Source: Hyphomicrobiales bacterium
Lineage (GTDB): Bacteria; Pseudomonadota; Alphaproteobacteria; Rhizobiales; Beijerinckiaceae
Reading direction: 5' to 3'
NCBI GenBank assembly: GCA_900470775.1
Contig: UCBZ01000034.1
Coordinates: 1 to 64,000 of the forward strand
Length of the DNA: 64,000 nucleotides
Positions 1 through 64,000 of the stretch are shown piece after piece (positions within the stretch are counted from its first letter, which is position 1; the number at the start of each line of letters is the position of its first letter). The notes under the pieces are model-generated. The model was not told the DNA's origin, did no database searches, and saw only the letters and a program-made list of their open reading frames with translations. The position numbers and the translations under genes are program-made.

Positions 1-25
1 ACCCTTTCGCAGAGGAATCCCTTGC

Positions 26-152
26 GGGAGAAGGTGGCGCGAAGCGCCGGATGAGGGGTCGGGCCGACCTTTATCGGTTTTACAGTGGGCAAAAAGCGGC
101 GAGCGCAGCGCGACCCCTCATCCGTCTCGGCTTCGCCGAGCCACCTTCTCCC
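26..152. repeat. long imperfect palindromic intergenic repeat
   Basis: The segment 26-60 (beginning GGGAGAAGGTGGC, ending GGATGAGGGGTC) reappears as its reverse complement at 112-152, separated by about 50 bases. Each arm also holds its own short GC-rich stem (GGCGCGAAGCGCC on the left, CTCGGCTTCGCCGAG on the right). This is the form of the dispersed palindromic elements found between genes in Hyphomicrobiales genomes. It lies just beyond the stop codon of the minus-strand hydrolase gene and could end its transcript. No gene is visible in bases 1-173. Confidence 0.7.
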
Positions 153-173
153 CTCGCGGAGGAGGAAAATCCC

Positions 174-1649
174 TCACTGCCCGCCACCCAGGATGAACCG
201 GCGCCCGTCCTGCTCGACCATATCGACGTGCTGGGTGAAGTTGCCGGCCCCGGCCGAGTGCCGGCTGATGCGCGGCTCCTCGCGGGCCGGGCGCCCGAGA
301 TCGCGGCCGACCATGCTCGCGGCCGGCGCGAGGCCCAGCAGCCCGAGCACCGTCGGCGTGATGTCGATGATGCCGGCCGGCTCCCCCGAGACGCTTGCCC
401 CGGCGCTGGCCTCACCATCGGCGACGATCAGCACCGTGTTGAGTTCGTGGCGGTTGACGCCGCCATGCATGCCGCCGCCGAGCGGCACGTCGCCCGGCGT
501 CATCGCGCCAAGCCCCGGCAAGCCATATTGATCGGTGGCGACCGACGATTTGAGGATGAACATCAGGTCCGGCTGGCGTTCGGCATGGCTGTTGCCCATC
601 AGACCGAGCGCCAAGGTGCCGGCGACCCCGCCCTCGACGCCATTCCCGCCGCGCGAGAAGACATGACCCATCGAAGGCTGCTCCATCAGCCAGGCGGCGA
701 TGCGCGCGACGTCCGCCTCCTCGCCCCGATGCAGGCGGATTTCGCCGCTGATGCCTCCGGTTGCGACGAAGGCGGTCTCGCCGATCGCCTTGCTGGTGCC
801 GATGTCGAATCCGCCCTGCCGCGCGGCTTCGAACAGCGGCTCGATCGCGCCCGTCGAGATCTGGCCATGGTCGGAGGCCGCGATCACCGCGATGCGCTCC
901 GCATCGGGCTGGGCTTCGGCCCAGTCGAGGATCGCTCCGAAGGCGCGGTCGGCCGCCTGCAGACCGGCCTTCGCCTCCGGCGAGCCGAGGCCCTTGTAGT
1001 GGAAGGTCGTGTCGGGCTCGTTGAACCAGATCAGCGCGACATCAGGCGCGAGCACCGGCAGCACATGCTCGGTCATCAGGCGACCGCCATAGGCGACCTC
1101 CGCGATGCGCGGCAGTTCGCGCTCCGGCAGCGGGCCGATCAGGGCCAGCGCTGTCTCCACAGCCTCCGGCGTCTGCGTCGCCCCGGCGCCGTGCATCGAG
1201 AAGGTCCAGTGGCCATTGGCGCGAGCGCGCGGGCTGATGAAATGCGCCGAGCCGGCCGAACCGGTATGCACCACGGCGAGCCGCTTGCCCGCCTTGGCAA
1301 GCACGTCGCCCAGCGTCTCGACCGCGACGAGCCGCCCGTCGTGATGGGTTTCCGCCTGGCGGATGTGGCCGGGGTCGCTGGTGTCGAAGAAGCGGTCGGC
1401 AATGGCGGCGCGGTGGTAGAAGGCGTTGCCGACGATGCCATGCACGCTCGGCGGTGCGCCCGTCGCGATCGAGGTCGTCGCGACGCGCGTCACCGACGGG
1501 AAGACGCTGCGCGCCTCGCGGAACCAGGTGCCGCGCGCAGCCAGCCGCAGGAGGTTGGGGGTCAGCTCGGGCGTCACCAGATCGGGCCGCAGCCCGTCGA
1601 ATACCGCGACGATGACGCGGTCGGCTGAAGTCTGGTCGTCGCGGCTCAT
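174..1649 (-). CDS. alkaline phosphatase family protein (nucleotide pyrophosphatase/phosphodiesterase type)
   Basis: A 491-residue hydrolase of the alkaline-phosphatase superfamily (type I phosphodiesterase/nucleotide pyrophosphatase, PF01663). The two-metal site can be read: Asp18 in AVFDGL, the likely nucleophile Thr54 in PSVTRVATTS, Asp and His in NEPDTTFHYKG, the ASDHGQ pair, and a final His in GGGMHGGVNRHE. It should cleave phosphate mono- or diesters using two zinc-type metals. No signal peptide is evident, so a cytoplasmic location is likely. The gene starts 30 bases after the stop of the upstream ABC ATPase gene, on the same strand, so it is probably co-transcribed with the transporter ATPases. 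That suggests a phosphorylated or phosphonylated transport substrate (inference). The exact substrate cannot be read from sequence. Confidence 0.88.
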   Translation of the reverse strand: MSRDDQTSADRVIVAVFDGLRPDLVTPELTPNLLRLAARGTWFREARSVFPSVTRVATTSIATGAPPSVHGIVGNAFYHRAAIADRFFDTSDPGHIRQAETHHDGRLVAVETLGDVLAKAGKRLAVVHTGSAGSAHFISPRARANGHWTFSMHGAGATQTPEAVETALALIGPLPERELPRIAEVAYGGRLMTEHVLPVLAPDVALIWFNEPDTTFHYKGLGSPEAKAGLQAADRAFGAILDWAEAQPDAERIAVIAASDHGQISTGAIEPLFEAARQGGFDIGTSKAIGETAFVATGGISGEIRLHRGEEADVARIAAWLMEQPSMGHVFSRGGNGVEGGVAGTLALGLMGNSHAERQPDLMFILKSSVATDQYGLPGLGAMTPGDVPLGGGMHGGVNRHELNTVLIVADGEASAGASVSGEPAGIIDITPTVLGLLGLAPAASMVGRDLGRPAREEPRISRHSAGAGNFTQHVDMVEQDGRRFILGGGQ

Positions 1650-1679
1650 GGCAGGCTCTTCCGATAGCGAAGGATTGAA

Positions 1680-2669
1680 TCAGGCCGCGACCGGGACGGG
1701 CGCGGCCATCGAGGGCACGAGATGGCAGGCGGCGAGCCGGCCATCGGCCACCTGCCGCAGGGCCGGCGTCTCCTCCCGGCAGCGTGCGATGGCGCGCGGG
1801 CAGCGCGGATGGAAGGCGCAGCCGCCGGGCCGCTCTACGGGGTTGGGCGGATCGCTCTGCAGGATGATGCGCTCGCGCGTGCCGCGCAACGGCGTCGGCA
1901 CGGCCGAGACCAGCGCTTCCGTGTAGGGATGAGTGGGCGCATGGAACAGCGCCTCGGGCGGTCCCTGCTCGACGATGCGGCCGAGGTACATCACCGCGAC
2001 CTCGTCGGCGATCTGCCTGACCACCTTGAGGTCGTGGCTGATGAAGAGATAGGCCATGCCGAAGCGCGCCTGCAGATCCTGCAGCAGATTGATGACCTGA
2101 GCGGCGACCGAAACGTCGAGCGCGGAGATCGGCTCGTCGCAGACGAGCAGCGAGGGGCCCAGCACGAGCGCGCGCGCCAGCACGACGCGCTGGCGCTGGC
2201 CGCCCGAGAGTTCGTGCGGATAGCGCTGGAACAGATCGGGACGCAGGCCGACGGCCTCGAACAGTGCGAGGGCCTTCTGCTGGCGGGCGTCCTGGCCGGC
2301 CTCCAGCCCATGGATCGTCAGCGGCTCGACCACCTGCTCGCCGACGGGAAGTCGCCGGTCGAGCGCCGCGAGCGGGTCCTGATGCACCATCTGCATCCGG
2401 CGGCGAAGCGCCCGCCAGGCCCGGTCGCGCGTCGCGGTAACGGGTTCGCCTTCAAAGGCGATCGCGCCCCGCGTCGCCGGCAGCAGGCCGAGCACGAGCT
2501 TGGCGGCGGTCGACTTGCCGCAGCCGGATTCGCCGACGATGCCGAGCGTGCGGCCGGCCGCGAGTGTGAAGCTGACCCCGTCCACCGCATGCAACAGCCG
2601 GCGCTGCCCGCCCGACATCGCGACCGGATATTGCCGCGCGAGATCGTCGACGCTGAGTAGCGGGCTCAT
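1680..2669 (-). CDS. peptide/opine-type ABC transporter ATP-binding protein (DppF/OppF-like)
   Basis: A 329-residue nucleotide-binding subunit of a peptide/nickel-type importer. Visible are Walker A GESGCGKST (46-54), Q-loop region MVHQDPL, signature LSGGQRQR (154-161), Walker B LLVCDEP (174-180) and the oligopeptide/dipeptide C-terminal extension with CAFHPRCP near residue 290. Its ATG overlaps the end of the DppD-like gene by four bases (ATGA), so the two are translationally coupled and should form an ATPase heterodimer. No permease or binding protein lies next to the pair inside the window. They may lie beyond the left edge, or the pair may power the ATPase-less peptide importer at 35.6-39.2 kb. 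Confidence 0.93.
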   Translation of the reverse strand: MSPLLSVDDLARQYPVAMSGGQRRLLHAVDGVSFTLAAGRTLGIVGESGCGKSTAAKLVLGLLPATRGAIAFEGEPVTATRDRAWRALRRRMQMVHQDPLAALDRRLPVGEQVVEPLTIHGLEAGQDARQQKALALFEAVGLRPDLFQRYPHELSGGQRQRVVLARALVLGPSLLVCDEPISALDVSVAAQVINLLQDLQARFGMAYLFISHDLKVVRQIADEVAVMYLGRIVEQGPPEALFHAPTHPYTEALVSAVPTPLRGTRERIILQSDPPNPVERPGGCAFHPRCPRAIARCREETPALRQVADGRLAACHLVPSMAAPVPVAA

Positions 2670-3778
2670 GCGCCGGCCTCCGCGAAGGCGCTCGCCGCAA
2701 GCGTGGACAGCGGCATGCCGGGCTGCGTGGCCGTCTCGCCGAGCCGCAGGCAGGCGGCGCGCTGGTCCTGCGCCGCGAGCACGAGCGGGGGGATCTCGCC
2801 GCCGCAGGTCTCGATCGCGATCGGGCAGCGCGGCGCAAAGGCGCAGCCGGGCGGCATCGCATCGGGGGAGGGCACCGTGCCGGGGATCGGCGTCAGTCTA
2901 ACGCGGGGACCGTCGAGCGTGGGCAGGGCCGCGAGCAGGCCGCGCGTATAGGGATGGCGCGGCCGCGTCAGCAGATCCTGCGTCGCGGCGGTCTCGACGA
3001 CGCGGCCGGCATACATCACGGCGACGCGGTCGCAGAGATCGGCCACGACACCGATGTCATGCGAGATCAGCACCAGCCCCATGCCGGTCTCGCGGCGGAT
3101 GTCGCGGATCAGGTCGAGGATCTGCGCCTGGATCGTCGCGTCGAGTGCCGTGGTCGGCTCGTCGGCGACGAGCACATCGGGTTCGCCGGCGAGCGCCAGC
3201 GCGATCATGACGCGTTGGTTCATGCCGCCGGAGAATTCATGCGGATATTGTCCCAGCCGGCGGGCGGCATCGGCGATACCGACGCGGTCGAGCAGGCGCA
3301 GTGCTTCAGTGCGCGCCGCCTTGCCCCGCAAGCCGCGATGCAGGCGCAGGACCTCGCCGAGCTGGGTCCCGATCCGCTGGACCGGATTGAGCGACGAGGT
3401 CGGGTCCTGGAAGATCAGGCCGATGCGGCCGCCACGGATGCCGGCAAGCTCGCGCTCCGACAGCCGCGTGATGTCCTGCCCCGACAGAAGCACTTCCCCG
3501 GAGGTCACGGCGCCCCGGCCGAGCAGGCGCAGCGCCGCGAGCCAGGTCACGCTCTTGCCGCAGCCGGATTCGCCGACAATGCCGAGGGCCTCGCCGCTAG
3601 CGAGCGTCAAATCGATGCCGCGCACCACCGGCACGGGGCCGCTCTCGCCCCGGAAGGCGACGGTGAAATCCCGCAGGGCGAGCAGCGGCGCAGCGTTCGC
3701 GTGAGCGTCGGGCGCGAGCATGCGCGGCAGGAGGCCGTCGTGATGGTGGGCCGGAGAGGATGCCATGGGCAGTGCCAT
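2666..3778 (-). CDS. peptide/opine-type ABC transporter ATP-binding protein (DppD/OppD-like)
   Basis: A 370-residue ABC ATPase paired with the DppF-like gene downstream. Walker A GESGCGKS is at 69-76, the signature FSGGMNQR at 182-189 and Walker B VLVADEP at 202-208, followed by the H-loop and a C-terminal oligo_HPY extension with CAFAPRCP and a further Cys. The N-terminus before PLLALRDFTV is poorly conserved, so ATG 3721 (Met20) is a possible alternative start. It is the first gene of the minus-strand unit, and its promoter must lie in the 391-base region shared with the divergent molybdenum hydroxylase operon. Confidence 0.92.
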   Translation of the reverse strand: MALPMASSPAHHHDGLLPRMLAPDAHANAAPLLALRDFTVAFRGESGPVPVVRGIDLTLASGEALGIVGESGCGKSVTWLAALRLLGRGAVTSGEVLLSGQDITRLSERELAGIRGGRIGLIFQDPTSSLNPVQRIGTQLGEVLRLHRGLRGKAARTEALRLLDRVGIADAARRLGQYPHEFSGGMNQRVMIALALAGEPDVLVADEPTTALDATIQAQILDLIRDIRRETGMGLVLISHDIGVVADLCDRVAVMYAGRVVETAATQDLLTRPRHPYTRGLLAALPTLDGPRVRLTPIPGTVPSPDAMPPGCAFAPRCPIAIETCGGEIPPLVLAAQDQRAACLRLGETATQPGMPLSTLAASAFAEAGA

Positions 3779-4169
3779 ACAGGCCGCTCCATGACCGTCT
3801 TGTGACGTGCCGTTCGCGGCGCCGGGACGACGAGGGAAGCGGACCCCGCCGCCGTTGGTGCACCACCCATCACGTTGCTGTGAGTCCGCCCCGCGTCGTG
3901 GGTGTTCCCATCCGGAGCGATCGGAATGCGAATGGGTTGATCAACCAGCCAAAATGGCTGCTGCGGGCCGTTCCAGCGGGGAAAATGATCGGTCTCGCGG
4001 CCAATCACGCAGCGTGATCGGCTCCTGATGCCCGTTGGCTCCTCGGCGCATCTGAGTTTCAATTGCTTCCAATGAAATTCCACCGGCACGCTGCGCAAGC
4101 GGGCCGGAGTTCCGGCGAGGCGCGTTGGCTCTCTCGCCGTCCTTCTTGATCGAAACCGGGAGGTTTACG
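3779..4169. promoter_or_regulatory. divergent intergenic region with two perfect palindromes
   Basis: A 391-base region with no gene between the ABC ATPase unit (minus) and the iorA-like gene (plus). It contains the perfect palindrome GGTTGATCAACC (3935-3946), directly followed by a small hairpin CAGCC-AAAAT-GGCTG (3946-3960). A second perfect inverted repeat, ATCACGC-A-GCGTGAT, lies at 4004-4018. Their position between two divergent transcription units fits operator sites, but no regulator gene lies next to them. A strong ribosome-binding site, GGGAGG, sits at 4158-4163. Confidence 0.5.
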
Positions 4170-4637
4170 GTGGCGAAGCTCAATGTGAACGGCAAGATGC
4201 TCGACGTCGAGGCGGCCGGCGATACGCCGCTGCTCTGGGTCATTCGCGAACAGATCGGCCTGACCGGCACGAAATATGGTTGCGGCGTCGCGCAATGCGG
4301 CGCCTGTACCGTCCATATCGACGGCGTGGCAACGCGCTCCTGCTCGCTGCCGCTCGATGCGGTGACGGCCGAGCAGAAGATCGTCACCATCGAGGGGCTC
4401 TCGCCCGACGGCAAGCATCCGGTCCAGCAGGCCTGGATCAAGCATGACGTTCCGCAATGCGGCTTCTGCCAGAGCGGCATGATCATGGCGACCGCAGCCC
4501 TGCTGCAGGCTAACCCGAAGGCGACCGAAGCCGACATTGCCGCCGAGATCACCAATATCTGCCGTTGCGGCACCTATGCGCGGGTCAAGACCGCGATCCT
4601 TGACGTCGTCGCCGGCGGAACGCTCGGCCGCGGCTGA
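4170..4637 (+). CDS. (2Fe-2S)-binding small subunit of a molybdenum hydroxylase (isoquinoline 1-oxidoreductase alpha-like)
   Basis: A 155-residue electron-transfer subunit carrying two [2Fe-2S] clusters. The plant-type ferredoxin site is CGVAQCGAC (Cys38, 43, 46) with Cys58. The C-terminal alpha-helical site is CGFCQSG (Cys97, 100) with CRC (Cys131, 133). I chose GTG 4170 because GGGAGG lies six bases upstream. An ATG in frame at 4125 would add 15 unconserved residues and lacks such a site. With the next gene it forms the two-subunit periplasmic type of xanthine-dehydrogenase-family enzyme (IorAB-like), which passes electrons to a cytochrome instead of having its own FAD subunit. Confidence 0.92.
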
Positions 4638-4737
4638 AGGCTCGCCTGTTTTGCAATTCCCCAGCGCGGGGTCGAACGCGGCAGGTCTTCAAGCACCGCC
4701 GCATCCCTCGCGTCCAAGCCCAGATCCGGAGGACGAC

Positions 4738-6939
4738 ATGACATCCGCCTCGACCGCCTCTTCCAAAACCAGTCTGTCCCGCCGCGGCCTGCTCGCAGGC
4801 TCGGCCGCCGCAGCCGGCGCCTTCAGCTTCGGCTTCACGATCCCCTTCGGCAGCGAAGCTCAGGCCCAGGCGCAAGGCGCCGTCCCCGAGATCAACGCCT
4901 GGGTCGTGATCCATCCCGACGACAAGGTGGTGATCCGCATCGCCCGCTCCGAGATGGGGCAGGGCACGCTGACCGGCCTCGCCCAGCTCGTCGCCGAGGA
5001 GCTGAACTGCGACTGGTCGAAGGTCACGACCGAATACCCGACGCCGGGCCAGAGCGTCGCGCGCAACCGCGTCTGGGGCAATTTCTCGACCGGCGGCAGC
5101 CGCGGCATCCGCGAGTCGCATGAATACGTTCGTAAGGGCGGCGCGGCGGCGCGGATGATGCTGATCCAGGCTGCCGCGAATGAATGGAAGGTGCCTGCCG
5201 CCGAATGCGCGGCCGACAAGAGCGTGATCACGCACAAGGCCTCGGGCCGCTCGCTGCGCTATGGCCAGGTCGCGGCCGCCGCCGCCAAGATCGAGGCGCC
5301 CAAGGATGTCCCGCTCAAGGATCCGAAGGACTGGATCATTGCCGGCAAGCCGCTGCCGCGCCTGGACACGGCCGACAAGACCAACGGCAGCAAGATTTAC
5401 GGCATGGACCTGAAGATGCCGGGCATGCTCAACGCCGCGATCAAGGACTGTCCGGTCTTCGGTGGCAAGGTGAAGAGCTTCGACGCCGCCGCGATCAAGG
5501 CCATGCCGGGCGTCAAGCATGTGCTGCCGGTCGGTGACAGCGCCGTCACCGTCGTCGCCGACACCTGGTGGCAGGCCAAGACGGCGCTCGATGCGCTGCC
5601 GATCGTCTGGGACGAGGGCGAGCATGCCAAGGTGTCCAGCGAAAGCCTGGCAGCCTGGCTTAAGGAAGGGCTCGACGCCCCGAACGCCGTCGTCGGCAAC
5701 CAGAATGGCGACGTCAAGGCGGCGATCGCCGGTGCTGCCCGCACCATCGAGGCCGTCTACTCCTATCCGTTCCAGAACCATGCCTGCATGGAGACGATGA
5801 ACGCGACGGCGCTCTACACGCCGGAGAAATGTGAGGTCTGGACGCCGACGCAGAACGGCGAGGCGGCGCTTGCCGCCGCAGCCGAGGCGTCGGGCCTGCC
5901 GATCGCCAAATGCGAGGCTTACAAGATCGACCTCGGCGGCGGCTTCGGCCGGCGCGGCGCGGTGCACGACTGGGTCCGCCAGGTCGTCGTTATCGCCAAG
6001 CAGATTCCCGGCACACCGGTGAAGCTGATCTGGTCGCGCGAGGAGGACATGCTGCATGGCCGCTTCCACCCGCTGACGCAGTGCAAGCTGACCGGCGCCC
6101 TCGACAAGGATGGCAACCTGACCGGGCTGCACATGCGCATCTCCGGCCAGTCGATCGTCGCGGGCATCTTCCCGCAGAACATCCAGAACGGGCGCGATCC
6201 GGTGGTCTTCCAGGGCCTCAACCCGCCGGGACCGGAAGCCTCGATCGGCTATTCGGTGCCCAACCTGCTGATCGACCACGCCATGCGCAATCCGCATGTG
6301 CCGCCCGGCTTCTGGCGCGGGGTCAACCTGAACCAGAACGCGATCTATCTCGAATCCTTCATGGACGAACTGGCGCATGCCGCGGGCAAGGACCCGCTGG
6401 AGTTCCGCCGTGCCCTGATGAAGAACCATCCCAAGCATCTCGCCGTGCTCAATGCCGCGGCCGAGAAGGCGGAATGGGGCAAGCCGCTGCCGGCCGGCGT
6501 CTTCCGCGGCATCTGCCAGACCATGGGGTTCGGCTCCTATGTCGCGGCCGTCGCCGAGGTCTCGGTCAGCGCTGACGGCAAGCTCAAGATTCACCGTATC
6601 GTTGCCGCGACCGACCCCGGCCATGCGGTCAACCCGGCGCAGATCGCGCGCCAGGTCGAGGGCTCTTTCGTCTACGGCCTGTCGGCTTCGCTTTATGGCG
6701 AGATCACCATCAAGGACGGCCGTGTCGAGCAGGAGAATTTCGACACCTATGAGGTCATGCGGCTGGAGGCGATGCCGGCGGTCGAGACGGTCCTGGTGCC
6801 GTCGGGCGGCTTCTGGGGCGGTGTCGGCGAGCCGACGATCGCGGTCGCGGCGCCGGCCGTGCTGAACGCGATCTTCGCCGCGACCGGCAAGCGCATCCGC
6901 AACCTGCCGATCAAGAACGCCGATCTCAAGAAGGCGTGA
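4738..6939 (+). CDS. molybdopterin-binding large subunit of a molybdenum hydroxylase (isoquinoline 1-oxidoreductase beta-like), Tat-exported
   Basis: A 733-residue catalytic subunit of the xanthine dehydrogenase/aldehyde oxidoreductase superfamily. The N-terminus has a twin-arginine signal (SRRGLLAGS, residues 14-22, then a hydrophobic stretch to the AQAQAQ region), which places the enzyme in the periplasm. Molybdopterin-site signatures visible include SEMGQGTLTGLAQLVAEEL, GGGFGRRG, PPGFWRGVN and GGFWGGVGEPTI near the C-terminus, where the catalytic Glu is expected. ATG 4738 follows a GGAGGACGAC ribosome-binding site. Such enzymes hydroxylate N-heterocycles or aldehydes, and the substrate here is unknown. 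The stop codon overlaps the start of a SoxX-like cytochrome gene, which makes a c-type cytochrome a plausible electron acceptor (inference). Confidence 0.92.
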   Translation: MTSASTASSKTSLSRRGLLAGSAAAAGAFSFGFTIPFGSEAQAQAQGAVPEINAWVVIHPDDKVVIRIARSEMGQGTLTGLAQLVAEELNCDWSKVTTEYPTPGQSVARNRVWGNFSTGGSRGIRESHEYVRKGGAAARMMLIQAAANEWKVPAAECAADKSVITHKASGRSLRYGQVAAAAAKIEAPKDVPLKDPKDWIIAGKPLPRLDTADKTNGSKIYGMDLKMPGMLNAAIKDCPVFGGKVKSFDAAAIKAMPGVKHVLPVGDSAVTVVADTWWQAKTALDALPIVWDEGEHAKVSSESLAAWLKEGLDAPNAVVGNQNGDVKAAIAGAARTIEAVYSYPFQNHACMETMNATALYTPEKCEVWTPTQNGEAALAAAAEASGLPIAKCEAYKIDLGGGFGRRGAVHDWVRQVVVIAKQIPGTPVKLIWSREEDMLHGRFHPLTQCKLTGALDKDGNLTGLHMRISGQSIVAGIFPQNIQNGRDPVVFQGLNPPGPEASIGYSVPNLLIDHAMRNPHVPPGFWRGVNLNQNAIYLESFMDELAHAAGKDPLEFRRALMKNHPKHLAVLNAAAEKAEWGKPLPAGVFRGICQTMGFGSYVAAVAEVSVSADGKLKIHRIVAATDPGHAVNPAQIARQVEGSFVYGLSASLYGEITIKDGRVEQENFDTYEVMRLEAMPAVETVLVPSGGFWGGVGEPTIAVAAPAVLNAIFAATGKRIRNLPIKNADLKKA

Positions 6940-7391
6940 GAGCGACGGCCGGAGTGATGTTGCGTCTGGCGCTCGCCGGGGCCGTGCTGGCATCCGGCGG
7001 CGCCTCGGCGCTCGAATCCTACACGGTCGTTGGCGACGCCATTCCGCGTCCCCTCGGCGGGCTTGCCGGCAACTCGGCGCGGGGCGCGGCGCTGGTGCGC
7101 GATCGCGAGCGCGGCAACTGCCTGATCTGCCATCAGGGCACGGACGCCTCCGAGCCCTTTCAGGGCACGATCGGGCCGCCGCTCGCTGGCGTCGGGGCTC
7201 GTCTCGATGCGGGCCAGATCCGCTTACGGCTGGTCGATGCCTCCGTGCTCAACCCGCAAACGGTGATGCCGCCCTATTTCCGGACGGAAAACCTGCATGA
7301 TGTCGCCCCAACCTATCGGGGCAAGCCGGCCCTCTCGGCCCAGGAGATCGAGGATGTCGTCAGTTATCTCGCCTCGCTCAAGACGTTCTGA
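6936..7391 (+). CDS. soxX: sulfur oxidation c-type cytochrome SoxX
   Basis: A small (151-residue) secreted monoheme cytochrome c. The heme site is CLICH (Cys62, Cys65, His66) and the sixth-ligand motif MPPYF is at 111-115, both typical of SoxX. SoxX pairs with diheme SoxA to form the SoxAX heme enzyme that attaches thiosulfate sulfur to the carrier SoxYZ in the periplasm. The GTG at 6936 overlaps the TGA of the molybdenum hydroxylase gene (GTGA). ATG 6957 (Met8) is an alternative start giving a cleaner signal peptide. The overlap ties expression of this cytochrome to the molybdenum enzyme. The 3' end overlaps the start of soxY by 38 bases. Confidence 0.9.
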   Translation: MRATAGVMLRLALAGAVLASGGASALESYTVVGDAIPRPLGGLAGNSARGAALVRDRERGNCLICHQGTDASEPFQGTIGPPLAGVGARLDAGQIRLRLVDASVLNPQTVMPPYFRTENLHDVAPTYRGKPALSAQEIEDVVSYLASLKTF

Positions 7392-7848
7392 AGCCGGCCC
7401 TGACCGCCGCAGCGTCCTCGCCGGCGCAGCGGCAGGCCTGCTGGTCGCGACCTTGCCTGCGCGCGCGGCCACCGACATCTCGCCCGAGCGCGCGCAGCTG
7501 ATCGCGCGCATCACCGAGGGCGCACTGCCGGAGCGCGGCCGCATCACGCTCGACATCCCCGCTTTGGTCGAGAACGGCAATTCGGTCGACACCCGCATTC
7601 TCGTCGAGAGCGCGATGACCGAGGCCGATCATGTCCGCTGGATCCATCTGATCGCCGAGAAGAACCCGTTTCCGGACATGGCGCGGTTCCATCTCGGCCC
7701 CCGCGCTGGCCGCGCCGAAGTCGCGACCACCTTGCGGCTGTCGCAGTCGCAGACGGTCACGGCGGTCGCGGCGCTGAGCGGCGGCGGCTTCGTCATGGCC
7801 GATGCCGACATCGTCGTGACGCTGAGCGCCTGCATCGACGGCGGCTGA
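7354..7848 (+). CDS. soxY: thiosulfate oxidation carrier protein SoxY with variant C-terminal tail
   Basis: A 164-residue SoxY-type carrier. Start ATG 7354 has AGGAGA six bases upstream and lies inside the 3' end of soxX. The N-terminus has a twin-arginine signal (DRRSVLAG, residues 18-24, with a hydrophobic segment ending at PARA), matching the known Tat export of SoxYZ. In SoxY the sulfur substrate is carried on the Cys of a C-terminal GGCGG-type arm. Here the protein ends SACIDGG, so a Cys is present (Cys160) but the Gly-Gly before it is replaced and two extra residues follow. The tail may still carry sulfur, but it is not the standard swinging arm. Confidence 0.88.
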   Translation: MSSVISPRSRRSEAGPDRRSVLAGAAAGLLVATLPARAATDISPERAQLIARITEGALPERGRITLDIPALVENGNSVDTRILVESAMTEADHVRWIHLIAEKNPFPDMARFHLGPRAGRAEVATTLRLSQSQTVTAVAALSGGGFVMADADIVVTLSACIDGG

Positions 7849-7858
7849 GGAGAGCCCG

Positions 7859-8182
7859 ATGAGCTTCAACGCCCGCATCACCCTGCCGGCCCAGGCCCGC
7901 GTCGGCGAGATCGTCGAGATCAAGGTGTTGACCCGCCACCCGATGGATCGCGGCGGCCAGTCCGACGGCAAGGGCGGCACCGTGCCGCGCATGATCCTCA
8001 ACCGTCTGACCGCGACCTATGCCGGCGAGCCGATATTTCGTCTCGACATGCACACCGGGGTCTCCGCCAACCCCTTCGTCTCCTTCACGACGCGGGCGGT
8101 TGCGACCGGCGACATCGTCTTCGAATGGCGCGAGGACGGCGGCGCGACCTACACTCGGACTGCAAGGCTGACCGTGACGTGA
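7859..8182 (+). CDS. soxZ: thiosulfate oxidation carrier complex protein SoxZ
   Basis: A 107-residue immunoglobulin-like protein with no signal peptide, as usual for SoxZ, which leaves the cell folded together with Tat-exported SoxY. Family features include the start MSFNARITLPAQARVGEIVEI, the HPMDRG segment and the C-terminal strand pattern FVSFTTRAVATGDIVFEW. It starts ten bases after the soxY stop with a GAGGAG ribosome-binding site. It should form the heterodimeric sulfur carrier with the upstream SoxY. Confidence 0.92.
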   Translation: MSFNARITLPAQARVGEIVEIKVLTRHPMDRGGQSDGKGGTVPRMILNRLTATYAGEPIFRLDMHTGVSANPFVSFTTRAVATGDIVFEWREDGGATYTRTARLTVT

Positions 8183-8211
8183 GGCCGATGGAGCTTCCGG
8201 TTCTAATCGTG

Positions 8212-8327
8212 CGCGAGTCATCCCGGGCGACCAATGGGAGACCCGGAATCTATGCCGGAACGCCTACCCGGAAAGGTCCCGGAATGGATCCCGGATTTCC
8301 GCTTCGCTACGTCCGGGATGACTCGCG
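8212..8327. repeat. dispersed palindromic repeat at the 5' end of soxA
   Basis: A perfect 15-base inverted repeat, CGCGAGTCATCCCGG (8212-8226) and its reverse complement (8313-8327), encloses further GC-rich stems containing ATGGATCCCGG. It has the composition of the dispersed rhizobial palindromes (GTCATCCCGG...CCGGGATGAC) and resembles the element at 9127-9228. It sits where the soxA signal peptide should begin, so part of it is probably translated. Confidence 0.75.
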
Positions 8328-9096
8328 TGTTTGTGGAGCAATCGGGTTTGCCCTTGCGCTGGCATGCTTCGTCCTCCAGCCCAGCCCCGCCTTCGCCGAC
8401 ATCAAGTCGGGTACCGAATTCCTCTCCCCCGACATGCGCCGCCAGCAGGCCGACGAGACCCGCAACCCGGCCTTCTTCTGGGTCGAGCAAGGTCGCGAGT
8501 TGTTCAGCCGGAAGCCGACGCCGGATGGGCAGGCCTGCGCCTCCTGCCATGCCGAGCCGCAGCAGAGTCTGCGCGGCGCCGCGACGCATTATCCGCAGGT
8601 CGATGCAGCCAGCGGCAAGCTGCTCAACCTCGAAGGCCGGATCGAGCAATGCCGCGTCGAGCGGCAGGGACAGCCGGCCTTCGGCTATGAAAGTCCCGAG
8701 CTTCTGGCGATGACGGCCTATCTCGGCTCGCTTTCACGCGGGCTGCCGATGGATGTGAAGACCGATGGCGCGGCAAAACCCTATTACGAGGCGGGCAGGG
8801 CCTTCTTCGAGCGCAGGCAGGGCCAGCTCAACCTGTCCTGCCAGCAATGCCATGACGGCCTCGTCGGCCAGAAGCTGCGCGGCGACACGATCAGCCATAG
8901 CGCCGGCACCGGCTACCCCGCCTATCGGCTCGAATGGAACGATGTCGGCTCGCTGCACCGACGCTTGCGCGCCTGCTCGCTCGGCGTCCGCGCGACGCAG
9001 TTCGATTACGGCTCGCCGGAATATCTCGCGCTGGAGCTTTTTCTCGCCGGGCGGGCGAGAGGGCTGCCGGTGGAGACGCCGGGAATCCGGCGTTAA
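8284..9096 (+). CDS. soxA: diheme c-type cytochrome SoxA
   Basis: From ATG 8284 the product has 270 residues with a hydrophobic signal segment ending near SPAFA. Heme sites are CASCH (Cys85, Cys88, His89) and CQQCH (Cys186, Cys189, His190). Cys231 in RRLRACSLG matches the conserved active-site cysteine that becomes a heme-ligating persulfide in SoxA. SoxA with SoxX forms the enzyme that links thiosulfate to SoxY. The start is uncertain: the frame stays open upstream, with ATG 8188 after a TGAGG box, and a dispersed palindromic repeat (8212-8327) lies in between, so the first residues of either version derive from repeat DNA. It is the last gene of the plus-strand operon, and soxB, soxCD and soxR are not in the window. 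Confidence 0.9.
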   Translation: MDPGFPLRYVRDDSRVCGAIGFALALACFVLQPSPAFADIKSGTEFLSPDMRRQQADETRNPAFFWVEQGRELFSRKPTPDGQACASCHAEPQQSLRGAATHYPQVDAASGKLLNLEGRIEQCRVERQGQPAFGYESPELLAMTAYLGSLSRGLPMDVKTDGAAKPYYEAGRAFFERRQGQLNLSCQQCHDGLVGQKLRGDTISHSAGTGYPAYRLEWNDVGSLHRRLRACSLGVRATQFDYGSPEYLALELFLAGRARGLPVETPGIRR

Positions 9097-9126
9097 CTCA
9101 AGCCCGTCTTGGTTCGGAAACACCGC

Positions 9127-9228
9127 GTCATCCTGGACAAGCGGCGCAGCCGTGCAGCTCCGGGATCCATCGGAGGGCTCAACGCTCTACGATGGATCCC
9201 GGGACGACCTTCGGTCGCCCAGGATGAC
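9127..9228. repeat. palindromic repeat between convergent soxA and cytochrome c genes
   Basis: The outer arms GTCATCCTGG (9127-9136) and CCAGGATGAC (9219-9228), and the perfect inner arms CGGGATCCATCG (9161-9172) and CGATGGATCCCG (9190-9201), form a long stem. It is of the same kind as the element at 8212-8327. It lies between two converging genes, where it can act as a bidirectional terminator. Confidence 0.7.
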
Positions 9229-9247
9229 GGTGCGTATCCTGCTGTCC

Positions 9248-9640
9248 TCAGAGCTTCTTACCGTCCTTGTCGAACTGCTTGAGATAGGCGGTGAGGTCCT
9301 TGACCTCCTGCTCGTTCTTGATGCCGGCGAAGATCATCTTGGTGCCGGGCATCTTGGCCTTCGGGTCCTTGATGTAGTCGGCGAAGACCGCGTCGTCCCA
9401 GGTCAGGCCGGCCGCCTTGTTGGCGGGCGAGTAGCTGTAACCCTCGATCGAGCCGGACTGGCGGCCGAACAATCCGTTCAGCATCGGGCCGATCGTGTTC
9501 TTCGCGGTTTCGCCGAGCTGATGGCAGGCGCGGCACTTGTTGAAGGACCGCTCGCCGGCGGCAACGTCCTGAGCATGGGCGGAGGTTCCAAGCAGCAGGG
9601 CTGCGGCAAGGATCGAGGCGCTGGCAAGTATTGCTTTCAT
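9248..9640 (-). CDS. small soluble class I cytochrome c (c2/c550-like)
   Basis: A 130-residue periplasmic electron carrier. A cleavable signal peptide (residues 1-23, ending SAHA) precedes the heme site CRACH (Cys36, Cys39, His40). The axial methionine is probably Met102 in GTKMIFAG, in the usual class I cytochrome c2 setting (NTIGPML, GYSYSPAN and GLTWDD are family blocks). It follows fccB by about 36 bases on the same strand and is probably the electron acceptor for the flavocytochrome, and possibly for SoxAX, passing electrons to a terminal oxidase (inference). Confidence 0.92.
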   Translation of the reverse strand: MKAILASASILAAALLLGTSAHAQDVAAGERSFNKCRACHQLGETAKNTIGPMLNGLFGRQSGSIEGYSYSPANKAAGLTWDDAVFADYIKDPKAKMPGTKMIFAGIKNEQEVKDLTAYLKQFDKDGKKL

Positions 9641-9676
9641 GGTCTTTCCTTCGTCGGTCAGGAGGTTTTGCGCCCG

Positions 9677-10954
9677 TCAGGTGAACATGTCGGCGCAGAT
9701 GGCGTCGTACCAGGCGATGTTCTCGGCCTGGGTCTGCCTGCGAATCTCGGCGCTTTCGCCCGGCTGCGAGATGAAGGTCTCGACCGCGGCAATGCGGCCG
9801 TCCTTCGGCTCGTAGCGGCCGCCGACCTTGATCGCGTCGTCGGTGTCGACCAGGCTCCAGCAGGTGTTGAGATAGCGCGCCGGGAAGGTCTGGGCGCCGA
9901 CGAGCTCCCCGCGCAGGACCATCGCCGCGACCTTGGCCTGGTTGTTGGCGGAGAAGGCCGATTTCGGCATGTCCCCGGCATTGCAGGCATCGCCGAGCAC
10001 GACGATGTCGCCGTCGACCACGGACTTCATGGTCGCCGGGTCGATGGCGCAGTATCCCCCGGCCGGGGCGAGGCCCGCATCGCGCGCGATCGCACCGGCC
10101 ATCTGCGCCGGGATCACGTTGACGAAGGCGCAGTTTTCATAGGTCTCGAAGCCGGTGACGACGGTGCCTGTCCTCGGATCGACTGATGTGATGCCGTCAT
10201 GCACCTTAGGGCCGAGCCATTCGATCATGGCGCTATAGCGCTTCTCCCAGTCGGGCATGAACACGCCTTGCTTGGAGAAGCTTTCCTTGGGATCGAGGAT
10301 GACGATGCGGGCCTTGTTGCGGCCGCTCTGCTGCAGCACATGCGCGAACATCGAGGCGCGCTCATAGGGGCCGGGCGGGCAGCGATAGGGATTGGGCGGG
10401 GCGATCATCACGATCGTGCCGCCATCGGGCACGGCGTCGAGCTTCTCGCGGATCAACTGCGTCTGCCGGCCGGGCTTCCAGCCATGCGGCATCGCCTCCT
10501 CGGCCTCTTTCGACCAGCCGGGCACGGAATCATAGTTCAGGTCGATGCCCGGCGAGAGCACGAGCCGGTCGTAAGGCAGGCGCCGGCCATCGCTCAGCAC
10601 GACCTCCTTGCGGTCGCGGTCGATCTGCGTGGCGCGGCTGCGGACGAGCGCGATGCCATGGGTCGAGGCGAGAGCGTCGTAGCGATGGACGATCTCCTCA
10701 TAGCGCTTGAAGCCGCCGATGAAGAGATTGGAGTGGAAGCAGGTCTGGTAGGTCTCGTTCTCCTCGACCAGCGTCACCGCAATCGCGCCGGCACTGTCCT
10801 TCGCGAGATACTTGGCCGCCGTCGCACCCCCCGGCCCGCCGCCGACGACCACGACGCGCGGTTTCGCCTGTCCGAGGACGGCGGGCGCAGCCAGCGTTCC
10901 CGCCGCGAGCACGGCACTGGTGCCTGCCATCCAATCGCGTCGCGTCGGTTTCAT
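9677..10954 (-). CDS. fccB: flavocytochrome c sulfide dehydrogenase, flavoprotein subunit (FccB/SoxF-like)
   Basis: A 425-residue FAD enzyme with a twin-arginine signal (RRDWMAGTS) followed by the FAD-binding VVVVGGGPGGATAAKYL. Two conserved cysteines, in YQTCFHS and YRCPPGPYER, fit the redox-active pair of sulfide dehydrogenases of the FccB/SQR family. It should oxidise sulfide in the periplasm and hand electrons to the cytochrome subunit encoded just upstream. ATG 10954 is preferred because GGAGGA lies eight bases before it. A GTG at 10969 is the other possible start. It lies in a minus-strand operon with fccA and a soluble cytochrome c. Confidence 0.9.
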   Translation of the reverse strand: MKPTRRDWMAGTSAVLAAGTLAAPAVLGQAKPRVVVVGGGPGGATAAKYLAKDSAGAIAVTLVEENETYQTCFHSNLFIGGFKRYEEIVHRYDALASTHGIALVRSRATQIDRDRKEVVLSDGRRLPYDRLVLSPGIDLNYDSVPGWSKEAEEAMPHGWKPGRQTQLIREKLDAVPDGGTIVMIAPPNPYRCPPGPYERASMFAHVLQQSGRNKARIVILDPKESFSKQGVFMPDWEKRYSAMIEWLGPKVHDGITSVDPRTGTVVTGFETYENCAFVNVIPAQMAGAIARDAGLAPAGGYCAIDPATMKSVVDGDIVVLGDACNAGDMPKSAFSANNQAKVAAMVLRGELVGAQTFPARYLNTCWSLVDTDDAIKVGGRYEPKDGRIAAVETFISQPGESAEIRRQTQAENIAWYDAICADMFT

Positions 10955-10973
10955 CGGCCTGTCCTCCACGCGT

Positions 10974-11345
10974 TCACGGCTTCGCCACCAGAGCGCCGAA
11001 ATAGGCGGCGAGCGCAGTCATCTCGTCGCGGCTCAGCCTTGCGGCGATGGTCTGCATCGTTGGGTTGTCGCGCTGCTTGCGGCCATAGGCGTCGAGCGCG
11101 GCAACGAACTGCTCCTCCGGCCAGCCGATGATCGGCGGGATGCCGCCGCTGCCGCGGCCGGAGAGCTGGTGGCAGCCGGTGCATTCGGCGGCGAGATATT
11201 CGGCCAGCGCCCGGTCCCCGGCGGCCTCGCCAGGCGCGGTGGCAAGCAGAAAAGCCGCGACGCCCGTCAGGGCAAACCCTGCGGGACGTCGCGCATGCCG
11301 CCATCTCGTCCTGTGCCTGCCCAACCCGGGCTCTCCCATCGTCAT
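10974..11345 (-). CDS. fccA: flavocytochrome c sulfide dehydrogenase, cytochrome subunit (FccA-like)
   Basis: A 123-residue monoheme cytochrome c with an N-terminal signal or anchor segment (FALTGVAAFLLATAPGEA), heme site CTGCH (Cys55, Cys58, His59) and a likely axial Met97 in NPTMQTIA. It matches the cytochrome subunit that binds FccB: short, with the IPPIIGW and MTALAAYFG blocks. The frame is open further upstream to 11393, but ATG 11345 or 11339 gives a sensible signal peptide. It is the first gene of the fccA-fccB-cytochrome c unit. Confidence 0.85.
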   Translation of the reverse strand: MTMGEPGLGRHRTRWRHARRPAGFALTGVAAFLLATAPGEAAGDRALAEYLAAECTGCHQLSGRGSGGIPPIIGWPEEQFVAALDAYGRKQRDNPTMQTIAARLSRDEMTALAAYFGALVAKP

Positions 11346-11542
11346 CGTCCACCTGTCGCCCGGCCTCCGCTGCGCAAAGCAGCAGAGTGGCAAGGCGGGA
11401 TGATGGAGCCGGACTCCTTTTTGGAAGAGTTCTCAGGTTCCGTCTTTCACGATCCTGTCAGAGGTTCGCGAGCAAGGGCGGCCGCCGCAGATCCAGTCAG
11501 CCCTGCGCTGGTCGGGAGGCACGCGGGAATGTTTGAGAGTGG

Positions 11543-11782
11543 CTACGGAGCATCAAGCTGAGCGGTTTGGTCAGGCTTGGCCCGATACGCCTCCGGGATG
11601 ACGAAAACCCGATCGGCACGAGCATAGCCGCCATCGGCGACCTCCTCGATCAGCACCATGGTGTGCGGCCTCGCGGCTTCCGAGAAATACTCGACCAGCA
11701 AGTCCGTTACCCGATGGGCGATCTGCTCCTTCTGAGCCCGGCTGAGCGCGGCTTCGGGCGTCTTGATGTTGACGAATGGCAT
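11543..11782 (-). CDS. 4-oxalocrotonate tautomerase family protein
   Basis: A 79-residue tautomerase-fold protein beginning Met-Pro, so Pro1 becomes the catalytic N-terminal base after Met removal. The family pattern MPFVNIKTPEAALSRAQK is clear, and the following helix matches the usual 60-80-residue subunits that assemble as hexamers. It tautomerises enol-keto intermediates, but the substrate is unknown. It is on the same strand as, and about 100 bases downstream of, the metallo-hydrolase gene, and may share its LysR-controlled promoter. Confidence 0.85.
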   Translation of the reverse strand: MPFVNIKTPEAALSRAQKEQIAHRVTDLLVEYFSEAARPHTMVLIEEVADGGYARADRVFVIPEAYRAKPDQTAQLDAP

Positions 11783-11884
11783 GCGGCTGTCCTTTCGGGA
11801 CGAGGTTTTTGAGAGTGCGAGCCTGGCTCGCTGCGGCTGTCGAGGTGGCTAGGCGTCAGCGCCTCGCCGGCAGTGGCGGGACCG

Positions 11885-12874
11885 TCAGAAACGCCAATTG
11901 GCGGGCACCCAGGCGTAGCCGTGGTCGATCTTCAGCATGCGGCCGAGACCCGGAAACGGATAGTGGAAGCCCAAGACCAGCATCTGCTCGGCTGCCGCCC
12001 GGTCGAAGATGCGCCGACGGATCTGCAGCGCGGCCTCCTGATCGCGGTCCGGGCCGGGTCGCCATGGCCGATCAATGTTGACGACCGGATGGTAGGCGAG
12101 GTCGGTTGTCAGCAGCAGCTGCTCGTCGCCCGAATGGACCAGGAAAGCGACCATGCCGGGGGTATGGCCCGCAGCCGCGATGGCTGTCAGGCCGGGCAGG
12201 ATCTCCCCGCCAGGCTCATAGAGCTCGATCTCCCTGGCGATCGGCTCGACGCTGCGCTTGATGGCCGCGCCGAAAAAACGACGCCGAAAATCCTCCGGCA
12301 CGGGCATGTAGGACAGGTCGGGGTCGCCGCTGACGAAGAAATCCCAGTCCGCCTTCGGAGCGAACACCTGCGCACGCGGAAACGCCTTGCCACCATCGGC
12401 CGTTCGCAGGTTGCCGACATGGTCCGGGTGGGTGTGAGAGATGACGATGGCGTCGATATCGTTGGCGCTCAGGCCGATCGTCGCGAGATTGGCGAAGACC
12501 CTGCCGGCATTCGGTCCCATCGTGTCGCCGGCGCCTGCTTCCAGCAGAACCCGCCTGCCGCCTGCTTCAAGCAGGAGCGTGTTGAGGTTCAGGGTCAGAT
12601 GATCGGTTGGCAGGAAGGCGCGTCGCAGCGCCGTCTGGAGTTCGACTTCAGGGGCATCGCCTGCATAAATCCGGGGCGGCCCTCCGATGACCCCGTCGCT
12701 GAGTACTGCCGCGCGAATGTCGCCGATGCGGAACTGATAGACGCCGGCATTGCCTGGGGGACGCACGACCGGCTGGTCAACGGCTCTGCCTGTGCCGAAG
12801 GCTGGCGCGAGGCCGGCTCCCGCCGTTGCAGCAGACAGCATGATCGTACGGCGGTTGATGGTCAGGCGGCTCAT
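11885..12874 (-). CDS. MBL-fold metallo-hydrolase with Tat-like signal
   Basis: A 329-residue metallo-beta-lactamase-fold hydrolase. The zinc motif HTHPDH is at 147-152, preceded by the strand DAIVISH, with later metal His/Asp candidates in AAGHTPGM and TTDLAYHP. The N-terminus INRRTIMLSAATAGAGLAPAFG looks like a twin-arginine signal, so the enzyme is probably periplasmic. The overall pattern (LEAGAGDTMGPNAG before the metal motif) is that of the lactonase/methyl-parathion-hydrolase-like branch. Divergent from a LysR gene 108 bases away, which is the likely regulator. Confidence 0.88.
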   Translation of the reverse strand: MSRLTINRRTIMLSAATAGAGLAPAFGTGRAVDQPVVRPPGNAGVYQFRIGDIRAAVLSDGVIGGPPRIYAGDAPEVELQTALRRAFLPTDHLTLNLNTLLLEAGGRRVLLEAGAGDTMGPNAGRVFANLATIGLSANDIDAIVISHTHPDHVGNLRTADGGKAFPRAQVFAPKADWDFFVSGDPDLSYMPVPEDFRRRFFGAAIKRSVEPIAREIELYEPGGEILPGLTAIAAAGHTPGMVAFLVHSGDEQLLLTTDLAYHPVVNIDRPWRPGPDRDQEAALQIRRRIFDRAAAEQMLVLGFHYPFPGLGRMLKIDHGYAWVPANWRF

Positions 12875-12982
12875 GTCGTGCGTTCCCGTCAGCTGGTCCG
12901 GTTTCGTCCAGCCAAGATGACAGCGGCTCAGCGCGCAGATAAGACTTGCAGATCCGATCAGCTTGTTAAGGCATGCTTTGCA

Positions 12983-13879
12983 ATGAGCGCTGTTCGCCTC
13001 GACAGCCTGGAGGCCTTTACTGCGATCGTCCGCTGCGGCGGCTTCCGTGCTGCAGCCAGGGAGAGGCAGGTTTCGTCATCCGCGTTGAGCCAGACGGTGG
13101 CCTCCCTGGAAGAGGCGTTGGGAATCCGGCTTCTGAACCGAACGACGCGAAGCGTGGCGCCGACCGAGGCCGGCGCACGCCTTCTCCAGCGACTTGGACC
13201 GGCCCTTCGGGACATTCACGACGCGCTCGGCGATCTCGATCTGCTCCGGGACACACCTTCGGGCCTGATCCGGATCAACGCCCCGGCCCCGGCGGTGGAT
13301 CATGTCCTATGTCCCCTCGTGTTCGATTTCATGCGTCTCTATCCCGACGTGAAGGTCGAACTCGTCAGTGACGGCGCGCTGGTCGATATCGTCGAGCAGG
13401 GCTTCGATGCCGGCGTCCGCTTCGGGCGGCAATTGGCGCAGGACATGATCGCCACAGCGCTCGGGCCGGCATTGCGATATGTGATCGTGTGCTCGCCGGC
13501 CTATCTCAAGACGCGGGAAAGACCCTCCTGTCCGCAGGACCTGATCGCGCATGACTGTATAGGCCGCCGTTTTCCCGGCGGAACGATCGCCTCCTGGGAG
13601 TTCGAGAAGGAGGGGGAGGCGTTGGAGATCGTGCCCCAGGCGCGGCTCACGCTGGGCTCGGCGCATCAGGAGCTTCAGGCTGCGCTGGCGGGGCAGGGGA
13701 TCGCCCACGTCTTCGATGACTATGCCAGGCCGTTTTTGAACGATGGCCGATTAATCGAGCTGATGCCCGACTGGAGCCGCAAGCTGCCGAGCTGGTACCT
13801 CTACTATCCCAACCGCCGGCACCCGAGCGCTGCCATGCGTGCGTTTCTTGATCATGTCAGGTCCCATTCCGTGGCATAG
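12983..13879 (+). CDS. LysR family transcriptional regulator
   Basis: A 298-residue LysR regulator. The N-terminal winged helix-turn-helix runs from about residue 4 to 64 (DSLEAFTAIVRCGGFRAAAR, then SSSALSQTVASLEEALGIRL), and the periplasmic-binding-like effector domain fills the rest. ATG 12983 is chosen because it starts exactly at the conserved LysR N-terminus. The longer open frame upstream runs antisense through the metallo-hydrolase gene and is not coding. The gene is divergent from that hydrolase and probably controls it. Confidence 0.92.
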   Translation: MSAVRLDSLEAFTAIVRCGGFRAAARERQVSSSALSQTVASLEEALGIRLLNRTTRSVAPTEAGARLLQRLGPALRDIHDALGDLDLLRDTPSGLIRINAPAPAVDHVLCPLVFDFMRLYPDVKVELVSDGALVDIVEQGFDAGVRFGRQLAQDMIATALGPALRYVIVCSPAYLKTRERPSCPQDLIAHDCIGRRFPGGTIASWEFEKEGEALEIVPQARLTLGSAHQELQAALAGQGIAHVFDDYARPFLNDGRLIELMPDWSRKLPSWYLYYPNRRHPSAAMRAFLDHVRSHSVA

Positions 13880-13916
13880 CCATGGCGCATGGCGCTCCAG
13901 ATCGGTGCCTGATCCG

Positions 13917-15071
13917 TCAATCGAACTCCTTGCGGAATTTCTCGCTGACGGTGGCCGACTGACGGAAGCGGCCGATGGAAAATGGGTCCAGCGGCGTCGG
14001 CGTCGCGCCGTCGATGATCATCTCGCTGAGGCACAGGCCCACGCCGGGGCCGATCTGGAAGCCGTGGCCGCAGAAGCCGAAGGCGTGGAACAGGCCGGGC
14101 GTCGTCTCGCTCGGCCCGATCACCGGAATCATGTCGGGCAGATAGGCCTCGATGCCGGACCAGACGCGGATGACGTGGCAATGCGCGAGCATCGGCGCGA
14201 CCCGTGCCAGCGCCCTCATCGCCGCGAGCGTCTTGGCCGGAGGCACCGGCGCCCGGTTCGCGACGGGATCGGCCGCCGTACGCGGGTAGCCGGCGAGGAT
14301 GATGTTCCCGCGCGGGATCTGCCGGAAGATCACCGAGCCGTCGATGGCCTGCACCGAGGGCTCGATCATATAGGGGAACGGCTCGGTCACGAACTGGGGC
14401 GGGCCGGCGGGGAAGACCGGCGCGGACTCGCCGAAACGCTCCGCGATCTCCAACGCCCAGGCGCCGGCGCTGTTGACGAGGGCGCCGCAACTCAGTGTCG
14501 CGCCATCCGCCAGGGACAGGACGAAGCCATCGCCGCGGCGCTCGACGCCACGGACGCATGTGTTCTCGCGGACGATAGCCCCCTGCCTTGCCGCGGCGCG
14601 CATGATGGCAGGGGTGGCGAGGCGCGGATTGGCCGTGGCGTCGCGGGCGGAGAAGGTGGCGGCGACAGCGCATTCGCCGAGCCAGGGCCAGCGTCGCTTG
14701 AGATCAGCCGGGCCGAGGCGCTCGATCCTGAGCCCATAAGATTCGGAAACCTCCGCATAGCCCTCAAGCTTGGCGTGCTCCTCTGCATCATAGGCGAGAT
14801 AGAGATGGCCGGCCTGCTCGAACTCGCAATCCTCGCCGATCAGCGCGTCGAAATCCTCCCACAGCGCCTGGGATCGCAAAGACAACGGGTACTGGCCGGG
14901 AAAGCGGCCCTGGAGCCGAAGGTTCCCGAAGTTCACGCCGCTCGACTGCGCGCCGACCACGCCTTTTTCGAGCAAGGTGACGCGCTGGCCGCGCCGCGCC
15001 AGGAAGAAGGCGGTCCAGGCGCCGATCAGCCCGCCGCCGATGATCGCGACATCGCTCGTGCGGTCGCTCAC
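13917..15071 (-). CDS. FAD-dependent oxidoreductase (DAO family), beta subunit of an opine/amino-acid oxidase-type complex
   Basis: A 384-residue D-amino-acid-oxidase-fold flavoprotein with the N-terminal FAD motif VAIIGGGLIGAWTAFFLARRG and the C-terminal CGHGFQIGPGVG. The GTG start at 15071 overlaps the stop of the upstream subunit (GTGA). In octopine/nopaline oxidase, hydrogen cyanide synthase (HcnC) and D-hydroxyproline dehydrogenase-type complexes, this subunit oxidises the C-N bond of the substrate. The three genes (2Fe-2S protein, pyridine-nucleotide-type flavoprotein, DAO flavoprotein) occur here in that arrangement. The substrate is unknown, and the nearby CoA-linked genes make an N-substituted or secondary-amine carboxylate plausible. 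Confidence 0.88.
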   Translation of the reverse strand: MSDRTSDVAIIGGGLIGAWTAFFLARRGQRVTLLEKGVVGAQSSGVNFGNLRLQGRFPGQYPLSLRSQALWEDFDALIGEDCEFEQAGHLYLAYDAEEHAKLEGYAEVSESYGLRIERLGPADLKRRWPWLGECAVAATFSARDATANPRLATPAIMRAAARQGAIVRENTCVRGVERRGDGFVLSLADGATLSCGALVNSAGAWALEIAERFGESAPVFPAGPPQFVTEPFPYMIEPSVQAIDGSVIFRQIPRGNIILAGYPRTAADPVANRAPVPPAKTLAAMRALARVAPMLAHCHVIRVWSGIEAYLPDMIPVIGPSETTPGLFHAFGFCGHGFQIGPGVGLCLSEMIIDGATPTPLDPFSIGRFRQSATVSEKFRKEFD

Positions 15072-16432
15072 GTCGGATATCCGGCGGCCGCAAGTGCGAT
15101 CGGCTTGATCGGGGCCTGACCGCGCAGCCGGCCGGCAAGGGCACCGTCCTGTCCCGCCTCTGCGGCCACGATCTCCTGCAAGGCGGGGCCGCAGACACGG
15201 CCCTGGCAGCGGCCCATTCCGCAGCGCGTCATCGCCTTGACCCGGTTGACCTCGATCGGGCCGAATTCCCGGCACATCTCAGCCCGCACCGCGCCGACCG
15301 TCACATTCTCGCAGCGGCACAGCGTCACGGAATCGGACAGGGCGGCGATCTGCGCGGTCGGCCAGGCGAAAGCACGCGCCAGCCCGCGTTGAAAATTGCG
15401 CAGACGCTTCACCCTCCGCGCCAGCCGCCTCACCACCTCGATATCCTGCGGGTGGCTGAGATCGGAAAGGATCGCGTGGGCGGCCAGCGCACCGCTCGCT
15501 TCGGCGGCGTCGGCGCCACCGATCCGCACGCCATCCCCGGCGAGATAGAGACCGGGCCGGGCACGCCCCAGGCCGTCGATCTTCGGCAGATGCAGCCTGA
15601 AGCCGGGGTCGTAGGCGAACTCCGCCCGCGCGAGGTCGGCGAGTTGCGTCTCCGGCTTCAGGCCGTATCCGAGCGCGACCGCGTCGCAAGCGAAGCGGTG
15701 TTCACGGCCGCGCTTATCGCGCAGCACCAGAGCCTCGACCCGGTTCTCACCCTCGACGGCGACAGGGGTTACGCCGTGCAGCATCGGCGTGCCCGCGCGC
15801 AGCGACGCGGCCATGTACCAGATGCCCCGCCGGAGCGTCCGCGGAGCCCGCAGCAGCGCCGGCAGCGCGGCGACCTTGGCGGCCAACGGCGTCGTATCGG
15901 CGATGACTGCGATCTCCGCACCCATGTCGCGATACTGCTTCGCGGCGAGCGCCAGCAGGGGCGAGGAACCCAGGAAGGCGACGCGGCTTCCGATCAGGCA
16001 ACCCTGATCCTTCAGCGCGACCTGCGCGCCGCCGAGCGTGAACACACCGGGCAAGGTCCAGCCGGTCAGGGGCGCGACCCGGTCCATCGCGCCGCTGGCG
16101 ATCAGCAGCTTGTCGAAATCGAGTGTCTGGGCTTGCCCATCCCGCAGCAGGTGCAGCTGGCTGCCGTCGATAGCCCAGACCAGCGTGCGCGGCCGGTAGT
16201 CGATCTTCGGCCGCAACATCTCAAAACGGCGATGCAACGCCGTGTATTTCCCGGCCTCCGAGCCCATCAGCCTGTTCATGTCGAGCGCAAGATCGTCGGC
16301 CGGGCGCCGATAGCCTTGTCCGCCCGCCTGCGCGCCCTCGTCGATCAGGACGGGCCTCAGCCCCTTGGCGCAGAGCACCTCGGCTGCGCTGATGCCGGCC
16401 GGGCCGGCACCGATGATGACGATGTCAGCCAT
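15068..16432 (-). CDS. FAD/NAD(P)-binding oxidoreductase with C-terminal BFD-like [2Fe-2S] domain (opine oxidase alpha-like)
   Basis: A 454-residue flavoprotein. Residues 1-30 carry the dinucleotide motif IVIIGAGPAGISAAEVL, a second nucleotide-binding region lies near RVAFLGSSPLLALAAK, and the C-terminus has a BFD-like iron-sulfur site with CRCEN and RCGMGRCQGRVC. This layout is the alpha subunit of octopine/nopaline oxidase and the HcnB subunit of hydrogen cyanide synthase. ATG 16432 overlaps the last codons of the upstream ferredoxin-like gene by eight bases, and the gene's stop overlaps the DAO subunit start, so all three are translationally coupled. Confidence 0.9.
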   Translation of the reverse strand: MADIVIIGAGPAGISAAEVLCAKGLRPVLIDEGAQAGGQGYRRPADDLALDMNRLMGSEAGKYTALHRRFEMLRPKIDYRPRTLVWAIDGSQLHLLRDGQAQTLDFDKLLIASGAMDRVAPLTGWTLPGVFTLGGAQVALKDQGCLIGSRVAFLGSSPLLALAAKQYRDMGAEIAVIADTTPLAAKVAALPALLRAPRTLRRGIWYMAASLRAGTPMLHGVTPVAVEGENRVEALVLRDKRGREHRFACDAVALGYGLKPETQLADLARAEFAYDPGFRLHLPKIDGLGRARPGLYLAGDGVRIGGADAAEASGALAAHAILSDLSHPQDIEVVRRLARRVKRLRNFQRGLARAFAWPTAQIAALSDSVTLCRCENVTVGAVRAEMCREFGPIEVNRVKAMTRCGMGRCQGRVCGPALQEIVAAEAGQDGALAGRLRGQAPIKPIALAAAGYPT

Positions 16433-16739
16433 GGCCACCGGCCATCGGCTGCGGGTCGGCAAACAGGGTCATCCCGTCGGCGACCGGCGTGGTGCAGGCC
16501 CTGAGCCTGCCGTCCTCCGCACTCCAGACCCAGCAATCCTGGCAGGCGCCCATCAGGCAGAAGCCGGCACGCGGTTCAGCCCCGAATTCCAGCCGGCGGA
16601 TCAGGGCTCCGCTCTCGAGCAGTGCCGCGAGCACGCTGTCGCCGATGGTCGCCCGGATGACCGTGCCTTCGAAGCTGAGCGTCGCTGGCTGTCCGGCGCG
16701 GATTGCGACGCGGCGGAACTGGGCCTTCGGAGCGTCCAT
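16425..16739 (-). CDS. (2Fe-2S)-binding protein, small subunit of opine oxidase-type complex (HcnA-like)
   Basis: A 104-residue ferredoxin-fold subunit with Cys ligands in FCLMGACQDCW and a further Cys in LRACTTP. Proteins of this size and pattern are the small subunit of three-component amine/opine dehydrogenases, relaying electrons from the flavins. It is first in the three-gene minus-strand operon. Its promoter lies in the 92 bases shared with the convergently placed end of the IclR gene, where a motif resembling one in the IclR promoter is found (16776-16794). Confidence 0.88.
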   Translation of the reverse strand: MDAPKAQFRRVAIRAGQPATLSFEGTVIRATIGDSVLAALLESGALIRRLEFGAEPRAGFCLMGACQDCWVWSAEDGRLRACTTPVADGMTLFADPQPMAGGHG

Positions 16740-16775
16740 GTCGGGAACTCGATATTTATCTCAATGCAATAAGAG

Positions 16776-16794
16776 TTCGCGAATATTGATAAGG
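16776..16794. promoter_or_regulatory. candidate IclR operator upstream of the oxidase operon
   Basis: TTCGCGAATATTGATAAG lies 37-55 bases upstream of the oxidase operon start codon. A close relative, TTCGCGCAGAATATTCAATAG, occurs in the IclR/enoyl-CoA hydratase divergent promoter. Both combine TTCGCG with an AATATT core in an otherwise GC-rich region. Confidence 0.4.
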
Positions 16795-16831
16795 CAGTCG
16801 TCGCGCTGTCAAGCGCCTCCTGGCTTGCGGC

Positions 16832-17656
16832 TCAGACCCGCGAGATGGCGTGCGCGGCAGCGATGACCAGCGAGGAAAACCGCGAGACGACCTCGGCATG
16901 GCTGTAGCGCGAGGTCGAGGTGGCGATGTTTACGGCGGCCTCCGGGCGGCCGTGATGATCGACGATCACCGCCGCGATCGAGGCGTCGCCGAGATAGACT
17001 TCCTCGAAGGCGGTGGCGTAACCCTGCGCCGCGGTCTGGCGCAGCTTCTCGCGCAGGACGTCGCGTTGCCACGTCGTCGAGGGCGTGTGGGCCTTGAGAT
17101 CGGACGCGTCGATGATCGCCATCGCCTCGTCCTCCGGCAGCCGCGACAGCATGGCGATGCCCGGCGCCGTGGCATAGGCCGGCATCCGCGTGCCGATGAT
17201 GACGTCGGTGTTCAGCACATGGCGGCTGAGGAAGCGCGAGACGAAGATGATCTCCGGTCCCTCGCGCACGGTGAGGTTGACCGTCTCCTCCGTCTCCTTG
17301 CTGAGGTGCATGAGATAGGGCATCGCCCGGTCGAGCAGGCGGCTGCTGCGCACGAAATGGTAGCCGAGATCGAGCGTCTTCGCGGTCAGCTCGAAGCGCT
17401 TGGTCTGGGCATCCTTGCGCAGATAGCCGAGCTTGGTCAGCGTGTGGGTGAAGCGCTGAGCGGCGCTGACATCCATCCCCGTCTCGGAGGCGACCTGCGA
17501 CAGGTTGAGCGTCTGATGCTGACGGCCGAAGGCGGACAGCACCCGGAACGCCTTCTCGACCGAATTGACCATCAGCGCATCGTTCTTGCGCCCGGCCTGA
17601 TCGGCCGGGGCCGCCGCCGTCTTGCGGCTGCTCTGTGTCGCTTCGGTCGTCGTCAT
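16832..17656 (-). CDS. IclR family transcriptional regulator
   Basis: A 274-residue regulator with an N-terminal winged helix (SVEKAFRVLSAFGRQHQTLN, then LSQVASETGMDVSAAQRF, about residues 32-70) and the C-terminal IclR effector domain, including the family blocks LSRHVLNTDVIIGTRMPAYATAPG and GYATAFEEVYLGDASIAAVI. ATG 17656 is preferred because AGGAGA precedes it, while the frame extends to a TTG at 17683. It lies between the three-subunit oxidase operon and the divergent hydratase/ABC/CoA-ligase operon and is the obvious candidate to control both. Confidence 0.92.
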   Translation of the reverse strand: MTTTEATQSSRKTAAAPADQAGRKNDALMVNSVEKAFRVLSAFGRQHQTLNLSQVASETGMDVSAAQRFTHTLTKLGYLRKDAQTKRFELTAKTLDLGYHFVRSSRLLDRAMPYLMHLSKETEETVNLTVREGPEIIFVSRFLSRHVLNTDVIIGTRMPAYATAPGIAMLSRLPEDEAMAIIDASDLKAHTPSTTWQRDVLREKLRQTAAQGYATAFEEVYLGDASIAAVIVDHHGRPEAAVNIATSTSRYSHAEVVSRFSSLVIAAAHAISRV

Positions 17657-17717
17657 CGGGGCCGGTTCTCCTGGCTCGATCAATGGCTGCGGCCAACGGC
17701 CTTGACAAGGTGAGGCA

Positions 17718-17738
17718 TTCGCGCAGAATATTCAATAG
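17718..17738. promoter_or_regulatory. candidate IclR operator in the divergent promoter
   Basis: TTCGCGCAGAATATTCAATAG contains the perfect palindrome GAATATTC (17726-17733). It lies in the 121 bases between the IclR gene and the divergent hydratase gene, and matches the motif at 16776-16794 in front of the oxidase operon. Confidence 0.4.
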
Positions 17739-17777
17739 AAGTTATCGCATACCAATAAATACTCATCGGAGAGCGGC

Positions 17778-18551
17778 ATGAAGGACTCTGTTCTGGTCGA
17801 GGTGCGTGGCGCTGTCGGCATCCTCACCCTCAATCGGCCGCAGGTCCTCAACGCCTGGAACGCGCCGATGCGCGCCCGCCTGGTCGAGGCGCTCGACGAG
17901 CTGGAGGGCAATGAGGCGGTGCGCGCCATCATCCTGACGGGCGCCGGCGAGCGCGCCTTCGGCGCGGGTCAGGATCTCAACGAGACCAAGACCTTCGACG
18001 CCGACAGGGCCGAGGAGTGGATGGGCGAGTGGGAGCGCCTCTATGACCGGCTGCGTTCGCTCTCGAAGCCGATCATCGCGGCGTTGAACGGCGTGGCGGC
18101 GGGGTCTGCTTTCCAGGTTTCGCTGCTCTGCGACCTGCGCATCGGCCATGAGGGCGTCACCATGGGCCAGCCGGAGATCAATTCCGGCATCGCCTCGGTG
18201 ACCGGCCCCTGGATCATGCGCGAGATGATCGGCATCGCCCGCACCATCGACCTGACCCTGACCGGGCGGATGATGGATGCCGACGAGTGCTTCCGGATCG
18301 GCCTGATCAACCGGATCGTGGCGAAGGAGAAGGTGATGGAGGCCGCGCTGACGCTCGCCACCGAACTCGCCGGCAAGCCACCCGTCGCGATGCGTCTCAA
18401 CAAGGCCCGCTTCCGCGAGGTCACCGAGGACAGCTTCCGCGAGTGCCTCAAGGCCGGCATCCGCAACCAGCGCGAAGCCTACGCCACCGGCGAGCCGGCC
18501 CGGATGATGGAGCAGTTCCTGGCCGTTCGCGCGGCGCGCAAGAGCGCCTGA
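17778..18551 (+). CDS. enoyl-CoA hydratase/isomerase family protein
   Basis: A 257-residue crotonase-fold enzyme. The CoA/oxyanion-hole segments are AFGAGQDL (60-67) and NGVAAGSAFQVSLLCDLRIG (104-123), and Glu133 in GQPEINSGI is a candidate catalytic acid. It should hydrate or isomerise an acyl-CoA. It is the first gene of a long plus-strand operon with an ABC importer and an acyl-CoA ligase, so ligase and hydratase are likely to act on the imported compound (CaiC/CaiD-like logic, inference). A 19-base tandem duplication spans its stop codon. Confidence 0.9.
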   Translation: MKDSVLVEVRGAVGILTLNRPQVLNAWNAPMRARLVEALDELEGNEAVRAIILTGAGERAFGAGQDLNETKTFDADRAEEWMGEWERLYDRLRSLSKPIIAALNGVAAGSAFQVSLLCDLRIGHEGVTMGQPEINSGIASVTGPWIMREMIGIARTIDLTLTGRMMDADECFRIGLINRIVAKEKVMEAALTLATELAGKPPVAMRLNKARFREVTEDSFRECLKAGIRNQREAYATGEPARMMEQFLAVRAARKSA

Positions 18552-18573
18552 CGGGACCAAGAGCGCCTGACGG
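18540..18573 (+). repeat. 19-base tandem duplication over the hydratase stop codon
   Basis: AAGAGCGCCTGACGG occurs at 18540-18554 and again at 18559-18573. Each copy contains the end-of-gene codons and the TGA stop. The second copy falls after the stop and changes no protein, so it looks like a recent slippage event. Confidence 0.8.
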
Positions 18574-18640
18574 CAAGACGCATCTGACGATCTGATCACC
18601 CACGGGGAAATGCGGAAAACCGCTTGAAAGGGAGATGACG

Positions 18641-19708
18641 ATGACCACCACGACGACCAGGCCGACACGACGCGCCCTGCTGCAGCTGGCGGGTGGAGCC
18701 GCAGCCGGCGCCCTCGCGGCGCCCTATCTCGCGGGAACCGCGCGGGCCGCGACCCAGATCATCGTCGCCGACCCCGGCGGGCCCTTCGGCCCGGCCTTCC
18801 GCAAGGCCTTCTACGATCCCTTCGAGAAGGCGACCGGCAACAAGGTCGTCAATGTCGCGCGCGAGGCCGAGCCGACCGCGCAATTCAAGGCGATGGTCGA
18901 GACCAAATCCTACACCTGGGACGTCTGCACGCTCACGCTCTCGGCCCGCGACATCCTCGCCGGCCAGGGCTTGCTCGACCCGATCGGCTTCACGCATGCC
19001 GACGTGCCCAAGCTGATGCCGGAGGCGATCTCGCCTCTCTATATGGGCACGGACGTCTATTCGACCGTCTTCGCCTACCGCACCGACCGCGTGAAGAATG
19101 CGCCTGCGAGCTGGGCCGATTTCTTCAATGTCGAGAAGTTCCCGGGCCGCCGCGCGCTGCGCAAGAACCCGATCGACACCATCGAGCAGGCGTTGCTCGC
19201 CGATGGCGTGCCGCTCGACAAGCTCTACCCGCTCGATGTCGACCGTGCCTTCAAGGTGCTCGACAAGATCAAGCCGCATGTCGCGGTCTGGTGGACCGGC
19301 GGCGCCCAGTCGACGCAGCTGCTCCAGAGCGGCGAGGTCGACATGCTGCCGGGCTGGAACGCCCGCCTGCAGGCGGCGATCGACGGCGGCACCCCGGCCA
19401 GGATCGTCTGGAACCAGGGCCTCTATTCGATCGAGGGCTGGGGCCTTCCGAAGGGCGGACCGAAGGCCGATGTCGCGCGCCAGTTCGTGCGTTTCTGCTC
19501 GGACCCGAAGGCGCAGGCGCTCTTCACCGAGATCCTGGCCTATGGCCCGACCAATCTCGACGCGTACCAGACGATTCCCGCCGAACGCGCCAAGGTTCTG
19601 CCGACCTCGCCGGAGAACCTGAAGCAGATGGCGATCGCCGACGAAGCCTGGTGGAGCGCCAACCGCGCCAAGGTCAGCGAGCGCTTCAACGCCTGGCTGC
19701 TGACCTGA
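18641..19708 (+). CDS. extracellular solute-binding protein of a spermidine/putrescine-type ABC importer
   Basis: A 355-residue periplasmic binding protein of the PotD-like family with a twin-arginine-type N-terminus (PTRRALLQLAGGAAAGALAAPYLAGTARA). ATG 18641 is chosen because AAGGGAG (18628-18634) sits six bases before it, and an ATG at 18635 overlaps that site. Family blocks include FNVEKFPGRRAL, VAVWWTGGAQ and WNQGLYSIEGWGLPKGGP. It is followed after five bases by the cognate ATPase gene. The family imports polyamines and other small cationic or N-containing compounds, and the ligand here is unknown. Confidence 0.9.
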   Translation: MTTTTTRPTRRALLQLAGGAAAGALAAPYLAGTARAATQIIVADPGGPFGPAFRKAFYDPFEKATGNKVVNVAREAEPTAQFKAMVETKSYTWDVCTLTLSARDILAGQGLLDPIGFTHADVPKLMPEAISPLYMGTDVYSTVFAYRTDRVKNAPASWADFFNVEKFPGRRALRKNPIDTIEQALLADGVPLDKLYPLDVDRAFKVLDKIKPHVAVWWTGGAQSTQLLQSGEVDMLPGWNARLQAAIDGGTPARIVWNQGLYSIEGWGLPKGGPKADVARQFVRFCSDPKAQALFTEILAYGPTNLDAYQTIPAERAKVLPTSPENLKQMAIADEAWWSANRAKVSERFNAWLLT

Positions 19709-19713
19709 CAGCC

Positions 19714-20790
19714 ATGACGACGACCGCGGCAAAGCCCGACGCAAAGCCGATGCAGGCGAAGCTCGTCATCGAAGGCCTGTGCAAGCGCTATGGCGCGACC
19801 ACCGCCCTTGAGCCGAGTTCGCTCAGCGTCGCCGAGGGCGAGTTCCTGACCTTGCTGGGGCCTTCGGGCTCCGGCAAGACGACGCTGCTGCAGCTGATCT
19901 GCGGCCTCGTCGATGCGAGCGAGGGCAGAGTGGTGATCGACGGGCGCGACCAGTCGCGCATGCCGGTCCACCAGCGCGATATCGGCCTCGTCTTCCAGCA
20001 CTACGCATTGTTTCCGCATCTCACCGTCACCGAGAACATCGCCTTCCCGCTGAAGATGCGCGGCCGCCCGGCATCCGAGATCGCCAGGCGTGTCGCAGAC
20101 ACGCTGGCGATGGTTCATCTCGGCCATCTCGCTAAGCGCTTTCCGCGCGAGCTCTCCGGCGGCCAGCAGCAGCGCGTCGCGCTCGCACGCTGCTTCGTCT
20201 ACCAGCCCTCGATCATCCTGATGGACGAACCGCTCGGCGCCCTCGACAAGAAGCTGCGCGAGCACATGCAGATCGAGATCAAGCGGCTGCATCGCGAAAG
20301 CGGCGCGACCATCGTCTATGTCACGCATGACCAGGAGGAAGCGCTCGCCATGTCCGACCGCATCTGCCTGATGAATCACGCGAAGATCGAACAGCTCGGC
20401 ACGCCGCGTGAAATCTACGAGCGGCCCCGCACCGCCTTCGCGGCCGATTTCATCGGCATTTCCAACATCTTCCGCGGCCGCTGGGACGGCAATGGTTCGC
20501 TCGAGACCGCCCATGGCCGCTTCGCGCTGCCTGTGAATGCAGCGAGCCCGGGCGCGGAGCCCGCGCTCGTCGTCCGCCCCGAGCATCTGCGCTTGGGCGC
20601 GCCCGACGGCAATGCCGTCACCGGCCGGGTCAGCGAGATCGTCTATGCCGGCTCCGAGACCCGCGTGATCGCGACGCTCAGTGACGGAGCGCCGCTGGTG
20701 CTGCGACTTGGCCCCGATGACGCGGTGCCCGCCATCCACGACCAGATCGTCGCCGGCTGGGCCCGCGACAGGGCGGTCCTCGTCGCATGA
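19714..20790 (+). CDS. ABC transporter ATP-binding protein (PotA-like)
   Basis: A 358-residue ATPase: Walker A GPSGSGKTT (49-57), signature LSGGQQQR (147-154), Walker B IILMDEP (167-173), THDQEEAL switch region and a C-terminal TOBE domain (about residues 270-350, with VVRPEHLRLG). It starts five bases after the binding-protein stop. The open frame extends upstream through the binding-protein gene but is not coding there. Its stop overlaps the permease start by four bases (ATGA). Confidence 0.93.
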   Translation: MTTTAAKPDAKPMQAKLVIEGLCKRYGATTALEPSSLSVAEGEFLTLLGPSGSGKTTLLQLICGLVDASEGRVVIDGRDQSRMPVHQRDIGLVFQHYALFPHLTVTENIAFPLKMRGRPASEIARRVADTLAMVHLGHLAKRFPRELSGGQQQRVALARCFVYQPSIILMDEPLGALDKKLREHMQIEIKRLHRESGATIVYVTHDQEEALAMSDRICLMNHAKIEQLGTPREIYERPRTAFAADFIGISNIFRGRWDGNGSLETAHGRFALPVNAASPGAEPALVVRPEHLRLGAPDGNAVTGRVSEIVYAGSETRVIATLSDGAPLVLRLGPDDAVPAIHDQIVAGWARDRAVLVA

Positions 20791-22550
20791 GCATGGCCGC
20801 GACATCGGGCACGATGCGCGAGAGGGCGCGCGGCTTCCGCTTCGGTGCGCTCTGGCTCGCCGTTCCCGGCCTGCTTTTCCTGGCGGTCTTCTTCGCCTGG
20901 CCGGTGGCGCAGCTCCTGGGCCTGAGCCTGTTCGATCCCGACAGCGGCAAGGCCTCGATCGCGACCTATGAGCGGATCGCTGCGACCGACGTCTATCTGC
21001 GCGTGCTCGGCATCACCTTCCGCATCGCCGGCTACACCGCGCTCTATTCGCTGCTGATCGGCTATCCGCTGGCCTATTGGTTGTCGCGCCTGCCCGATCT
21101 GTATCGCGGCCGCATGCTGCTTTTCGTCATGGTGCCGTTCTGGACGAGCTATCTCGTCAAGACCTTCGCCTGGATGATCGTGCTCGGCCGCAGCGGCATC
21201 ATCAATTCGCTGGCGATGGGTTCCGGTATCGTCGACCAGCCGCTGCCACTGCTGCACAATGAGTTCGGCGTCATGGTCGGCATGGTCCACGCCATGGTCC
21301 CGCTCGCGGTGATGACAATGCTGCCGGTGATGGCCGGCATTGACCGCAGGCTTGTCCAGGCGGCACAGACGCTCGGAGCCTCGCCGGCGCATGCCTTCTG
21401 GTTGATCTACTTCAAGCTCTCCCTGCCGGGCGTCGCGGCGGCAGGCCTGCTGGTCTTCATCTCCTCGCTCGGCTTCTTCATCGTGCCGGCCTTCCTGGGA
21501 GGGCGCCGCGAGACGATGCTGGCGCAACTCATCATCACCCAGGTGCAGGAATTGTTGAACTGGCCCTTCGCCGGCGCGCTGGCGGCGATGATGCTGGCAG
21601 CCGCGCTGGTCTCGTGCTGGGTCTACGACCGGGTCTTCGGCCTCTCGACCGTCGCCGGCGGCTCCGCGCAGGTCGGCGCCGGCCGCATCCGCGATCTCGG
21701 CCTCGCGATCCTCGCGCAGGTAGCAAAGCTCGCTGGCGGGGTCTCGGCGCTGATGCAGGGTTTGATCGGGCGACGCGGCAGCGCGCTTGTCCTTCCGGTG
21801 TTCTCCTGGCTCGCGATCGCCTTCCTCGTCCTGCCGACGCTGCTCGTCATCCCGCTCGCCTTTACCTCCTCGCAATTCCTCGAATTCCCGCCGCCGGGCT
21901 ACGGGTTGTCCTGGTTCAGGACCTATTTCGAATCCCCGCTCTGGATCCAGGCGACCATCCGGTCCTTCCTCGTCGCTTTCGCGACCGCGATCGCGGCGAC
22001 CGCCATCGGCGGCTTCACGGCGCTTGCCCTGGCCAACAGCCGCACGCGCTGGAGCGGGCTGATCTTCGCCTTCTTCCTCGCGCCGATGATCGTGCCGCGC
22101 ATCATCATCGCGGTCGGGCTGTTTTACCTCTTCGCGCGGATCGGGCTGGTCGCGACCGATCTCGGTCTCGTCATCGGCCATACCGTGCTCGCCATCCCCT
22201 TCACGCTGGTGACGATGGCGGCGGTCCTGAAGGGCTATGACCAAAGACTGGATCAGGCCGCCGCGACGCTCGGCGCAAACCGGCTGCGGACGCTCACGGG
22301 CGTCACGGTTCCGCTGGTTAAGGGCGGCCTCGTCGCCGCCTTCCTGTTCGCCTTCATCACCTCCTTCGACGAACTCTCCATCGCGATCTTCGTCAGCGGC
22401 GGCGTCAAGACCACTTTGCCGAAGCAGATGTGGGACGACATGATCCTGCAGCTCAACCCGACGCTGGCGGCGGTCTCCGTCGTCGTCTTCATCGTGGTGA
22501 CGCTGATGCTGCTGGTCGCCGAGCGTTTCCGCTCATCCTCCTCGTCCTGA
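20787..22550 (+). CDS. fused two-domain ABC permease (PotB-PotC-like single polypeptide)
   Basis: A 587-residue inner-membrane protein containing two complete permease domains in one chain. The first (about 15-290) has six hydrophobic segments and the ATPase-coupling EAA loop QAAQTLGASPAHAFWLIYFK. The second (about 320-580) has another set and the loop QAAATLGANRLRTLTGVTV. Spermidine/putrescine-type importers normally use two separate permeases (PotB and PotC), so this is a gene fusion. The joint, around residues 290-325, is soluble. Translationally coupled to the ATPase gene upstream. Substrate unknown. Confidence 0.92.
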   Translation: MSMAATSGTMRERARGFRFGALWLAVPGLLFLAVFFAWPVAQLLGLSLFDPDSGKASIATYERIAATDVYLRVLGITFRIAGYTALYSLLIGYPLAYWLSRLPDLYRGRMLLFVMVPFWTSYLVKTFAWMIVLGRSGIINSLAMGSGIVDQPLPLLHNEFGVMVGMVHAMVPLAVMTMLPVMAGIDRRLVQAAQTLGASPAHAFWLIYFKLSLPGVAAAGLLVFISSLGFFIVPAFLGGRRETMLAQLIITQVQELLNWPFAGALAAMMLAAALVSCWVYDRVFGLSTVAGGSAQVGAGRIRDLGLAILAQVAKLAGGVSALMQGLIGRRGSALVLPVFSWLAIAFLVLPTLLVIPLAFTSSQFLEFPPPGYGLSWFRTYFESPLWIQATIRSFLVAFATAIAATAIGGFTALALANSRTRWSGLIFAFFLAPMIVPRIIIAVGLFYLFARIGLVATDLGLVIGHTVLAIPFTLVTMAAVLKGYDQRLDQAAATLGANRLRTLTGVTVPLVKGGLVAAFLFAFITSFDELSIAIFVSGGVKTTLPKQMWDDMILQLNPTLAAVSVVVFIVVTLMLLVAERFRSSSSS

Positions 22551-22571
22551 ACGCGAGTCCAACGACCGACC

Positions 22572-24101
22572 ATGATGCCCACCGACGATGCCGGCTTTGT
22601 TGGCCTCCTGATTCAGCGCGCCGCGCGCGAGCCCGAGCGAATCTATGCCCGCTTCTGCGGCGAGGCGGTCAGCTACGCCATGGTCGAGGCTCGCTCGGCC
22701 GCCTTCGCCGCGCATCTGCGCGAGCGCGGCCTGAAAGCCGGCGACCGCGTCGCGGTGATGATGCGCAACTCGGTCGCCACGATCGCCGTGGTCTTCGGCC
22801 TGGGGCGCGCCGGCATCGCTTGGGTCCCCGTCAATGCGCAGCAGCGCGGCGAGGGCTTGCGCTATCTCCTGACCCATCCGCGGCCGAAGCTGATCGTCGT
22901 CGATGCCGATCTGGCCGCATTGGTCGACGAGGCGCTGGCGGGCGGCGCGGCGCCGCCGATCCTGCGGCAAGGCGTGGAACTCGACGCGATCCTCTCCGGC
23001 GCCACGCGCTTCGACGAGCCCGCGCCATCGCCCGACGCCGTCTTCGCGATCATGTACACCTCCGGCACGACCGGGCGGCCCAAGGGCGTCGTCGTCTCGC
23101 ACCGGATGCTCCGTCTGGCGGCGGAAGGGGTCGGGCGCGTCTCGGCCGCCAAGCCCGGCGAGGTGCTCTTCGTCTGGGAGCCGCTCTACCATATCGGCGG
23201 CGCGCAGCTCCTGGCCCTGCCGATGATCCGCGATGTCACGCTGGCCATGGTCGACCGCTTCAGCGCCAGCCGCTTCTGGAACCAGGTCAAGGCGGAGGGC
23301 GCGAGCCATATCCATTATCTCGGCGGCATCCTGCAGATCCTGCTGAAGCAGCCGGCAAGTCCGCTCGACCGCGAGCATGGCGTGCGCATCGCCTGGGGCG
23401 GCGGCTGTCCGCCCGATATCTGGCCGCAGTTCCGCGACCGCTTCGGCGTCGAGATCCGCGAATGCTACGGCATGACCGAAGCCTCCAGCATCACCACCTG
23501 CAACGATTCAGGCGTGGTCGGCTCGGTCGGCCGGCCGATGCCCTGGTTCGGCGTCCGGCTGCTGGGCGCGGATGGCGCGCCGGTCCCCACGGGCGAGCGC
23601 GGCGAAATCGTCGTCGACACCGATGTCGAGGGCGCGATCTTCCCCGGTTATCTCGACAATCCCGAGGCGACGGCGAAAGCGCTGCGCAATGGCGCGCTCC
23701 ATACAGGCGATCTCGGTTCCTTCGACGCGGACGGCAATCTCTATTTCCACGGCCGCATGACCGACAGCGTGCGCTGCAAGGGCGAGAATGTCTCGGCCTG
23801 GGAGGTCGAGCATGTCGCGGCCGAGCACGAGGACGTCGAGGACTGCGCCATGATCGGCGTCGCGTCGGATGTCGGCGAGCAGGACATCAAGCTCTTCGTC
23901 AAGCCGCGCGAGGGCGCTGCCATCGATGCGGCGGCCCTGTCCGACTGGCTGGCCGCGCGTCTCGCGCCCTACCAGAACCCACGCTACATCGCCTTCGTCG
24001 CGGATTTCGAGCGCACGGCGAGCCAGCGCATCATGAAGCACAAGCTCTCAGCCCAACTGGACGATGGCTGGGACCGGGCTGCTCCGGCGATGGCCCGCTG
24101 A
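22572..24101 (+). CDS. acyl-CoA synthetase, AMP-binding (CaiC-like)
   Basis: A 509-residue adenylate-forming ligase. The P-loop-like motif MYTSGTTGRPKG is at 161-172, ECYGMTEAS follows near residue 300, and the hinge motif YFHGRMTDSVRCKGENVSAWEVE comes before the C-terminal lid domain, with a late Lys in RIMKHKL. It should activate a carboxylate to its CoA thioester using ATP. The overall pattern resembles crotonobetaine/carnitine-CoA ligases. It lies 21 bases after the permease gene, so the imported compound is probably activated to CoA and then handled by the crotonase-fold enzyme at the operon head. Confidence 0.9.
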   Translation: MMPTDDAGFVGLLIQRAAREPERIYARFCGEAVSYAMVEARSAAFAAHLRERGLKAGDRVAVMMRNSVATIAVVFGLGRAGIAWVPVNAQQRGEGLRYLLTHPRPKLIVVDADLAALVDEALAGGAAPPILRQGVELDAILSGATRFDEPAPSPDAVFAIMYTSGTTGRPKGVVVSHRMLRLAAEGVGRVSAAKPGEVLFVWEPLYHIGGAQLLALPMIRDVTLAMVDRFSASRFWNQVKAEGASHIHYLGGILQILLKQPASPLDREHGVRIAWGGGCPPDIWPQFRDRFGVEIRECYGMTEASSITTCNDSGVVGSVGRPMPWFGVRLLGADGAPVPTGERGEIVVDTDVEGAIFPGYLDNPEATAKALRNGALHTGDLGSFDADGNLYFHGRMTDSVRCKGENVSAWEVEHVAAEHEDVEDCAMIGVASDVGEQDIKLFVKPREGAAIDAAALSDWLAARLAPYQNPRYIAFVADFERTASQRIMKHKLSAQLDDGWDRAAPAMAR

Positions 24102-24102
24102 C

Positions 24103-25188
24103 ATGGGCTCCTGCGACATCCTGATCTCGGGCACCGGCTCGTTTGCGGCCCGCATCGCCTTCGACATCGCCGCGGTGGCGGCCGAGCCGGTCGAGGTGAT
24201 CATCGCCGGCCGCAACCGCGACCGCCTCGGCTGGCTGCGCACGGCGGCGAATGCGCGTGCGGCCATGTTCGGCAGCAAGGCGCGCTTCACGGCGCACCCG
24301 ATCGATCTGCTGGCTCCCGATGCCTCCGACACGCTGTTGGCGGCCACGAATCCGCGCATCGTGGTGCAGGCCGCCTCGATCCAGACCTCGCAGGTCATCG
24401 CCCAGAGCGGCAATGCCTGGACCCGCCTGGTGGCCGAAGGAGGGTTGAGCGCGACCGCTGTCTTCCAGGCCTTGATCAGCTCCCGCGTCGCCGCCGCGAT
24501 CACGCGCCGCGGTATGCCGGTGACGCTGGTCAACTGCAGCTTTCCCGACGTGGTCAATGGCATCATCGTGGCGCTCGGCCATGCCGTCTCGTGTGGCATG
24601 GGCAATGTCGCGATCCTCTCCAACGTCTTCGCCGGATCGGCCGCGATGCCGCCAGGTGCCGAGATCAAGGTTCTCGCGCACTACCAGAATCTCGCCGCGT
24701 GGCGCCGCCGGCCCGACGAGCGTGGCGGACGGGCGCCGCGCGTTTGGCTTGATGGCGAAGAGGTGGAGGACGTCTACGGATGTTTCGCCGAAATCCAGCT
24801 CACCCCCGAACCGGTCATCGAGATATCCGGAGCGAGCGGCGTCCCCATGCTGCTCGCCCTGGCGGCGGGGCGGCCGTGGAGCGGCCATGTGCCAGGTCCG
24901 AACGGGCTGCCCGGCGGCTACCCAGTCCGGCTGACGGATGGGGCGCTCGATCTCGATCTTCCGATCGGCGTGGCGGAAGCTGAGGCGATTGCCTGGAACG
25001 GGTCATTCGAGGCAGAGAACGGTCTCGTCGTGTCGCCCGATTGCCATGTCGGCTTCACCGGCATCCTGGGCGAAAGGCTCGCGGAGTATGTCCCCGCTCT
25101 TCGCGATGGCTTCGCGGTGCGAGACCTGGAAGCTGTTTGCGAGGAGCTGCTTCAGCTACGCGCGGCCTTGATGCTGAAGGCCTGGTGA
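24103..25188 (+). CDS. unrecognised Rossmann-like protein at the end of the IclR-linked operon
   Basis: A 361-residue protein I cannot assign. The N-terminus DILISGTGSFAARIAFDIAA followed by a basic stretch (IIAGRNRDRLGWL) has the beta-alpha-beta look of an NAD(P)-binding Rossmann fold, as in saccharopine-dehydrogenase-like or homoserine-dehydrogenase-like proteins. The middle holds NCSFPDVVNGII and the glycine-rich GNVAILSNVFAGSAAMPPG. There is no signal peptide or membrane segment. ATG 24103 is two bases past the ligase stop, so it belongs to the same operon. It may be a dehydrogenase for a pathway intermediate (inference). Confidence 0.7.
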   Translation: MGSCDILISGTGSFAARIAFDIAAVAAEPVEVIIAGRNRDRLGWLRTAANARAAMFGSKARFTAHPIDLLAPDASDTLLAATNPRIVVQAASIQTSQVIAQSGNAWTRLVAEGGLSATAVFQALISSRVAAAITRRGMPVTLVNCSFPDVVNGIIVALGHAVSCGMGNVAILSNVFAGSAAMPPGAEIKVLAHYQNLAAWRRRPDERGGRAPRVWLDGEEVEDVYGCFAEIQLTPEPVIEISGASGVPMLLALAAGRPWSGHVPGPNGLPGGYPVRLTDGALDLDLPIGVAEAEAIAWNGSFEAENGLVVSPDCHVGFTGILGERLAEYVPALRDGFAVRDLEAVCEELLQLRAALMLKAW

Positions 25189-25271
25189 GGCATTGCAGAT
25201 GGCCTGCGGCCAGAAGCCGGCCGCCCGGATGAATCCCGGCTTCCAGGCAAAGTCTAAATGTACCGCCGCCG

Positions 25272-26165
25272 TCAGCGAATGGCGCCGACCGCATTCCGGA
25301 CGGGTGCGCAGTGCTCGATCAGCATCTCCGTCAGAATCCGGATTTTTCGGGCGGGATGCAAGCCTGGCGGCCGCACGACATAGGCGCCGGCGGGAGGGGG
25401 CGGATAATCCGTCATGACCGGCACGAGCGCGCCGGATTCCAGATGATCATGCGTTAGGCCATCCGGGAGCCAGGCGATGCCGAGGCCTGCAACCGCGGCG
25501 GCAAGCAATGCGGTGCCGTCGTCGGCCTTGAAGCGGCCCTGCGGACGAACCGTTACAGTCGTGTCGCCATCCATGAACTGCCAGGCTTCGGTGCCCTGCA
25601 TGAGCGCTTCATGGGCAACGATCTCGTCCGGCGTGGCGGGTGACCCATGCGCTGCGACGTAGCCGGGACTGGCGACCAGCTTTCCATAGATCGGTCCAAT
25701 CTGTCTCGCCATCAGACGAGAGTCCTGGATGTAACCGACCCTGATCGCGCAATCGTAGCCTTCCGAGATGAGGTCGACGAACCTGTCCGTGTAGCAGGTG
25801 TGAATCTGGAGCTGCGGGTGACGACGCGCCATGTCCGCCAGCACCGGGGCAAAATGCGTCGGGCCGAACGACAGCGGCGCAGCGACCCGCAAGCGGCCAC
25901 GAAGTTCGCCTCCTGGTATGATGAGGTCCCGCGCAATGTCGATCTCGGCGCAAGCTCTTGCGGCATGGTCCCGGAACGTCGCGCCAGCTTCCGTGAGCGC
26001 GGCGCCGCGGGTGGTTCGTACCAGAAGCTGGACGCCGAGTTCCGCTTCGAGCCGGAAGAGTCTGCGGCTGACGATGGACTTGGACACCCCGAGCCGGCGC
26101 GCCGCTGGCGAAACGCCCCCGGCGTCGGCGACTTCGACGAACGTCTCCAGATCACTGATCTCCAA
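25272..26165 (-). CDS. LysR family transcriptional regulator
   Basis: A 297-residue LysR protein of the CrgA/DsdC-like branch. I start it at TTG 26165 because this places the conserved N-terminus (EISDLETFVEVADAGGVSPA) at residue 2 with a GGGGA box eight bases upstream. The open frame continues to 26312 but adds unconserved residues and overlaps the divergent gene. The helix-turn-helix is at about 14-60, and the effector-binding domain follows (ISEGYDCAIRVG, LLAAAVAGLGIAWLPD). Divergent from the isochorismatase-fold gene, its likely target. Confidence 0.88.
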   Translation of the reverse strand: MEISDLETFVEVADAGGVSPAARRLGVSKSIVSRRLFRLEAELGVQLLVRTTRGAALTEAGATFRDHAARACAEIDIARDLIIPGGELRGRLRVAAPLSFGPTHFAPVLADMARRHPQLQIHTCYTDRFVDLISEGYDCAIRVGYIQDSRLMARQIGPIYGKLVASPGYVAAHGSPATPDEIVAHEALMQGTEAWQFMDGDTTVTVRPQGRFKADDGTALLAAAVAGLGIAWLPDGLTHDHLESGALVPVMTDYPPPPAGAYVVRPPGLHPARKIRILTEMLIEHCAPVRNAVGAIR

Positions 26166-26311
26166 TTCGGCGTTCCCCGTTCTGCGACACAGCTGGGCGG
26201 AGCATGAGGCTACCGCACTGCCAGGAGGAACGGCAATACGAAGCAGCGCTGCTGTCGGCGCATTTCGCCTGGCAAGCGTCCACTCCTCCATGACGTCGAA
26301 TGAGGATAGCA

Positions 26312-26965
26312 ATGACCTTTCGTAACGGCCTCAAATCGCTCCTTCGCCCCGAAGACTCGGTCCTCGTCCTGATCGATCACCAGCCTTACCAGCTCACAAA
26401 CCTGAACAGCCACGACCCGCATATGGCGGTCAACAACGCTACGGGTCTGGCGAAGGCCGCCAAGGCATATGGCGTCCCGACGATCCTCACGAGCGTGCTC
26501 GCTGACCGAGGTGGGGCCATCTTTCCGCAGATCACCGACGTCTTCCCCGGCCAGGAGGTGATCGACCGGATGCTGATCAACACCTGGGAAGATCAGAAGG
26601 TCGTCGACGCGGTCAAGAAGACCGGCCGCAAGCAGCTGGTCATCGCCGGTCTGTTCACGGAGATCTGCGTTGCAATGCCGGCGATTCAGGCTGCCGGCGA
26701 AGGCTGGGACGTGACGGTTATCACGGACGCCTGCGGCGGCGTGTCCGTCGAGGCCCATCAGGTGGCGATCCAGCGCATGATCGCGGCCGGCTGCAACATG
26801 ATGACGTGGATGGCGCTCGCGTGCGAATGGCAGCGCGACTATACGCGGGCCGGGACCCTCCCTGCGTTGGTCGAGCTCCTCAAGGATCACATGGCCGGCA
26901 GCGGCATGGCGTATCTGTGGGAGCAGCAACTGCTCAACACCCCGGTGCCGGCCGCCGCGGGCTGA
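26312..26965 (+). CDS. isochorismatase-fold cysteine hydrolase (YcaC-like)
   Basis: A 217-residue cytoplasmic hydrolase of the isochorismatase/nicotinamidase superfamily. Asp22 in VLIDHQPYQ and the nucleophile Cys119 in GLFTEICVAMPA are visible, with the YcaC-type blocks TILTSVL, INTWEDQKVVDAVKKTG and VITDACGG. ATG 26312 is preferred over ATG 26300 because GAGGA lies five bases upstream of it. Members cleave small amides or act on unknown substrates. The gene is divergent from a LysR regulator 146 bases away. Confidence 0.9.
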   Translation: MTFRNGLKSLLRPEDSVLVLIDHQPYQLTNLNSHDPHMAVNNATGLAKAAKAYGVPTILTSVLADRGGAIFPQITDVFPGQEVIDRMLINTWEDQKVVDAVKKTGRKQLVIAGLFTEICVAMPAIQAAGEGWDVTVITDACGGVSVEAHQVAIQRMIAAGCNMMTWMALACEWQRDYTRAGTLPALVELLKDHMAGSGMAYLWEQQLLNTPVPAAAG

Positions 26966-27152
26966 TCCAAGCGGGGATGGGATGGCGAGGCACTGGCGCG
27001 ATGCCTTGCGCAGACTGGGCCCGGGTGCCTCGTCATTCCTTTCTCGCCGTAAAGTGGCGGCGAGTTTCCCTCTGCCATGACAATCCCGATCCGCCGCGAT
27101 AGGCTGTCCGTTCGTTTCGAATGTTGCGTGGACCGGAGGCTGATCGATCGTC

Positions 27153-30100
27153 ATGGAATGGGTGATCATCGGCCTCGCTTTCGGTTTCTTTTTCTTCATC
27201 GTCGTTCCCCGGGCGGCGCTTCAGGCGTCCGGACGCAGCACCGCTGCGCTCGATCAGATCGCACAGCTGAAATCCGAACTGGCCATACTCCGTGACGAAC
27301 TGGCGGCGCTGAAGCGCGGCGACGTCCCGGTCCCTGCCGCTTTCGGGGCGACGGGCGTCGCGCCTGCTGAGGGCGAGCCGTTGCCAGCGGTGATCGGGCC
27401 GGAGCCCTGGGAGTCTGTCGCGGTGCCCGAGCCGGCCGCGCCGGCAGCCCCCACGCTCGAGGAGATTCAGCCAGAAGAAGTTCCACCCCAAGAGTTTCCA
27501 CCCCAACAGGTCCCGCCCGAAGAGATCGCGCTCGCGGCTCGGACGGGGGACGAAACAATCTACGAGCCCGCAGCCGACGCCGTTCCTGCGTCCTTCGACC
27601 GCTTCGCGCAGGAGGCCAGTCCGGAAGCAAAGGCAGAAACCGCGGCGCCGCCACCGCGGCGCGACATCGAGGAAACCATCGGCTCGCGCTGGGCCGTCTG
27701 GGTCGGCGGCGTGGCCCTCGCCTTCGGCGGCCTGTTTCTCGTCCGCTACTCGATCGAGGCCGGCATGTTCGGGCCCGGGGTCCGGCTGCTGATGGGCGCG
27801 GCCTTCGCCCTCCTGCTGGCCGGCGCCAGCGAATATCTGCGCCGTCGCGAGGCGCCGCTGCCCTTCATCGCGCCGGGCGCGCTGCGCAACGCCAACATCC
27901 CCTCCGTTCTTGCCGGTGTCAGCGTCCTGGCCGGGTTCGCGGTCGTCTTCGCCGCTCATGCCATCTACGGCTTCATCGGCCCGACGATCGCCTTCGTGCT
28001 CATGGCGCTGATCGGCCTTTCGGCGCTCGCAGCCTCGCTGCTTCACGGGCCGGCGCTCGGACTTTTCGGCCTGGCCGGCTCCTATGTCACGCCCTTCCTG
28101 ATCGCCAGCACGGCCCCGGCCTTCGCTTCGCTCTCGCTCTTCATCGCGTTCGTCACGGCCACCGCCTTCCTGCTGCACGCGTGGCGCCCGAGCCGGATCG
28201 TCACTCTGGCGGCGGTCGCCGGCCATGGCGCCTGGACCGTGCTGATCGCCTTCGCCATGCGCGGGCTGCTGTGGCCCTCATTCCTGATCGTGGCCGGCGC
28301 CGTCCTCGCCTGGCTGCTGTTGAAGGAACTGCCGCTGCTGCGCCGGCGCGGCGAGGTTGCGCCCTGGCGCCCGGCCTCCTTCGATATCACTGGCCTTGCA
28401 GCCATCGCCGTGCCGCTGGTCATCTCGGGCGTGCTCTGGGTCGGGCTGGGCGCGCCGGGGCCGCTGCATGTCGCAATCCTCGCGACCGTCGCGGTCGGCA
28501 TCATCGCGTCGGTCCGCCATCGCGACCTCGCGCCCCTCGCTCTCGTCGCTGCCGCAGGCGCGGTCGGCATGGTCCTGCTCTGGCCCCGCCAGGAAGGCCC
28601 GCTTGGCCTCTCGCCTGCGACCCTGCTCGACCTCGTCAGGCTGAGCATCGCCCCCGACGCCGGGCCGGGGCTGGCCTGGACTGCCGCGCTCTTCGCCGCT
28701 GTGGTCGGCGGTTTGCCCTTCGCGGCGCTGGTCACGCGCCGCTGGGCCGGCTCCGGCGGCTATATCGAGCGCGGCTGTCTTGCTTTCGCCTCGGCGCTGG
28801 CGCCGGTCTGCCTGCTGCTGGCGACGACGCTGCGCGTCAACGGCTTCGAGCGCGCGCCTGGCTTCGCGGCGCTGGCGGCGCTTCTGGTCGCGGCGCTGTT
28901 CCTCGCCTCCGAGTTCCTTCTGCGGGTCGAGCGTGCCAGCACCAGATCGCAAAACCCGCTCGCGCTTGTCGGCTCCGCCGCCTATGCCGCCGCCGGTGCG
29001 ATCGCGCTGGGCCTCGCCGTAGCGCTGGCCCTGCGCGAGACCTGGCTGGTGGTGGGCTTCGCGATCTCTGCTGCCGGCCTCGCCATCCTCGCTCGCGCCC
29101 GCCCGATCCCGCTGCTGCGGACGATGTCGGCCAGCCTCGCGACCGCGGCTTTCGCCCGCTGGATCTGGGATCCGATCCTCACCGAGATGGGGTCATGGCC
29201 GCTGCTCAACTGGCTGATCCCGGCCTATGCCCTGCCGGCCCTGTGCTTCTGGGTCGCCGCGCTGGCGCTGCGCGACGGGCAGGATCGGCCGAGGACAGTG
29301 CATCAGGCGCTCGCCGCCTTCTTCACCGCCGCTTTCGTGCTGCTTCAGATCCATCAGTTCTTCGTCGGCCCCGATCTCAGGCTCGATCTCGCCTGGATCG
29401 CTGGCCACTATGTCCAGCCGCGCAACCGGCTGTTCGAGGAGGTCGCCTGCCTGGTCATTGCGACAGGGCTGCTCGGCGCCGGCTTCCAGCGTCTCGGCCG
29501 CTCGGCCGGCAACGCGCCCTTCCGGATCGCGGGGCTCGCCGCCGCCGCGCTCACGATGCTTCTCGCCCTCGGCGGGCTCGGGGCCTTGCTCAATCCGCTC
29601 TTCGACGGCACCAGTGTCGATGGTTGGCCGGTGCTGAACCGGCTGCTCTGGTATGTCGTTGCCGGAGGTGTGCTTGGAGCGCTGGGCTTTGCGAAGGGAC
29701 GCAGTGACAGCTCGCCGGTCGCGGATGCGCTGAGTGCTTGCGGCGCCTTGCTGGTCTCGCTCGGGGTCGTGCTGATCACTCGCCAGGCTTTTGCCGGGCC
29801 GCAGCTTTCGCCGGTGGACGGCGCCACGGTCGGTTATGCCGAGGCCGTCATGATAACGATCGTGCTGATCGCCCTGACCGCCGCGGCACGGCTCTGGCAT
29901 GACGCTACGCGGGGCGAGATCGCGCGGCTCGGCGTCCTGACGCTGGGGGCCATGGCGATCGGCTGGGCCGTGCTCGCCTTCGGCTTCGGCCGCAATCCGT
30001 TCTTCGACGGTCGCGCGGTCGAGGGACCGGTCGTCTTCAACCGCATTCTCTGGGGCTATGGCTCGACGGCCCTGGCCCTTGCCGGCGCTGCGTGGTGGCT

Positions 30101-30908
30101 GCGCGACGGCTTTGACAGGCTCGCACGCGCCTTCGGGCTGGCCTCGGCCGCAGCCGCCATCGGCTGCGCCTTCCTGCTGTTGCGCCACGCACTGCACGGC
30201 CCCTATCTCTCGTCGGAGGTGCCGATCACCCTGGCCGAATCCGGCATCTACGCCTCGCTCGCCTTCATCCTGGCCATCGCGGTCATGATCGGCGGCTCCG
30301 TCCGCTGGCAGGGGCGCAGCGTGCCGGTCGATCCGCTGATCGCGACGCTGTCGGCCTGCGCAGTCTTCGCCGGTGTAGCCCTCATCGCCAGCCCGGCGAT
30401 GACCGGCCAGCCTCTGGCCGGCGTCTTGATCCTGGATAATGCGCTGATCGGCTATCTGCTGCCCGCGACCTTCGCCTTCGCGGCCGCCGCCTGGGCGCGG
30501 GCCCATCTCGGCCGGCCGCTGGTCGCACGGGCCTATGGCATCGCTGCCATTCTTGGGGCGTTGGCCTATGTCGTCACCGAGGTCCGCCGGGCCTTCGTCG
30601 GTCCCGACCTGTTCAGCGCCAATGTCGGCGCCGGCGAACTCTACGCCTATTCGGCGGCGATCCTGCTCTATGGCGTCGCCTTGCTCGCGCTTGGCTTCCG
30701 GGCCCGGTCGCGCGACCTGCGCCTGGCCTCGCTCGGCATCGTCACCATCGCGATCTGCAAGGCCTTCCTCGTCGACATGTCGGGGCTGGAGGGGCTGCTG
30801 CGGGCCCTGTCCTTCATCGGCCTGGGCGGGAGCCTCGTCGCGATCGGCCTCGCCTATCAGCGCGTTCTGCGTCGAGGAACGGAGGTCACAGCGCCCGCCG
30901 ATGCGTAA
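27153..30908 (+). CDS. DUF2339 large integral membrane protein
   Basis: A 1251-residue predicted inner-membrane protein of the DUF2339 family, function unknown. Residues 2-20 form an N-terminal hydrophobic segment. A short coiled coil follows (about 30-55, DQIAQLKSELAILRDELAAL), then a Pro/Glu-rich linker up to about residue 165 containing imperfect repeats of the type P(E/Q)(E/Q)VPP. From the block ETIGSRWAVWVGGVALAFGG (about 171-190) to the C-terminus there are some 25-30 hydrophobic segments with no soluble domain. It stands alone between a hydrolase gene and the convergent iron-uptake unit. Possibly a cell-envelope or transport function, but nothing specific can be read. Confidence 0.9.
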   Translation: MEWVIIGLAFGFFFFIVVPRAALQASGRSTAALDQIAQLKSELAILRDELAALKRGDVPVPAAFGATGVAPAEGEPLPAVIGPEPWESVAVPEPAAPAAPTLEEIQPEEVPPQEFPPQQVPPEEIALAARTGDETIYEPAADAVPASFDRFAQEASPEAKAETAAPPPRRDIEETIGSRWAVWVGGVALAFGGLFLVRYSIEAGMFGPGVRLLMGAAFALLLAGASEYLRRREAPLPFIAPGALRNANIPSVLAGVSVLAGFAVVFAAHAIYGFIGPTIAFVLMALIGLSALAASLLHGPALGLFGLAGSYVTPFLIASTAPAFASLSLFIAFVTATAFLLHAWRPSRIVTLAAVAGHGAWTVLIAFAMRGLLWPSFLIVAGAVLAWLLLKELPLLRRRGEVAPWRPASFDITGLAAIAVPLVISGVLWVGLGAPGPLHVAILATVAVGIIASVRHRDLAPLALVAAAGAVGMVLLWPRQEGPLGLSPATLLDLVRLSIAPDAGPGLAWTAALFAAVVGGLPFAALVTRRWAGSGGYIERGCLAFASALAPVCLLLATTLRVNGFERAPGFAALAALLVAALFLASEFLLRVERASTRSQNPLALVGSAAYAAAGAIALGLAVALALRETWLVVGFAISAAGLAILARARPIPLLRTMSASLATAAFARWIWDPILTEMGSWPLLNWLIPAYALPALCFWVAALALRDGQDRPRTVHQALAAFFTAAFVLLQIHQFFVGPDLRLDLAWIAGHYVQPRNRLFEEVACLVIATGLLGAGFQRLGRSAGNAPFRIAGLAAAALTMLLALGGLGALLNPLFDGTSVDGWPVLNRLLWYVVAGGVLGALGFAKGRSDSSPVADALSACGALLVSLGVVLITRQAFAGPQLSPVDGATVGYAEAVMITIVLIALTAAARLWHDATRGEIARLGVLTLGAMAIGWAVLAFGFGRNPFFDGRAVEGPVVFNRILWGYGSTALALAGAAWWLRDGFDRLARAFGLASAAAAIGCAFLLLRHALHGPYLSSEVPITLAESGIYASLAFILAIAVMIGGSVRWQGRSVPVDPLIATLSACAVFAGVALIASPAMTGQPLAGVLILDNALIGYLLPATFAFAAAAWARAHLGRPLVARAYGIAAILGALAYVVTEVRRAFVGPDLFSANVGAGELYAYSAAILLYGVALLALGFRARSRDLRLASLGIVTIAICKAFLVDMSGLEGLLRALSFIGLGGSLVAIGLAYQRVLRRGTEVTAPADA

Positions 30909-30990
30909 AAGGCAGCGGAGGCAAGCCTATCCAGCCGCGACCAAGATCTCGTCGCTCCGGCCGGCGGAAAACGGCGGCGCCGGATCCGGA

Positions 30991-32154
30991 TCACGGCAGC
31001 CGGGCTGGCTCGCCATGGCCTGCGTCGAGGCTGGTCCAGTAGCCCGGCCGATAGGGGACCGGCAGGAAACGCTCGGACAGCTCGCGAAGGGTCGCGTCAG
31101 GATCGAGATCGGCGAAGAGGTCCGGATGCAGCCATGTCGCAATGCGCTGCAGGGCCACGAACTGGTAGGGGTTGTTGTAGAACTGGTGCCAGATCGCATG
31201 GACCCGGCGGTTGGCGACCGCCGAGGAGTGCAGGAAGGCGGGGCGCTGTGCCAGCGCCGCGAGCTTGCTGCGTGCCAGCGCCATATCCGCTCCCGGCCCG
31301 AGCCCGACCCAGCCGCCGCCGGGCGCCAGCGCGCCGAAGCTCCCCCCGGTCACGATCAGCACCTCCGGATCGCGGGCGACGATAGCCTCGGGATTGACGG
31401 CACCGAAGGTGCCGGCGAGCAGCTCCGAGCCGAGATTTCGCCCGCCGGCGACCTCGACCATCCGGCCGAAATTCTCAGGCCCGAAGGTCAGGCAGCATTC
31501 TTCCGAATAACCGGGAATGCGATCGACCATCACCAGCGGACGCTTCAGTTGCGGATTCTGAGCCAGTCGTCCGGTGACGCGTGCCATCTGCGCTGCGCGG
31601 AACGCAATCAATCGTTCCGCGACCGCCTCGCGTCCGAACAGCTTTCCCAGCAGGCGCAGCGAGGGCTCGATGTTCTCGAACGGGGCATGGCGAAAATCGA
31701 TGTAGACCACCGCGATTCCGACGGAGGCCAGTTTTTCGACAAGCCGCGTTTCGTCGCTCGGTCGTTGCGCCTCGTAGTTGAGCAGGACGATGTCGGGCTT
31801 CAGGACGATGGCGGCTTCGGCGTCGAAGCCGCCGCCCGTCACGCTCCCGAATTTCGGCAACGCCGCCGCCTGCGGGTAGAGCGCCACATAAGCGGCGTAG
31901 CTTTCCGGGTCGGCTTTCTCCAGATCGATGCCCCAACCGACCACCCGCGCGAACGGCGCCTCGCGATCAAGCGCGGCCACGGTATGGATCTGCCTGCCTT
32001 CCGCGAGCAACACGCGCTGGACGGGAAGCGAGAGGCTGACGCTGCGGCCCTTGATGTCCGTCAGCGTCACCTGCTCGGCCTGCGCAGGCATCAGGCTGGC
32101 GAGCATCGCCAGTGCCGCGAAGAATCCCGCAATCCATTTCATCCGTCCCAGCAT
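30991..32154 (-). CDS. periplasmic binding protein of ABC-type metal/siderophore uptake, vicinal-Cys type
   Basis: A 387-residue secreted protein of the TroA/BtuF/FepB-like fold: signal peptide to about residue 26, then DIKGRSVSL and PDIVLLNYEA typical of siderophore or cobalamin binders. It is unusual in having adjacent cysteines Cys220-Cys221 (SEECCLTFG), also present in its paralogue at 47938-49056 (AACCETMT). Both also share the C-terminal block HAIWH(Q/H)FYN(N/S)P and TWLHP(D/S)LFADL. ATG 32154 is preferred, though a GTG at 32169 overlaps the receptor's stop. It lies downstream of a TonB receptor, with no permease or ATPase nearby. Confidence 0.85.
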   Translation of the reverse strand: MLGRMKWIAGFFAALAMLASLMPAQAEQVTLTDIKGRSVSLSLPVQRVLLAEGRQIHTVAALDREAPFARVVGWGIDLEKADPESYAAYVALYPQAAALPKFGSVTGGGFDAEAAIVLKPDIVLLNYEAQRPSDETRLVEKLASVGIAVVYIDFRHAPFENIEPSLRLLGKLFGREAVAERLIAFRAAQMARVTGRLAQNPQLKRPLVMVDRIPGYSEECCLTFGPENFGRMVEVAGGRNLGSELLAGTFGAVNPEAIVARDPEVLIVTGGSFGALAPGGGWVGLGPGADMALARSKLAALAQRPAFLHSSAVANRRVHAIWHQFYNNPYQFVALQRIATWLHPDLFADLDPDATLRELSERFLPVPYRPGYWTSLDAGHGEPARLP

Positions 32155-32165
32155 CAAGTGCCGCC

Positions 32166-34355
32166 TCACAGGTCGACCGACATGGACAGGCGGTAGGTCC
32201 GCGGCGAGCCCAGATAGAAGGTGCCGAAGGATGCGACGCTCGACCAGTATTTCTCGCCCGTGACGTTCTGAACCGCAGCGCGGAAGGTCGTCTTGCGGCC
32301 GGCGATCTCGGTGGCGTAGCGCGCACCGATATCGACGCGCGCCCAGTCAGGCAGGGATTGGGTGTTGGCGGCGTCGATGTACTGCTTGCCGGTATAGACC
32401 AGCGTGCCCGTCAGCGTCAGGCCCTTGAGCCAGGGCACATCCCATTCGGCGCCGAGATTGAACTGGGTGGACGGCACGCCGATCGGGGTGTTGCCGCGGT
32501 TGGCCACGACAGCGGTCTTGGTCAGCTCGCCGTCGAGCAAGGCAAGCCCGCCCAGAAGCCGCACCCCGGACGCGACCTCGCCATAGACATTGAATTCGAG
32601 GCCGCGAACCCGCTGCTCGCCGCCGACGACGAACAGATTGCCGTTGAGCTCCCCGCTCGGCTTGGTGATCTGGAAGCCGGCAAGCGTCGCGCCGAAGCTG
32701 CCATACTGCAGCTTCACGCCGGCCTCGTACTGCTTCGTCCGGTAGGGGGCGAAGGTCTCGCCGGCATTGCTGGCAGTCGCCGGGGCGATATCGCCGCGGC
32801 TCAGCCCTTCGACATAATTGGCATAGAGCGACACGTTCTGGTGTGGCTTCAGGACGAGGCCGACCAGCGGGGTTGTGGCGCTCTCGTCATAGGACGAGGT
32901 GACGGCCCCGTTCACAGTCGAATAATTGGTCGATTCGACGGATTGACGCCTCACCCCGAGCGTCAAAGCGATGCGCTCGTCCAGCACGGAAAGCGTGTCG
33001 GCCAGCGCAATGCTGGTCAGGTCGCTATCCGAGAGCCGGATGCGGGGCGCGCGCGTCGCGAATTGCGGTGCGGTCAGCGCCGGAGCGTAGATGTTCGACG
33101 AGAAGGCTCGCCCGGTGGTCAGGGCCCGATCGGTTTCCTCACGATAATAGGATGCCTGGAAGGTCAGCGCATGCTTGACGAAGCCCGTATCGAAGCGGGC
33201 GCGGAAGCCCGCGTCGTAGCTCCGGCGATCGACCGTCAGATCGAAGTACTGCGGTGCCTGCGTGGTATCGCCTCTCGCATTGAGAATCGTGGGCAGGGGC
33301 GAATTGGCGAAGAAGCGGTTGACCCGCGTCTGCGAGCCGCCGGCATTGACAAACAGCGTCACAGTGTCGGTGAGATCATATTCGTTCTTGATCAGCGCCG
33401 AAGTGTCGTCGACCTGCGAGAACTCCCAGGGCTGGATCATGTTGCGCGCACCATTCGGCGCCTTGGGAACCGCAATGCCCGGGCTCATCCTGTAGGGGCG
33501 TGAAGGCGCGTCCCAGTTGTCGCGCTGGGCCAGGGCATAGACCCAGCTCCTGAAGCGCTCGCCCTGGTAGTCCACAGCCAGCGAGCCGATGCCCGTGACA
33601 TTGCGCTGCCCGTCGATCGCCGTATCGCCGCCGCGCAGGCTGCCGTTGACGCGCACGCCGAATTCGCGACCGGGGCCGTATCGGCGAGCCACGTCGAAGG
33701 TGGCTCCGCCATAGGCTTTCGAGGAGAATTCCGTTCCGACCCGTGTCAGATCCGCTCCGGCGCGCTTCGGGACGATGTTGATGACGCCGCCGACGCCGCC
33801 ATTGGGTGCAATGCCTGTCAGCGCCGCTGCCGGACCCTTGAGGACCTCGATCCGCTCCACGTAATCGGTGAAGACCTTGTAGTTTGGCGCCACGCCGAAC
33901 GCGCCGTCGAAGGCAAATTCGCCGCTGTTGCCCTCGCCGACCGGAAATCCCCGGATATTGAAGGATTCGACGATGCCGCCGGAGGGATGCGAGCTACGCA
34001 CCGACGGATCGAGGATCAGCGCATCGCTCAGCGTCGGCGCCTGCTGATTGCGGATGAACTCGTCCGTGTAGCTGGTGACGTTGAACGGCGTGTTCAGCGT
34101 TTCTGCATTGCCGAGAAGGCCGAGCCGCGCGCCCGTCGCGACCTGCCCGCCAGCGAAGGCCGGAGGAACGGAGCCGGGTCTTGCCGGCCCTTCGACGACG
34201 ATGGCGTCGAGCTGGACCGTAGGACGTGGCTCCTGCGCCTGAACCGCAGCCGCCCCCAGGACCATCGCTGCGCCTGTCAGCGCCAGCCTGCGCAGGCCGA
34301 GGCCAGGCTCCGCGCACGCTTCGGTGCGGTCGAGAGGGGTGCGCTGAATCGTCAT
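32166..34355 (-). CDS. TonB-dependent siderophore receptor
   Basis: A 729-residue outer-membrane receptor. Signal peptide (about 1-41, ending AVQAQ), a TonB-box-like segment VQLDAIVVEG, a plug domain with the blocks TPFNVTSYTDEFIRNQQA, SFNIRGFPVGEG and RIEVLKGPAAALTG, then a 22-strand barrel ending in RTYRLSMSVDL with the terminal hydrophobic pattern expected for outer-membrane insertion. The plug sequence is that of ferric-siderophore receptors (FhuA/FpvA-like, without an N-terminal STN domain). ATG 34355 has GGAGA upstream, while a TTG at 34370 is less likely. It is co-transcribed with a periplasmic binding protein. Its promoter region is AT-rich and holds a perfect palindrome. Confidence 0.92.
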   Translation of the reverse strand: MTIQRTPLDRTEACAEPGLGLRRLALTGAAMVLGAAAVQAQEPRPTVQLDAIVVEGPARPGSVPPAFAGGQVATGARLGLLGNAETLNTPFNVTSYTDEFIRNQQAPTLSDALILDPSVRSSHPSGGIVESFNIRGFPVGEGNSGEFAFDGAFGVAPNYKVFTDYVERIEVLKGPAAALTGIAPNGGVGGVINIVPKRAGADLTRVGTEFSSKAYGGATFDVARRYGPGREFGVRVNGSLRGGDTAIDGQRNVTGIGSLAVDYQGERFRSWVYALAQRDNWDAPSRPYRMSPGIAVPKAPNGARNMIQPWEFSQVDDTSALIKNEYDLTDTVTLFVNAGGSQTRVNRFFANSPLPTILNARGDTTQAPQYFDLTVDRRSYDAGFRARFDTGFVKHALTFQASYYREETDRALTTGRAFSSNIYAPALTAPQFATRAPRIRLSDSDLTSIALADTLSVLDERIALTLGVRRQSVESTNYSTVNGAVTSSYDESATTPLVGLVLKPHQNVSLYANYVEGLSRGDIAPATASNAGETFAPYRTKQYEAGVKLQYGSFGATLAGFQITKPSGELNGNLFVVGGEQRVRGLEFNVYGEVASGVRLLGGLALLDGELTKTAVVANRGNTPIGVPSTQFNLGAEWDVPWLKGLTLTGTLVYTGKQYIDAANTQSLPDWARVDIGARYATEIAGRKTTFRAAVQNVTGEKYWSSVASFGTFYLGSPRTYRLSMSVDL

Positions 34356-34481
34356 GCCTGTCTCCGTCAAGGAATACCCAGCCGATTCCGGCTGATATCG
34401 CGGAGATTTACTGTCAGGGCAAAATCAGAATGACAAATGTAAAATAGTATTACTGCTCGTGTAACGGTTTCAATGTCGCAA

Positions 34482-34505
34482 AATTACAACTCGTATATTG
34501 TAATT
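34482..34505. promoter_or_regulatory. perfect operator-like palindrome AATTACAA-N8-TTGTAATT
   Basis: Two 8-base arms, AATTACAA (34482-34489) and TTGTAATT (34498-34505), form a perfect inverted repeat with an 8-base spacer. It lies about 130 bases upstream of the TonB receptor start. The form fits a dimeric repressor or activator site. It is not an evident Fur or Irr box, and the regulator is unknown. Confidence 0.5.
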
Positions 34506-34643
34506 ACCACAAAGACGCGAAATCAAAGCGCGCAAAAAGATGTCCGATCCTTGCCGGAAGGAGCGGATTCCTGACGCGGCAGTGCCGCGCGCCGTAGTTA
34601 AGCCCGCCAGCCCGCATCGGTCGATGATGATTTTTGAAACCCT

Positions 34644-34662
34644 GCCTCTCAAAATTAGAGGC
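34644..34662 (-). terminator. candidate terminator of the LysR gene
   Basis: The stem GCCTCT (34644-34649) with AGAGGC (34657-34662) lies 12 bases past the LysR stop codon. Read on the minus strand the stem is followed after a few bases by a run of mixed T and A. The T-tract is weak, so the call is tentative. Confidence 0.4.
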
Positions 34663-34673
34663 AGCCGCCGCCT

Positions 34674-35576
34674 TCAGCTCGCGTACCGGCGTACGAGCGC
34701 GCGGGCATCCTCGATCTCGTTGTGGATCCACTCCTCGACCACCGCGACCTCACGGCGCCTGCGCATCTCGGGCGGGCGCACGAGGTAATAGGAGGAGCCG
34801 GTCGGTACCGCCTTGGGCACAGGAACGACCAGCCGGCCGGCCTGGATGGCTTCATGGGCCAGCACGACATCGGTCACCGCGACGCCCAGCCCCGCTTCGG
34901 CCGCACTCAGGGCCATGTCGAGCGCGTCGAAGTCCAGGCCGCCGCTGGTGTCGAGCCGCGTTCCCGATTTTTCCGACCAGGTTAGCCAATCCTGCCGGTC
35001 GGGTAGGGGATGCAGCAGCGTCGCCTGTGAGAGATCCGTCTCGCCGGCGAGCATTGCGTCGAGATGGCCTGGCGCACACACCGGCAGTATCCATTCGGGA
35101 TAGAGTTCACTGGCACAGTCCAGCGGCCAGTTGCCGATGCCGTAACGGATGCCGAGATCGGCATCGGTATCGTTCAACGTCATGTCGTTGAGACGGGTAT
35201 GGACGTTGACCTTGATCAGCGGATGCCGCTCCTTGAAGTCACGCAGCCGCGGCAGCAGCCAGCGCAGCGCGAAGGTCGGGAGCGCCTTGATCGTGACCGC
35301 CTCGCGGTCGTTGCGAAACGGATTGACGGCATTGGCGATGTGGTCGAACGCCTCCTTGACGCTCAGTGCAAGGCGGCGGCCTGCGTCGGTGATCTCCAGC
35401 CCATTGTGGTTGCGCAGAAAGAGCTGAGCGCCGAGCTGGTCCTCGAGGATCTTCACCTGGCGGCTGACGGCACTCTCGCTGACGTTCAGGATCAGCGCCG
35501 CCTTCTTGATGCTGAGTTGCGCCGCCGCCACCTCGAAGCAGCGCAGCGCATTGAGGGAGGGCAACCGTCTCGTCAT
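34674..35576 (-). CDS. LysR family transcriptional regulator (GcvA-like)
   Basis: A 300-residue LysR regulator of the GcvA branch: RRLPSLNALRCFEVAAAQLSI, then KKAALILNVSESAVSRQVKILEDQLGAQLF gives the helix-turn-helix (about residues 8-60). ATG 35576 is chosen for the GGGAGGG site seven bases upstream. It lies downstream of and on the same strand as the peptide importer operon (52 bases beyond dppC in gene order terms, at 35628) and may regulate the importer and oxidase genes. Confidence 0.9.
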   Translation of the reverse strand: MTRRLPSLNALRCFEVAAAQLSIKKAALILNVSESAVSRQVKILEDQLGAQLFLRNHNGLEITDAGRRLALSVKEAFDHIANAVNPFRNDREAVTIKALPTFALRWLLPRLRDFKERHPLIKVNVHTRLNDMTLNDTDADLGIRYGIGNWPLDCASELYPEWILPVCAPGHLDAMLAGETDLSQATLLHPLPDRQDWLTWSEKSGTRLDTSGGLDFDALDMALSAAEAGLGVAVTDVVLAHEAIQAGRLVVPVPKAVPTGSSYYLVRPPEMRRRREVAVVEEWIHNEIEDARALVRRYAS

Positions 35577-35627
35577 GGCGTATCCCTCCCCGATCATCCC
35601 GGCTGCGCCGGATCGGCGGGTTTTCAG

Positions 35628-36521
35628 TTAGCTCAGATCCATCCTCGGATCGAGCGTATCCCTGAGTCCGTCGCCGGCGAAGTTGAAGGAGGTGACGGCA
35701 AGCGTGATGGCCGCACCTGGCAGGATGGCGAGCCAGGGCGCTCTGGTCAGGTAGCTCTGGGCGCTTTCGAGCATGTTGCCCCAGCTCGGCGTCGGTGGCT
35801 GGATGCCGTAGCCGAGGAAGGAGATGTAGCTCTCGGCCAGGATCGCATGCGCGACGTTGAGGGTTGCGGCGACCACGATCGGCGCGATGGCGTTCGGCAA
35901 AAGCTCGCGAAACATGATGCGCCGGTTGGATGCACCGAAGGAGACCGCAGCCTGCACGAAGTCGCGCGTCTTCAGCGAGCGGATCTGCGCCTCGACGACG
36001 CGCGCCACCTCCATCCACGAGGTCATCGCGATCAGCAGCACGATCGATGGAACGGAGGGCTGGATCAGAGCCGAGATGGCGAGCAGCAGGAAGATCGAGG
36101 GAAAGCACAGCATCGCATCGACGAAGCGCATCAACGCCGCCCCGATCACGCCCTCGTAGAAGCCCGCGATGAGCCCGACGCAGACGCCGATCGCCATGGC
36201 GATGATCATCGCGCAGAAGCCGACCGCGAGCGAGATGCGACCCGCCATCAAGAGCCTCGCGAGGAGATCGCGGCCGAGCGGGTCGGTGCCGAGGATATGC
36301 GGCCCCGACAAGGGCGGCGCGAAGCGCTGGCGGATGTCGATGAAGGTATCGCTATAGGGCAGCAGCATCGGACCGAACACGCAGGCGAGCGTCAGCAGGG
36401 CGATGCCGCAGGCGCCGAACACCGCCAGCTTGTGACACCGGAAACGCTTGAAGCCGGGCCGGTGCCAGAACCCTGATTGCGGCAGAGAAAGCGTTTCGAC
36501 GGAGATATCTGACGCGCTCAT
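35628..36521 (-). CDS. peptide-type ABC transporter permease (DppC-like)
   Basis: A 297-residue inner-membrane subunit. It has the N-terminal OppC_N-like helix (LAVFGACGIALLTLACVFGP), the family motif HILGTDPLGRDLLARLL and the coupling loop DFVQAAVSFGASNRRIMFRELLPN. The ATG at 36521 overlaps the stop of the DppB-like gene by one base (TGATG), preceded by AAGGAG. The open frame continues far upstream through the neighbouring genes but is not coding there. It forms the translocation pore together with the DppB-like protein. Confidence 0.92.
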   Translation of the reverse strand: MSASDISVETLSLPQSGFWHRPGFKRFRCHKLAVFGACGIALLTLACVFGPMLLPYSDTFIDIRQRFAPPLSGPHILGTDPLGRDLLARLLMAGRISLAVGFCAMIIAMAIGVCVGLIAGFYEGVIGAALMRFVDAMLCFPSIFLLLAISALIQPSVPSIVLLIAMTSWMEVARVVEAQIRSLKTRDFVQAAVSFGASNRRIMFRELLPNAIAPIVVAATLNVAHAILAESYISFLGYGIQPPTPSWGNMLESAQSYLTRAPWLAILPGAAITLAVTSFNFAGDGLRDTLDPRMDLS

Positions 36522-37474
36522 CAGCCGCTCCTTGCGATGCGCGGATCGGCTGCGCCGTAGAGCAGGTCGGCGGCCAGGCTGCCGATGAGAACGAGCACAG
36601 CGCTGAACATCAGGATGCCCATGACCACGGGGTAGTCGCGGTAGCTGATCGAATCCAGGAAGAGGCGTCCCATGCCGGGCCAGGTGAAGACCGTCTCCGT
36701 CACCAGCGCGCCGGACAAAAGCGTGGGCACATGCAGGCCCGTGATGGTGATCATCGGCAAGAGCGCGTTGCGCAACGCGTGGCGGATCAGGATCGAGCGC
36801 TGGGAGAGCCCCTTGGCGCGGGCGGTGCGGATATAGTCCTGGTTGACGACTTCGAGCATGGAGGAGCGCATGTAGCGGCTCCACACCGCCGTCGAGACCA
36901 GGGCCAGCACCATGACCGGCCCGATCATGTGGTGGATCTGGTTGATCAGCGAACCGTCGCCGATGGTGTAGCGGTTGCCCGAAGGCAGCCAGCCGAGCCA
37001 GACCGAAAAGACGTAGATCACGACCAGCCCGAACCAGAAGGTCGGGATCGACAATGCGACCATCGCGCCGACGGTGGCCAGCGAATCGAACAGCGAATAG
37101 CGGCGAATGGCGCCAACGATGCCGATCCAGGCGCCGATCAGCATGGCCAGCAATGTCGAGGTCGCCATCAACTGCAGCGTCGCCCCGACATGCGAGCCTA
37201 TGATCGCGGTCACCGGCTGGCCGTCGCGATAGGAGCGGCCCCAGTCGCCTGACAGCATCCGCCAGAGCCACTCGGCATATTGCACCGGCAGCGGCCGATT
37301 CAGGCCGAGCTGCTCGGCAATGCGATCGAGATCCTCCTGGGACATCTCGCCGCCGGCGGCGAATTGCGACATCGGCCCGCCGGGGGCCAGATGCAGGATT
37401 GCGAAGCCGATCATCGACACGATGAGCAACAACAGCACGGCCTGCCCGAAACGGCGCAGAAGAAAGGCGCTCAT
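36521..37474 (-). CDS. peptide-type ABC transporter permease (DppB-like)
   Basis: A 317-residue permease with the typical DppB N-terminus (FLLRRFGQAVLLLLIVSMIGF, then LHLAPGGP), six predicted membrane segments and the coupling loop QDYIRTARAKGLSQRSILIRHALRNALLPM. It lies six bases after the binding-protein stop and overlaps the DppC start. No ATPase gene follows in the operon. The only peptide-type ATPases in the window are the pair at 1680-3778. Confidence 0.92.
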   Translation of the reverse strand: MSAFLLRRFGQAVLLLLIVSMIGFAILHLAPGGPMSQFAAGGEMSQEDLDRIAEQLGLNRPLPVQYAEWLWRMLSGDWGRSYRDGQPVTAIIGSHVGATLQLMATSTLLAMLIGAWIGIVGAIRRYSLFDSLATVGAMVALSIPTFWFGLVVIYVFSVWLGWLPSGNRYTIGDGSLINQIHHMIGPVMVLALVSTAVWSRYMRSSMLEVVNQDYIRTARAKGLSQRSILIRHALRNALLPMITITGLHVPTLLSGALVTETVFTWPGMGRLFLDSISYRDYPVVMGILMFSAVLVLIGSLAADLLYGAADPRIARSG

Positions 37475-37480
37475 GAGGAC

Positions 37481-39157
37481 TTACGCGGCCCAGAACCAGT
37501 CGCGCATGTTCCAGCAGTTGGAAGAGCAGTTGATGTTCGGGGCGAAACCGTTCAGCCCATCCTTCAAGCCCTCGGCCATGACCGACTGATAGACCGGGAG
37601 CAGAATCAGATCCTCGCGGATCAGCCGCTGGATTCTGCTGTATGTGGCCTTGCGCTCCTGCTGGTCGAACTGGCTGGCGCCCAGCGCCAGCAGCCTGTCG
37701 ATCTCTGCATTCTGATACTGGTAGGTATTCAGCCCAGCTCCCTGCCTGGCGGGGATCGCCTTGCTGGAGAAGCGCGGCGTGACGTCGGGATCGTTGCCGA
37801 TCATGAAGTTCGAGCCGACGGCGACGGATTCGAATTTCGACTTCTGCCAGAAATCGCCCCAGATCACCGCCGCCGGCATGTTGCTGATCTTCATCTCCGC
37901 GCCGATGGCAAGCCAGTCCTGTTGCAGGAGTTGCTGCGACTGCTCGCGGCCGGGATTGCCGGTCGTGGTTGAGTTGGCGAAGGAGAGGCGCACGCCGCCC
38001 TTTTCGCGGATCCCGTTGGCGCCGCGCACCCAACCCGCGGCATCGAGCAGCGCGTTGGCGCGCGCCGGATCGTGCTTGTGGACCGGCAGGCCCGGCTCGA
38101 AGGCCCAGGATTCGCGCGGCAGGAAGGATTCGGTCGCGACCGGCAGGCCATAATAGATCCCGTCGATCCGCGCCTGCTTGTCCATCGCGAGATAGAGCGC
38201 CTCGCGCACCGCCTTGTCGGCGAAGGGGGCGAATTCGAGATTGAGCGCGATGTGCTCGACGAAAGGCGTCGGCGAGCGCGAGATCCGCCGTCCCTTCAGC
38301 CCCTCGGCCTCCCTCGCGAAATGAGCCGGGATGCCGCCGATGCCGAGATAATCGACCTGCCCGGTCCTGAACTGGGTGTAGAGCGCGGTCAGGTCGGGGA
38401 TGTATTTGAACACGACGCGTTCGAGATGCGGTCCGGTGCCGTGATAGCTCCCGATGGCGTGCAGCAGGAGGTGGTCGCCCGCGACACGCTCGCCCCAGCG
38501 GAACGGGCCCGTCCCGATCGGCCGGTTGTTGAAGGTGGCGGTGTTCGGGTCCTCGGCCTTCGCCAGGACGTGCCTGGGAACCATGAAGGTCAGCGCCAGG
38601 ATCGAGAGATAAGGCGAATAGGCGCTCTCCATCCGCCAATGGATTTCGTCGGGCGCGACGATGACGATGTCGCGCACGAGATTATGGCCGATGCGGTTGC
38701 GAACCCGGAAGCCCGGCGTGTTGATCAGTTCGAGCGTGTACTTCACGTCCTCGGCGGTGAAGGGCGTGCCGTCATGCCATTTCGCGTCGCTGCGCAGCCT
38801 GATCTTCCAGGTAAGACCGTCAGCGGAGAGCCCGCCATTGGAGACGCTGGGCACCTCGCGGGCGAGATCGGGCACAAAGCGCCCCATCGGATCGATGTAC
38901 CAGAGCGGGCTGAAGATCTGCCACCATACGCCCTGGTCGACTTCGCTGCCCGGCATCAGCGGATTGAAGACGGTCGGCTCCTGCGAGATGCCGGCGACGA
39001 CCTGTCCGCGCGGCTTTGCAGGAGCGGTTGCGGGTTTCGTTTGAGCGATCGACTGCCCGTTGCGGCCGACGAGCGTGCCGCTGCCCGCGAGCAGGCCGAG
39101 CGCCAGCATGTCGCGGCGGCGCCATCCAAGCGATTGGTCCCTGTTGCGATCCGTCAT
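37481..39157 (-). CDS. peptide-type ABC transporter substrate-binding protein
   Basis: A 558-residue extracellular binding protein of the SBP family 5 (oligopeptide, dipeptide, nickel). The N-terminus WRRRDMLALGLLAGSGTLVG is a twin-arginine-type signal. The family blocks WKIRLRSDAKWHDGTPFTAEDVKYTLE and GTGPFRW are clear. AGGGGATATCACG precedes ATG 39157. It is the first gene of the importer unit and follows a DAO-type oxidase gene by 72 bases, which suggests import of an amino-acid-like substrate. Confidence 0.92.
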   Translation of the reverse strand: MTDRNRDQSLGWRRRDMLALGLLAGSGTLVGRNGQSIAQTKPATAPAKPRGQVVAGISQEPTVFNPLMPGSEVDQGVWWQIFSPLWYIDPMGRFVPDLAREVPSVSNGGLSADGLTWKIRLRSDAKWHDGTPFTAEDVKYTLELINTPGFRVRNRIGHNLVRDIVIVAPDEIHWRMESAYSPYLSILALTFMVPRHVLAKAEDPNTATFNNRPIGTGPFRWGERVAGDHLLLHAIGSYHGTGPHLERVVFKYIPDLTALYTQFRTGQVDYLGIGGIPAHFAREAEGLKGRRISRSPTPFVEHIALNLEFAPFADKAVREALYLAMDKQARIDGIYYGLPVATESFLPRESWAFEPGLPVHKHDPARANALLDAAGWVRGANGIREKGGVRLSFANSTTTGNPGREQSQQLLQQDWLAIGAEMKISNMPAAVIWGDFWQKSKFESVAVGSNFMIGNDPDVTPRFSSKAIPARQGAGLNTYQYQNAEIDRLLALGASQFDQQERKATYSRIQRLIREDLILLPVYQSVMAEGLKDGLNGFAPNINCSSNCWNMRDWFWAA

Positions 39158-39229
39158 CGTGATATCCCCTTTGTTGCACGGGCTGTTTTCAGCCTCGAAA
39201 CCCTGTCACGCCGGGCGGCGTCGAGATCT

Positions 39230-40366
39230 TCAGCTTCCTTGAGCCAGGCCCTCGCGCGCCGGCGAAAGATCGCCAGCCGACACGCCGATCCCGGCCAGAT
39301 CTCCGGGCCATTCATGACCGGCGGCGAGCGCGGCGAGCGCTTGCCCCATCGCAGGCGAGGTCAGGATGCCGCAGCCCCCCTGCCCGGCGAGCCAGAAGAA
39401 GCCCGGTGCATCGGGCCTGGTGCCGGCCACGGGATTTCTGTCGGCGACGAAGCTGCGCAGCCCAGCCCATTGGCTCAAGGGGCGCCCGACATGCAGCCGG
39501 GTGTCCGCCTCGATGTTCGCGATCGCCTGCGCGACGTCGAGGTCCTCGGGATAGACGTCTCCGGGCTGCGTCGCGACCGCATCGGACAGGCTGCCCATCA
39601 GGCAGCCTGGTTCCGGCTTGACGTACCAGTTGTAATCGACGCTGCCGACATGCGGCCAGGAGCGTGTGTCGAACTCCTTCTGCAGGGCGAAGGTGAAAGC
39701 GGTGCGCCGATAAGGGACGATGCCGATCGGCTCGAGCCCCGCCATGCGCGTCACCTCGTCAGCCCATGCCCCGGCTGCGTTGACGAGGATCGGTGCCGAA
39801 ATCTCGCCCCCCTGCCATCGCACGGCCCATGCACCGTTCTCGCGGCCGATGCCCTCGATCGAAGCGCGGGTGAGCAGCGCGGCGCCTCTGGCCTTGGCGC
39901 CGCGCAGATAGCCCTGCAGCAACACGTCAACGTCGATATCCATGGCATCGGGCTCGTAGACGCCGGCATCGACCTTGTCGGCAGCAAGCGCCGGAAACAG
40001 CGAAAGCGCAGCCTCCTTATCCAGATACTCAGCGCGGGCTCCGACTGAAGCGAGATTGTCCTGCAGCCGCCGCAGCACGCCTTCCTTGCCCGCCTTCGCC
40101 ACTGTCAGGCAGCCGCGCGGCGTCAGGATCGGATGCGTGCAGAAGCCCTCCGGTGGCGTTTCGAGAAAGCAGCGGCTGGCCTGAGCCATGCGACGCATCG
40201 TCGGCGCGCCGATCCCGACCGTGAACTGGGCGGCCGTTCGTCCCGAGCTGTGATAGCTGAAATGCTCCTCGCGCTCGACCAGCGCGACCGAGCCGTGCTG
40301 CGACAGGAAGTACGCTGCGGAGGCACCCGCAATCCCGCCTCCCACGATGACGATGTCCACCTTCAT
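39230..40366 (-). CDS. FAD-dependent amino-acid oxidase/dehydrogenase (DAO family)
   Basis: A 378-residue soluble flavoprotein with the N-terminal FAD motif IVIVGGGIAGASAAYFLSQHG, the second FAD block VNAAGAWADEV and the C-terminal GQGGCGILTSPAMGQALA. It should oxidise an amino acid or secondary amine to the imine/keto acid. It heads a minus-strand unit with the peptide importer. The promoter is shared with the divergent RidA-DAO operon, where a 17-base inverted repeat lies. RidA would hydrolyse the reactive imines produced. Confidence 0.9.
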   Translation of the reverse strand: MKVDIVIVGGGIAGASAAYFLSQHGSVALVEREEHFSYHSSGRTAAQFTVGIGAPTMRRMAQASRCFLETPPEGFCTHPILTPRGCLTVAKAGKEGVLRRLQDNLASVGARAEYLDKEAALSLFPALAADKVDAGVYEPDAMDIDVDVLLQGYLRGAKARGAALLTRASIEGIGRENGAWAVRWQGGEISAPILVNAAGAWADEVTRMAGLEPIGIVPYRRTAFTFALQKEFDTRSWPHVGSVDYNWYVKPEPGCLMGSLSDAVATQPGDVYPEDLDVAQAIANIEADTRLHVGRPLSQWAGLRSFVADRNPVAGTRPDAPGFFWLAGQGGCGILTSPAMGQALAALAAGHEWPGDLAGIGVSAGDLSPAREGLAQGS

Positions 40367-40449
40367 CAGCCGACACTATCCTCGAGCCGCCCTGCGCAGC
40401 CGCCGATCGGTTACGCCATGCCGGGAACAAGGTCACCGGCGGTTCTACT

Positions 40450-40543
40450 TGTCGATTTCAATAATTCGGGGTCGGGGGCTCAAAAGCTGAAGCGTAGCCA
40501 CCGCGAATTCCTCGCTCTCTGCCTCCAATTATTGAAATCGACA
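40450..40543. promoter_or_regulatory. long perfect inverted repeat between the DAO and RidA operons
   Basis: TGTCGATTTCAATAATT (40450-40466) and its exact reverse complement (40527-40543) face each other across 60 bases in a divergent promoter region. Seventeen identical, AT-rich bases in a GC-rich setting suggest two binding sites for one regulator, one per promoter, with possible looping. The regulator is unknown, and the LysR at 34674-35576 is a candidate. Confidence 0.6.
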
Positions 40544-40595
40544 TCGCCACCAGCCCCGCCGATGCGTGTCTCAAGTCAACAGGTGGGCAACGGCG

Positions 40596-41009
40596 ATGGG
40601 CGACATGATATCCCCGGCGGGCGGCAGACGATTGATCTCCTCGGGCAGTGAATTCGAGAAGACCTACAGCTACAGCCGTGCGGTCGTCGTCGGTCCGCAT
40701 GTCATGCTCTCGGGCACCACCGGCTACGACTATGTCACCAGCACGCTCGCAGCTGGCGCCGAGCAGCAGACGAAGCAGCTTTTCCGCAACGCCGCGGCTG
40801 CCTTTGCCAAGGCCGGCGCGGATCTCGCGGATGTGGTGCGTGTTCGGATGTATATCGCGAACAGCAGCGACTACGAGGCGGTGATGAGTGTCTTCGCCTC
40901 GACCTTCAGGGGCGTGGACCCTGCCTGCACCACTGTCCAGGCCGGCTTGTTCGACCCCGACATCCTGGTCGAGATGGACATGGACGCCATCCTCGATGCC
41001 CGCGCTTAG
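40596..41009 (+). CDS. RidA family protein (enamine/imine deaminase)
   Basis: A 137-residue RidA/YjgF-fold protein: RLISSGSEFEKTYSYSRAVVVG, then VMLSGTTGYDYVT, LADVVRVRMYIAN and the conserved tail PACTTVQAGLFDPDILVEMDMDA. RidA proteins hydrolyse enamine/imine intermediates to keto acids and ammonia. It lies between two amino-acid oxidase genes, which generate imines, so the functional link is direct. The ATG 40596 is used, but a GTG at 40566 is possible. The downstream DAO gene overlaps its 3' end by 14 bases. Confidence 0.9.
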   Translation: MGDMISPAGGRRLISSGSEFEKTYSYSRAVVVGPHVMLSGTTGYDYVTSTLAAGAEQQTKQLFRNAAAAFAKAGADLADVVRVRMYIANSSDYEAVMSVFASTFRGVDPACTTVQAGLFDPDILVEMDMDAILDARA

Positions 41010-42351
41010 CCTGCTCTCGCACGTCCCCGACGACGTGATGGCCCGGCTCGCCGCGCAGCCGGTCGTGCTGCCGGAACGGGCCGACGCCGTCGTGATCGGC
41101 GGCGGCATCATGGGGGCTGCGGCTGCCTATTACCTCGCCCGGGCAGGGATGCAGACGGTGCTGATCGAGCGGGACCGCGTTTCCTCCCAGCAATCGGGCC
41201 GCAACTGGGGCTTCGTGCGGACGCAGTACCGGGACCCGCTCGAACTCCCGCTGGCGGTAGAGGCTCTCGCAATCTGGCCAGGCTTGGAGCAGGAACTCGG
41301 TGAGACGACCGGCTGGCGTCGCAATGGCTGCGTCTTCGTCGCCGATACCGAGCGGGAGCAGAACGCCTTCGTTCGCTGGCAGGAACGCACGCGAGATATC
41401 TCCCCCAACGCACGGGTCCTGTCAGGCCGCGAGGTTTCGGCGCTGCTTCCTTCGCTGCGGCGCATGACGGCAGGAGGGCTTCATACGCCTTCGGACGGAC
41501 AGGCCGAGCCGGCTCTGGCCACCATGGCCTTCGCCCGCGCTGGAATCCGCAGTGGCGTGACGATCCTGGAGGATTGCGGCGCGATCGCCATCGAAACGGC
41601 TGGCGGGAAGGTGAGCGGCGTTCAGACCGAGCACGGGCTGATCCGATGCAACGTCGCAGTTTGCGCTGCCGGAGCACTGAGCCACCGCCTGCTCGCGCCG
41701 CTTGGGCTCTCCCTGCCGCAGCAGAGCGTGCGCAGCACCGTCTCGCTGACCGCACCCCTGCCGCCCTTGACGGATGCCTGCTTCTGCGGCTTCGGGATCG
41801 GTCTTCGCCAACGGGCTGACGGATCCTGCATCATCGCGGCGGATTCGAACTCCGACATCGATTTGTCACTCGACTCCTTCCGGGCCGCGCGTTTTTTCCT
41901 GCCGGAATTGCTGCGCCACCGCAACGGCTTTGCCCTGCGGCTGGGGCGCCCCTTCATGGACGATCTGCATGAGCGGCTGGTGGTTCCGCGGCGCGAGCGC
42001 GCGCTTGCCGGAAGGCGATCCCTGATCGAAGCCAATCGAGAACGTGCCATGAAGACGAGCGAGGCCGTGCGGCGGCTTTTCGCCGGCGCTGAGGCGATCG
42101 AGATCATCAAGTCGTGGGCCGGCCGCATCGACGTGCTGCCGGACGCGTTGCCAGTGCTCGACGCGCCGGGCCAGATCGCAGGTCTGATCGTCGCGACGGG
42201 GTTCTCGGGCCACGGCTTCGGCCTCGGACCCGCGGTCGGGCGGCACGTCGCGAGGTTCGCCAAGGGCGATGCTCCCGCCGAAATCCTCGCACCGCTGCGC
42301 TTCGACCGCTTCGCCCGCGGCACCTACGCGCGCGCCCACGCTCCTCTTTGA
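40996..42351 (+). CDS. FAD-dependent amino-acid oxidase/dehydrogenase (DAO family)
   Basis: A 451-residue flavoprotein. The FAD motif ADAVVIGGGIMGAAAAYYLARAG begins near residue 29, SSQQSGRNWGFVRTQYRDP follows, and the C-terminal FSGHGFGLGPAVGRHVARF closes the FAD site. ATG 40996 lies inside the RidA 3' end (translational coupling), with Met15 (41038) as the alternative. It resembles the second of two DAO-type enzymes in this cluster more than the DAO at 39230, so they probably have different substrates or opposite stereo-preferences (inference). Confidence 0.88.
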   Translation: MPALSLLSHVPDDVMARLAAQPVVLPERADAVVIGGGIMGAAAAYYLARAGMQTVLIERDRVSSQQSGRNWGFVRTQYRDPLELPLAVEALAIWPGLEQELGETTGWRRNGCVFVADTEREQNAFVRWQERTRDISPNARVLSGREVSALLPSLRRMTAGGLHTPSDGQAEPALATMAFARAGIRSGVTILEDCGAIAIETAGGKVSGVQTEHGLIRCNVAVCAAGALSHRLLAPLGLSLPQQSVRSTVSLTAPLPPLTDACFCGFGIGLRQRADGSCIIAADSNSDIDLSLDSFRAARFFLPELLRHRNGFALRLGRPFMDDLHERLVVPRRERALAGRRSLIEANRERAMKTSEAVRRLFAGAEAIEIIKSWAGRIDVLPDALPVLDAPGQIAGLIVATGFSGHGFGLGPAVGRHVARFAKGDAPAEILAPLRFDRFARGTYARAHAPL

Positions 42352-42543
42352 AGATCGAGAGCCCACATGACCGTTCAAAACGCCGCGCATTTTCGGCGGC
42401 TACCGCCAGTCCGCTCCCTGTCGCGAGACAAGGGGACGAGCGATGGCGCAATATCTCCAGACTAGGACCATCTGGATCGCTGTCAGGCAGATTGCGGACT
42501 GAAATATCCTTGATGCCAAGGGCTTCCGGAGGAGCTTCCTACT

Positions 42544-43674
42544 ATGAGCATGAGTCCATTGGCCCGCGAGCAGGTCGAGCGCTACTACGACGGCACGATG
42601 CTGCCCGATGAACTCGTGAACGTGATGTCCAGCGATACCGGCTGGTTCCCGGCCCGCACAGTAAAAGGCGGATCGCAGCCAAGGCCGCTACGGCGCTCTC
42701 CCATCGTGTTGCCGTCGCTGGAGATCGCCGATCACGGCCGCAGCTTCGACTTCCACGACTATCTCTCGGTGAACCGTGTCGCGGGGCTTCTCATCTTGAA
42801 GGATGGCGAAGTGGTCGAGGAGATCCACGCTTTGGGCACCGGGCCGGAGACGATCTGGAAATCCTGTTCGCTGGCCAAATCCATCACCGCGACGCTGGTC
42901 GGCATGGCCTTGAAGGAGGGGCTGATCGAGAGCCTCGACGATCCGGTCTCGCGCTACGCGAAAGTCGGCGGCATCTATTCGAACGTCAGCCTTAGGCAGT
43001 TGCTGCGCATGGCGTCGGGCGTGCGCTGGCGCGAGGATTACGGCGATCCAACCTCCGATCGCCGCCAGCTCATGGCGATCCAGAGCCGCTGGGAAAAAGG
43101 CGGCATCCTTAAGCACATGGAGTCGCTGCCCGCCGCAACGCCGGCTGGTGGCTCATGGAAGTACAACACCGGCGATTCCTATCTGGTCAGCGCCGTGATG
43201 GAGGGCGCGACCGGAACCAATCTGGCCGACTATCTTTCCCGCATCTGGCCTCGTCTCGGCACGGAAGCGGATGCCTATTGGTGGTCGGAATGCCCGGACG
43301 GAATGACCATTTCCGGGAGCGGCTTCAATGCCCGCCTGCGCGACTATGGTCGCTTCGGCCAGTTCGTCCTGGATGAAGGCCGTATCGGCGGCGACAAGTT
43401 CCTGCCCGACGGCTGGAACGCGGAGGCGGGTTCCGCCTATCACATCGGCACCGAACATATCCCTTACGGTTACATGTGGTGGATCCCCGTCCTTGAGGAT
43501 TCGGTGCTGGAGGGCACCTTCCAGGCCGAGGGAATCTACGGTCAATTCATCCATATCAACCCGCACAAGCGGCTCGTTGTCGTCGTTCTCAGCGCACGCT
43601 CCAAGCCGGGATACAGAAGCCGTCTCGAGATCAACGACGACGCCTTTTTCGCTGCCATCGCGAGGGCCCTGTAA
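42544..43674 (+). CDS. serine hydrolase of the beta-lactamase/NylB-like family
   Basis: A 376-residue penicillin-binding-protein-fold hydrolase without a signal peptide, so probably cytoplasmic. The SxxK pair is Ser109-Lys112 (SCSLAKS). A Tyr-containing motif WKYNTGD (207-211) matches the YxN-position motif of 6-aminohexanoate-dimer hydrolases and related amidases, and GIYGQFIHINP is the last active-site strand. It likely cleaves an amide or small peptide imported by the neighbouring importer. A GGAGGAGC ribosome-binding site precedes ATG 42544. Confidence 0.88.
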   Translation: MSMSPLAREQVERYYDGTMLPDELVNVMSSDTGWFPARTVKGGSQPRPLRRSPIVLPSLEIADHGRSFDFHDYLSVNRVAGLLILKDGEVVEEIHALGTGPETIWKSCSLAKSITATLVGMALKEGLIESLDDPVSRYAKVGGIYSNVSLRQLLRMASGVRWREDYGDPTSDRRQLMAIQSRWEKGGILKHMESLPAATPAGGSWKYNTGDSYLVSAVMEGATGTNLADYLSRIWPRLGTEADAYWWSECPDGMTISGSGFNARLRDYGRFGQFVLDEGRIGGDKFLPDGWNAEAGSAYHIGTEHIPYGYMWWIPVLEDSVLEGTFQAEGIYGQFIHINPHKRLVVVVLSARSKPGYRSRLEINDDAFFAAIARAL

Positions 43675-43876
43675 CTTCGGTAGAAGCTCGACCTGGCTCG
43701 CATCGTGCCGGCGCCTGCGGAGCTTGACTGGAATGGCGCCCCGGCTGGGAAACTCTAACTAGAATACCTCTAAATCATTGTTGTTGAACAAAAAACTGCG
43801 CTTCGCTATGCCCTCGGAATTCTTGGCGTAGAGGCCATGTCGCATCGGCAGCTCTCGCCTTCTCGTTTGGCAGGCC
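43675..43876. promoter_or_regulatory. promoter region of the fecI-type sigma factor gene
   Basis: 202 bases without a gene. The stretch 43750-43795 is AT-rich and contains a short inverted repeat TTGTT-N4-AACAA (43778-43791) and the sequence TCTAACTAGA. An iron-responsive regulator site is expected here from the family, but no convincing consensus can be identified by eye. Confidence 0.35.
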
Positions 43877-44398
43877 ATGTCGCCGATTCCCGACAACCTC
43901 TCGGTTTTCTATGCCGACGAGCAACTCCGCTTGCGGCGTCATCTCGTGCGGCGCGGCCTGACCGCCCCGGCCGCGGCGGACATCGTGCAGGAGGCGTTCC
44001 TCAAGCTGCTCAAGGCTCCGCGCGACGAGATCCGCGATATGCGCGCCTATCTGCGGCGCGCGGCAGAAACCATTGCGATCGACGCATGGCGTCGCCAGAG
44101 CCGCAGCGCAGCTGTGATCGATCCTCAACCGCTGGCCAGCGATGCGGTCGCGGACCCAAGTCCTTCAGCCGACGCCGCGATGATGGCCCGAGAAGAGAGC
44201 CAGGCTCTCGCTGCCGTCATCGAAGCGCTGCCGCCGCGCTGCCGGGAGGTGCTGCTGCTGCACCGCTTCGAGGGGCTGAGCTATGCCGAGATTGCCGACA
44301 GGCTGGGCATCTCCAGAAACACGGTCATGGTCCACCTCGCCAACGCCATGGCCTCGCTGCGGCGCCAGCTGCGCGAAAATCCTGCCGCGACAGGCTAA
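43877..44398 (+). CDS. FecI-type ECF sigma factor
   Basis: A 173-residue extracytoplasmic-function sigma factor. Region 2 (about 10-75) includes AADIVQEAFLKLLKAP and MRAYLRRAAETIAIDAWRR. Region 4 (about 112-160) has LPPRCREVLLLHRFEGLSYAEIADRLG with the recognition helix SRNTVMVHLANAM. FecI-type sigmas are activated by a TonB receptor via FecR when the receptor's ligand is present and drive receptor expression. The fecR gene follows but is interrupted. Confidence 0.92.
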   Translation: MSPIPDNLSVFYADEQLRLRRHLVRRGLTAPAAADIVQEAFLKLLKAPRDEIRDMRAYLRRAAETIAIDAWRRQSRSAAVIDPQPLASDAVADPSPSADAAMMAREESQALAAVIEALPPRCREVLLLHRFEGLSYAEIADRLGISRNTVMVHLANAMASLRRQLRENPAATG

Positions 44399-44533
44399 TT
44401 CGTTTTCCCGTTCCGATCGTCTAGAGAGGCAGGTCGAGGGCCGCTCGAAAGCGCGGACCGTCGATAGGCGAACCGGAGCGCAATGCGTGCCCCAAGCGAA
44501 AACATCCCCTCAGCGGCGCGGTCGAGGACATCG

Positions 44534-45505
44534 ATGAGGCTGAGCCTGCCGACGCCGATCGACGATGCGGCTGTCGCATGGTTCGTCAGGCTGCATGACG
44601 AACAGGCGACCCCTGCCGACCGCGCCGATTTCGAGGCCTGGCTTGCGAGCGACAAGGCTCATACCGAGGCCTGGCGCGAGATCGACAGGATCTGGGGCGG
44701 GCTCGGCCAGATCGCCCGGCCATCCACCATGCCGGAGCCGGACGCGGCACCGGTCGTGGCCCTGCGGCGGGCTCCTGCGCGGCGGGCCCCCGCCCGGTCC
44801 TGGCGCCAGTTCGCCGCGACCGCGGTCGTACTGCTGGCGTTGATGGCCTAGTGGCAGCTCGTTCCCGTCGGATTGCTGGCGGATTATCGCACCGCCATCG
44901 GCGAGCGCCGCGTTATCCCGCTCGAAGACGGATCGCAGGTGGAATTGGGGGCCGACAGCGCGCTCGACGTCGCCTTCGCTGGTGATCGGCGACGGGTCCG
45001 GCTGATCGCTGGCGAGGCCTTCTTCACGGTGGCCAGGGATGCCCGCAGGCCCTTCGTGGTCGAAGCTCGGCAAGGCCGGATCGAAGTGCTGGGAACCGCC
45101 TTCGACGTCAAGCTGAGCGAGGACGCAGTGTCGGTCACTGTCACGCATAATGCGGTCGCGGTCAGTGCCTCGGGAGGCAAGCCCGTCCGCCTGGAGCAGG
45201 AACAGGCCGTCAGCTATGACGGCGGCGGCGTTTCGACGGTGCGCGCGGCCGATCTCGACGCCATCGAAGCCTGGCGCCACGATCAGCTGGTGTTTCACGA
45301 CGCGCCGCTGGCGAACGTCCTAGCGGAACTGGCGCGCTATCGCCGGGGCCGGGTCCAGCTCCTGGGCAATGATCTCGGCGCCCGGCGCGTCACCGCCGTC
45401 TTCGATGCGCGCCGCCTCGATGCCGCGATCGAGACGATCGCGCATAGTCTCGATCTGCGCATGTTGCGGGCGACCAATCTGTTCATCGCCCTGGCCGATT
45501 GGTGA
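44534..45505 (+). pseudogene. fecR: FecR-type anti-sigma factor, interrupted by an in-frame amber stop
   Basis: Read through, this frame would encode about 323 residues of a FecR family transmembrane sensor. The N-terminal DUF4880-like domain (DDAAVAWFVRLHDEQATPADR) is followed by a transmembrane segment starting RQFAATAVVLLALMA. The TAG at 44849-44851 (codon 106 from ATG 44534) stops it inside that segment. The same frame then continues without interruption with the periplasmic FecR domain (RVIPLEDGSQVELGADSALD, VEVLGTAFDVKL-like block) to 45505. ATG 44534 has GAGGA upstream. It may be a nonsense mutant, a sequencing error, or two separate polypeptides. The sigma factor may be permanently on or off. 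Confidence 0.85.
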
Positions 45506-45580
45506 CATCGGAAAAAATCGCACTCCTGGCCTAATGAGTCTTCGCCTCGCCAGCGTCTTCAGGACGAGGAGCCGGCTCGC

Positions 45581-47938
45581 ATGCCGCGTCTCCGTGCTGT
45601 CCGGGGATGGGGATCGGGTGACATGAGTGCTGAAAGCGTTGCGAGAGCAGGGGCCTGGCGGCCACGGGCGCTGACTCTGCTGCTGGCGGGAACCGCGATG
45701 ATGAGCGGCGCGGCCTTCGACCGCTCCCACGCGCAATCGCAGCCGCCGGTCGCCGCGAGCGCGATCCTCAACATCCCGGCGCAGCCGCTGGCCTCGGCGC
45801 TGATCGCCTTCTCGCGCCAGACCCGGGTCGAGATCTTCGTGCCGTCCTCGGTCGCCGCCGGCAAGCGCTCGACGGCCGTCAGCGGGCCTTTGACCGCGCA
45901 GGCGGCGCTGAGCCAGTTGTTGGCGGGAACCGGCCTGACCTATCGCTTCACCAGCGCCACCGCGGTGACGATCGACGGCTCGACCGGCTCGACCGGCTCG
46001 ACCGGCTCGTCGGCACGGGCGGCAGCGGCGGAACCCGGCGCGATCGTGCTCGACACGATCACCGTCGCCGGCGGCTCGATCGCGCGCGGCGGAGTCAGCG
46101 AGATCATCGTCGGCCCAGCAGACCTCGCGCGCATCAACCCGTCCGACGCCCGCGAGATCTTCGCCGGCCAGCCGAGCGTGAAGGTCGGCGGCTCCACCCC
46201 GATGTCGCAGAAGGTCTATGTCAACGGCGTCGAGGAGACCAATCTCGCGGTCACCATCGACGGCAGCCGCCAGAACAACAAGGTCTTCCACCACAACGGC
46301 ACGACCCTGATCGACCCGTCCTTCCTGCGGGCGGCCCGTGTCGATGCCGGCGTTGCGCCGGCCGATGCGGGGCCGGGCGCGCTGGGCGGCGCCATCGCCT
46401 ACGAGACCAAGGACGCGCGCGACTTCCTGTCCGGCAACGGCATCGGCGCCTTCGCCAAGACGCAGTTCAACACCAACGGCGCCGTCTTAACGCACAGCCT
46501 CTCCGGCTATGCCCGCCATGAGGGCTTCGACATTCTCGGCTACGGCACCTTGGGCAAGAGCGGCAACTACAAGGCCGGCAACGGCCAGGAGGTCCTCGGC
46601 ACCAAGGCCGACCTCCTGAGCGGGCTGCTCAAGCTCGGCTGGGAGGCGCCGTCAGGCGACCGCTTCCAGATCAGCCATGAGCGCGTCCGCGACGACGCGA
46701 TCAGGCCGTTCCGCGGCAATGTCGGCTTCATCACCGGCCGCCCGGCCTGGGAGCCCCGCCTGCGCCGCTACGAGATCGACCGCCAGAACACCGTCCTGAG
46801 CTACAGCCGTATATCGGCCCTGGGCTGGTGGGACCCCAAGGGCGTGCTGGCCTATAGCCGCACCGATGTCGACACGCCGATCTTCGAGCGTCCGGTGGGG
46901 GCAAGCCCACTTCCGGTGACCTATCCTGGCACCGGCACCACCGACAGCTTCAACGGCAAGTTCGAGAACCGATTCGGCTTCGGCAGCTTCGGCAGCGTCA
47001 CGGCGGGCGTCGATTTCTACAAGGACAAGGCGCTCTACAAGGACCGCAACCAGCGCGTCGACGAGAAGGCCAGCAATGCCGGCATCTACGCCCAGGCGCG
47101 GCTGACGCCGATCGAACGGACGCGGATCTCCTTCGGTCTGCGCGGCGACCGGCAATGGTTCACCGGCACGACCGGGCAGGAATGGGACAATGCAGGCTTG
47201 AGCCGCAACATCTCCGGCGAGTTCGACATCATCCCCGAGCATCTCACCGTCAAGGCCGGCTACTCCCACGTTTGGGGCGGCATCCAGCTCGCCGAGAACT
47301 TCATCATGAACCCGGCCTGGCGCTATGGCAGCGGGATCCGGCCGGCGACCTCCGACAACGTCACGGCCGGCCTCGTCGCGCGCTGGCAGGGCTTCACGCT
47401 GGAGGGCTCGGTGTTCCGCAACGTCCTCGATCGTGCCCGCGCCGCCCGCTTCGCCGTCGCCAGCGCGCCGCTGACCCGCGAGGTCGAGTCGCAAGGGTTC
47501 GAGATCGGGCTGGGCTATGCCTGCGAGGACGGGTTCGTGCGCGCCAAATACGCCGATGTCGATGTCCGCATCGACAACCAGCGCGCCGACTCCGATACGG
47601 GCACCTATCTGGCGACGCCGATCGGCCAGATCGTGACGCTGACCGCCGCCCATACCTTCAAGCAGTATGGCGTCACCATCGGCGCCGATGTCGAGATCGT
47701 GCTCGACTACAAGAAGGTCGCGCCCGGCAACCAGCCGCTGAAGGGCTACGAGGTCGTCAACGCCTTCGTCGAATACAAGCCCGAGCAGCTTCCGAACCTG
47801 ACCTTCCGGGCCGAGGCCAAGAACCTGCTCGACCAGACCTATGCCGACCGCGCCACCTACGGCCAGGAGTTCGGCACGGTGACGCCGCTCTACCAGCCGG
47901 GGCGCGCTTTCGTGCTCACCGCCTCGGCGCGGTTCTGA
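45581..47938 (+). CDS. TonB-dependent receptor with STN signalling domain (FecA/heme-receptor type)
   Basis: A 785-residue outer-membrane receptor. After the signal peptide (to about residue 51) comes a secretin/TonB N-terminal (STN) domain (about 62-112, ILNIPAQPLASALIAFSRQT), which in FecA-type receptors touches FecR in the periplasm. A (Gly-Ser-Thr)n linker precedes the plug, which has FAGQPSVKVGGSTPMSQKVYV and a GPGALGGAIAYETKDA block. The barrel ends in GRAFVLTASARF. The plug sequence resembles heme/hemophore-type receptors more than ferrichrome types, but the ligand is uncertain. GAGGAG lies nine bases before ATG 45581. The stop overlaps the binding-protein start by one base. Confidence 0.9.
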   Translation: MPRLRAVRGWGSGDMSAESVARAGAWRPRALTLLLAGTAMMSGAAFDRSHAQSQPPVAASAILNIPAQPLASALIAFSRQTRVEIFVPSSVAAGKRSTAVSGPLTAQAALSQLLAGTGLTYRFTSATAVTIDGSTGSTGSTGSSARAAAAEPGAIVLDTITVAGGSIARGGVSEIIVGPADLARINPSDAREIFAGQPSVKVGGSTPMSQKVYVNGVEETNLAVTIDGSRQNNKVFHHNGTTLIDPSFLRAARVDAGVAPADAGPGALGGAIAYETKDARDFLSGNGIGAFAKTQFNTNGAVLTHSLSGYARHEGFDILGYGTLGKSGNYKAGNGQEVLGTKADLLSGLLKLGWEAPSGDRFQISHERVRDDAIRPFRGNVGFITGRPAWEPRLRRYEIDRQNTVLSYSRISALGWWDPKGVLAYSRTDVDTPIFERPVGASPLPVTYPGTGTTDSFNGKFENRFGFGSFGSVTAGVDFYKDKALYKDRNQRVDEKASNAGIYAQARLTPIERTRISFGLRGDRQWFTGTTGQEWDNAGLSRNISGEFDIIPEHLTVKAGYSHVWGGIQLAENFIMNPAWRYGSGIRPATSDNVTAGLVARWQGFTLEGSVFRNVLDRARAARFAVASAPLTREVESQGFEIGLGYACEDGFVRAKYADVDVRIDNQRADSDTGTYLATPIGQIVTLTAAHTFKQYGVTIGADVEIVLDYKKVAPGNQPLKGYEVVNAFVEYKPEQLPNLTFRAEAKNLLDQTYADRATYGQEFGTVTPLYQPGRAFVLTASARF
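45977..46012 (+). repeat. in-frame 9-base tandem repeat encoding Gly-Ser-Thr units
   Basis: Three identical copies of GGCTCGACC (45977-46003) plus a degenerate fourth (46004-46012) encode GST-GST-GST-GSS in the linker between the STN domain and the plug of the receptor. Copy number could change by slippage without breaking the frame. Confidence 0.85.
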
Positions 47939-49056
47939 TGGCTGCGATGCTGCGCGCCGGCCTTGTCACGCTTGCCATCCTGCTCGCGCCGGCGCTCGCT
48001 GTCGCCAGGCAGGTCGTCGATCTGGCCGGGCGCAGCGTCACGGTGCCCGACCGGGTCGAGCGCATCATCATCGGCGAGGGCCGCTATATTCCGGCGCTCG
48101 CCATCCTCGACCGCGACGACCCGGTCGGCCGGATCGTCGGGATGATGGGCGAATACGAGGCCGTCGATCCCGCGACCTATGCCAGGTATCACGCGGCCTT
48201 TCCGAAGATCGCCCGGATCGCGCGGATCGGCCGCGCCGCGCGCGAAAGCTTCAGCCTCGAGCAGGCCATCGCCGCGCAGCCGCAGGTCGCGATCTTCGGT
48301 CTCGACGGCCATGGTCCCAACACCCGTTCGGGCGAGGTCATCCGCGCGCTGGAGGCGACCGGCACGGCTGTGATCTTCATCGATTTCCGCAGCAACCCGC
48401 TGGTCAACACGCCGGCCTCGATGCTGCTGCTCGGGCAAATTCTGGGGCGGGAGGCGGAGGCCGCAACCTTCATCGCGGCCTGGAAGCAGGCCCTCGCAAC
48501 GGTCACGGACCGGCTGGCTCAGGCTTCTCCCGCCCCGACCCGCGTCTTCATCGAGAGCCGTGTCGGGCTCGACGCCGCCTGCTGCGAGACGATGACGCGC
48601 GGCATGATGGGCCGCTTCGTCAGGGCCGCCGGTGGCGTCAACATCGCCGAAGCGCTCGTGCCGGGAGAGGCCGGCGTCGTCAACCTCGAATGGTTGCTGG
48701 CGAACCCTCCCGAGGTCTATATCGGCACCGCCATCGGCAGCGGCTCAACCAGCGCCGACAAGCCTTGGCTCTCACTGGGAGCAGGCGTGACGGAGGCGGT
48801 CGCGCGCGCAACCCTGACGCGCTCGCTCACCCGGCCGGGCATCGTTGACCTGCCGCTGGTGCGTAGCGGCCGCGCGCATGCGATCTGGCATCATTTCTAC
48901 AATTCGCCGTTCAACGTCGCAGCCGTGCAGGCCTTCGCCACATGGCTGCACCCCTCCCTTTTCGCCGATCTCAACCCGACGGGGACGCTGCGCGATCTGC
49001 ATGCGCGCTTCCAACCCTTCCCGGTCGATGGCGCCTACTGGATTTCCGCGAAATGA
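47938..49056 (+). CDS. periplasmic binding protein of ABC-type metal/siderophore uptake, vicinal-Cys type
   Basis: A 372-residue secreted binding protein (signal peptide to about residue 24), paralogous to the one at 30991-32154. Shared features are DLAGRSVTVPDRVER, a central FIDFR block, Cys215-Cys216 (DAACCETMT) and the C-terminal HAIWHHFYNSPFN and WLHPSLFADLNP. ATG 47938 overlaps the receptor stop by one base. No permease or ATPase gene is nearby. It may deliver iron or heme to a permease elsewhere, or act as a periplasmic chaperone for the reductase encoded next (inference). Confidence 0.87.
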   Translation: MAAMLRAGLVTLAILLAPALAVARQVVDLAGRSVTVPDRVERIIIGEGRYIPALAILDRDDPVGRIVGMMGEYEAVDPATYARYHAAFPKIARIARIGRAARESFSLEQAIAAQPQVAIFGLDGHGPNTRSGEVIRALEATGTAVIFIDFRSNPLVNTPASMLLLGQILGREAEAATFIAAWKQALATVTDRLAQASPAPTRVFIESRVGLDAACCETMTRGMMGRFVRAAGGVNIAEALVPGEAGVVNLEWLLANPPEVYIGTAIGSGSTSADKPWLSLGAGVTEAVARATLTRSLTRPGIVDLPLVRSGRAHAIWHHFYNSPFNVAAVQAFATWLHPSLFADLNPTGTLRDLHARFQPFPVDGAYWISAK

Positions 49057-49796
49057 CCACACCCGAACATGCCCCGGCCCTGCGGCCGCGCGAGGAATGG
49101 CTGCTCGAGGTCGTCGAGGCCTTCGATGTCGCGCCGCGCCTGCGCCGCGTGGTCTTCACCGCCGCGCATCTCGACGAGCTGCACTATCAGCCCGGCCAGG
49201 CCCTGGTGCTGCGCATGCCGCTGCCCGAGGGCGGCACGGGCCGGCGCGACTATACGATCCGATGGCTGGACAGGGCGACGCAGCGCCTGGCGATCGATTT
49301 CGTGCAGCATGGCAGCGCGCCGGCTGCGGGCTGGGCGCGCGCCGCCAGGGCAGGCGACACGATCCTGGCGGCAGGCCCGCGCGGGCGCACCGTCATCGCT
49401 GCCGAGGCCGACTGGCACCTGTTTGCCGCCGACGAGACCGGCATGCCGGCCGTCTTGCACATGCTGGAGGCGATGCCGGCCGGCGCGCCGGCCTTCGCCT
49501 GGTTCGAGGTCGATGGCAGCCGCAACCAGATGCTGGTCACGACACAGGCCAATGCGACCATCGCCTGGGTCCACCGCGACGGCGCAAGGCCGGGGCCGGG
49601 CACGCTGCTGCTCGACGCGGTCGCAGCGTTCGTGCTGCCGCCGGGACGGGGGCAGGCATACCTCGTCGCGGAAACCAGCAATGTCCGGGCACTACGGCAA
49701 CATCTGATCGGTCGCGGCATGGACCGCAGCCAGATCCGCTCGGAAGGCTATTGGCGCCCCGGCCGGATAGGCGGTCACGACCATGTCGACGACTAA
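49053..49796 (+). CDS. siderophore-interacting FAD-dependent reductase (ViuB/SIP family)
   Basis: A 247-residue flavoprotein. The N-terminal FAD-binding barrel contains RRDYTIRWLD (the RxYT flavin motif), followed by DFVQHGSAPAAGWARAARAGD and a C-terminal NAD(P)H domain with ETSNVRALRQHLI and the SIP-type ending YWRPGRIGGHD. These enzymes reduce ferric siderophores in the cytoplasm to free the iron. ATG 49053 overlaps the binding-protein stop (ATGA), which makes it the last gene of the fecI-to-SIP operon. Confidence 0.9.
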   Translation: MTTPEHAPALRPREEWLLEVVEAFDVAPRLRRVVFTAAHLDELHYQPGQALVLRMPLPEGGTGRRDYTIRWLDRATQRLAIDFVQHGSAPAAGWARAARAGDTILAAGPRGRTVIAAEADWHLFAADETGMPAVLHMLEAMPAGAPAFAWFEVDGSRNQMLVTTQANATIAWVHRDGARPGPGTLLLDAVAAFVLPPGRGQAYLVAETSNVRALRQHLIGRGMDRSQIRSEGYWRPGRIGGHDHVDD

Positions 49797-50047
49797 ACCC
49801 ATCCAAGGGTTGCCTGCTTGATACAAAATATGATTTTCGACCTCGGTCGGATCTTTCGTGGCCAGCGACCGCTTCCCGACCTCCGAGTCGAGAAGGAGGT
49901 GGCACGCGCCTTCGCAGGCTGTAGACCTCGTCCTGGGGGTGTTTTCCAGGCCATACCGAGCACCATGTGTACCACCGGTGTTGATCACCGGGAGGTCTCC
50001 AAACCCTTGAGCGACAAGGGTTCCCTTGAGATCCAAGGGCATGGGGC

Positions 50048-50072
50048 TGGTGCTGCGAGAGAGGATTGAACT
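50048..50072 (-). other. tRNA 3'-end-like fragment (possible attachment-site remnant)
   Basis: On the minus strand these 25 bases read as a T-arm (TTCAATC loop) and acceptor end finishing in CACCA, much like the 3' end of alphaproteobacterial tRNA-Thr(GGT) genes. The rest of the tRNA is absent. Such 3'-end copies mark one border of elements that integrate into tRNA genes. Based on pattern memory only. Confidence 0.35.
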
Positions 50073-50259
50073 GCCTTGTGGTTCAGCAAAATCAGTATCT
50101 TACGAGGTATTTTGTAATGGCGTAACGAGCGCAGAAATGTTGCCCGTCGCGATCGCCGAGGCTAGGAGAATGTCCACGGTTGCCGGAGCCGGAGGAAGGG
50201 CTGAAATGGCGGATCCCCGAATCAAGCCGATTTGGATCTCTCGATTCGGAGCCGCCTAT

Positions 50260-50328
50260 CTTTGCCCGTTCTCCGATCAGACGAACCGCCTCCATCTCGA
50301 ATTCACGCCCGAACTTCCGGCGCTGCAT
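50260..50328 (-). pseudogene. remnant of IS3-family transposase OrfA
   Basis: From ATG 50328 the minus strand encodes RRKFGREFEMEAVRLIGER, the N-terminal helix-turn-helix pattern of IS3-family OrfA (usually KRRKFSxEFKxEAVRL). The similarity ends after about 23 codons. No OrfB or terminal repeat is recognisable. Confidence 0.6.
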
Positions 50329-50393
50329 GCACGCCCCCGGCTTCATGAAATACCTAATCTCGGTGTCCACGAAACCGGCAGCAGCCCAGATCG

Positions 50394-51839
50394 CTAATTC
50401 TTGGATAAGGTAGCGTCGCCGTTCCCGTCGATAGCTGGCGTCTCTGCATTCCCTTTATGGGTCGCTCCCAGGAGCGCATCGACTGGATCGCCGCCGCGGA
50501 AACCGGCTTGCGCCAGGATCTCGTCGATGATCGGCTTCTGCGCGCCGAAGCTGAGCAACTGGCTGCTGAGATCGGAGATCGGGCTCTGGCCGCCTTGCCC
50601 GGCCGAGCCGCTGCTCATCGCGCCGAGCAGGTTGCCGGCGCTGAAGATCCTGATGTCCGAGATCTTCTCGATCGGCTTCATCGCCTGCTCGAGTGCCTCG
50701 GGGATGATCGCGATGCGCTGCTTCGTCAGTTCGAAATCGACCATCTGCGGCGACAGCGCGTTGCGGGCCTCGTTCAGTGCGCGTTCGCGCTTCGCCTCGG
50801 CCTCGCCGAGTTCGATGATGCCGCCAGCCTTGATCTTGTTGGCGTCCGCCTCGGCGGTCGCCTGCGTGAGCAGCGCCTGGGCGAGGTTGTCGGCGGCTTC
50901 TCGCTCGGCCTGGGCGTTCACCGTGACGCGGGTGGCGTCGCGCTCGGCCTCACGGCGGGCGTCGATCACCGCGAAAACCGCATAGCTCATCCCATCGGGA
51001 AGGGTAACGCCGCCCCAGAGATAGGCCAGGTCCATCGCGCTTTGCAGCACAAAGAGCAGGTTGAACACGATCAGCGAGCGCAGGATCGCCGCGTCAGACA
51101 GAAATGTCGCGCGCAGTCGGCCCAGGGCATCGGCGGGGGCGAGAACGACCGGCGCCGTTTTGGCGACGCGTCGGCGCCGGGTGACATAAAGCAGCGGCGC
51201 GGTCAGCATGATGATGCCGAGCCAAAGCCCGATCCGGCTCGCGCTGACGCCGTGCAGGAGCGTGGCCGGATCGACTGTCGCGAGCCAGCGGTCGACCAGC
51301 GGGTTGGCCGCAGAGAACAGCATCACGAAGACGCCGCCGAGCAGTAGCGGGACGGTCCAAGCGCCAAGGCCGACCAGTGATACGACCGAGCGGCTGCTCT
51401 GCGGCAAGATGCGAACGCCGCGCCGGGCTGTGCGCACCGCGCGCCACGGCCCTACGAGATAGAGATCGACGACGGCCAACATCCTGTCGGTCAGCGATCC
51501 GGCCCAGCGTCCCTCTGCCATCAGCACGAAAGCGCCGAGGCCGGCCGCTGCAAAGGCGAGCGACAAGACATTGACCGCCTCAGCCAGTGGAACCAGCGTT
51601 ATGAACAGCAGGAGCGCGGCCCTGAGAATGTCGCGACGGTGTGTCGTCCGTGCACTGGCGATCCTGGCCGCGACACCGGTGGCGAGTGCGAACATCACGG
51701 CCGAGATGCCCATGCGATGTGCGTGGAAGAACCAATCGGCCAGGATGACGAGAACGACGCTCGCCACGGCAACGCGCAGGAAGCGACTCGGGTGGGAAGT
51801 GCGCGCAGGCTGTGCGGCGGCGAGGCTGGTCATGGGCAT
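50394..51839 (-). CDS. chimeric membrane protein: DUF4173 N-terminal half fused to flotillin (YqiK-like) C-terminal part
   Basis: A 481-residue open frame made of two unrelated halves. Residues 1 to about 287 are membrane segments of the DUF4173 family, with the family block YLWGGVTLPDGMSYA where such proteins normally continue for another 150-200 residues. From about residue 288 the sequence is that of a flotillin/SPFH protein tail: DARREAERDATRVTVNAQAER, AEAKRERALNEARN and KPIEKISDIRIF, a coiled-coil rich region. The joint lies at bases 50967-50981. An in-frame deletion between two neighbouring genes on the same strand would produce this. It may be expressed as a membrane-anchored flotillin tail, or be a decaying fusion. 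ATG 51839 (or 51833) is the likely start. Confidence 0.75.
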   Translation of the reverse strand: MPMTSLAAAQPARTSHPSRFLRVAVASVVLVILADWFFHAHRMGISAVMFALATGVAARIASARTTHRRDILRAALLLFITLVPLAEAVNVLSLAFAAAGLGAFVLMAEGRWAGSLTDRMLAVVDLYLVGPWRAVRTARRGVRILPQSSRSVVSLVGLGAWTVPLLLGGVFVMLFSAANPLVDRWLATVDPATLLHGVSASRIGLWLGIIMLTAPLLYVTRRRRVAKTAPVVLAPADALGRLRATFLSDAAILRSLIVFNLLFVLQSAMDLAYLWGGVTLPDGMSYAVFAVIDARREAERDATRVTVNAQAEREAADNLAQALLTQATAEADANKIKAGGIIELGEAEAKRERALNEARNALSPQMVDFELTKQRIAIIPEALEQAMKPIEKISDIRIFSAGNLLGAMSSGSAGQGGQSPISDLSSQLLSFGAQKPIIDEILAQAGFRGGDPVDALLGATHKGNAETPAIDGNGDATLSKN

Positions 51840-52021
51840 CGGGCCTTGCTGAAGGAGAAGGTGAAGGCGGGTCGATCGGCCGCCACAGGCAAACTGCCTG
51901 GCAGTCGGGTGGTGGGCTCGCTCGCCGCGGCGGGAGAGAGAACGAGCCACCAGCCATCCTTGACGAGGCTGTCGGGCAGAAGGGGTCGGCTGGTACGGGG
52001 CGGCTTGTTCGGCTGTGTCAT
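51830..52021 (-). CDS. small hypothetical protein overlapping the chimeric gene
   Basis: A 63-residue frame whose stop overlaps the start of the chimeric membrane-protein gene, the arrangement of coupled genes. I recognise no family. It has a Pro-rich start and a central KDGWWLVLSP. An AGG box precedes ATG 52021. It may be a small partner of the DUF4173 gene or chance. Confidence 0.25.
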   Translation of the reverse strand: MTQPNKPPRTSRPLLPDSLVKDGWWLVLSPAAASEPTTRLPGSLPVAADRPAFTFSFSKARCP

Positions 52022-52512
52022 GCAGCCTGGATAGCGCGACGGCGTGCAGGCCAAGCCACGCGGAACGCGCAGAGTTTCAGGCTTCTTGTGCAGATTTTCA
52101 GCAGTTGCCATCCGATCGAGCCGTTTAGCGCGTCGGATGTTTGTACTCTCGGCTGTGAAGTCGGGCGCCCAATTGGAATTTCGGGCTAGCCGCAGAAAGC
52201 GTGTTTATGGACGAGTTCGGCCACATCAACACGTCGCGCGACCAACACCCGCTCGATAGCTAGAGTCGTCTCGCAGCGCCATCAAGCATGCGACCCAGGA
52301 GAATGCCGAGCCCGCTCTCCCCGATCCCTGACGGAATGCGCCAAAAGCAGACTCTAGCTTGTTGCCCGCAAGCGGACCTAGGTCGCGAAGCACCCTGCTG
52401 TTGAGCCTACCCGCGTGTGATCGAGATCGGGGACCTGCTGTTCGGTCATTGTCATGACTGCGGAGACGATTGTCCGCCGTGCTGTCGAACGAGCAGGTTA
52501 CCGGCTCGCGGT
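52022..52512. other. 491-base non-coding stretch
   Basis: No gene, repeat or RNA could be recognised. It lies between the 3' end of the LysR gene at 52513 and the chimeric gene unit and forms part of the same low-quality zone as 49797-50393. Confidence 0.4.
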
Positions 52513-53430
52513 TCACCGGCCATCAGCCTCTCTCGATGCTGAGGTAAATTCGCGTGTGAGGTTGATGAAGGCTTTGAACGCGGCAGAAGGGTTTTTTCGG
52601 CCGGGGTAATAGAGACAGAGTGGCGCCACAGGCTTCATCCAGTCACCCAAGACCCGGATAAGGCGACCGGCCTTAATATCTTCGCGAACATCTGACTCCA
52701 TAAAAAAGCCCATTCCGATCCCGTTGAGAACGGTAATCCGCGAGAGGCTAGCCTCATCCAGTGTGATCGGGCCTTTGACGTCGATTTGGACGGGCTGGCC
52801 ATCTTTCTCAAAGTGCCATTTGTAGATGCCGCCGTCGGGCAACCTGATGCGGATACAGGTGTGACTGAGCAGATCGAGCGGGACGCGGGGTTTGCCGTGC
52901 TTCTCAAAATACGTCGGCGAAGCCACCACGACGTAGGACCTGGAGGGCCCGATCGGGATAGCGATCATGTCGCTTGGGACAAAATCCGCGCTTCTCAAGC
53001 CAAGGTCAAAGCCGTCTGCGACCACATCGACCAAGCGCCCCTCAGTAACGAGGTCGATATGGACCTGCGGATAGCGTCGCAGATACTCCAGAATGACGGG
53101 TGCGAGTATCTCGCGCGCGGCCGTTGGGAAGGCATTGATCCTGATGGTCCCAGATGCCGTTTCCTGCTGGGACATGGCGCTATCCATGGCGCTGTGAATA
53201 TCGACTAGCGCGGGGCCCACCTGCTCGACAAAGTTTCGTCCTGCATCTGTCAACGAGACGCTGCGGGTCGTTCGGTTGAAGAGGCGCACGCCGAGCGTTC
53301 GCTCGAATTTCGCAATGACATTGCTCAACGCGGTTGTGGAAATCTGCAGTTCCACCGCCGCCGCCCGGAACGACTTCCGCCGTGCGACCGCCATTACGGC
53401 GTCGAGTTCGATGAGGTTATGGCCGATCAT
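52513..53430 (-). CDS. LysR family transcriptional regulator
   Basis: A 305-residue LysR protein. The helix-turn-helix (about 8-65) reads [21 protein letters not shown] and [21 protein letters not shown]. The effector domain contains [21 protein letters not shown] and ends with [21 protein letters not shown]. The gene is divergent from the NTF2-like/SDR operon (158 bases), its likely target. In the gap are two adjacent copies of TTTATCCC. Confidence 0.92.
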
Positions 53431-53450
53431 TGTCCCGGATTTCGAAACGT

Positions 53451-53468
53451 TTTATCCCCGTTTATCCC
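53451..53468. promoter_or_regulatory. tandem TTTATCCC sites between LysR and the NTF2-like/SDR operon
   Basis: TTTATCCC is repeated at 53451-53458 and 53461-53468, ten bases apart (one helical turn), about 21 bases upstream of the LysR start codon. It is the kind of spacing expected for a cooperative regulator such as LysR binding its own promoter. It is a weak call by eye. Confidence 0.35.
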
Positions 53469-53588
53469 AATTATCAATCCTGCTGTCCACCGCTAAGTCG
53501 ATCTCAGTAGAAGCAACCCCGGACGTTCAGTCCGAATAGATCGGCCTGGGGTCAAATCTACAGACATCGTCACATGAGGAGGATAACA

Positions 53589-53918
53589 ATGTCCGTCGAG
53601 CTTCCTGCGCCCATCGCGCGATATTTTACCGCCGATCTTGATCCCAATCCTCAAGCCATGGCCGATTGCTTTTCGGATAGAGCGACCGTTCGGGACGAAA
53701 ACAATATCCACACAGGCCGAGACGAAATTCGTCAATGGAAGGTGGAATATTCCAAAAAATATACCACGAAGTCGACGCCAATTTTAGTGGCCCAGGACCG
53801 CGGCCGGACCGTCGTCACCTGCCATGTCGAAGGGGATTTCCCAGGCAGCCCGATCGATCTGAGATTTTTCTTTCGGGTGGAAGGCGACCTGATCAGCGAG
53901 CTGGAGATTACCGTATGA
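53589..53918 (+). CDS. NTF2-like (SnoaL-type) protein
   Basis: A 109-residue small protein with the NTF2/SnoaL cone fold pattern: [21 protein letters not shown], then [18 protein letters not shown] and a C-terminal strand pair [18 protein letters not shown]. It may be an isomerase, hydratase or ligand-binding protein acting on the substrate of the SDR. ATG 53589 is used because GAGGAGGAT precedes it. An in-frame ATG at 53574 overlaps that site. The stop overlaps the SDR start (ATGA). Confidence 0.85.
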
Positions 53919-54694
53919 ACCCGTTCATCAGCCTTGAGGGCAAGCGGGCGCTCGTGACGTCCGGCACGCGCGGCGCAGGCGCGGCGACGGTCAAGCTCTT
54001 TCAGGAACTGGGCGCCAAAGTCCTTACCAGCGCCAGGTCGAAACCGGCGGACCTGCCAGCCGAGATGTTCGTCGGCGTCGATCTCACGACGCCGGAGGGC
54101 TGTGCGCAGCTCGCGGACGCCGTTCGGGAGCGCCTCGGCGGCGTCGACATTATCGTGCACATGCTGGGCGGCTCATCGGCCCCTGCGGGCGGTTATGAAG
54201 CCCTCACAGACGAGGGATGGCGCAAGGAACTCGACCTCAACCTGATGCCGGCCGTCCGCCTGGATCGCGAGCTGGTGCCGGCGATGACGGCGCAAGGCAG
54301 CGGTGTCGTTGTGCACGTCACGTCCATCCAGCGCGTCATGCCCTTGCCGGAATCGACCATCGGCTATGCCGCGGCAAAGGCCGCACTCTCGTCCTACAGC
54401 AAAAGCCTCTCCAAGCTCGTCTCGCCGAAAGGGGTACGGGTCGTCCGCATCTCGCCGGGATGGATCGCCACGGAGGGGTCGATAGCTTTCGCTGAGCGCC
54501 TCTCCGGGCAGCACGGCGTTAGTGTCGAGGCTGGCAAGAAGATGATCATGGATGCGCTCGGCGGTATTCCGATCGGCCGTCCGGCCCAGCCCGACGAAGT
54601 CGCAAGCCTGATCGCTTTCGTCGCCTCGGACCGAGCGGGAAGCATCACCGGGACCGAGTATGTCATCGACGGTGGAACAGTGCCGACGGTTTAA
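53915..54694 (+). CDS. SDR family oxidoreductase
   Basis: A 259-residue short-chain dehydrogenase. The nucleotide motif [14 protein letters not shown] (about 16-29) is a variant of TGxxxGxG, the catalytic Ser lies in HVTSIQRV, and Tyr-x-x-x-Lys is GYAAAKAAL. The ending [15 protein letters not shown] is typical. It should reduce or oxidise a keto/hydroxy group with NAD(P). It is coupled to the NTF2-like gene and presumably acts in the same small pathway under the divergent LysR. Confidence 0.92.
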
Positions 54695-54713
54695 GTGGCC
54701 TCAAGCGTCGCCA

Positions 54714-55211
54714 TTAGCTTTTTGGAGCGGGATCCATCCCGGGTTCTGCACCTCCTAAAGCGCCGATATGGCTGTAGATCGCGTCGCGAAGTTGCCGGAT
54801 CAGGCGGTTGAGCTTCCCCAGGTCGCCGACCGTTTGTCCGGATGCCTCTAGCAGATTGTCGTTCAGGCAGCGGGCACGATAGCGGAGACTGTCACCGTCC
54901 GGGGTTAGCGCGATGATGACCTGACGCTCGTTTTCGGGATTGCGGGTCCGCCGCAATAAGCCAGCCGCTTCCATCCTCTTGAGTAGCGGCGTCAGCGTGC
55001 TGGATTCCAGGGCGAGCTGATGAGCTATGCCGCCGACTGTCTGGGCGTCTTCCCGCCACAGGACATTGAGGACGAGGTACTGCGGGTAGGTGAGCCCTAG
55101 CCCATCGAGGAGCGGCTTATAAGCCCGCTGGATCGCGATCTCCGCCGAATAGATCGAGAAGCAAAGCTGGTCTTCCAGCGGCACTGGAGGGGTGGTGGTG
55201 GCCTTGGTCAT
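54714..55211 (-). CDS. MarR family regulator, OhrR-like (peroxide-sensing type)
   Basis: A 165-residue winged-helix regulator. LCFSIYSAEIAIQRAYKPLLD with Cys17 matches the redox-sensing N-terminal cysteine of OhrR proteins, which release DNA on oxidation by organic hydroperoxides. The DNA-binding part is VGGIAHQLALESSTLTPLLKRMEAAGLLRR. The usual partner gene ohr is absent, and the divergent gene encodes a secreted alpha/beta hydrolase. The 145-base intergenic region contains two perfect palindromes that are candidate operators. Confidence 0.9.
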   Translation of the reverse strand: MTKATTTPPVPLEDQLCFSIYSAEIAIQRAYKPLLDGLGLTYPQYLVLNVLWREDAQTVGGIAHQLALESSTLTPLLKRMEAAGLLRRTRNPENERQVIIALTPDGDSLRYRARCLNDNLLEASGQTVGDLGKLNRLIRQLRDAIYSHIGALGGAEPGMDPAPKS

Positions 55212-55259
55212 CAGCGGCCCTTTCGTTGCGGCTCACAGAACCGTGATCTCGAAAACATA

Positions 55260-55269
55260 TATCGCGATA
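55260..55269. promoter_or_regulatory. palindrome TATCGCGATA in the MarR/hydrolase divergent promoter
   Basis: Ten-base perfect palindrome TATCGCGATA within an AT-rich stretch, 49-58 bases upstream of the MarR start. Next to it is a TTGACA (55279-55284) resembling a -35 box for the hydrolase gene. Confidence 0.4.
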
Positions 55270-55306
55270 AATTTCGAATTGACAAGAGCGGCCGTAACCG
55301 GCAACT

Positions 55307-55324
55307 CTGTTATTGCAATAACAG
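55307..55324. promoter_or_regulatory. 18-base perfect palindrome CTGTTATTGCAATAACAG
   Basis: A perfect palindrome of 18 bases 33 bases upstream of the hydrolase ATG and 96 bases upstream of the MarR start. Its length and symmetry suit a MarR-type dimer, so it is the best operator candidate in this region. Confidence 0.55.
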
Positions 55325-55356
55325 TTACCGCGACAATCAAACGAAGGAACGCTGTC

Positions 55357-56154
55357 ATGAACAAGTCCATCCGCAACACCCTCGTCGCCGCAGCCGCCCT
55401 CAGCGGCGTGTCACAGGCCGCTCTCGCCCAGCCTGCGAACACCCTGCCGAGCGCAGCGCGGCCTGCAAAGAATGTCGTCCTGGTTCACGGCGCGTTCGCC
55501 GACGGATCGGGATGGCGGGGCGTCTATGACCTGCTGACGGCTCGCGGCTTCCGCGTGACGATCGTCCAGAACCCGCTGACGTCGCTCGAAGACGACGTCG
55601 CCGCCACCAAGCGCGCGCTCGACCGGCAGGACGGCCCCACGATCCTGGTCGGCCATTCCTGGGGCGGCACGGTCATCACTGAAGCCGGTATCGATTCGAA
55701 AGTCACCGGTCTCGTCTATGTCTCGGCTCTCTCCCCCGATGCCGGCGAGACTACGGCCCAGCAATACGAGGGCTTCGCGCCAGCAACCGAGTTCGTCCTC
55801 GACAAGGCGCAGGACGGCTTCGCCTTTGTCGACCGCGACAAGTTCAAGGCCGGCTTCGCCCACGACGTCTCTGATGCGGACGTCGCCTTCATGCGGGACT
55901 CGCAGGTGCCGATCAACCTGTCTGCCTTCGGGACCAAGCTGAAGAACGCCGCCTGGCGGACCAAGCCGAGCTGGGCTGTGATCGCCAGCGAGGACAAGGC
56001 CTTTGATCAGGCCATGCTCGACCACATGGCCAAGCGCATCGGCGCCAAGGTCACGAAGGTCTCGGCCAGCCATGCGCTCTTCATGACCCAGCCCAAGGTC
56101 GTCGCCGACGTGATCGACAAGGCCGCCAGACAGGCCGCTGCTGCAGCCAAATAG
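55357..56154 (+). CDS. secreted alpha/beta hydrolase
   Basis: A 265-residue alpha/beta-hydrolase-fold protein with a signal peptide (residues 1-25, ending AALAQ). The nucleophile elbow is VGHSWGGT (Ser in GHSWG), oxyanion region NVVLVHGAFADGSGW and late His in SASHALFMTQP. Resembles the salicylate esterase-like/haloperoxidase-type alpha/beta hydrolases. ATG 55357 comes with no strong SD but is the only Met placing the signal peptide correctly. Divergent from the OhrR-like regulator. Its expression probably responds to organic peroxides or electrophiles. Confidence 0.9.
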   Translation: MNKSIRNTLVAAAALSGVSQAALAQPANTLPSAARPAKNVVLVHGAFADGSGWRGVYDLLTARGFRVTIVQNPLTSLEDDVAATKRALDRQDGPTILVGHSWGGTVITEAGIDSKVTGLVYVSALSPDAGETTAQQYEGFAPATEFVLDKAQDGFAFVDRDKFKAGFAHDVSDADVAFMRDSQVPINLSAFGTKLKNAAWRTKPSWAVIASEDKAFDQAMLDHMAKRIGAKVTKVSASHALFMTQPKVVADVIDKAARQAAAAAK

Positions 56155-56213
56155 CTGGCCCGCCGCCTCTAGCTGCTCCTGGAGCAGTCCACACACAGCA
56201 GAAAGATCAAACG

Positions 56214-57836
56214 ATGACTGACAATCCTGCCCCCGGCGATGCCGGGGGCTTCGAACGACGCGCACGCGAAAACCAGGCGGAGCGCAAAGCCAACCTCAAG
56301 ACGACCTACGACTTCATCATCTGCGGAGCGGGTGCGGCTGGCTCGGTGATCGCGCGCCGCCTGGCCGAGAACCCGGCCTGTAGCGTTCTGCTGATCGAGG
56401 CCGGACCGGATGATGAAGCAGAGTCTGTCCTCAATCCCGCCCTGTGGCCTACCAATCTTGGTACGGATCGCGACTGGGGGTTCCAGGCCGAGCCAAACCC
56501 GCATCTCGACGGCCGGGCTCTCTCGATGTCGATGGGCAAGGGCCTCGGCGGCGGCTCCAGCGTGAACGTCATGGTCTGGGCACGCGGCCACCGCAGCGAT
56601 TGGGACCATTTTGCGGCGGAGACGGGTGACGCCGGCTGGAACTACGGTTCGGTTCTCGACATCTATCGCCGTATCGAGAACTGGCAAGGCAAGCCGGATC
56701 CGAAGTACCGCGGCACGAACGGGCCGGTCTGGGTTCAGCCCGCCAAGGACCCGAGCCCCATCGCCGGTGCCTTGCTCGATGCGGCGGAAGGCCTCGGCAT
56801 TCCCCGCTTCGATCATCCGAATGGTGCGATGATGGAGGGTGCGGGAGGGGTTGCCTACTCAGACATGCTGGTCCGCGAGGGACGGCGCCACTCCCTGTAT
56901 CGAGCCTATGTCCAGCCCATCGCCGATCGTCCCAACCTGACGATCCTCACCGAGGCAGTCGTTCGGCGCGTCCTCTTCGACGGGCGCCGCGCCACGGGTG
57001 TGGAGATCGAACGCGCCGGCACGGTCTCGGCTATCAAGGCCAGCACGGAGGTCGTGATCTCAACGGGTGCGATCAATACGCCGAAACTGCTCATGCTGTC
57101 CGGTGTGGGCGATCGTGACGAGCTTGCACGGCTTGGCATTCCCGTCGTCCAGCACCTTCCCGGGGTTGGCCGCAATCTCCAGGATCACGTGTCGTTTGGC
57201 TGTACCTGGGAGTACCGCGAGCCGATTCCGCCGCGCAACAGCGGCAGCGAGGCAACCCTGTACTGGAAGAGCCGTCCCGACCTCACCGAACCGGATCTGC
57301 TGTTCTGCCAGGTGGAGTTTCCGGTTCCGAGTGAGCGAACGGCCCAACTGGGCGTTCCGGCTCACGGCTGGACAATGTTCGCGGGACTTGCCCAGCCGCA
57401 CAGTCGTGGCCGGATACGCCCGAAATCCGCCAATCCGAGCGACATGCCGATCGTCGACGCCAACATGCTGTCGGATCCAAGGGACATGGAGACCGCTCGA
57501 GCCTGCGTGAAGCTCTGCCGCGAGATTGGTAGCAGCGACGCCTTCCACCCGTTCGTCACCGGTGAGCGTATCCCTGGCGCCGATCGGCAGATCGATAACG
57601 CCTTCATTCGCGATGCCGCGGTCACCTATTGGCATCAGTGCGGTACCGCAAGGATGGGCTCGGATGATATGTCGGTGGTCGATGCAAAGCTCGCGGTGCA
57701 TGGGATCACCGGGCTGCGGATTGCCGATGGCTCGGTGTTGCCTCGCGTCACAACCGGGAACACTCAGGCTCCTTGCGCCATCGTCGGCGAGCGAGCGGCC
57801 GACATCATGCGGCGGCAGTATGGGTTAGAGACCTAG
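56214..57836 (+). CDS. GMC family FAD-dependent oxidoreductase (choline dehydrogenase-like)
   Basis: A 540-residue glucose-methanol-choline family enzyme. The FAD motif DFIICGAGAAGSVIARRLAE begins near residue 32, the GMC signature is MGKGLGGGSSVNVMVWARG, VVISTGAINTPKLLMLSGVG follows, and the C-terminal HQCGTARMG and LRIADGSVLPRVTTGN carry the active-site His/Asn region. The extra 31 residues before the FAD domain are unconserved and contain a strong hairpin (56229-56249). It oxidises an alcohol, and the substrate is unknown. It follows the alpha/beta hydrolase by 59 bases. A 16-base-stem hairpin follows the gene. Confidence 0.9.
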   Translation: MTDNPAPGDAGGFERRARENQAERKANLKTTYDFIICGAGAAGSVIARRLAENPACSVLLIEAGPDDEAESVLNPALWPTNLGTDRDWGFQAEPNPHLDGRALSMSMGKGLGGGSSVNVMVWARGHRSDWDHFAAETGDAGWNYGSVLDIYRRIENWQGKPDPKYRGTNGPVWVQPAKDPSPIAGALLDAAEGLGIPRFDHPNGAMMEGAGGVAYSDMLVREGRRHSLYRAYVQPIADRPNLTILTEAVVRRVLFDGRRATGVEIERAGTVSAIKASTEVVISTGAINTPKLLMLSGVGDRDELARLGIPVVQHLPGVGRNLQDHVSFGCTWEYREPIPPRNSGSEATLYWKSRPDLTEPDLLFCQVEFPVPSERTAQLGVPAHGWTMFAGLAQPHSRGRIRPKSANPSDMPIVDANMLSDPRDMETARACVKLCREIGSSDAFHPFVTGERIPGADRQIDNAFIRDAAVTYWHQCGTARMGSDDMSVVDAKLAVHGITGLRIADGSVLPRVTTGNTQAPCAIVGERAADIMRRQYGLET

Positions 57837-57851
57837 ATTTCTGGTGATACC

Positions 57852-57888
57852 CAATTTCTGAAGCGCGATGCCCGCGCTTCAGAAATTG
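57852..57888. terminator. strong perfect hairpin after the GMC gene
   Basis: CAATTTCTGAAGCGCG (57852-57867) and its exact reverse complement (57873-57888) form a 16-base stem with a 5-base loop, starting 16 bases after the GMC stop codon. No U-run follows, so termination is by the stem itself or the element is a small palindromic insertion. Confidence 0.6.
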
Positions 57889-58304
57889 CTACATAAGATC
57901 AAAATGATACCGCCATACCATCCCCTTCGTCGCCGTGGGCATTTGCCTCGGTTGGCCGACCGCGTGGCGCCAGGAGCCGACATTGGAACGTCGCCCGGAA
58001 CCAGACATTTCGGTTCAACGCCTGTCTTGGCCAGTTCCCCGGCAAAGGCCGCGCGCATACGTGCCATCTGCGCAGAAGGGCTACAGGAGGCAGGCGCCCT
58101 GAGCGGTCTGACCCAAGACATTTGCTGGCGCAATACATCTGAAAACGCCGCCAGCTGCGCGAGGCGACTTGAGACCGCCTATAATGAAGCATGGTTGTCA
58201 GCGCACGGCGAATTCAGAGTCCGGATATGTGACAACGGCTGTTGCGCAGAGAACCGCATTGCGCTGACATTTCGTGCGCGATTATACGATGGCGGGGATC
58301 CGGC
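57889..58304. other. non-coding stretch upstream of the D-aminopeptidase gene
   Basis: 416 bases without a recognisable gene. Several open frames cross it on both strands but none looks conserved. It must hold the promoter of the D-aminopeptidase operon. Confidence 0.4.
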
Positions 58305-59825
58305 ATGCTCGAATGGGCCCTAGCCAAGGCCGAGGCTTCTACCCTGGCCGATGCCTGGACAGGCGGGGCCGGCCCCGGCGGGGCCATCGTCTTGTTTGAC
58401 AGTGGCGGTATTCGCGATACGGCGAGCGGCGGTTTCGCCTCGGTGGAGCATGCGCTGCCCTTTACTGCGGACACGCCGAACCGTTTCGCTTCGATCAGCA
58501 AGCATTTCCTGGCCACGAGCCTGTTGCGTGCCAAGGTGCCGCTGAACGCTACCCTGGGCGAACTTCTGGATGACCTGCCCGTCCCGTTGGCGAAGGTCCA
58601 GCTGGGGCGGGCACTCGACATGACCGGCGCCTTGCCGGACATGATGGAGGTGCTCTGGCAGCAGGGCGTGCCTTTCACCGCGACACTGGGTAGAGCCGAA
58701 ATCCGTTCGGCCGTTCAGGGGCTGTCCGGGCTCAACGGCGTCCCTGGCGACGAGATGGCCTATTCCAACACCGGCTGGCGCCTGGCGCAGGCCGTCATCG
58801 AACGGCAGGCAGGGATGAGCTATGCCGAGATCATTCGAGATCTCGTCGCTCCGTTCGATTCCACGATCCGTTTCGTCGGCGACGAGACCGAGATCGTCCC
58901 GGGTCTGTCCACGGGCTACTGGCATGACGGTTCGGGCTGGCGGCGGGGGCGCTACGGTTTCCAGTTCTCCGGCTCGGGCGGCATTGCCGGCAGCGCCACT
59001 GCGCTGGCGCGATGGTGTTCCGCCCTGCTTGCCGGGCGCGGTTCTCTGGACGGCATGCTGGCGCGCCTGACTGCGCCGCGGCACTTCAACAATGGCATGG
59101 AGAGCCGCTACCGGCTCGGCCTGGTGACGAGCATGCTCGGAGATGTGGCGCTGGTCGGGCATGGCGGATCGCTGCCGGGCTATCGCAATCACGTCCTGAT
59201 GGCGCCGGAACTCGGGGTCGGCGTGGTCGTCATGACCAACCGCGAGGAGGAGGTGCTCTGGCCGGCGCTGCGCGTCCTGTCCGTGCTGCTGGGGCAGGAT
59301 CTGCCGCAGCCGGCGGCGAACCCAACCGGTCTGTTCGTTGAAGACCGCGGCCCGTTCTGGGCCGAGCTGACGCCGGGCGCGATCAGCGTCATGGGCGGCT
59401 ATGAACGGCTGGTCGCCGATGGCGCGAACGGGATGCGCAGTCTGCCCGCCTATCTCGACCTCGACCTCGCGCGCATCGGCGACGACATCCTCGAGGGAAC
59501 GATCGGTGGCGTCGCTCGCCTAATCCGGCGAGCCTCTCCGCATACGACGCTCGAACCCCGCCTGATCGGGGTCTGGCGTGAGCGGCAGTCCGGCTTGGAA
59601 ATCCTGATCCGGGCGGACGGCACGGCGACCATGCCGTGGGCAGGCACGATCGGTGTCGAAACCGTGCTGACGCCCTTGCCGGGCGGGCGAGCGCTGGCCG
59701 ACCTCGCGCACGGCCCGTGGCGGCATCGGCCTTGTTTCTGGCTGGGACCGGATGGGAGCTTGGGGCTCGCCAGTCACCGGGCGCGAATCCTGCAGTTCGA
59801 CCGCGTGTACAAGGGAGCCTCCTGA
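58305..59825 (+). CDS. D-aminopeptidase-like serine hydrolase (family S12)
   Basis: A 506-residue hydrolase of the penicillin-binding-protein fold. SxxK is Ser63-Ile-Ser-Lys66 (SISK), YxN is Tyr153-Ser-Asn155 (YSNTG) and HxG is His286-Gly-Gly288. These match in motif and nearly in position the active-site residues of Ochrobactrum (Brucella) anthropi D-aminopeptidase DAP (about 520 residues), and the two extra C-terminal beta-barrel domains are also present here by length. DAP releases N-terminal D-amino acids from peptides. No signal peptide. The stop overlaps the next gene's start (TGATG). It begins the last operon of the window. Confidence 0.85.
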   Translation: MLEWALAKAEASTLADAWTGGAGPGGAIVLFDSGGIRDTASGGFASVEHALPFTADTPNRFASISKHFLATSLLRAKVPLNATLGELLDDLPVPLAKVQLGRALDMTGALPDMMEVLWQQGVPFTATLGRAEIRSAVQGLSGLNGVPGDEMAYSNTGWRLAQAVIERQAGMSYAEIIRDLVAPFDSTIRFVGDETEIVPGLSTGYWHDGSGWRRGRYGFQFSGSGGIAGSATALARWCSALLAGRGSLDGMLARLTAPRHFNNGMESRYRLGLVTSMLGDVALVGHGGSLPGYRNHVLMAPELGVGVVVMTNREEEVLWPALRVLSVLLGQDLPQPAANPTGLFVEDRGPFWAELTPGAISVMGGYERLVADGANGMRSLPAYLDLDLARIGDDILEGTIGGVARLIRRASPHTTLEPRLIGVWRERQSGLEILIRADGTATMPWAGTIGVETVLTPLPGGRALADLAHGPWRHRPCFWLGPDGSLGLASHRARILQFDRVYKGAS

Positions 59826-61407
59826 TGATTGCCCGCCGCCTGACCAGCCTGCTCGCCGGAACGTTGGCTCTGCTTGTCGCCGGCCATGCCGCGGCCCAGA
59901 TTGCGCCGAAAAACGTGCTCCGCGTGGCCCCACATGCCGATCTGAAGACGCTCGACCCGGTCGCGACCTCGATCGTCGTCACCCGCATGCACGGGATGAT
60001 GATCTACGAGACGCTGTTCGCCTGGGATGCCAATCTGCAGCCGAAACCGCAGATGGTCGAAAGCTTCTCGACATCGGCCGACAACCTGGCCTGGACCTTC
60101 ACGCTACGGCCCGGCCTCAAATTCCACGACGGGCAGCCTGTCACCACGCGCGACGTCATCGCCTCGCTGAAGCGCTGGATGGCGCGCGACACCATCGGCG
60201 GCAAACTTGGCGAATATACCGATCGGATGGAGGCAAGCGACGCGCGCAGCTTCGTGCTGCACCTCAAGCGACCGATGGCGCTGGTGCCCTTCGCGCTCGG
60301 CTCGGCGGTCGGACAGATCCCGGCGATCATGCGCGAGAGCGACGCCTCGAGCGACCCGATGAAGCCGGTCACGGAGACGATCGGTAGCGGCCCGTTCCGC
60401 TTCAATCGAGCGGAATGGCGCAGCGGCGCGAAGATCGTCTACGACCGCAATCCCGACTATGTGCCGCGCCAGGAGCCCGCCAACGGGCTTGCCGGCGGCC
60501 GTGTCGTCAAGGTCGATCGCGTCGAATGGGTGATCATGCCCGACCAGGCGACCGCTGCCGCCGCGCTGCAAACCGGTGAGATCGACATCTGGGAGCAGCC
60601 CAGCCAGGACCTGATTCCCGTCATCGCTTCCAGCAAGGACATCAAGGTCGATCGCTTCGCGAATCTTGCCAACCAGGTGATGCTGCGACCAAACAGCCTG
60701 CACCCTCCCTTCAACGACCCGAAGGCGCGCCTCGCACTCGCCTATGCAACGGACCAGGCCGATTTTCTCGCTGCCGGCTACGCGGACGAGGAGTGGTGGA
60801 AGCGCTGCAACGCCTATTTCATTTGCGGCGGGCCCAACGGCACGGAAGCCGGCATGGAGGCTTTCGCCAAGCCCAATCTCGAAGCGGCCAGGCGATTGCT
60901 GGCCGAGAGTGGCTACAAGGGCGAGAAGCTCGTCCTGAGCACCAGCAACGACATCCCGCCGATCGGGCGCATGGCCGAGGTCGCGGCGGCCTCGCTGAGG
61001 AAAGTCGGCTTCAACATCGATCTGCAGGTTTCCGACTGGGGTACGGTGACGACGCGCCAGCAGAACCGGGGCAGCCAGGACCAGGGCGGTTGGAACCTGT
61101 TCGTGACGACGGCTTCGGCGCGACGATGCAGTCTCCTTTGACCAATATCGGCACCAATATGGCGTGCGAGAAAGCCTGGGCCGGCTGGCCCTGCGACGCG
61201 CAGGCGGAGAAGCTGCGGGGCGCGGTCGTCGATGCTCCCGATGACGCCAGCCGGGCGACCGCAGTCGAGACGCTGCACCGGCGGTTGGCGGAAATGCAGC
61301 CGTACCGGGTGCTGGGCCAGTTCGACCAGCCCTATGCGCGTCGGAAGAACGTGTCCGGCATGCTGAAGGCGCCGGTCATGCTGTTTTGGAACATCGAGAA
61401 GAACTAG
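59825..61407 (+). pseudogene. peptide-type ABC transporter substrate-binding protein, frameshifted near its C-terminus
   Basis: ATG 59825 (AGGGAG upstream) begins a family-5 binding protein with a signal peptide ending AAAQ and the family blocks LDPVATSIVVTRMHG, PGLKFHDGQPV and GSGPFRF. At about 61116-61119 the frame shifts: the first frame ends in a short unrelated tail at TGA 61139-61141, whereas the correct continuation (GATMQSPLTNIGTNM and onwards) runs in another frame to 61407. One missing G (TCGGCG where TCGGGCG is expected) would restore a full protein of about 527 residues. It is either a recent mutation or a sequencing error in a GC-rich stretch. Confidence 0.85.
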
Positions 61408-61540
61408 CGCGAGCTGCGGTGGTGGCGACGCTGGCGTGGGAGCCAGGCGGCGAGGTCCATCCGCCGGAGAGCCAGCGGCTTCCTCGGTGGGAACGGGGAA
61501 CGCCGCTCCGTCAGACTGATCCAGAGCCAGGGAGATGAGC

Positions 61541-63025
61541 GTGCGGCGCGTCCTGATTGCCGAATTCATGCATGAGACGAACACCTTCAGCGTTCAACTC
61601 ACCGATGAAACCACCTTTCGCAATGCCGGCGTGCTCCTGGGCGAAGCGATCCCGCCGGCTTTTCGCGGAACGCGGACGGCGATGGGAGCGGCGTTCGAGG
61701 CGGCCGACAAGTTTGGCTGGAGCCTGGTTCATCCGCTGACGGCTCACGCCAACCCGTCCGGGCGCGTCACCGATGCCGCGTTTGAGCTGTATGCCGGCAC
61801 CATCCTGGAGGCCTGCGATGGCGTCGACGGCGTGCTGCTGCACCTGCATGGCGCCATGGCCACCGAAAGCTCGGATGACGGCGAGGGAGAGTTGCTATCC
61901 CGCCTGCGCCGTCGACTCGGCGAAGCTGTTCCGATCGTTGCGGTGCTCGATCTGCACGCGACCCTCACGCAGCTGATGGCCGACAGCGCCAACGCGTTGA
62001 TCTCCTATCGCACCTATCCGCATGTCGACATGTACGAGCGTACCTGGCAGGCCGCAGAACTCTTGGAAAAGGCGATAGCGGGAACCGTCACGCCGGTCTG
62101 CGCGGTGGCGCGGCGGCCGATCCTCTACGCACTCGATGGCGGACGGACGACCTCGCCGCCCTTCAAGGAAATGCTGCGCCGCGGCGACGCGATCGAGGCC
62201 GCTGGCGATGCGCTGGTGGTCAGCGTGCAGGCCGGGTTTTCTTCGGCCGACGTGCATGACATCGGGCCGTCCGTCGTCGTCACCGCCAATTCCCGAGCCA
62301 AAGCGCAGGCTATCGCCGAAGAGCTGATGGACTACGCCTGGGAGCAGCGGCGATTCTCGTCCATCAGTTTTACGCCGCTTGCCGAAGCCATAGCCCGTGC
62401 CAAGGCGGGCGAAGCCGATACCGGAGGACTATCGGGTGGCAAGCCGCTGGTGATTTCGGACTATTCCGACAATCCGGGCTCCGGCGCCTATGGCGACGCG
62501 ACCAACCTGCTCCGTGCCGTGCTCGATGCCGGGCTGACGAATGTCGGCTTCCACGCGATCCGCGATCCGGAGGGGGCGCTGGCGGCCCAGGCGGCAGGTG
62601 TCGGCAACTCGGTCCGTCTCAAGCTCGGCGGCAAGGTCGATCCCAACACGGGCGGGGCCCCGCTCGACCTCGACGCCCATGTCGTCGCGCTGACCGATGG
62701 CCGCTTCATCTGCTACGGCCCGATGGCGGGCGGCGTCTGGCGCAATTACGGGCTTTCGGCGCTGCTGCGGGTCGACGACGTCGAGATCATCGTGATCACG
62801 CATAACGGCCAGGCGACGGACACGGCGCAATTCACCTCGCTCGGCGTCGATCCGGCGCGGAAATCGACGCTGATCGTCAAGTCGATGCAGCATTTCCGCG
62901 CTGCTTTCGAGCCTATTGCGCGCGAGGTGATGGAAGTGGACACTGGGGCGCTGTCCACCCGCAACTTCAAGGAGAGGCCGTACCGGAAAGTACGCCGGCC
63001 GATTTTCCCGCTCGACGACATCTGA
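61541..63025 (+). CDS. M81 family metallopeptidase (MlrC-like)
   Basis: A 494-residue protein of the microcystinase C (MlrC)/M81 family. Metal-binding motifs: IAEFMHETNTFS, HLHGAM, LDLHATL and PHVDMYER, and the C-terminal domain has DYSDNPGSGAYGD and FTSLGVDP. The start is taken at GTG 61541 because AGGGAG (61529-61534) is six bases before it, whereas the ATG at 61535 directly abuts that site. Members hydrolyse small peptides and are often found beside peptide importers, as here with a peptide-type binding protein and D-aminopeptidase. Confidence 0.88.
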   Translation: MRRVLIAEFMHETNTFSVQLTDETTFRNAGVLLGEAIPPAFRGTRTAMGAAFEAADKFGWSLVHPLTAHANPSGRVTDAAFELYAGTILEACDGVDGVLLHLHGAMATESSDDGEGELLSRLRRRLGEAVPIVAVLDLHATLTQLMADSANALISYRTYPHVDMYERTWQAAELLEKAIAGTVTPVCAVARRPILYALDGGRTTSPPFKEMLRRGDAIEAAGDALVVSVQAGFSSADVHDIGPSVVVTANSRAKAQAIAEELMDYAWEQRRFSSISFTPLAEAIARAKAGEADTGGLSGGKPLVISDYSDNPGSGAYGDATNLLRAVLDAGLTNVGFHAIRDPEGALAAQAAGVGNSVRLKLGGKVDPNTGGAPLDLDAHVVALTDGRFICYGPMAGGVWRNYGLSALLRVDDVEIIVITHNGQATDTAQFTSLGVDPARKSTLIVKSMQHFRAAFEPIAREVMEVDTGALSTRNFKERPYRKVRRPIFPLDDI

Positions 63026-63077
63026 GGACGACCGGCCAGCAAGTGCCGGCGGCGACAAGGCGACAGGAGGAACAGCG

Positions 63078-63119
63078 ATGATCAAGGCGAATGTCCCGGC
63101 ACGTGGGGCGCGGCGATGA
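63078..63119 (+). CDS. 13-codon leader frame coupled to the amidohydrolase start
   Basis: ATG 63078 has a strong AGGAGG site (63065-63070), seven bases upstream. The frame of 13 codons (MIKANVPARGARR) ends at TGA 63117-63119, which overlaps the amidohydrolase ATG 63116 (ATGA). The large gene has no good ribosome-binding site of its own, so ribosomes may re-initiate after reading the small frame. It could also be the trimmed start of a lost gene. Confidence 0.5.
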   Translation: MIKANVPARGARR

Positions 63120-64000
63120 GCGTGCAGGCCGATATCGTCCTGAGGAACGGTCCAATCTGGTGCGGCTATGAGGAGGGCACGGTCGAGGCGCTGGCGCTCT
63201 GGCGGGGCAGGGTGCTGGCAGTGGGCCGCGAGGCTGAGATCGCTGCATTGACCGGGCCTGAAACCCGCGTGATCGACCTGAAGGGGCGGCTGGCGACGCC
63301 TGGCCTCAACGATTCCCATCTCCACCTGATCTCGCTGGGGATGACGATGGACTGGGTCGATGCCAAGCCCGCCGCCGCCCCCACGCTGGAGAGCCTGCTC
63401 GGCGCCATCGCGGAGCGCGCGGCCAAGGCCAAGCCCGGCGAGTGGATCATGTCGCGCGGCTACGACCAGACCAAGCTCGATGTCGGCCGCCACCCCTATC
63501 GCGAGGAACTCGACAAGGCGTCGCCGAACAATCCGGTCGTCCTGGTGCGCGCCTGCGGCCACATCTGGATCTGCAATTCGCAGGCGCTGGCCCTGGCCGG
63601 GATCGACGAGACGACGCCTCCGCCGTCGGATGGGCTAATCGAGCAGCAGAACGGCCGGCTGACCGGTCTTCTGGCCGAGAACGGCTCTGCCAGGGTCCGG
63701 GCCGCTATCCCCGTGCCGACAGAGGAGGATCTCGTGGCCGGGATCGAGCGCGGCGGGAATTACCTGCTCTCGCTCGGCATTACGAGTTGCATGGACGCGG
63801 CCGTCGGCCAGAAGGCCGGCTTCGCCGAGATCGCCGTCTACCACCGAGCCAAGCGCGATGGCCGCCTGCCGGTGCGGACCTGGCTCACCTTGCTCGGCGA
63901 CGATGGCCGCTCGATTGTGCCGCAATGCCATGCGGCCGGCCTGATCTCGGGCACCGGCGACGACATGCTGATGATCGGCGCGGTCAAACTCTTCCTCGAC
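63116..64000 (+). CDS. amidohydrolase family protein (YtcJ-like), cut by the window end
   Basis: At least 295 residues of an amidohydrolase-3 (PF07969) protein, with the 3' end outside the window. The N-terminal beta-barrel part is VLRNGPIWCG and VLAVGREAEIAALTGPET, followed by the metal-binding LATPGLNDSHLHL (His68, His70), then the substrate-binding MSRGYDQTKLDVGRHPYREELD and later LGITSCMDAAV. Members hydrolyse cyclic or linear amides and N-acyl amino acids. It belongs to the peptide-utilisation operon. Confidence 0.85.
   Translation, partial: MSVQADIVLRNGPIWCGYEEGTVEALALWRGRVLAVGREAEIAALTGPETRVIDLKGRLATPGLNDSHLHLISLGMTMDWVDAKPAAAPTLESLLGAIAERAAKAKPGEWIMSRGYDQTKLDVGRHPYREELDKASPNNPVVLVRACGHIWICNSQALALAGIDETTPPPSDGLIEQQNGRLTGLLAENGSARVRAAIPVPTEEDLVAGIERGGNYLLSLGITSCMDAAVGQKAGFAEIAVYHRAKRDGRLPVRTWLTLLGDDGRSIVPQCHAAGLISGTGDDMLMIGAVKLFLD

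Follow-up and report, generated by a model that had tools for sequence, protein, structure and literature searches.

What does a soxXYZA operon do when it is joined to a molybdenum hydroxylase in a genome that yields no SoxB? The canonical Sox system of the Paracoccus type consists of SoxXA, SoxYZ, SoxB and SoxCD. SoxB is normally needed for the release of sulfate, while SoxCD, which is also a Mo enzyme, is present in the full and absent in the truncated canonical form. Genome surveys can take soxXYZA as thiosulfate-oxidising capacity, a reading that is probably not valid for the gene module described here, which 41 of the 397 genomes sampled from one order carry, 11 of them without SoxB. We analysed a stretch of 64,000 nucleotides from a Hyphomicrobiales bacterium (hereafter the window) and compared its Sox locus with related loci and genomes.

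Gene content of the locus

The initial annotation placed a Mo hydroxylase followed by soxXYZA at 4170-9096, and all six genes were indeed found there on the plus strand. Divergent cytochrome and FCSD genes at 9248-11393, absent from that annotation, likely belong to the same system, since the comparison of loci shows a recurrent FCSD companion. The genes are:

4170..4637, + strand: MoS, [2Fe-2S] small subunit of the Mo hydroxylase (GTG start; Fer2_2, 95 bits)
4738..6939, + strand: MoL, Mo-cofactor large subunit (MoCoBD_1 and MoCoBD_2; 8gy3_C, E 6e-73)
6936..7391, + strand: soxX, monoheme cytochrome c (TIGR04485, 79 bits, cut-off 61; alternative start 6957)
7354..7848, + strand: soxY variant with the arm SACIDGG (TIGR04487, 159 bits, against 84 for TIGR04488)
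7859..8182, + strand: soxZ (PF08770, 80.5 bits, cut-off 25)
8284..9096, + strand: soxA, diheme cytochrome (TIGR04484, 215 bits, cut-off 110; 1h31_A, E 3e-51)
9248..9640, - strand: companion c550-type cytochrome, cycA-like (NF043008, 191 bits, under the cut-off of 240)
9677..10969, - strand: companion FCSD flavoprotein, a SoxF-like sulfide dehydrogenase (FCSD_central and FCSD-flav_bind; 5n1t_A, E 9e-102)
10974..11393, - strand: companion small cytochrome c, SoxE-like, adjoining FCSD (Cytochrom_C, 28 bits)

The starts of soxY (7354, in an ORF that opens at 7297) and soxA (8284) are our choices, and the translations of window SoxY and SoxA (P0004, P0006) lack their first residues. The GTGA overlap between MoL and soxX is present in the DNA, but it hinges on the chosen soxX start, because the ATG at 6957 gives, by eye, a more typical-looking signal peptide. 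The order of the operon held, but the block is not as tight as its description suggests, as gaps of 100 bp and ~100 bp separate MoS from MoL and soxZ from soxA. The second gap contains a dispersed palindromic repeat with 62 matches in the genome, which were counted on both strands and thus represent fewer than 62 places. A promoter and terminator scan for operon signals gave nothing above chance.

MoL and MoS carry the MoCoBD domains and the [2Fe-2S] subunit of the xanthine oxidase family. The earlier label 'IorAB-like' is loose, because among solved structures MoL is most closely related to the large subunit of an aldehyde dehydrogenase (8gy3_C), with which it aligns over its full length (residues 7-732). 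The N-terminus of MoL is Tat-type by eye. Its GxGE motif, whose Glu we take to be the catalytic residue of Mo hydroxylases of this family, reads SGGFWGGVGEPT and is present in the listed variants, which cover 97 of 103 linked MoL; eight Cys are kept in all 103 module MoS.

SoxB and SoxC

The source genome is rated 100% complete. Searching it for soxB and soxC, as the initial annotation had advised, returned neither above cut-off (best SoxB match 128.7 bits, cut-off 550; best SoxC match 175.9 bits, cut-off 420), so that its suggestion of a SoxB elsewhere in the genome finds no match at that level. Sub-threshold SoxB matches are likewise found in 11 of 14 control genomes. SoxZ, SoxA and TIGR04487 each have a single match in the genome, in every case within the window locus, and no complete soxXYZAB-CD locus was found elsewhere.

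Within the order sample, SoxB is missing from 11 of the 41 module genomes, including one (G375) that is only 88% complete. It is also missing from 20 of 37 genomes reached via named records, which have no completeness rating and include some drafts; at least five genomes belong to both sets. The module is enriched in genomes with SoxB, which 30/41 module genomes carry versus 104/356 without the module (Fisher, p 7e-8, kinship ignored), as a function in sulfur metabolism would lead one to expect, and many strains hold the module plus a canonical Sox system. In five Methylobacterium species the block lacks SoxA and each has one SoxA on another contig; SoxB was found in none of the four covered by the search. 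The detached soxA of these five species lies beside a nitrile hydratase, which is absent from the other loci compared and, being confined to one lineage, was not counted as evidence.

An altered carrier arm

The SoxXA cytochromes of the module keep their ligands. CxxCH (heme Cys and His) and one Met are kept in 106/106 SoxX, the distal Cys ligand at reference position 230 in 102/102 SoxA, and the window proteins have both the heme ligands and the SoxA Cys of the canonical SoxXA. SoxZ passes Pfam PF08770 and reaches 74 bits against TIGR04490 (cut-off 76).

Window SoxY, with an N-terminus that is Tat-type by eye, passes Pfam SoxY and scores 84 bits against the true-SoxY family TIGR04488, under the cut-off of 125. 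Its best NCBIfam family is TIGR04487, matched over the whole profile with 159.4 bits (cut-off 172); relatives in the same layout score above that cut-off, as do proteins in 25 of the 397 genomes of the order. The carrier type is already named in NCBIfam. SACIDGG replaces the GGCGG arm (Cys codon 7831-7833), and its S-A-C-I-D agrees with the A-A-C-x-[ED] arm type of TIGR04487. The arm [AGSP]-A-C-x-[DE] was found in 109/109 SoxY with MoL nearby and GGCGG in 0/109; MoL was absent from 8/8 GGCGG control loci, a set of only eight. Trees of SoxX, SoxY and SoxZ (104/6, 105/8 and 104/8 module/control sequences) split module from control without exception, with a support of 0.998-0.999. Mirror-tree correlations were lower between MoL and Sox (0.55-0.68) than among the Sox genes (0.80-0.92), with species history still contained in them.

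Recurrence of the module

Is the arrangement particular to this genome? At no fewer than 105 loci of Alpha- and Betaproteobacteria and Rokubacteria, MoL precedes SoxY with both on one strand, mostly in the same gene order. Eight of these are second copies of the same locus and 97 have distinct SoxY, a recurrence that makes chance an inadequate explanation. The order MoSL (MoS and MoL)-soxXYZA is widely kept and not unique to one genome; the initial annotation had named such uniqueness as a ground for refuting its proposal. The contig search kept the best 80 of 584 relatives and favours close ones; among these, SoxY of Bosea sp. OK403 is 92% identical to window SoxY, and the source bacterium is probably itself a Bosea. 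Because loci were picked by SoxY, its presence is by construction. SoxZ is kept in 104/105, the exception (L133) being a contig end, and the 12 AACxE-type loci without a full MoL all have less than 2.9 kb of upstream sequence. As judged from these comparisons, MoS-MoL-(cytochrome c, FCSD)-SoxX-variant SoxY-SoxZ-SoxA is a recurrent block marked by a distinct arm and by separate lineages of SoxX, SoxY and SoxZ, and it occurs in genomes with and without SoxB.

Of the 105 module loci, 72 have an FCSD no more than 7 kb away, and at 33 none is in reach. Of the 72, 59 place it between MoL and soxX, so that these two genes are often not adjacent. Two Cys, presumably the redox pair, are kept in 74/74 FCSD, and window FCSD has the flavin domains and Cys pair typical of FCSD/SoxEF. 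Several loci have a small cytochrome c ahead of FCSD, and a c550-type cytochrome adjoins FCSD at L074, L094, L096, L097 and L098. Each of 18 genomes of Bosea and close relatives contains exactly one match to window FCSD (E <=1e-60). This match lies within 5 kb of SoxB in 10/10 SoxB-bearing genomes, and beside the module in 7/8 SoxB-less versus 0/10 SoxB-bearing genomes (p 0.0003, kinship ignored).

A census of ORFs of at least 80 aa flanking the window locus and 93 others (94 sequences) gave as largest non-module cluster one at 24 loci, in scattered places and on both strands, followed by one at 22 loci lying opposite soxY itself. No neighbour naming the substrate was found at module loci. MoL relatives 58-66% identical without Sox genes at their locus nest among the Sox-linked MoL in the tree, which suggests that MoSL can work alone. 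Among the matches listed, their contexts share no neighbour that names a substrate, and no MoL position was found that is kept in linked enzymes (>=95%) but not in six close unlinked ones (<=25%).

Possible functions of the module

The initial annotation had considered that the Sox carrier serves a product other than thiosulfate. This putative use is the most economical reading, because the genome has no soxB or soxC above cut-off, the order is conserved and the arm differs systematically. Its other suggestion was that SoxX and SoxA might accept electrons from the hydroxylase. The system probably handles something other than thiosulfate, given SoxB-less genomes without a known sulfonate-hydrolysing enzyme and a carboxylate two residues past the carrier Cys, and an organosulfur compound would be our first choice. 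We tentatively propose a parallel, SoxB-free Sox system in which SoxXA loads a non-thiosulfate sulfur compound on the variant SoxYZ for oxidation by MoSL, with FCSD clearing the carrier. All parts would reside in the periplasm. SoxXA would attach a substrate bearing a thiol or sulfane sulfur to the SoxY Cys by two-electron oxidation, the aldehyde-dehydrogenase-like Mo hydroxylase would oxidise the bound or released organic part with water, and FCSD and the small cytochrome would strip or oxidise the remaining sulfane sulfur and so recycle SoxYZ, with electrons passing to cytochromes c. Against this proposal count the MoL relatives at loci lacking Sox genes, the strains that hold both systems, the 33 loci with no FCSD in reach, the lower mirror-tree correlation of MoL with Sox, and the absence of a neighbour that names the substrate. 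More specifically, we speculate, with considerable doubt, that SoxYZ holds the organosulfur compound as a mixed disulfide whose sulfur-adjacent carbon is oxidised by the Mo hydroxylase while still on the carrier. If true, such oxidation would split C-S bonds, pass sulfane sulfur to FCSD and connect the oxidation of organic sulfur with that of inorganic sulfur in aerobic bacteria.

The cargo could instead be inorganic, with FCSD and SoxXA loading sulfide, polysulfide or another sulfane donor on SoxYZ, MoSL replacing SoxCD and sulfite leaving without SoxB. The FCSD companion at 72/105 loci, the intact SoxXA and the absence of SoxC above cut-off from 9 of the 11 order-sample genomes that have the module but no SoxB are consistent with this. 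However, MoL belongs to the xanthine/aldehyde oxidase family, closest to an aldehyde dehydrogenase, and we know of no member of that family that oxidises sulfur; moreover, SoxC above cut-off accompanies the module in 6 of 15 module genomes tested, and we consider this route unlikely. The enzyme family of MoL needs a sulfido ligand, and the variant SoxYZ, loaded by SoxXA and FCSD, might give MoL the sulfane sulfur that restores it. The lack of SoxB, the linkage to MoL wherever the upstream sequence of an ACxE-type locus is long enough, a sulfide-oxidising flavoprotein as sulfur source and the failure to recognise a Mo-maturation gene among the conserved neighbours (named clusters only) would fit such upkeep. 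It is rendered very improbable by the close MoL relatives without Sox genes nearby: such an unlinked MoL comes with no TIGR04487 match in G188 and with only a weak one (E 6e-10) in G238.

A purely electron-transferring role, with SoxX and SoxA as cytochrome partners of MoSL and SoxYZ as a passenger, would agree with soxX directly following MoL in the window and with MoSL having no fused counterpart of the cytochrome c subunit that 8gy3 relatives use. We hold it to be quite unlikely, since SoxZ is nearly always retained and both the arm Cys with its following acidic residue (109/109) and the distal Cys of SoxA are invariant. Thiosulfate oxidation with a surrogate for SoxB has a similarly small probability. 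SoxH is reported to replace SoxB in a Sulfurimonas strain (PMC11237559, in a passage citing another work), and a metallo-beta-lactamase-fold protein at 11885-12874, with a Tat-like N-terminus by eye, might act like SoxH; of the 8 canonical sox control loci, 4 (L065, L068, L070, L071) have a relative at 30-33% identity. Yet this protein has its best match in the AidB lactonases (124 bits, cut-off 360), similar proteins occur at only 2 of 80 loci among the matches listed (L100, L108), and window SoxY does not have the GGCGG arm. We rejected it as a SoxB stand-in, as it is not conserved with the module. In Bradyrhizobium diazoefficiens, soxY2 is described as non-essential for thiosulfate oxidation (PMC5748708, whose passage on soxY1 and soxY2 cites work of 2010), which argues against the surrogate as well if soxY2, possibly AACIE-type, is of the same kind.

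A lead to methanethiol via SBP56 (PF05694) was also dropped, because the one such protein scanned, with 99 bits, stays far below the NCBIfam cut-off for methanethiol oxidase (650), and SBP56 was found beside the module only in the Bradyrhizobium-type family (~5-18 kb from module SoxY in four genomes). SBP56 was found in 13/41 module genomes versus 6/39 others.

Comparison with known systems

The window resembles the canonical Sox system in encoding homologues of SoxX, SoxA, SoxY and SoxZ whose hemes, SoxA Cys and carrier Cys are intact, and in its FCSD/SoxEF-like companion genes. It differs in that its genome has no SoxB or SoxC above cut-off, the SoxY arm reads SACIDGG, the module SoxX, SoxY and SoxZ form separate clades and the sox genes are linked to a Mo hydroxylase. 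Relatives of the 8gy3 aldehyde dehydrogenase use a cytochrome c subunit. MoSL shares with the 8gy3 and IorAB-type enzymes the [2Fe-2S] and Moco subunits, but no multiheme cytochrome subunit gene was recognised in the MoSL block, which sits inside a Sox operon.

TIGR04487, the 'SoxY-related AACIE arm protein' whose motif agrees with the window arm, names one protein only, and we found no operon or function described with it. A literature search over titles and the beginnings of abstracts, with most subscription journals outside its coverage, gave no description of a MoSL-soxXYZA operon. A 2024 survey of SoxY removed sequences without the GGC motif, according to its filtering statement (PMC11237559), a filter that would exclude the [AGSP]AC-x-[DE] arm. 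The quinoprotein-associated SoxYZ-like carrier TIGR04557 and the SoxYZ-S2/S4 of the same article (PMC11237559) are fused SoxYZ that go with PQQ-type or methanol/formate dehydrogenases, and so represent another carrier of the SoxYZ type tied to an alcohol- or aldehyde-oxidising enzyme. In contrast to these, soxY and soxZ of the window are separate genes accompanied by SoxXA and a Mo enzyme, and their products score 49.8 and 40.1 bits against the TIGR04557 cut-off of 140. If the carrier serves another substrate, the Sox swinging-arm principle would reach past thiosulfate, with a concrete partner enzyme.

The locus and its carrier protein

The locus is real and represents a Sox-system variant that is widely conserved. 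Its six genes, whose identities agree with the family scans, and the companion genes on the opposite strand are the following:

4170-9096, + strand: module of six genes, namely [2Fe-2S] small subunit (MoS) and Moco large subunit (MoL) of a molybdenum hydroxylase, SoxX, SoxY-family carrier, SoxZ and SoxA
9248-11393, - strand: companion genes, namely c550-type cytochrome, SoxF-like sulfide dehydrogenase flavoprotein (FCSD) and small cytochrome c

Judged by eye, the N-terminus of MoL is of the Tat type. In the NCBIfam scan, SoxX and SoxA met the curated cut-offs, while SoxZ scored 2 bits under its NCBIfam cut-off and above that of Pfam. The best family for the carrier was TIGR04487, 'SoxY-related AACIE arm protein' (159 bits, cut-off 172); the true-SoxY model gave 84 bits (cut-off 125), and the carrier cysteine sits in SACIDGG instead of GGCGG. 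Hereafter, we call this ACxE-type variant SoxY*.

Palindromic intergenic repeats are found at 8205-8335 and 9116-9239. The former lies in the soxZ-soxA gap and contains the probable soxA start; its matches across the genome number 62 (both strands counted). Further along the window, 11885-12874 (- strand) encodes a Tat-like metallo-beta-lactamase-fold protein whose closest family, the AidB lactonases, scores far under its cut-off, and a single open frame at 50394-51950 (- strand) combines part of a DUF4153 membrane region with the C-terminal domain of a flotillin, the product of either a fusion by deletion or a join made in assembly.

The initial annotation had allowed for a SoxB gene elsewhere in the genome. 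Within the sensitivity of the curated models there is none: in the assembly (5.55 Mb, 96 contigs, completeness rated 100%) neither SoxB (top score 128.7 bits against 550) nor SoxC (175.9 against 420) exceeded its cut-off, and the genome holds one SoxZ, one TIGR04487 match and one SoxA.

Conservation and relation to SoxB

Is this arrangement common among related bacteria? We searched 397 genomes sampled from the order for TIGR04487, SoxB and MoL and assigned the module to 41: the window's own, 31 from fetched loci, eight from adjacent MoL and SoxY coordinates, and G391. SoxB was above cut-off in 30 of these 41 as against 104 of the 356 others (Fisher p 7e-8, kinship of genomes ignored), an association that fits a role of the module in sulfur metabolism. 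The remaining 11 module genomes had no SoxB above cut-off, which suggests that the module needs no SoxB; SoxC was above cut-off in two of them (G315 and G375).

We also scanned a contig collection of 84,980 species with a SoxY alignment and took the best 80 of 584 relatives. These 80 came mostly from Bosea, Methylobacterium, Bradyrhizobium and other Alphaproteobacteria, with some Betaproteobacteria and three MAGs labelled Candidatus Rokuibacteriota. Together with the order sample they yielded 105 loci (97 distinct SoxY) with MoL no more than 6.5 kb from SoxY and in the same orientation; the gene order, whose conservation the initial annotation had proposed to check, is mostly kept in relatives. 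Each of the 12 ACxE-type loci where MoL was missing or incomplete had less than 2.9 kb of upstream sequence available. The named records led to 37 genomes, at least five of them shared with the order sample, and 20 of the 37 were without SoxB.

Gene layouts at the 105 loci
MoS-MoL-FCSD-SoxX-Y-Z-A: 50
MoS-MoL-SoxX-Y-Z-A, FCSD not in reach: 31
FCSD downstream, reversed (window type): 9
FCSD following SoxA: 4
SoxA not found: 5
Other layouts, some interrupted by contig ends: 6

One module (L147) comes from a MAG contig that carries the name Klebsiella pneumoniae, which is probably the result of misbinning or misnaming. In two Bradyrhizobium-type genomes (L172, L173) the module is near genes for an SBP56-family protein, a DUF4399 protein, an amidohydrolase and a second molybdenum hydroxylase.

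Separation from canonical Sox proteins

All 109 SoxY sequences with any MoL match nearby, a set with a looser coverage filter than the 105 loci, end in [AGSP]AC-x-[DE] and none in GGCGG; conversely, MoL was found in the 20 kb of none of the eight GGCGG control loci. Module and control sequences split without mismatch in the trees of SoxX (104 and 6), SoxY (105 and 8) and SoxZ (104 and 8), with support of 0.998-0.999. Two mismatches occurred in the SoxA tree (98 and 8); we attribute these to the distant L070 and L071 cytochromes. The SoxX heme and Met are kept in 106/106 sequences, the SoxA hemes and distal Cys in 101-102 of 102, and the two FCSD Cys in 74/74. As far as sequence can tell, the catalytic apparatus of SoxXA and FCSD is retained in the module.

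The companion flavoprotein and detached SoxA

FCSD is probably part of the system. In 18 genomes of Bosea and close relatives, a search with the window FCSD gave exactly one match each at an E-value of 1e-60 or lower. All ten SoxB-bearing genomes have this match no more than 5 kb from SoxB and none has it beside the module; it adjoins the module in seven of the eight SoxB-less genomes, a group of eight that includes the window's own (p 0.0003, kinship of genomes ignored); FCSD is therefore retained where the canonical operon is missing. In the eighth, B. caraganae, it is located elsewhere together with its cytochromes (L189). Against membership stands the finding that FCSD is out of reach at 33 of the 105 loci.

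Five Methylobacterium species whose block is without SoxA each have one SoxA on a different contig, and SoxB was absent from the four that were searched (L113 fell outside the search). In these species (L184-L188) the detached soxA immediately precedes the alpha, beta and accessory genes of nitrile hydratase.

The molybdenum enzyme and a possible mechanism

The closest solved chain to MoL is the large subunit of an aldehyde dehydrogenase (8gy3_C, full length, E 6e-73). Active-site motifs are similar in linked MoL and in close unlinked relatives. Because the unlinked relatives (58-66% identity) occur in varied contexts and nest within the linked group, MoS and MoL (MoSL) can presumably work alone, with the Sox genes as a conserved yet separable partner. 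Close relatives at four loci with no Sox genes (L158, L159, L161, L162) offer a possible route to the enzyme's substrate.

The consensus model has SoxXA attach thiosulfate to SoxYZ and SoxB take off the sulfonate, although direct demonstrations of the individual steps had been lacking (PMC5336275). For the module, we propose that SoxXA would load SoxY* with a thiol or sulfane, MoSL would oxidise the substrate, and FCSD with its cytochrome would recycle the carrier. Underneath this proposal are composition, gene order, conservation, the arm change, the absence of SoxB and the retained SoxXA and FCSD residues, all read from sequence. In our view, an anionic cargo would fit poorly with the acidic residue two positions past the carrier cysteine.

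Comparison with known systems

The SoxY type has already been named in a database, and no description of the operon was found in the literature searched. A 2024 survey connects divergent SoxY with the metabolism of organosulfur compounds and alcohols; its filter, as the available portion describes it, discarded sequences without GGC (PMC11237559). Of the two soxY genes of B. diazoefficiens, soxY1 alone is reported to be essential for thiosulfate oxidation (PMC5748708). Since one genome of a Bradyrhizobium-type genus (G253) carries two SoxY, one of the ACxE and one of the GGCGG type (L043, L072), soxY2 may be of the ACxE type. The genome paper on Bosea sp. WAO, in its accessible part, covers the canonical operon only (PMC5894208); this strain carries the module too (L095).
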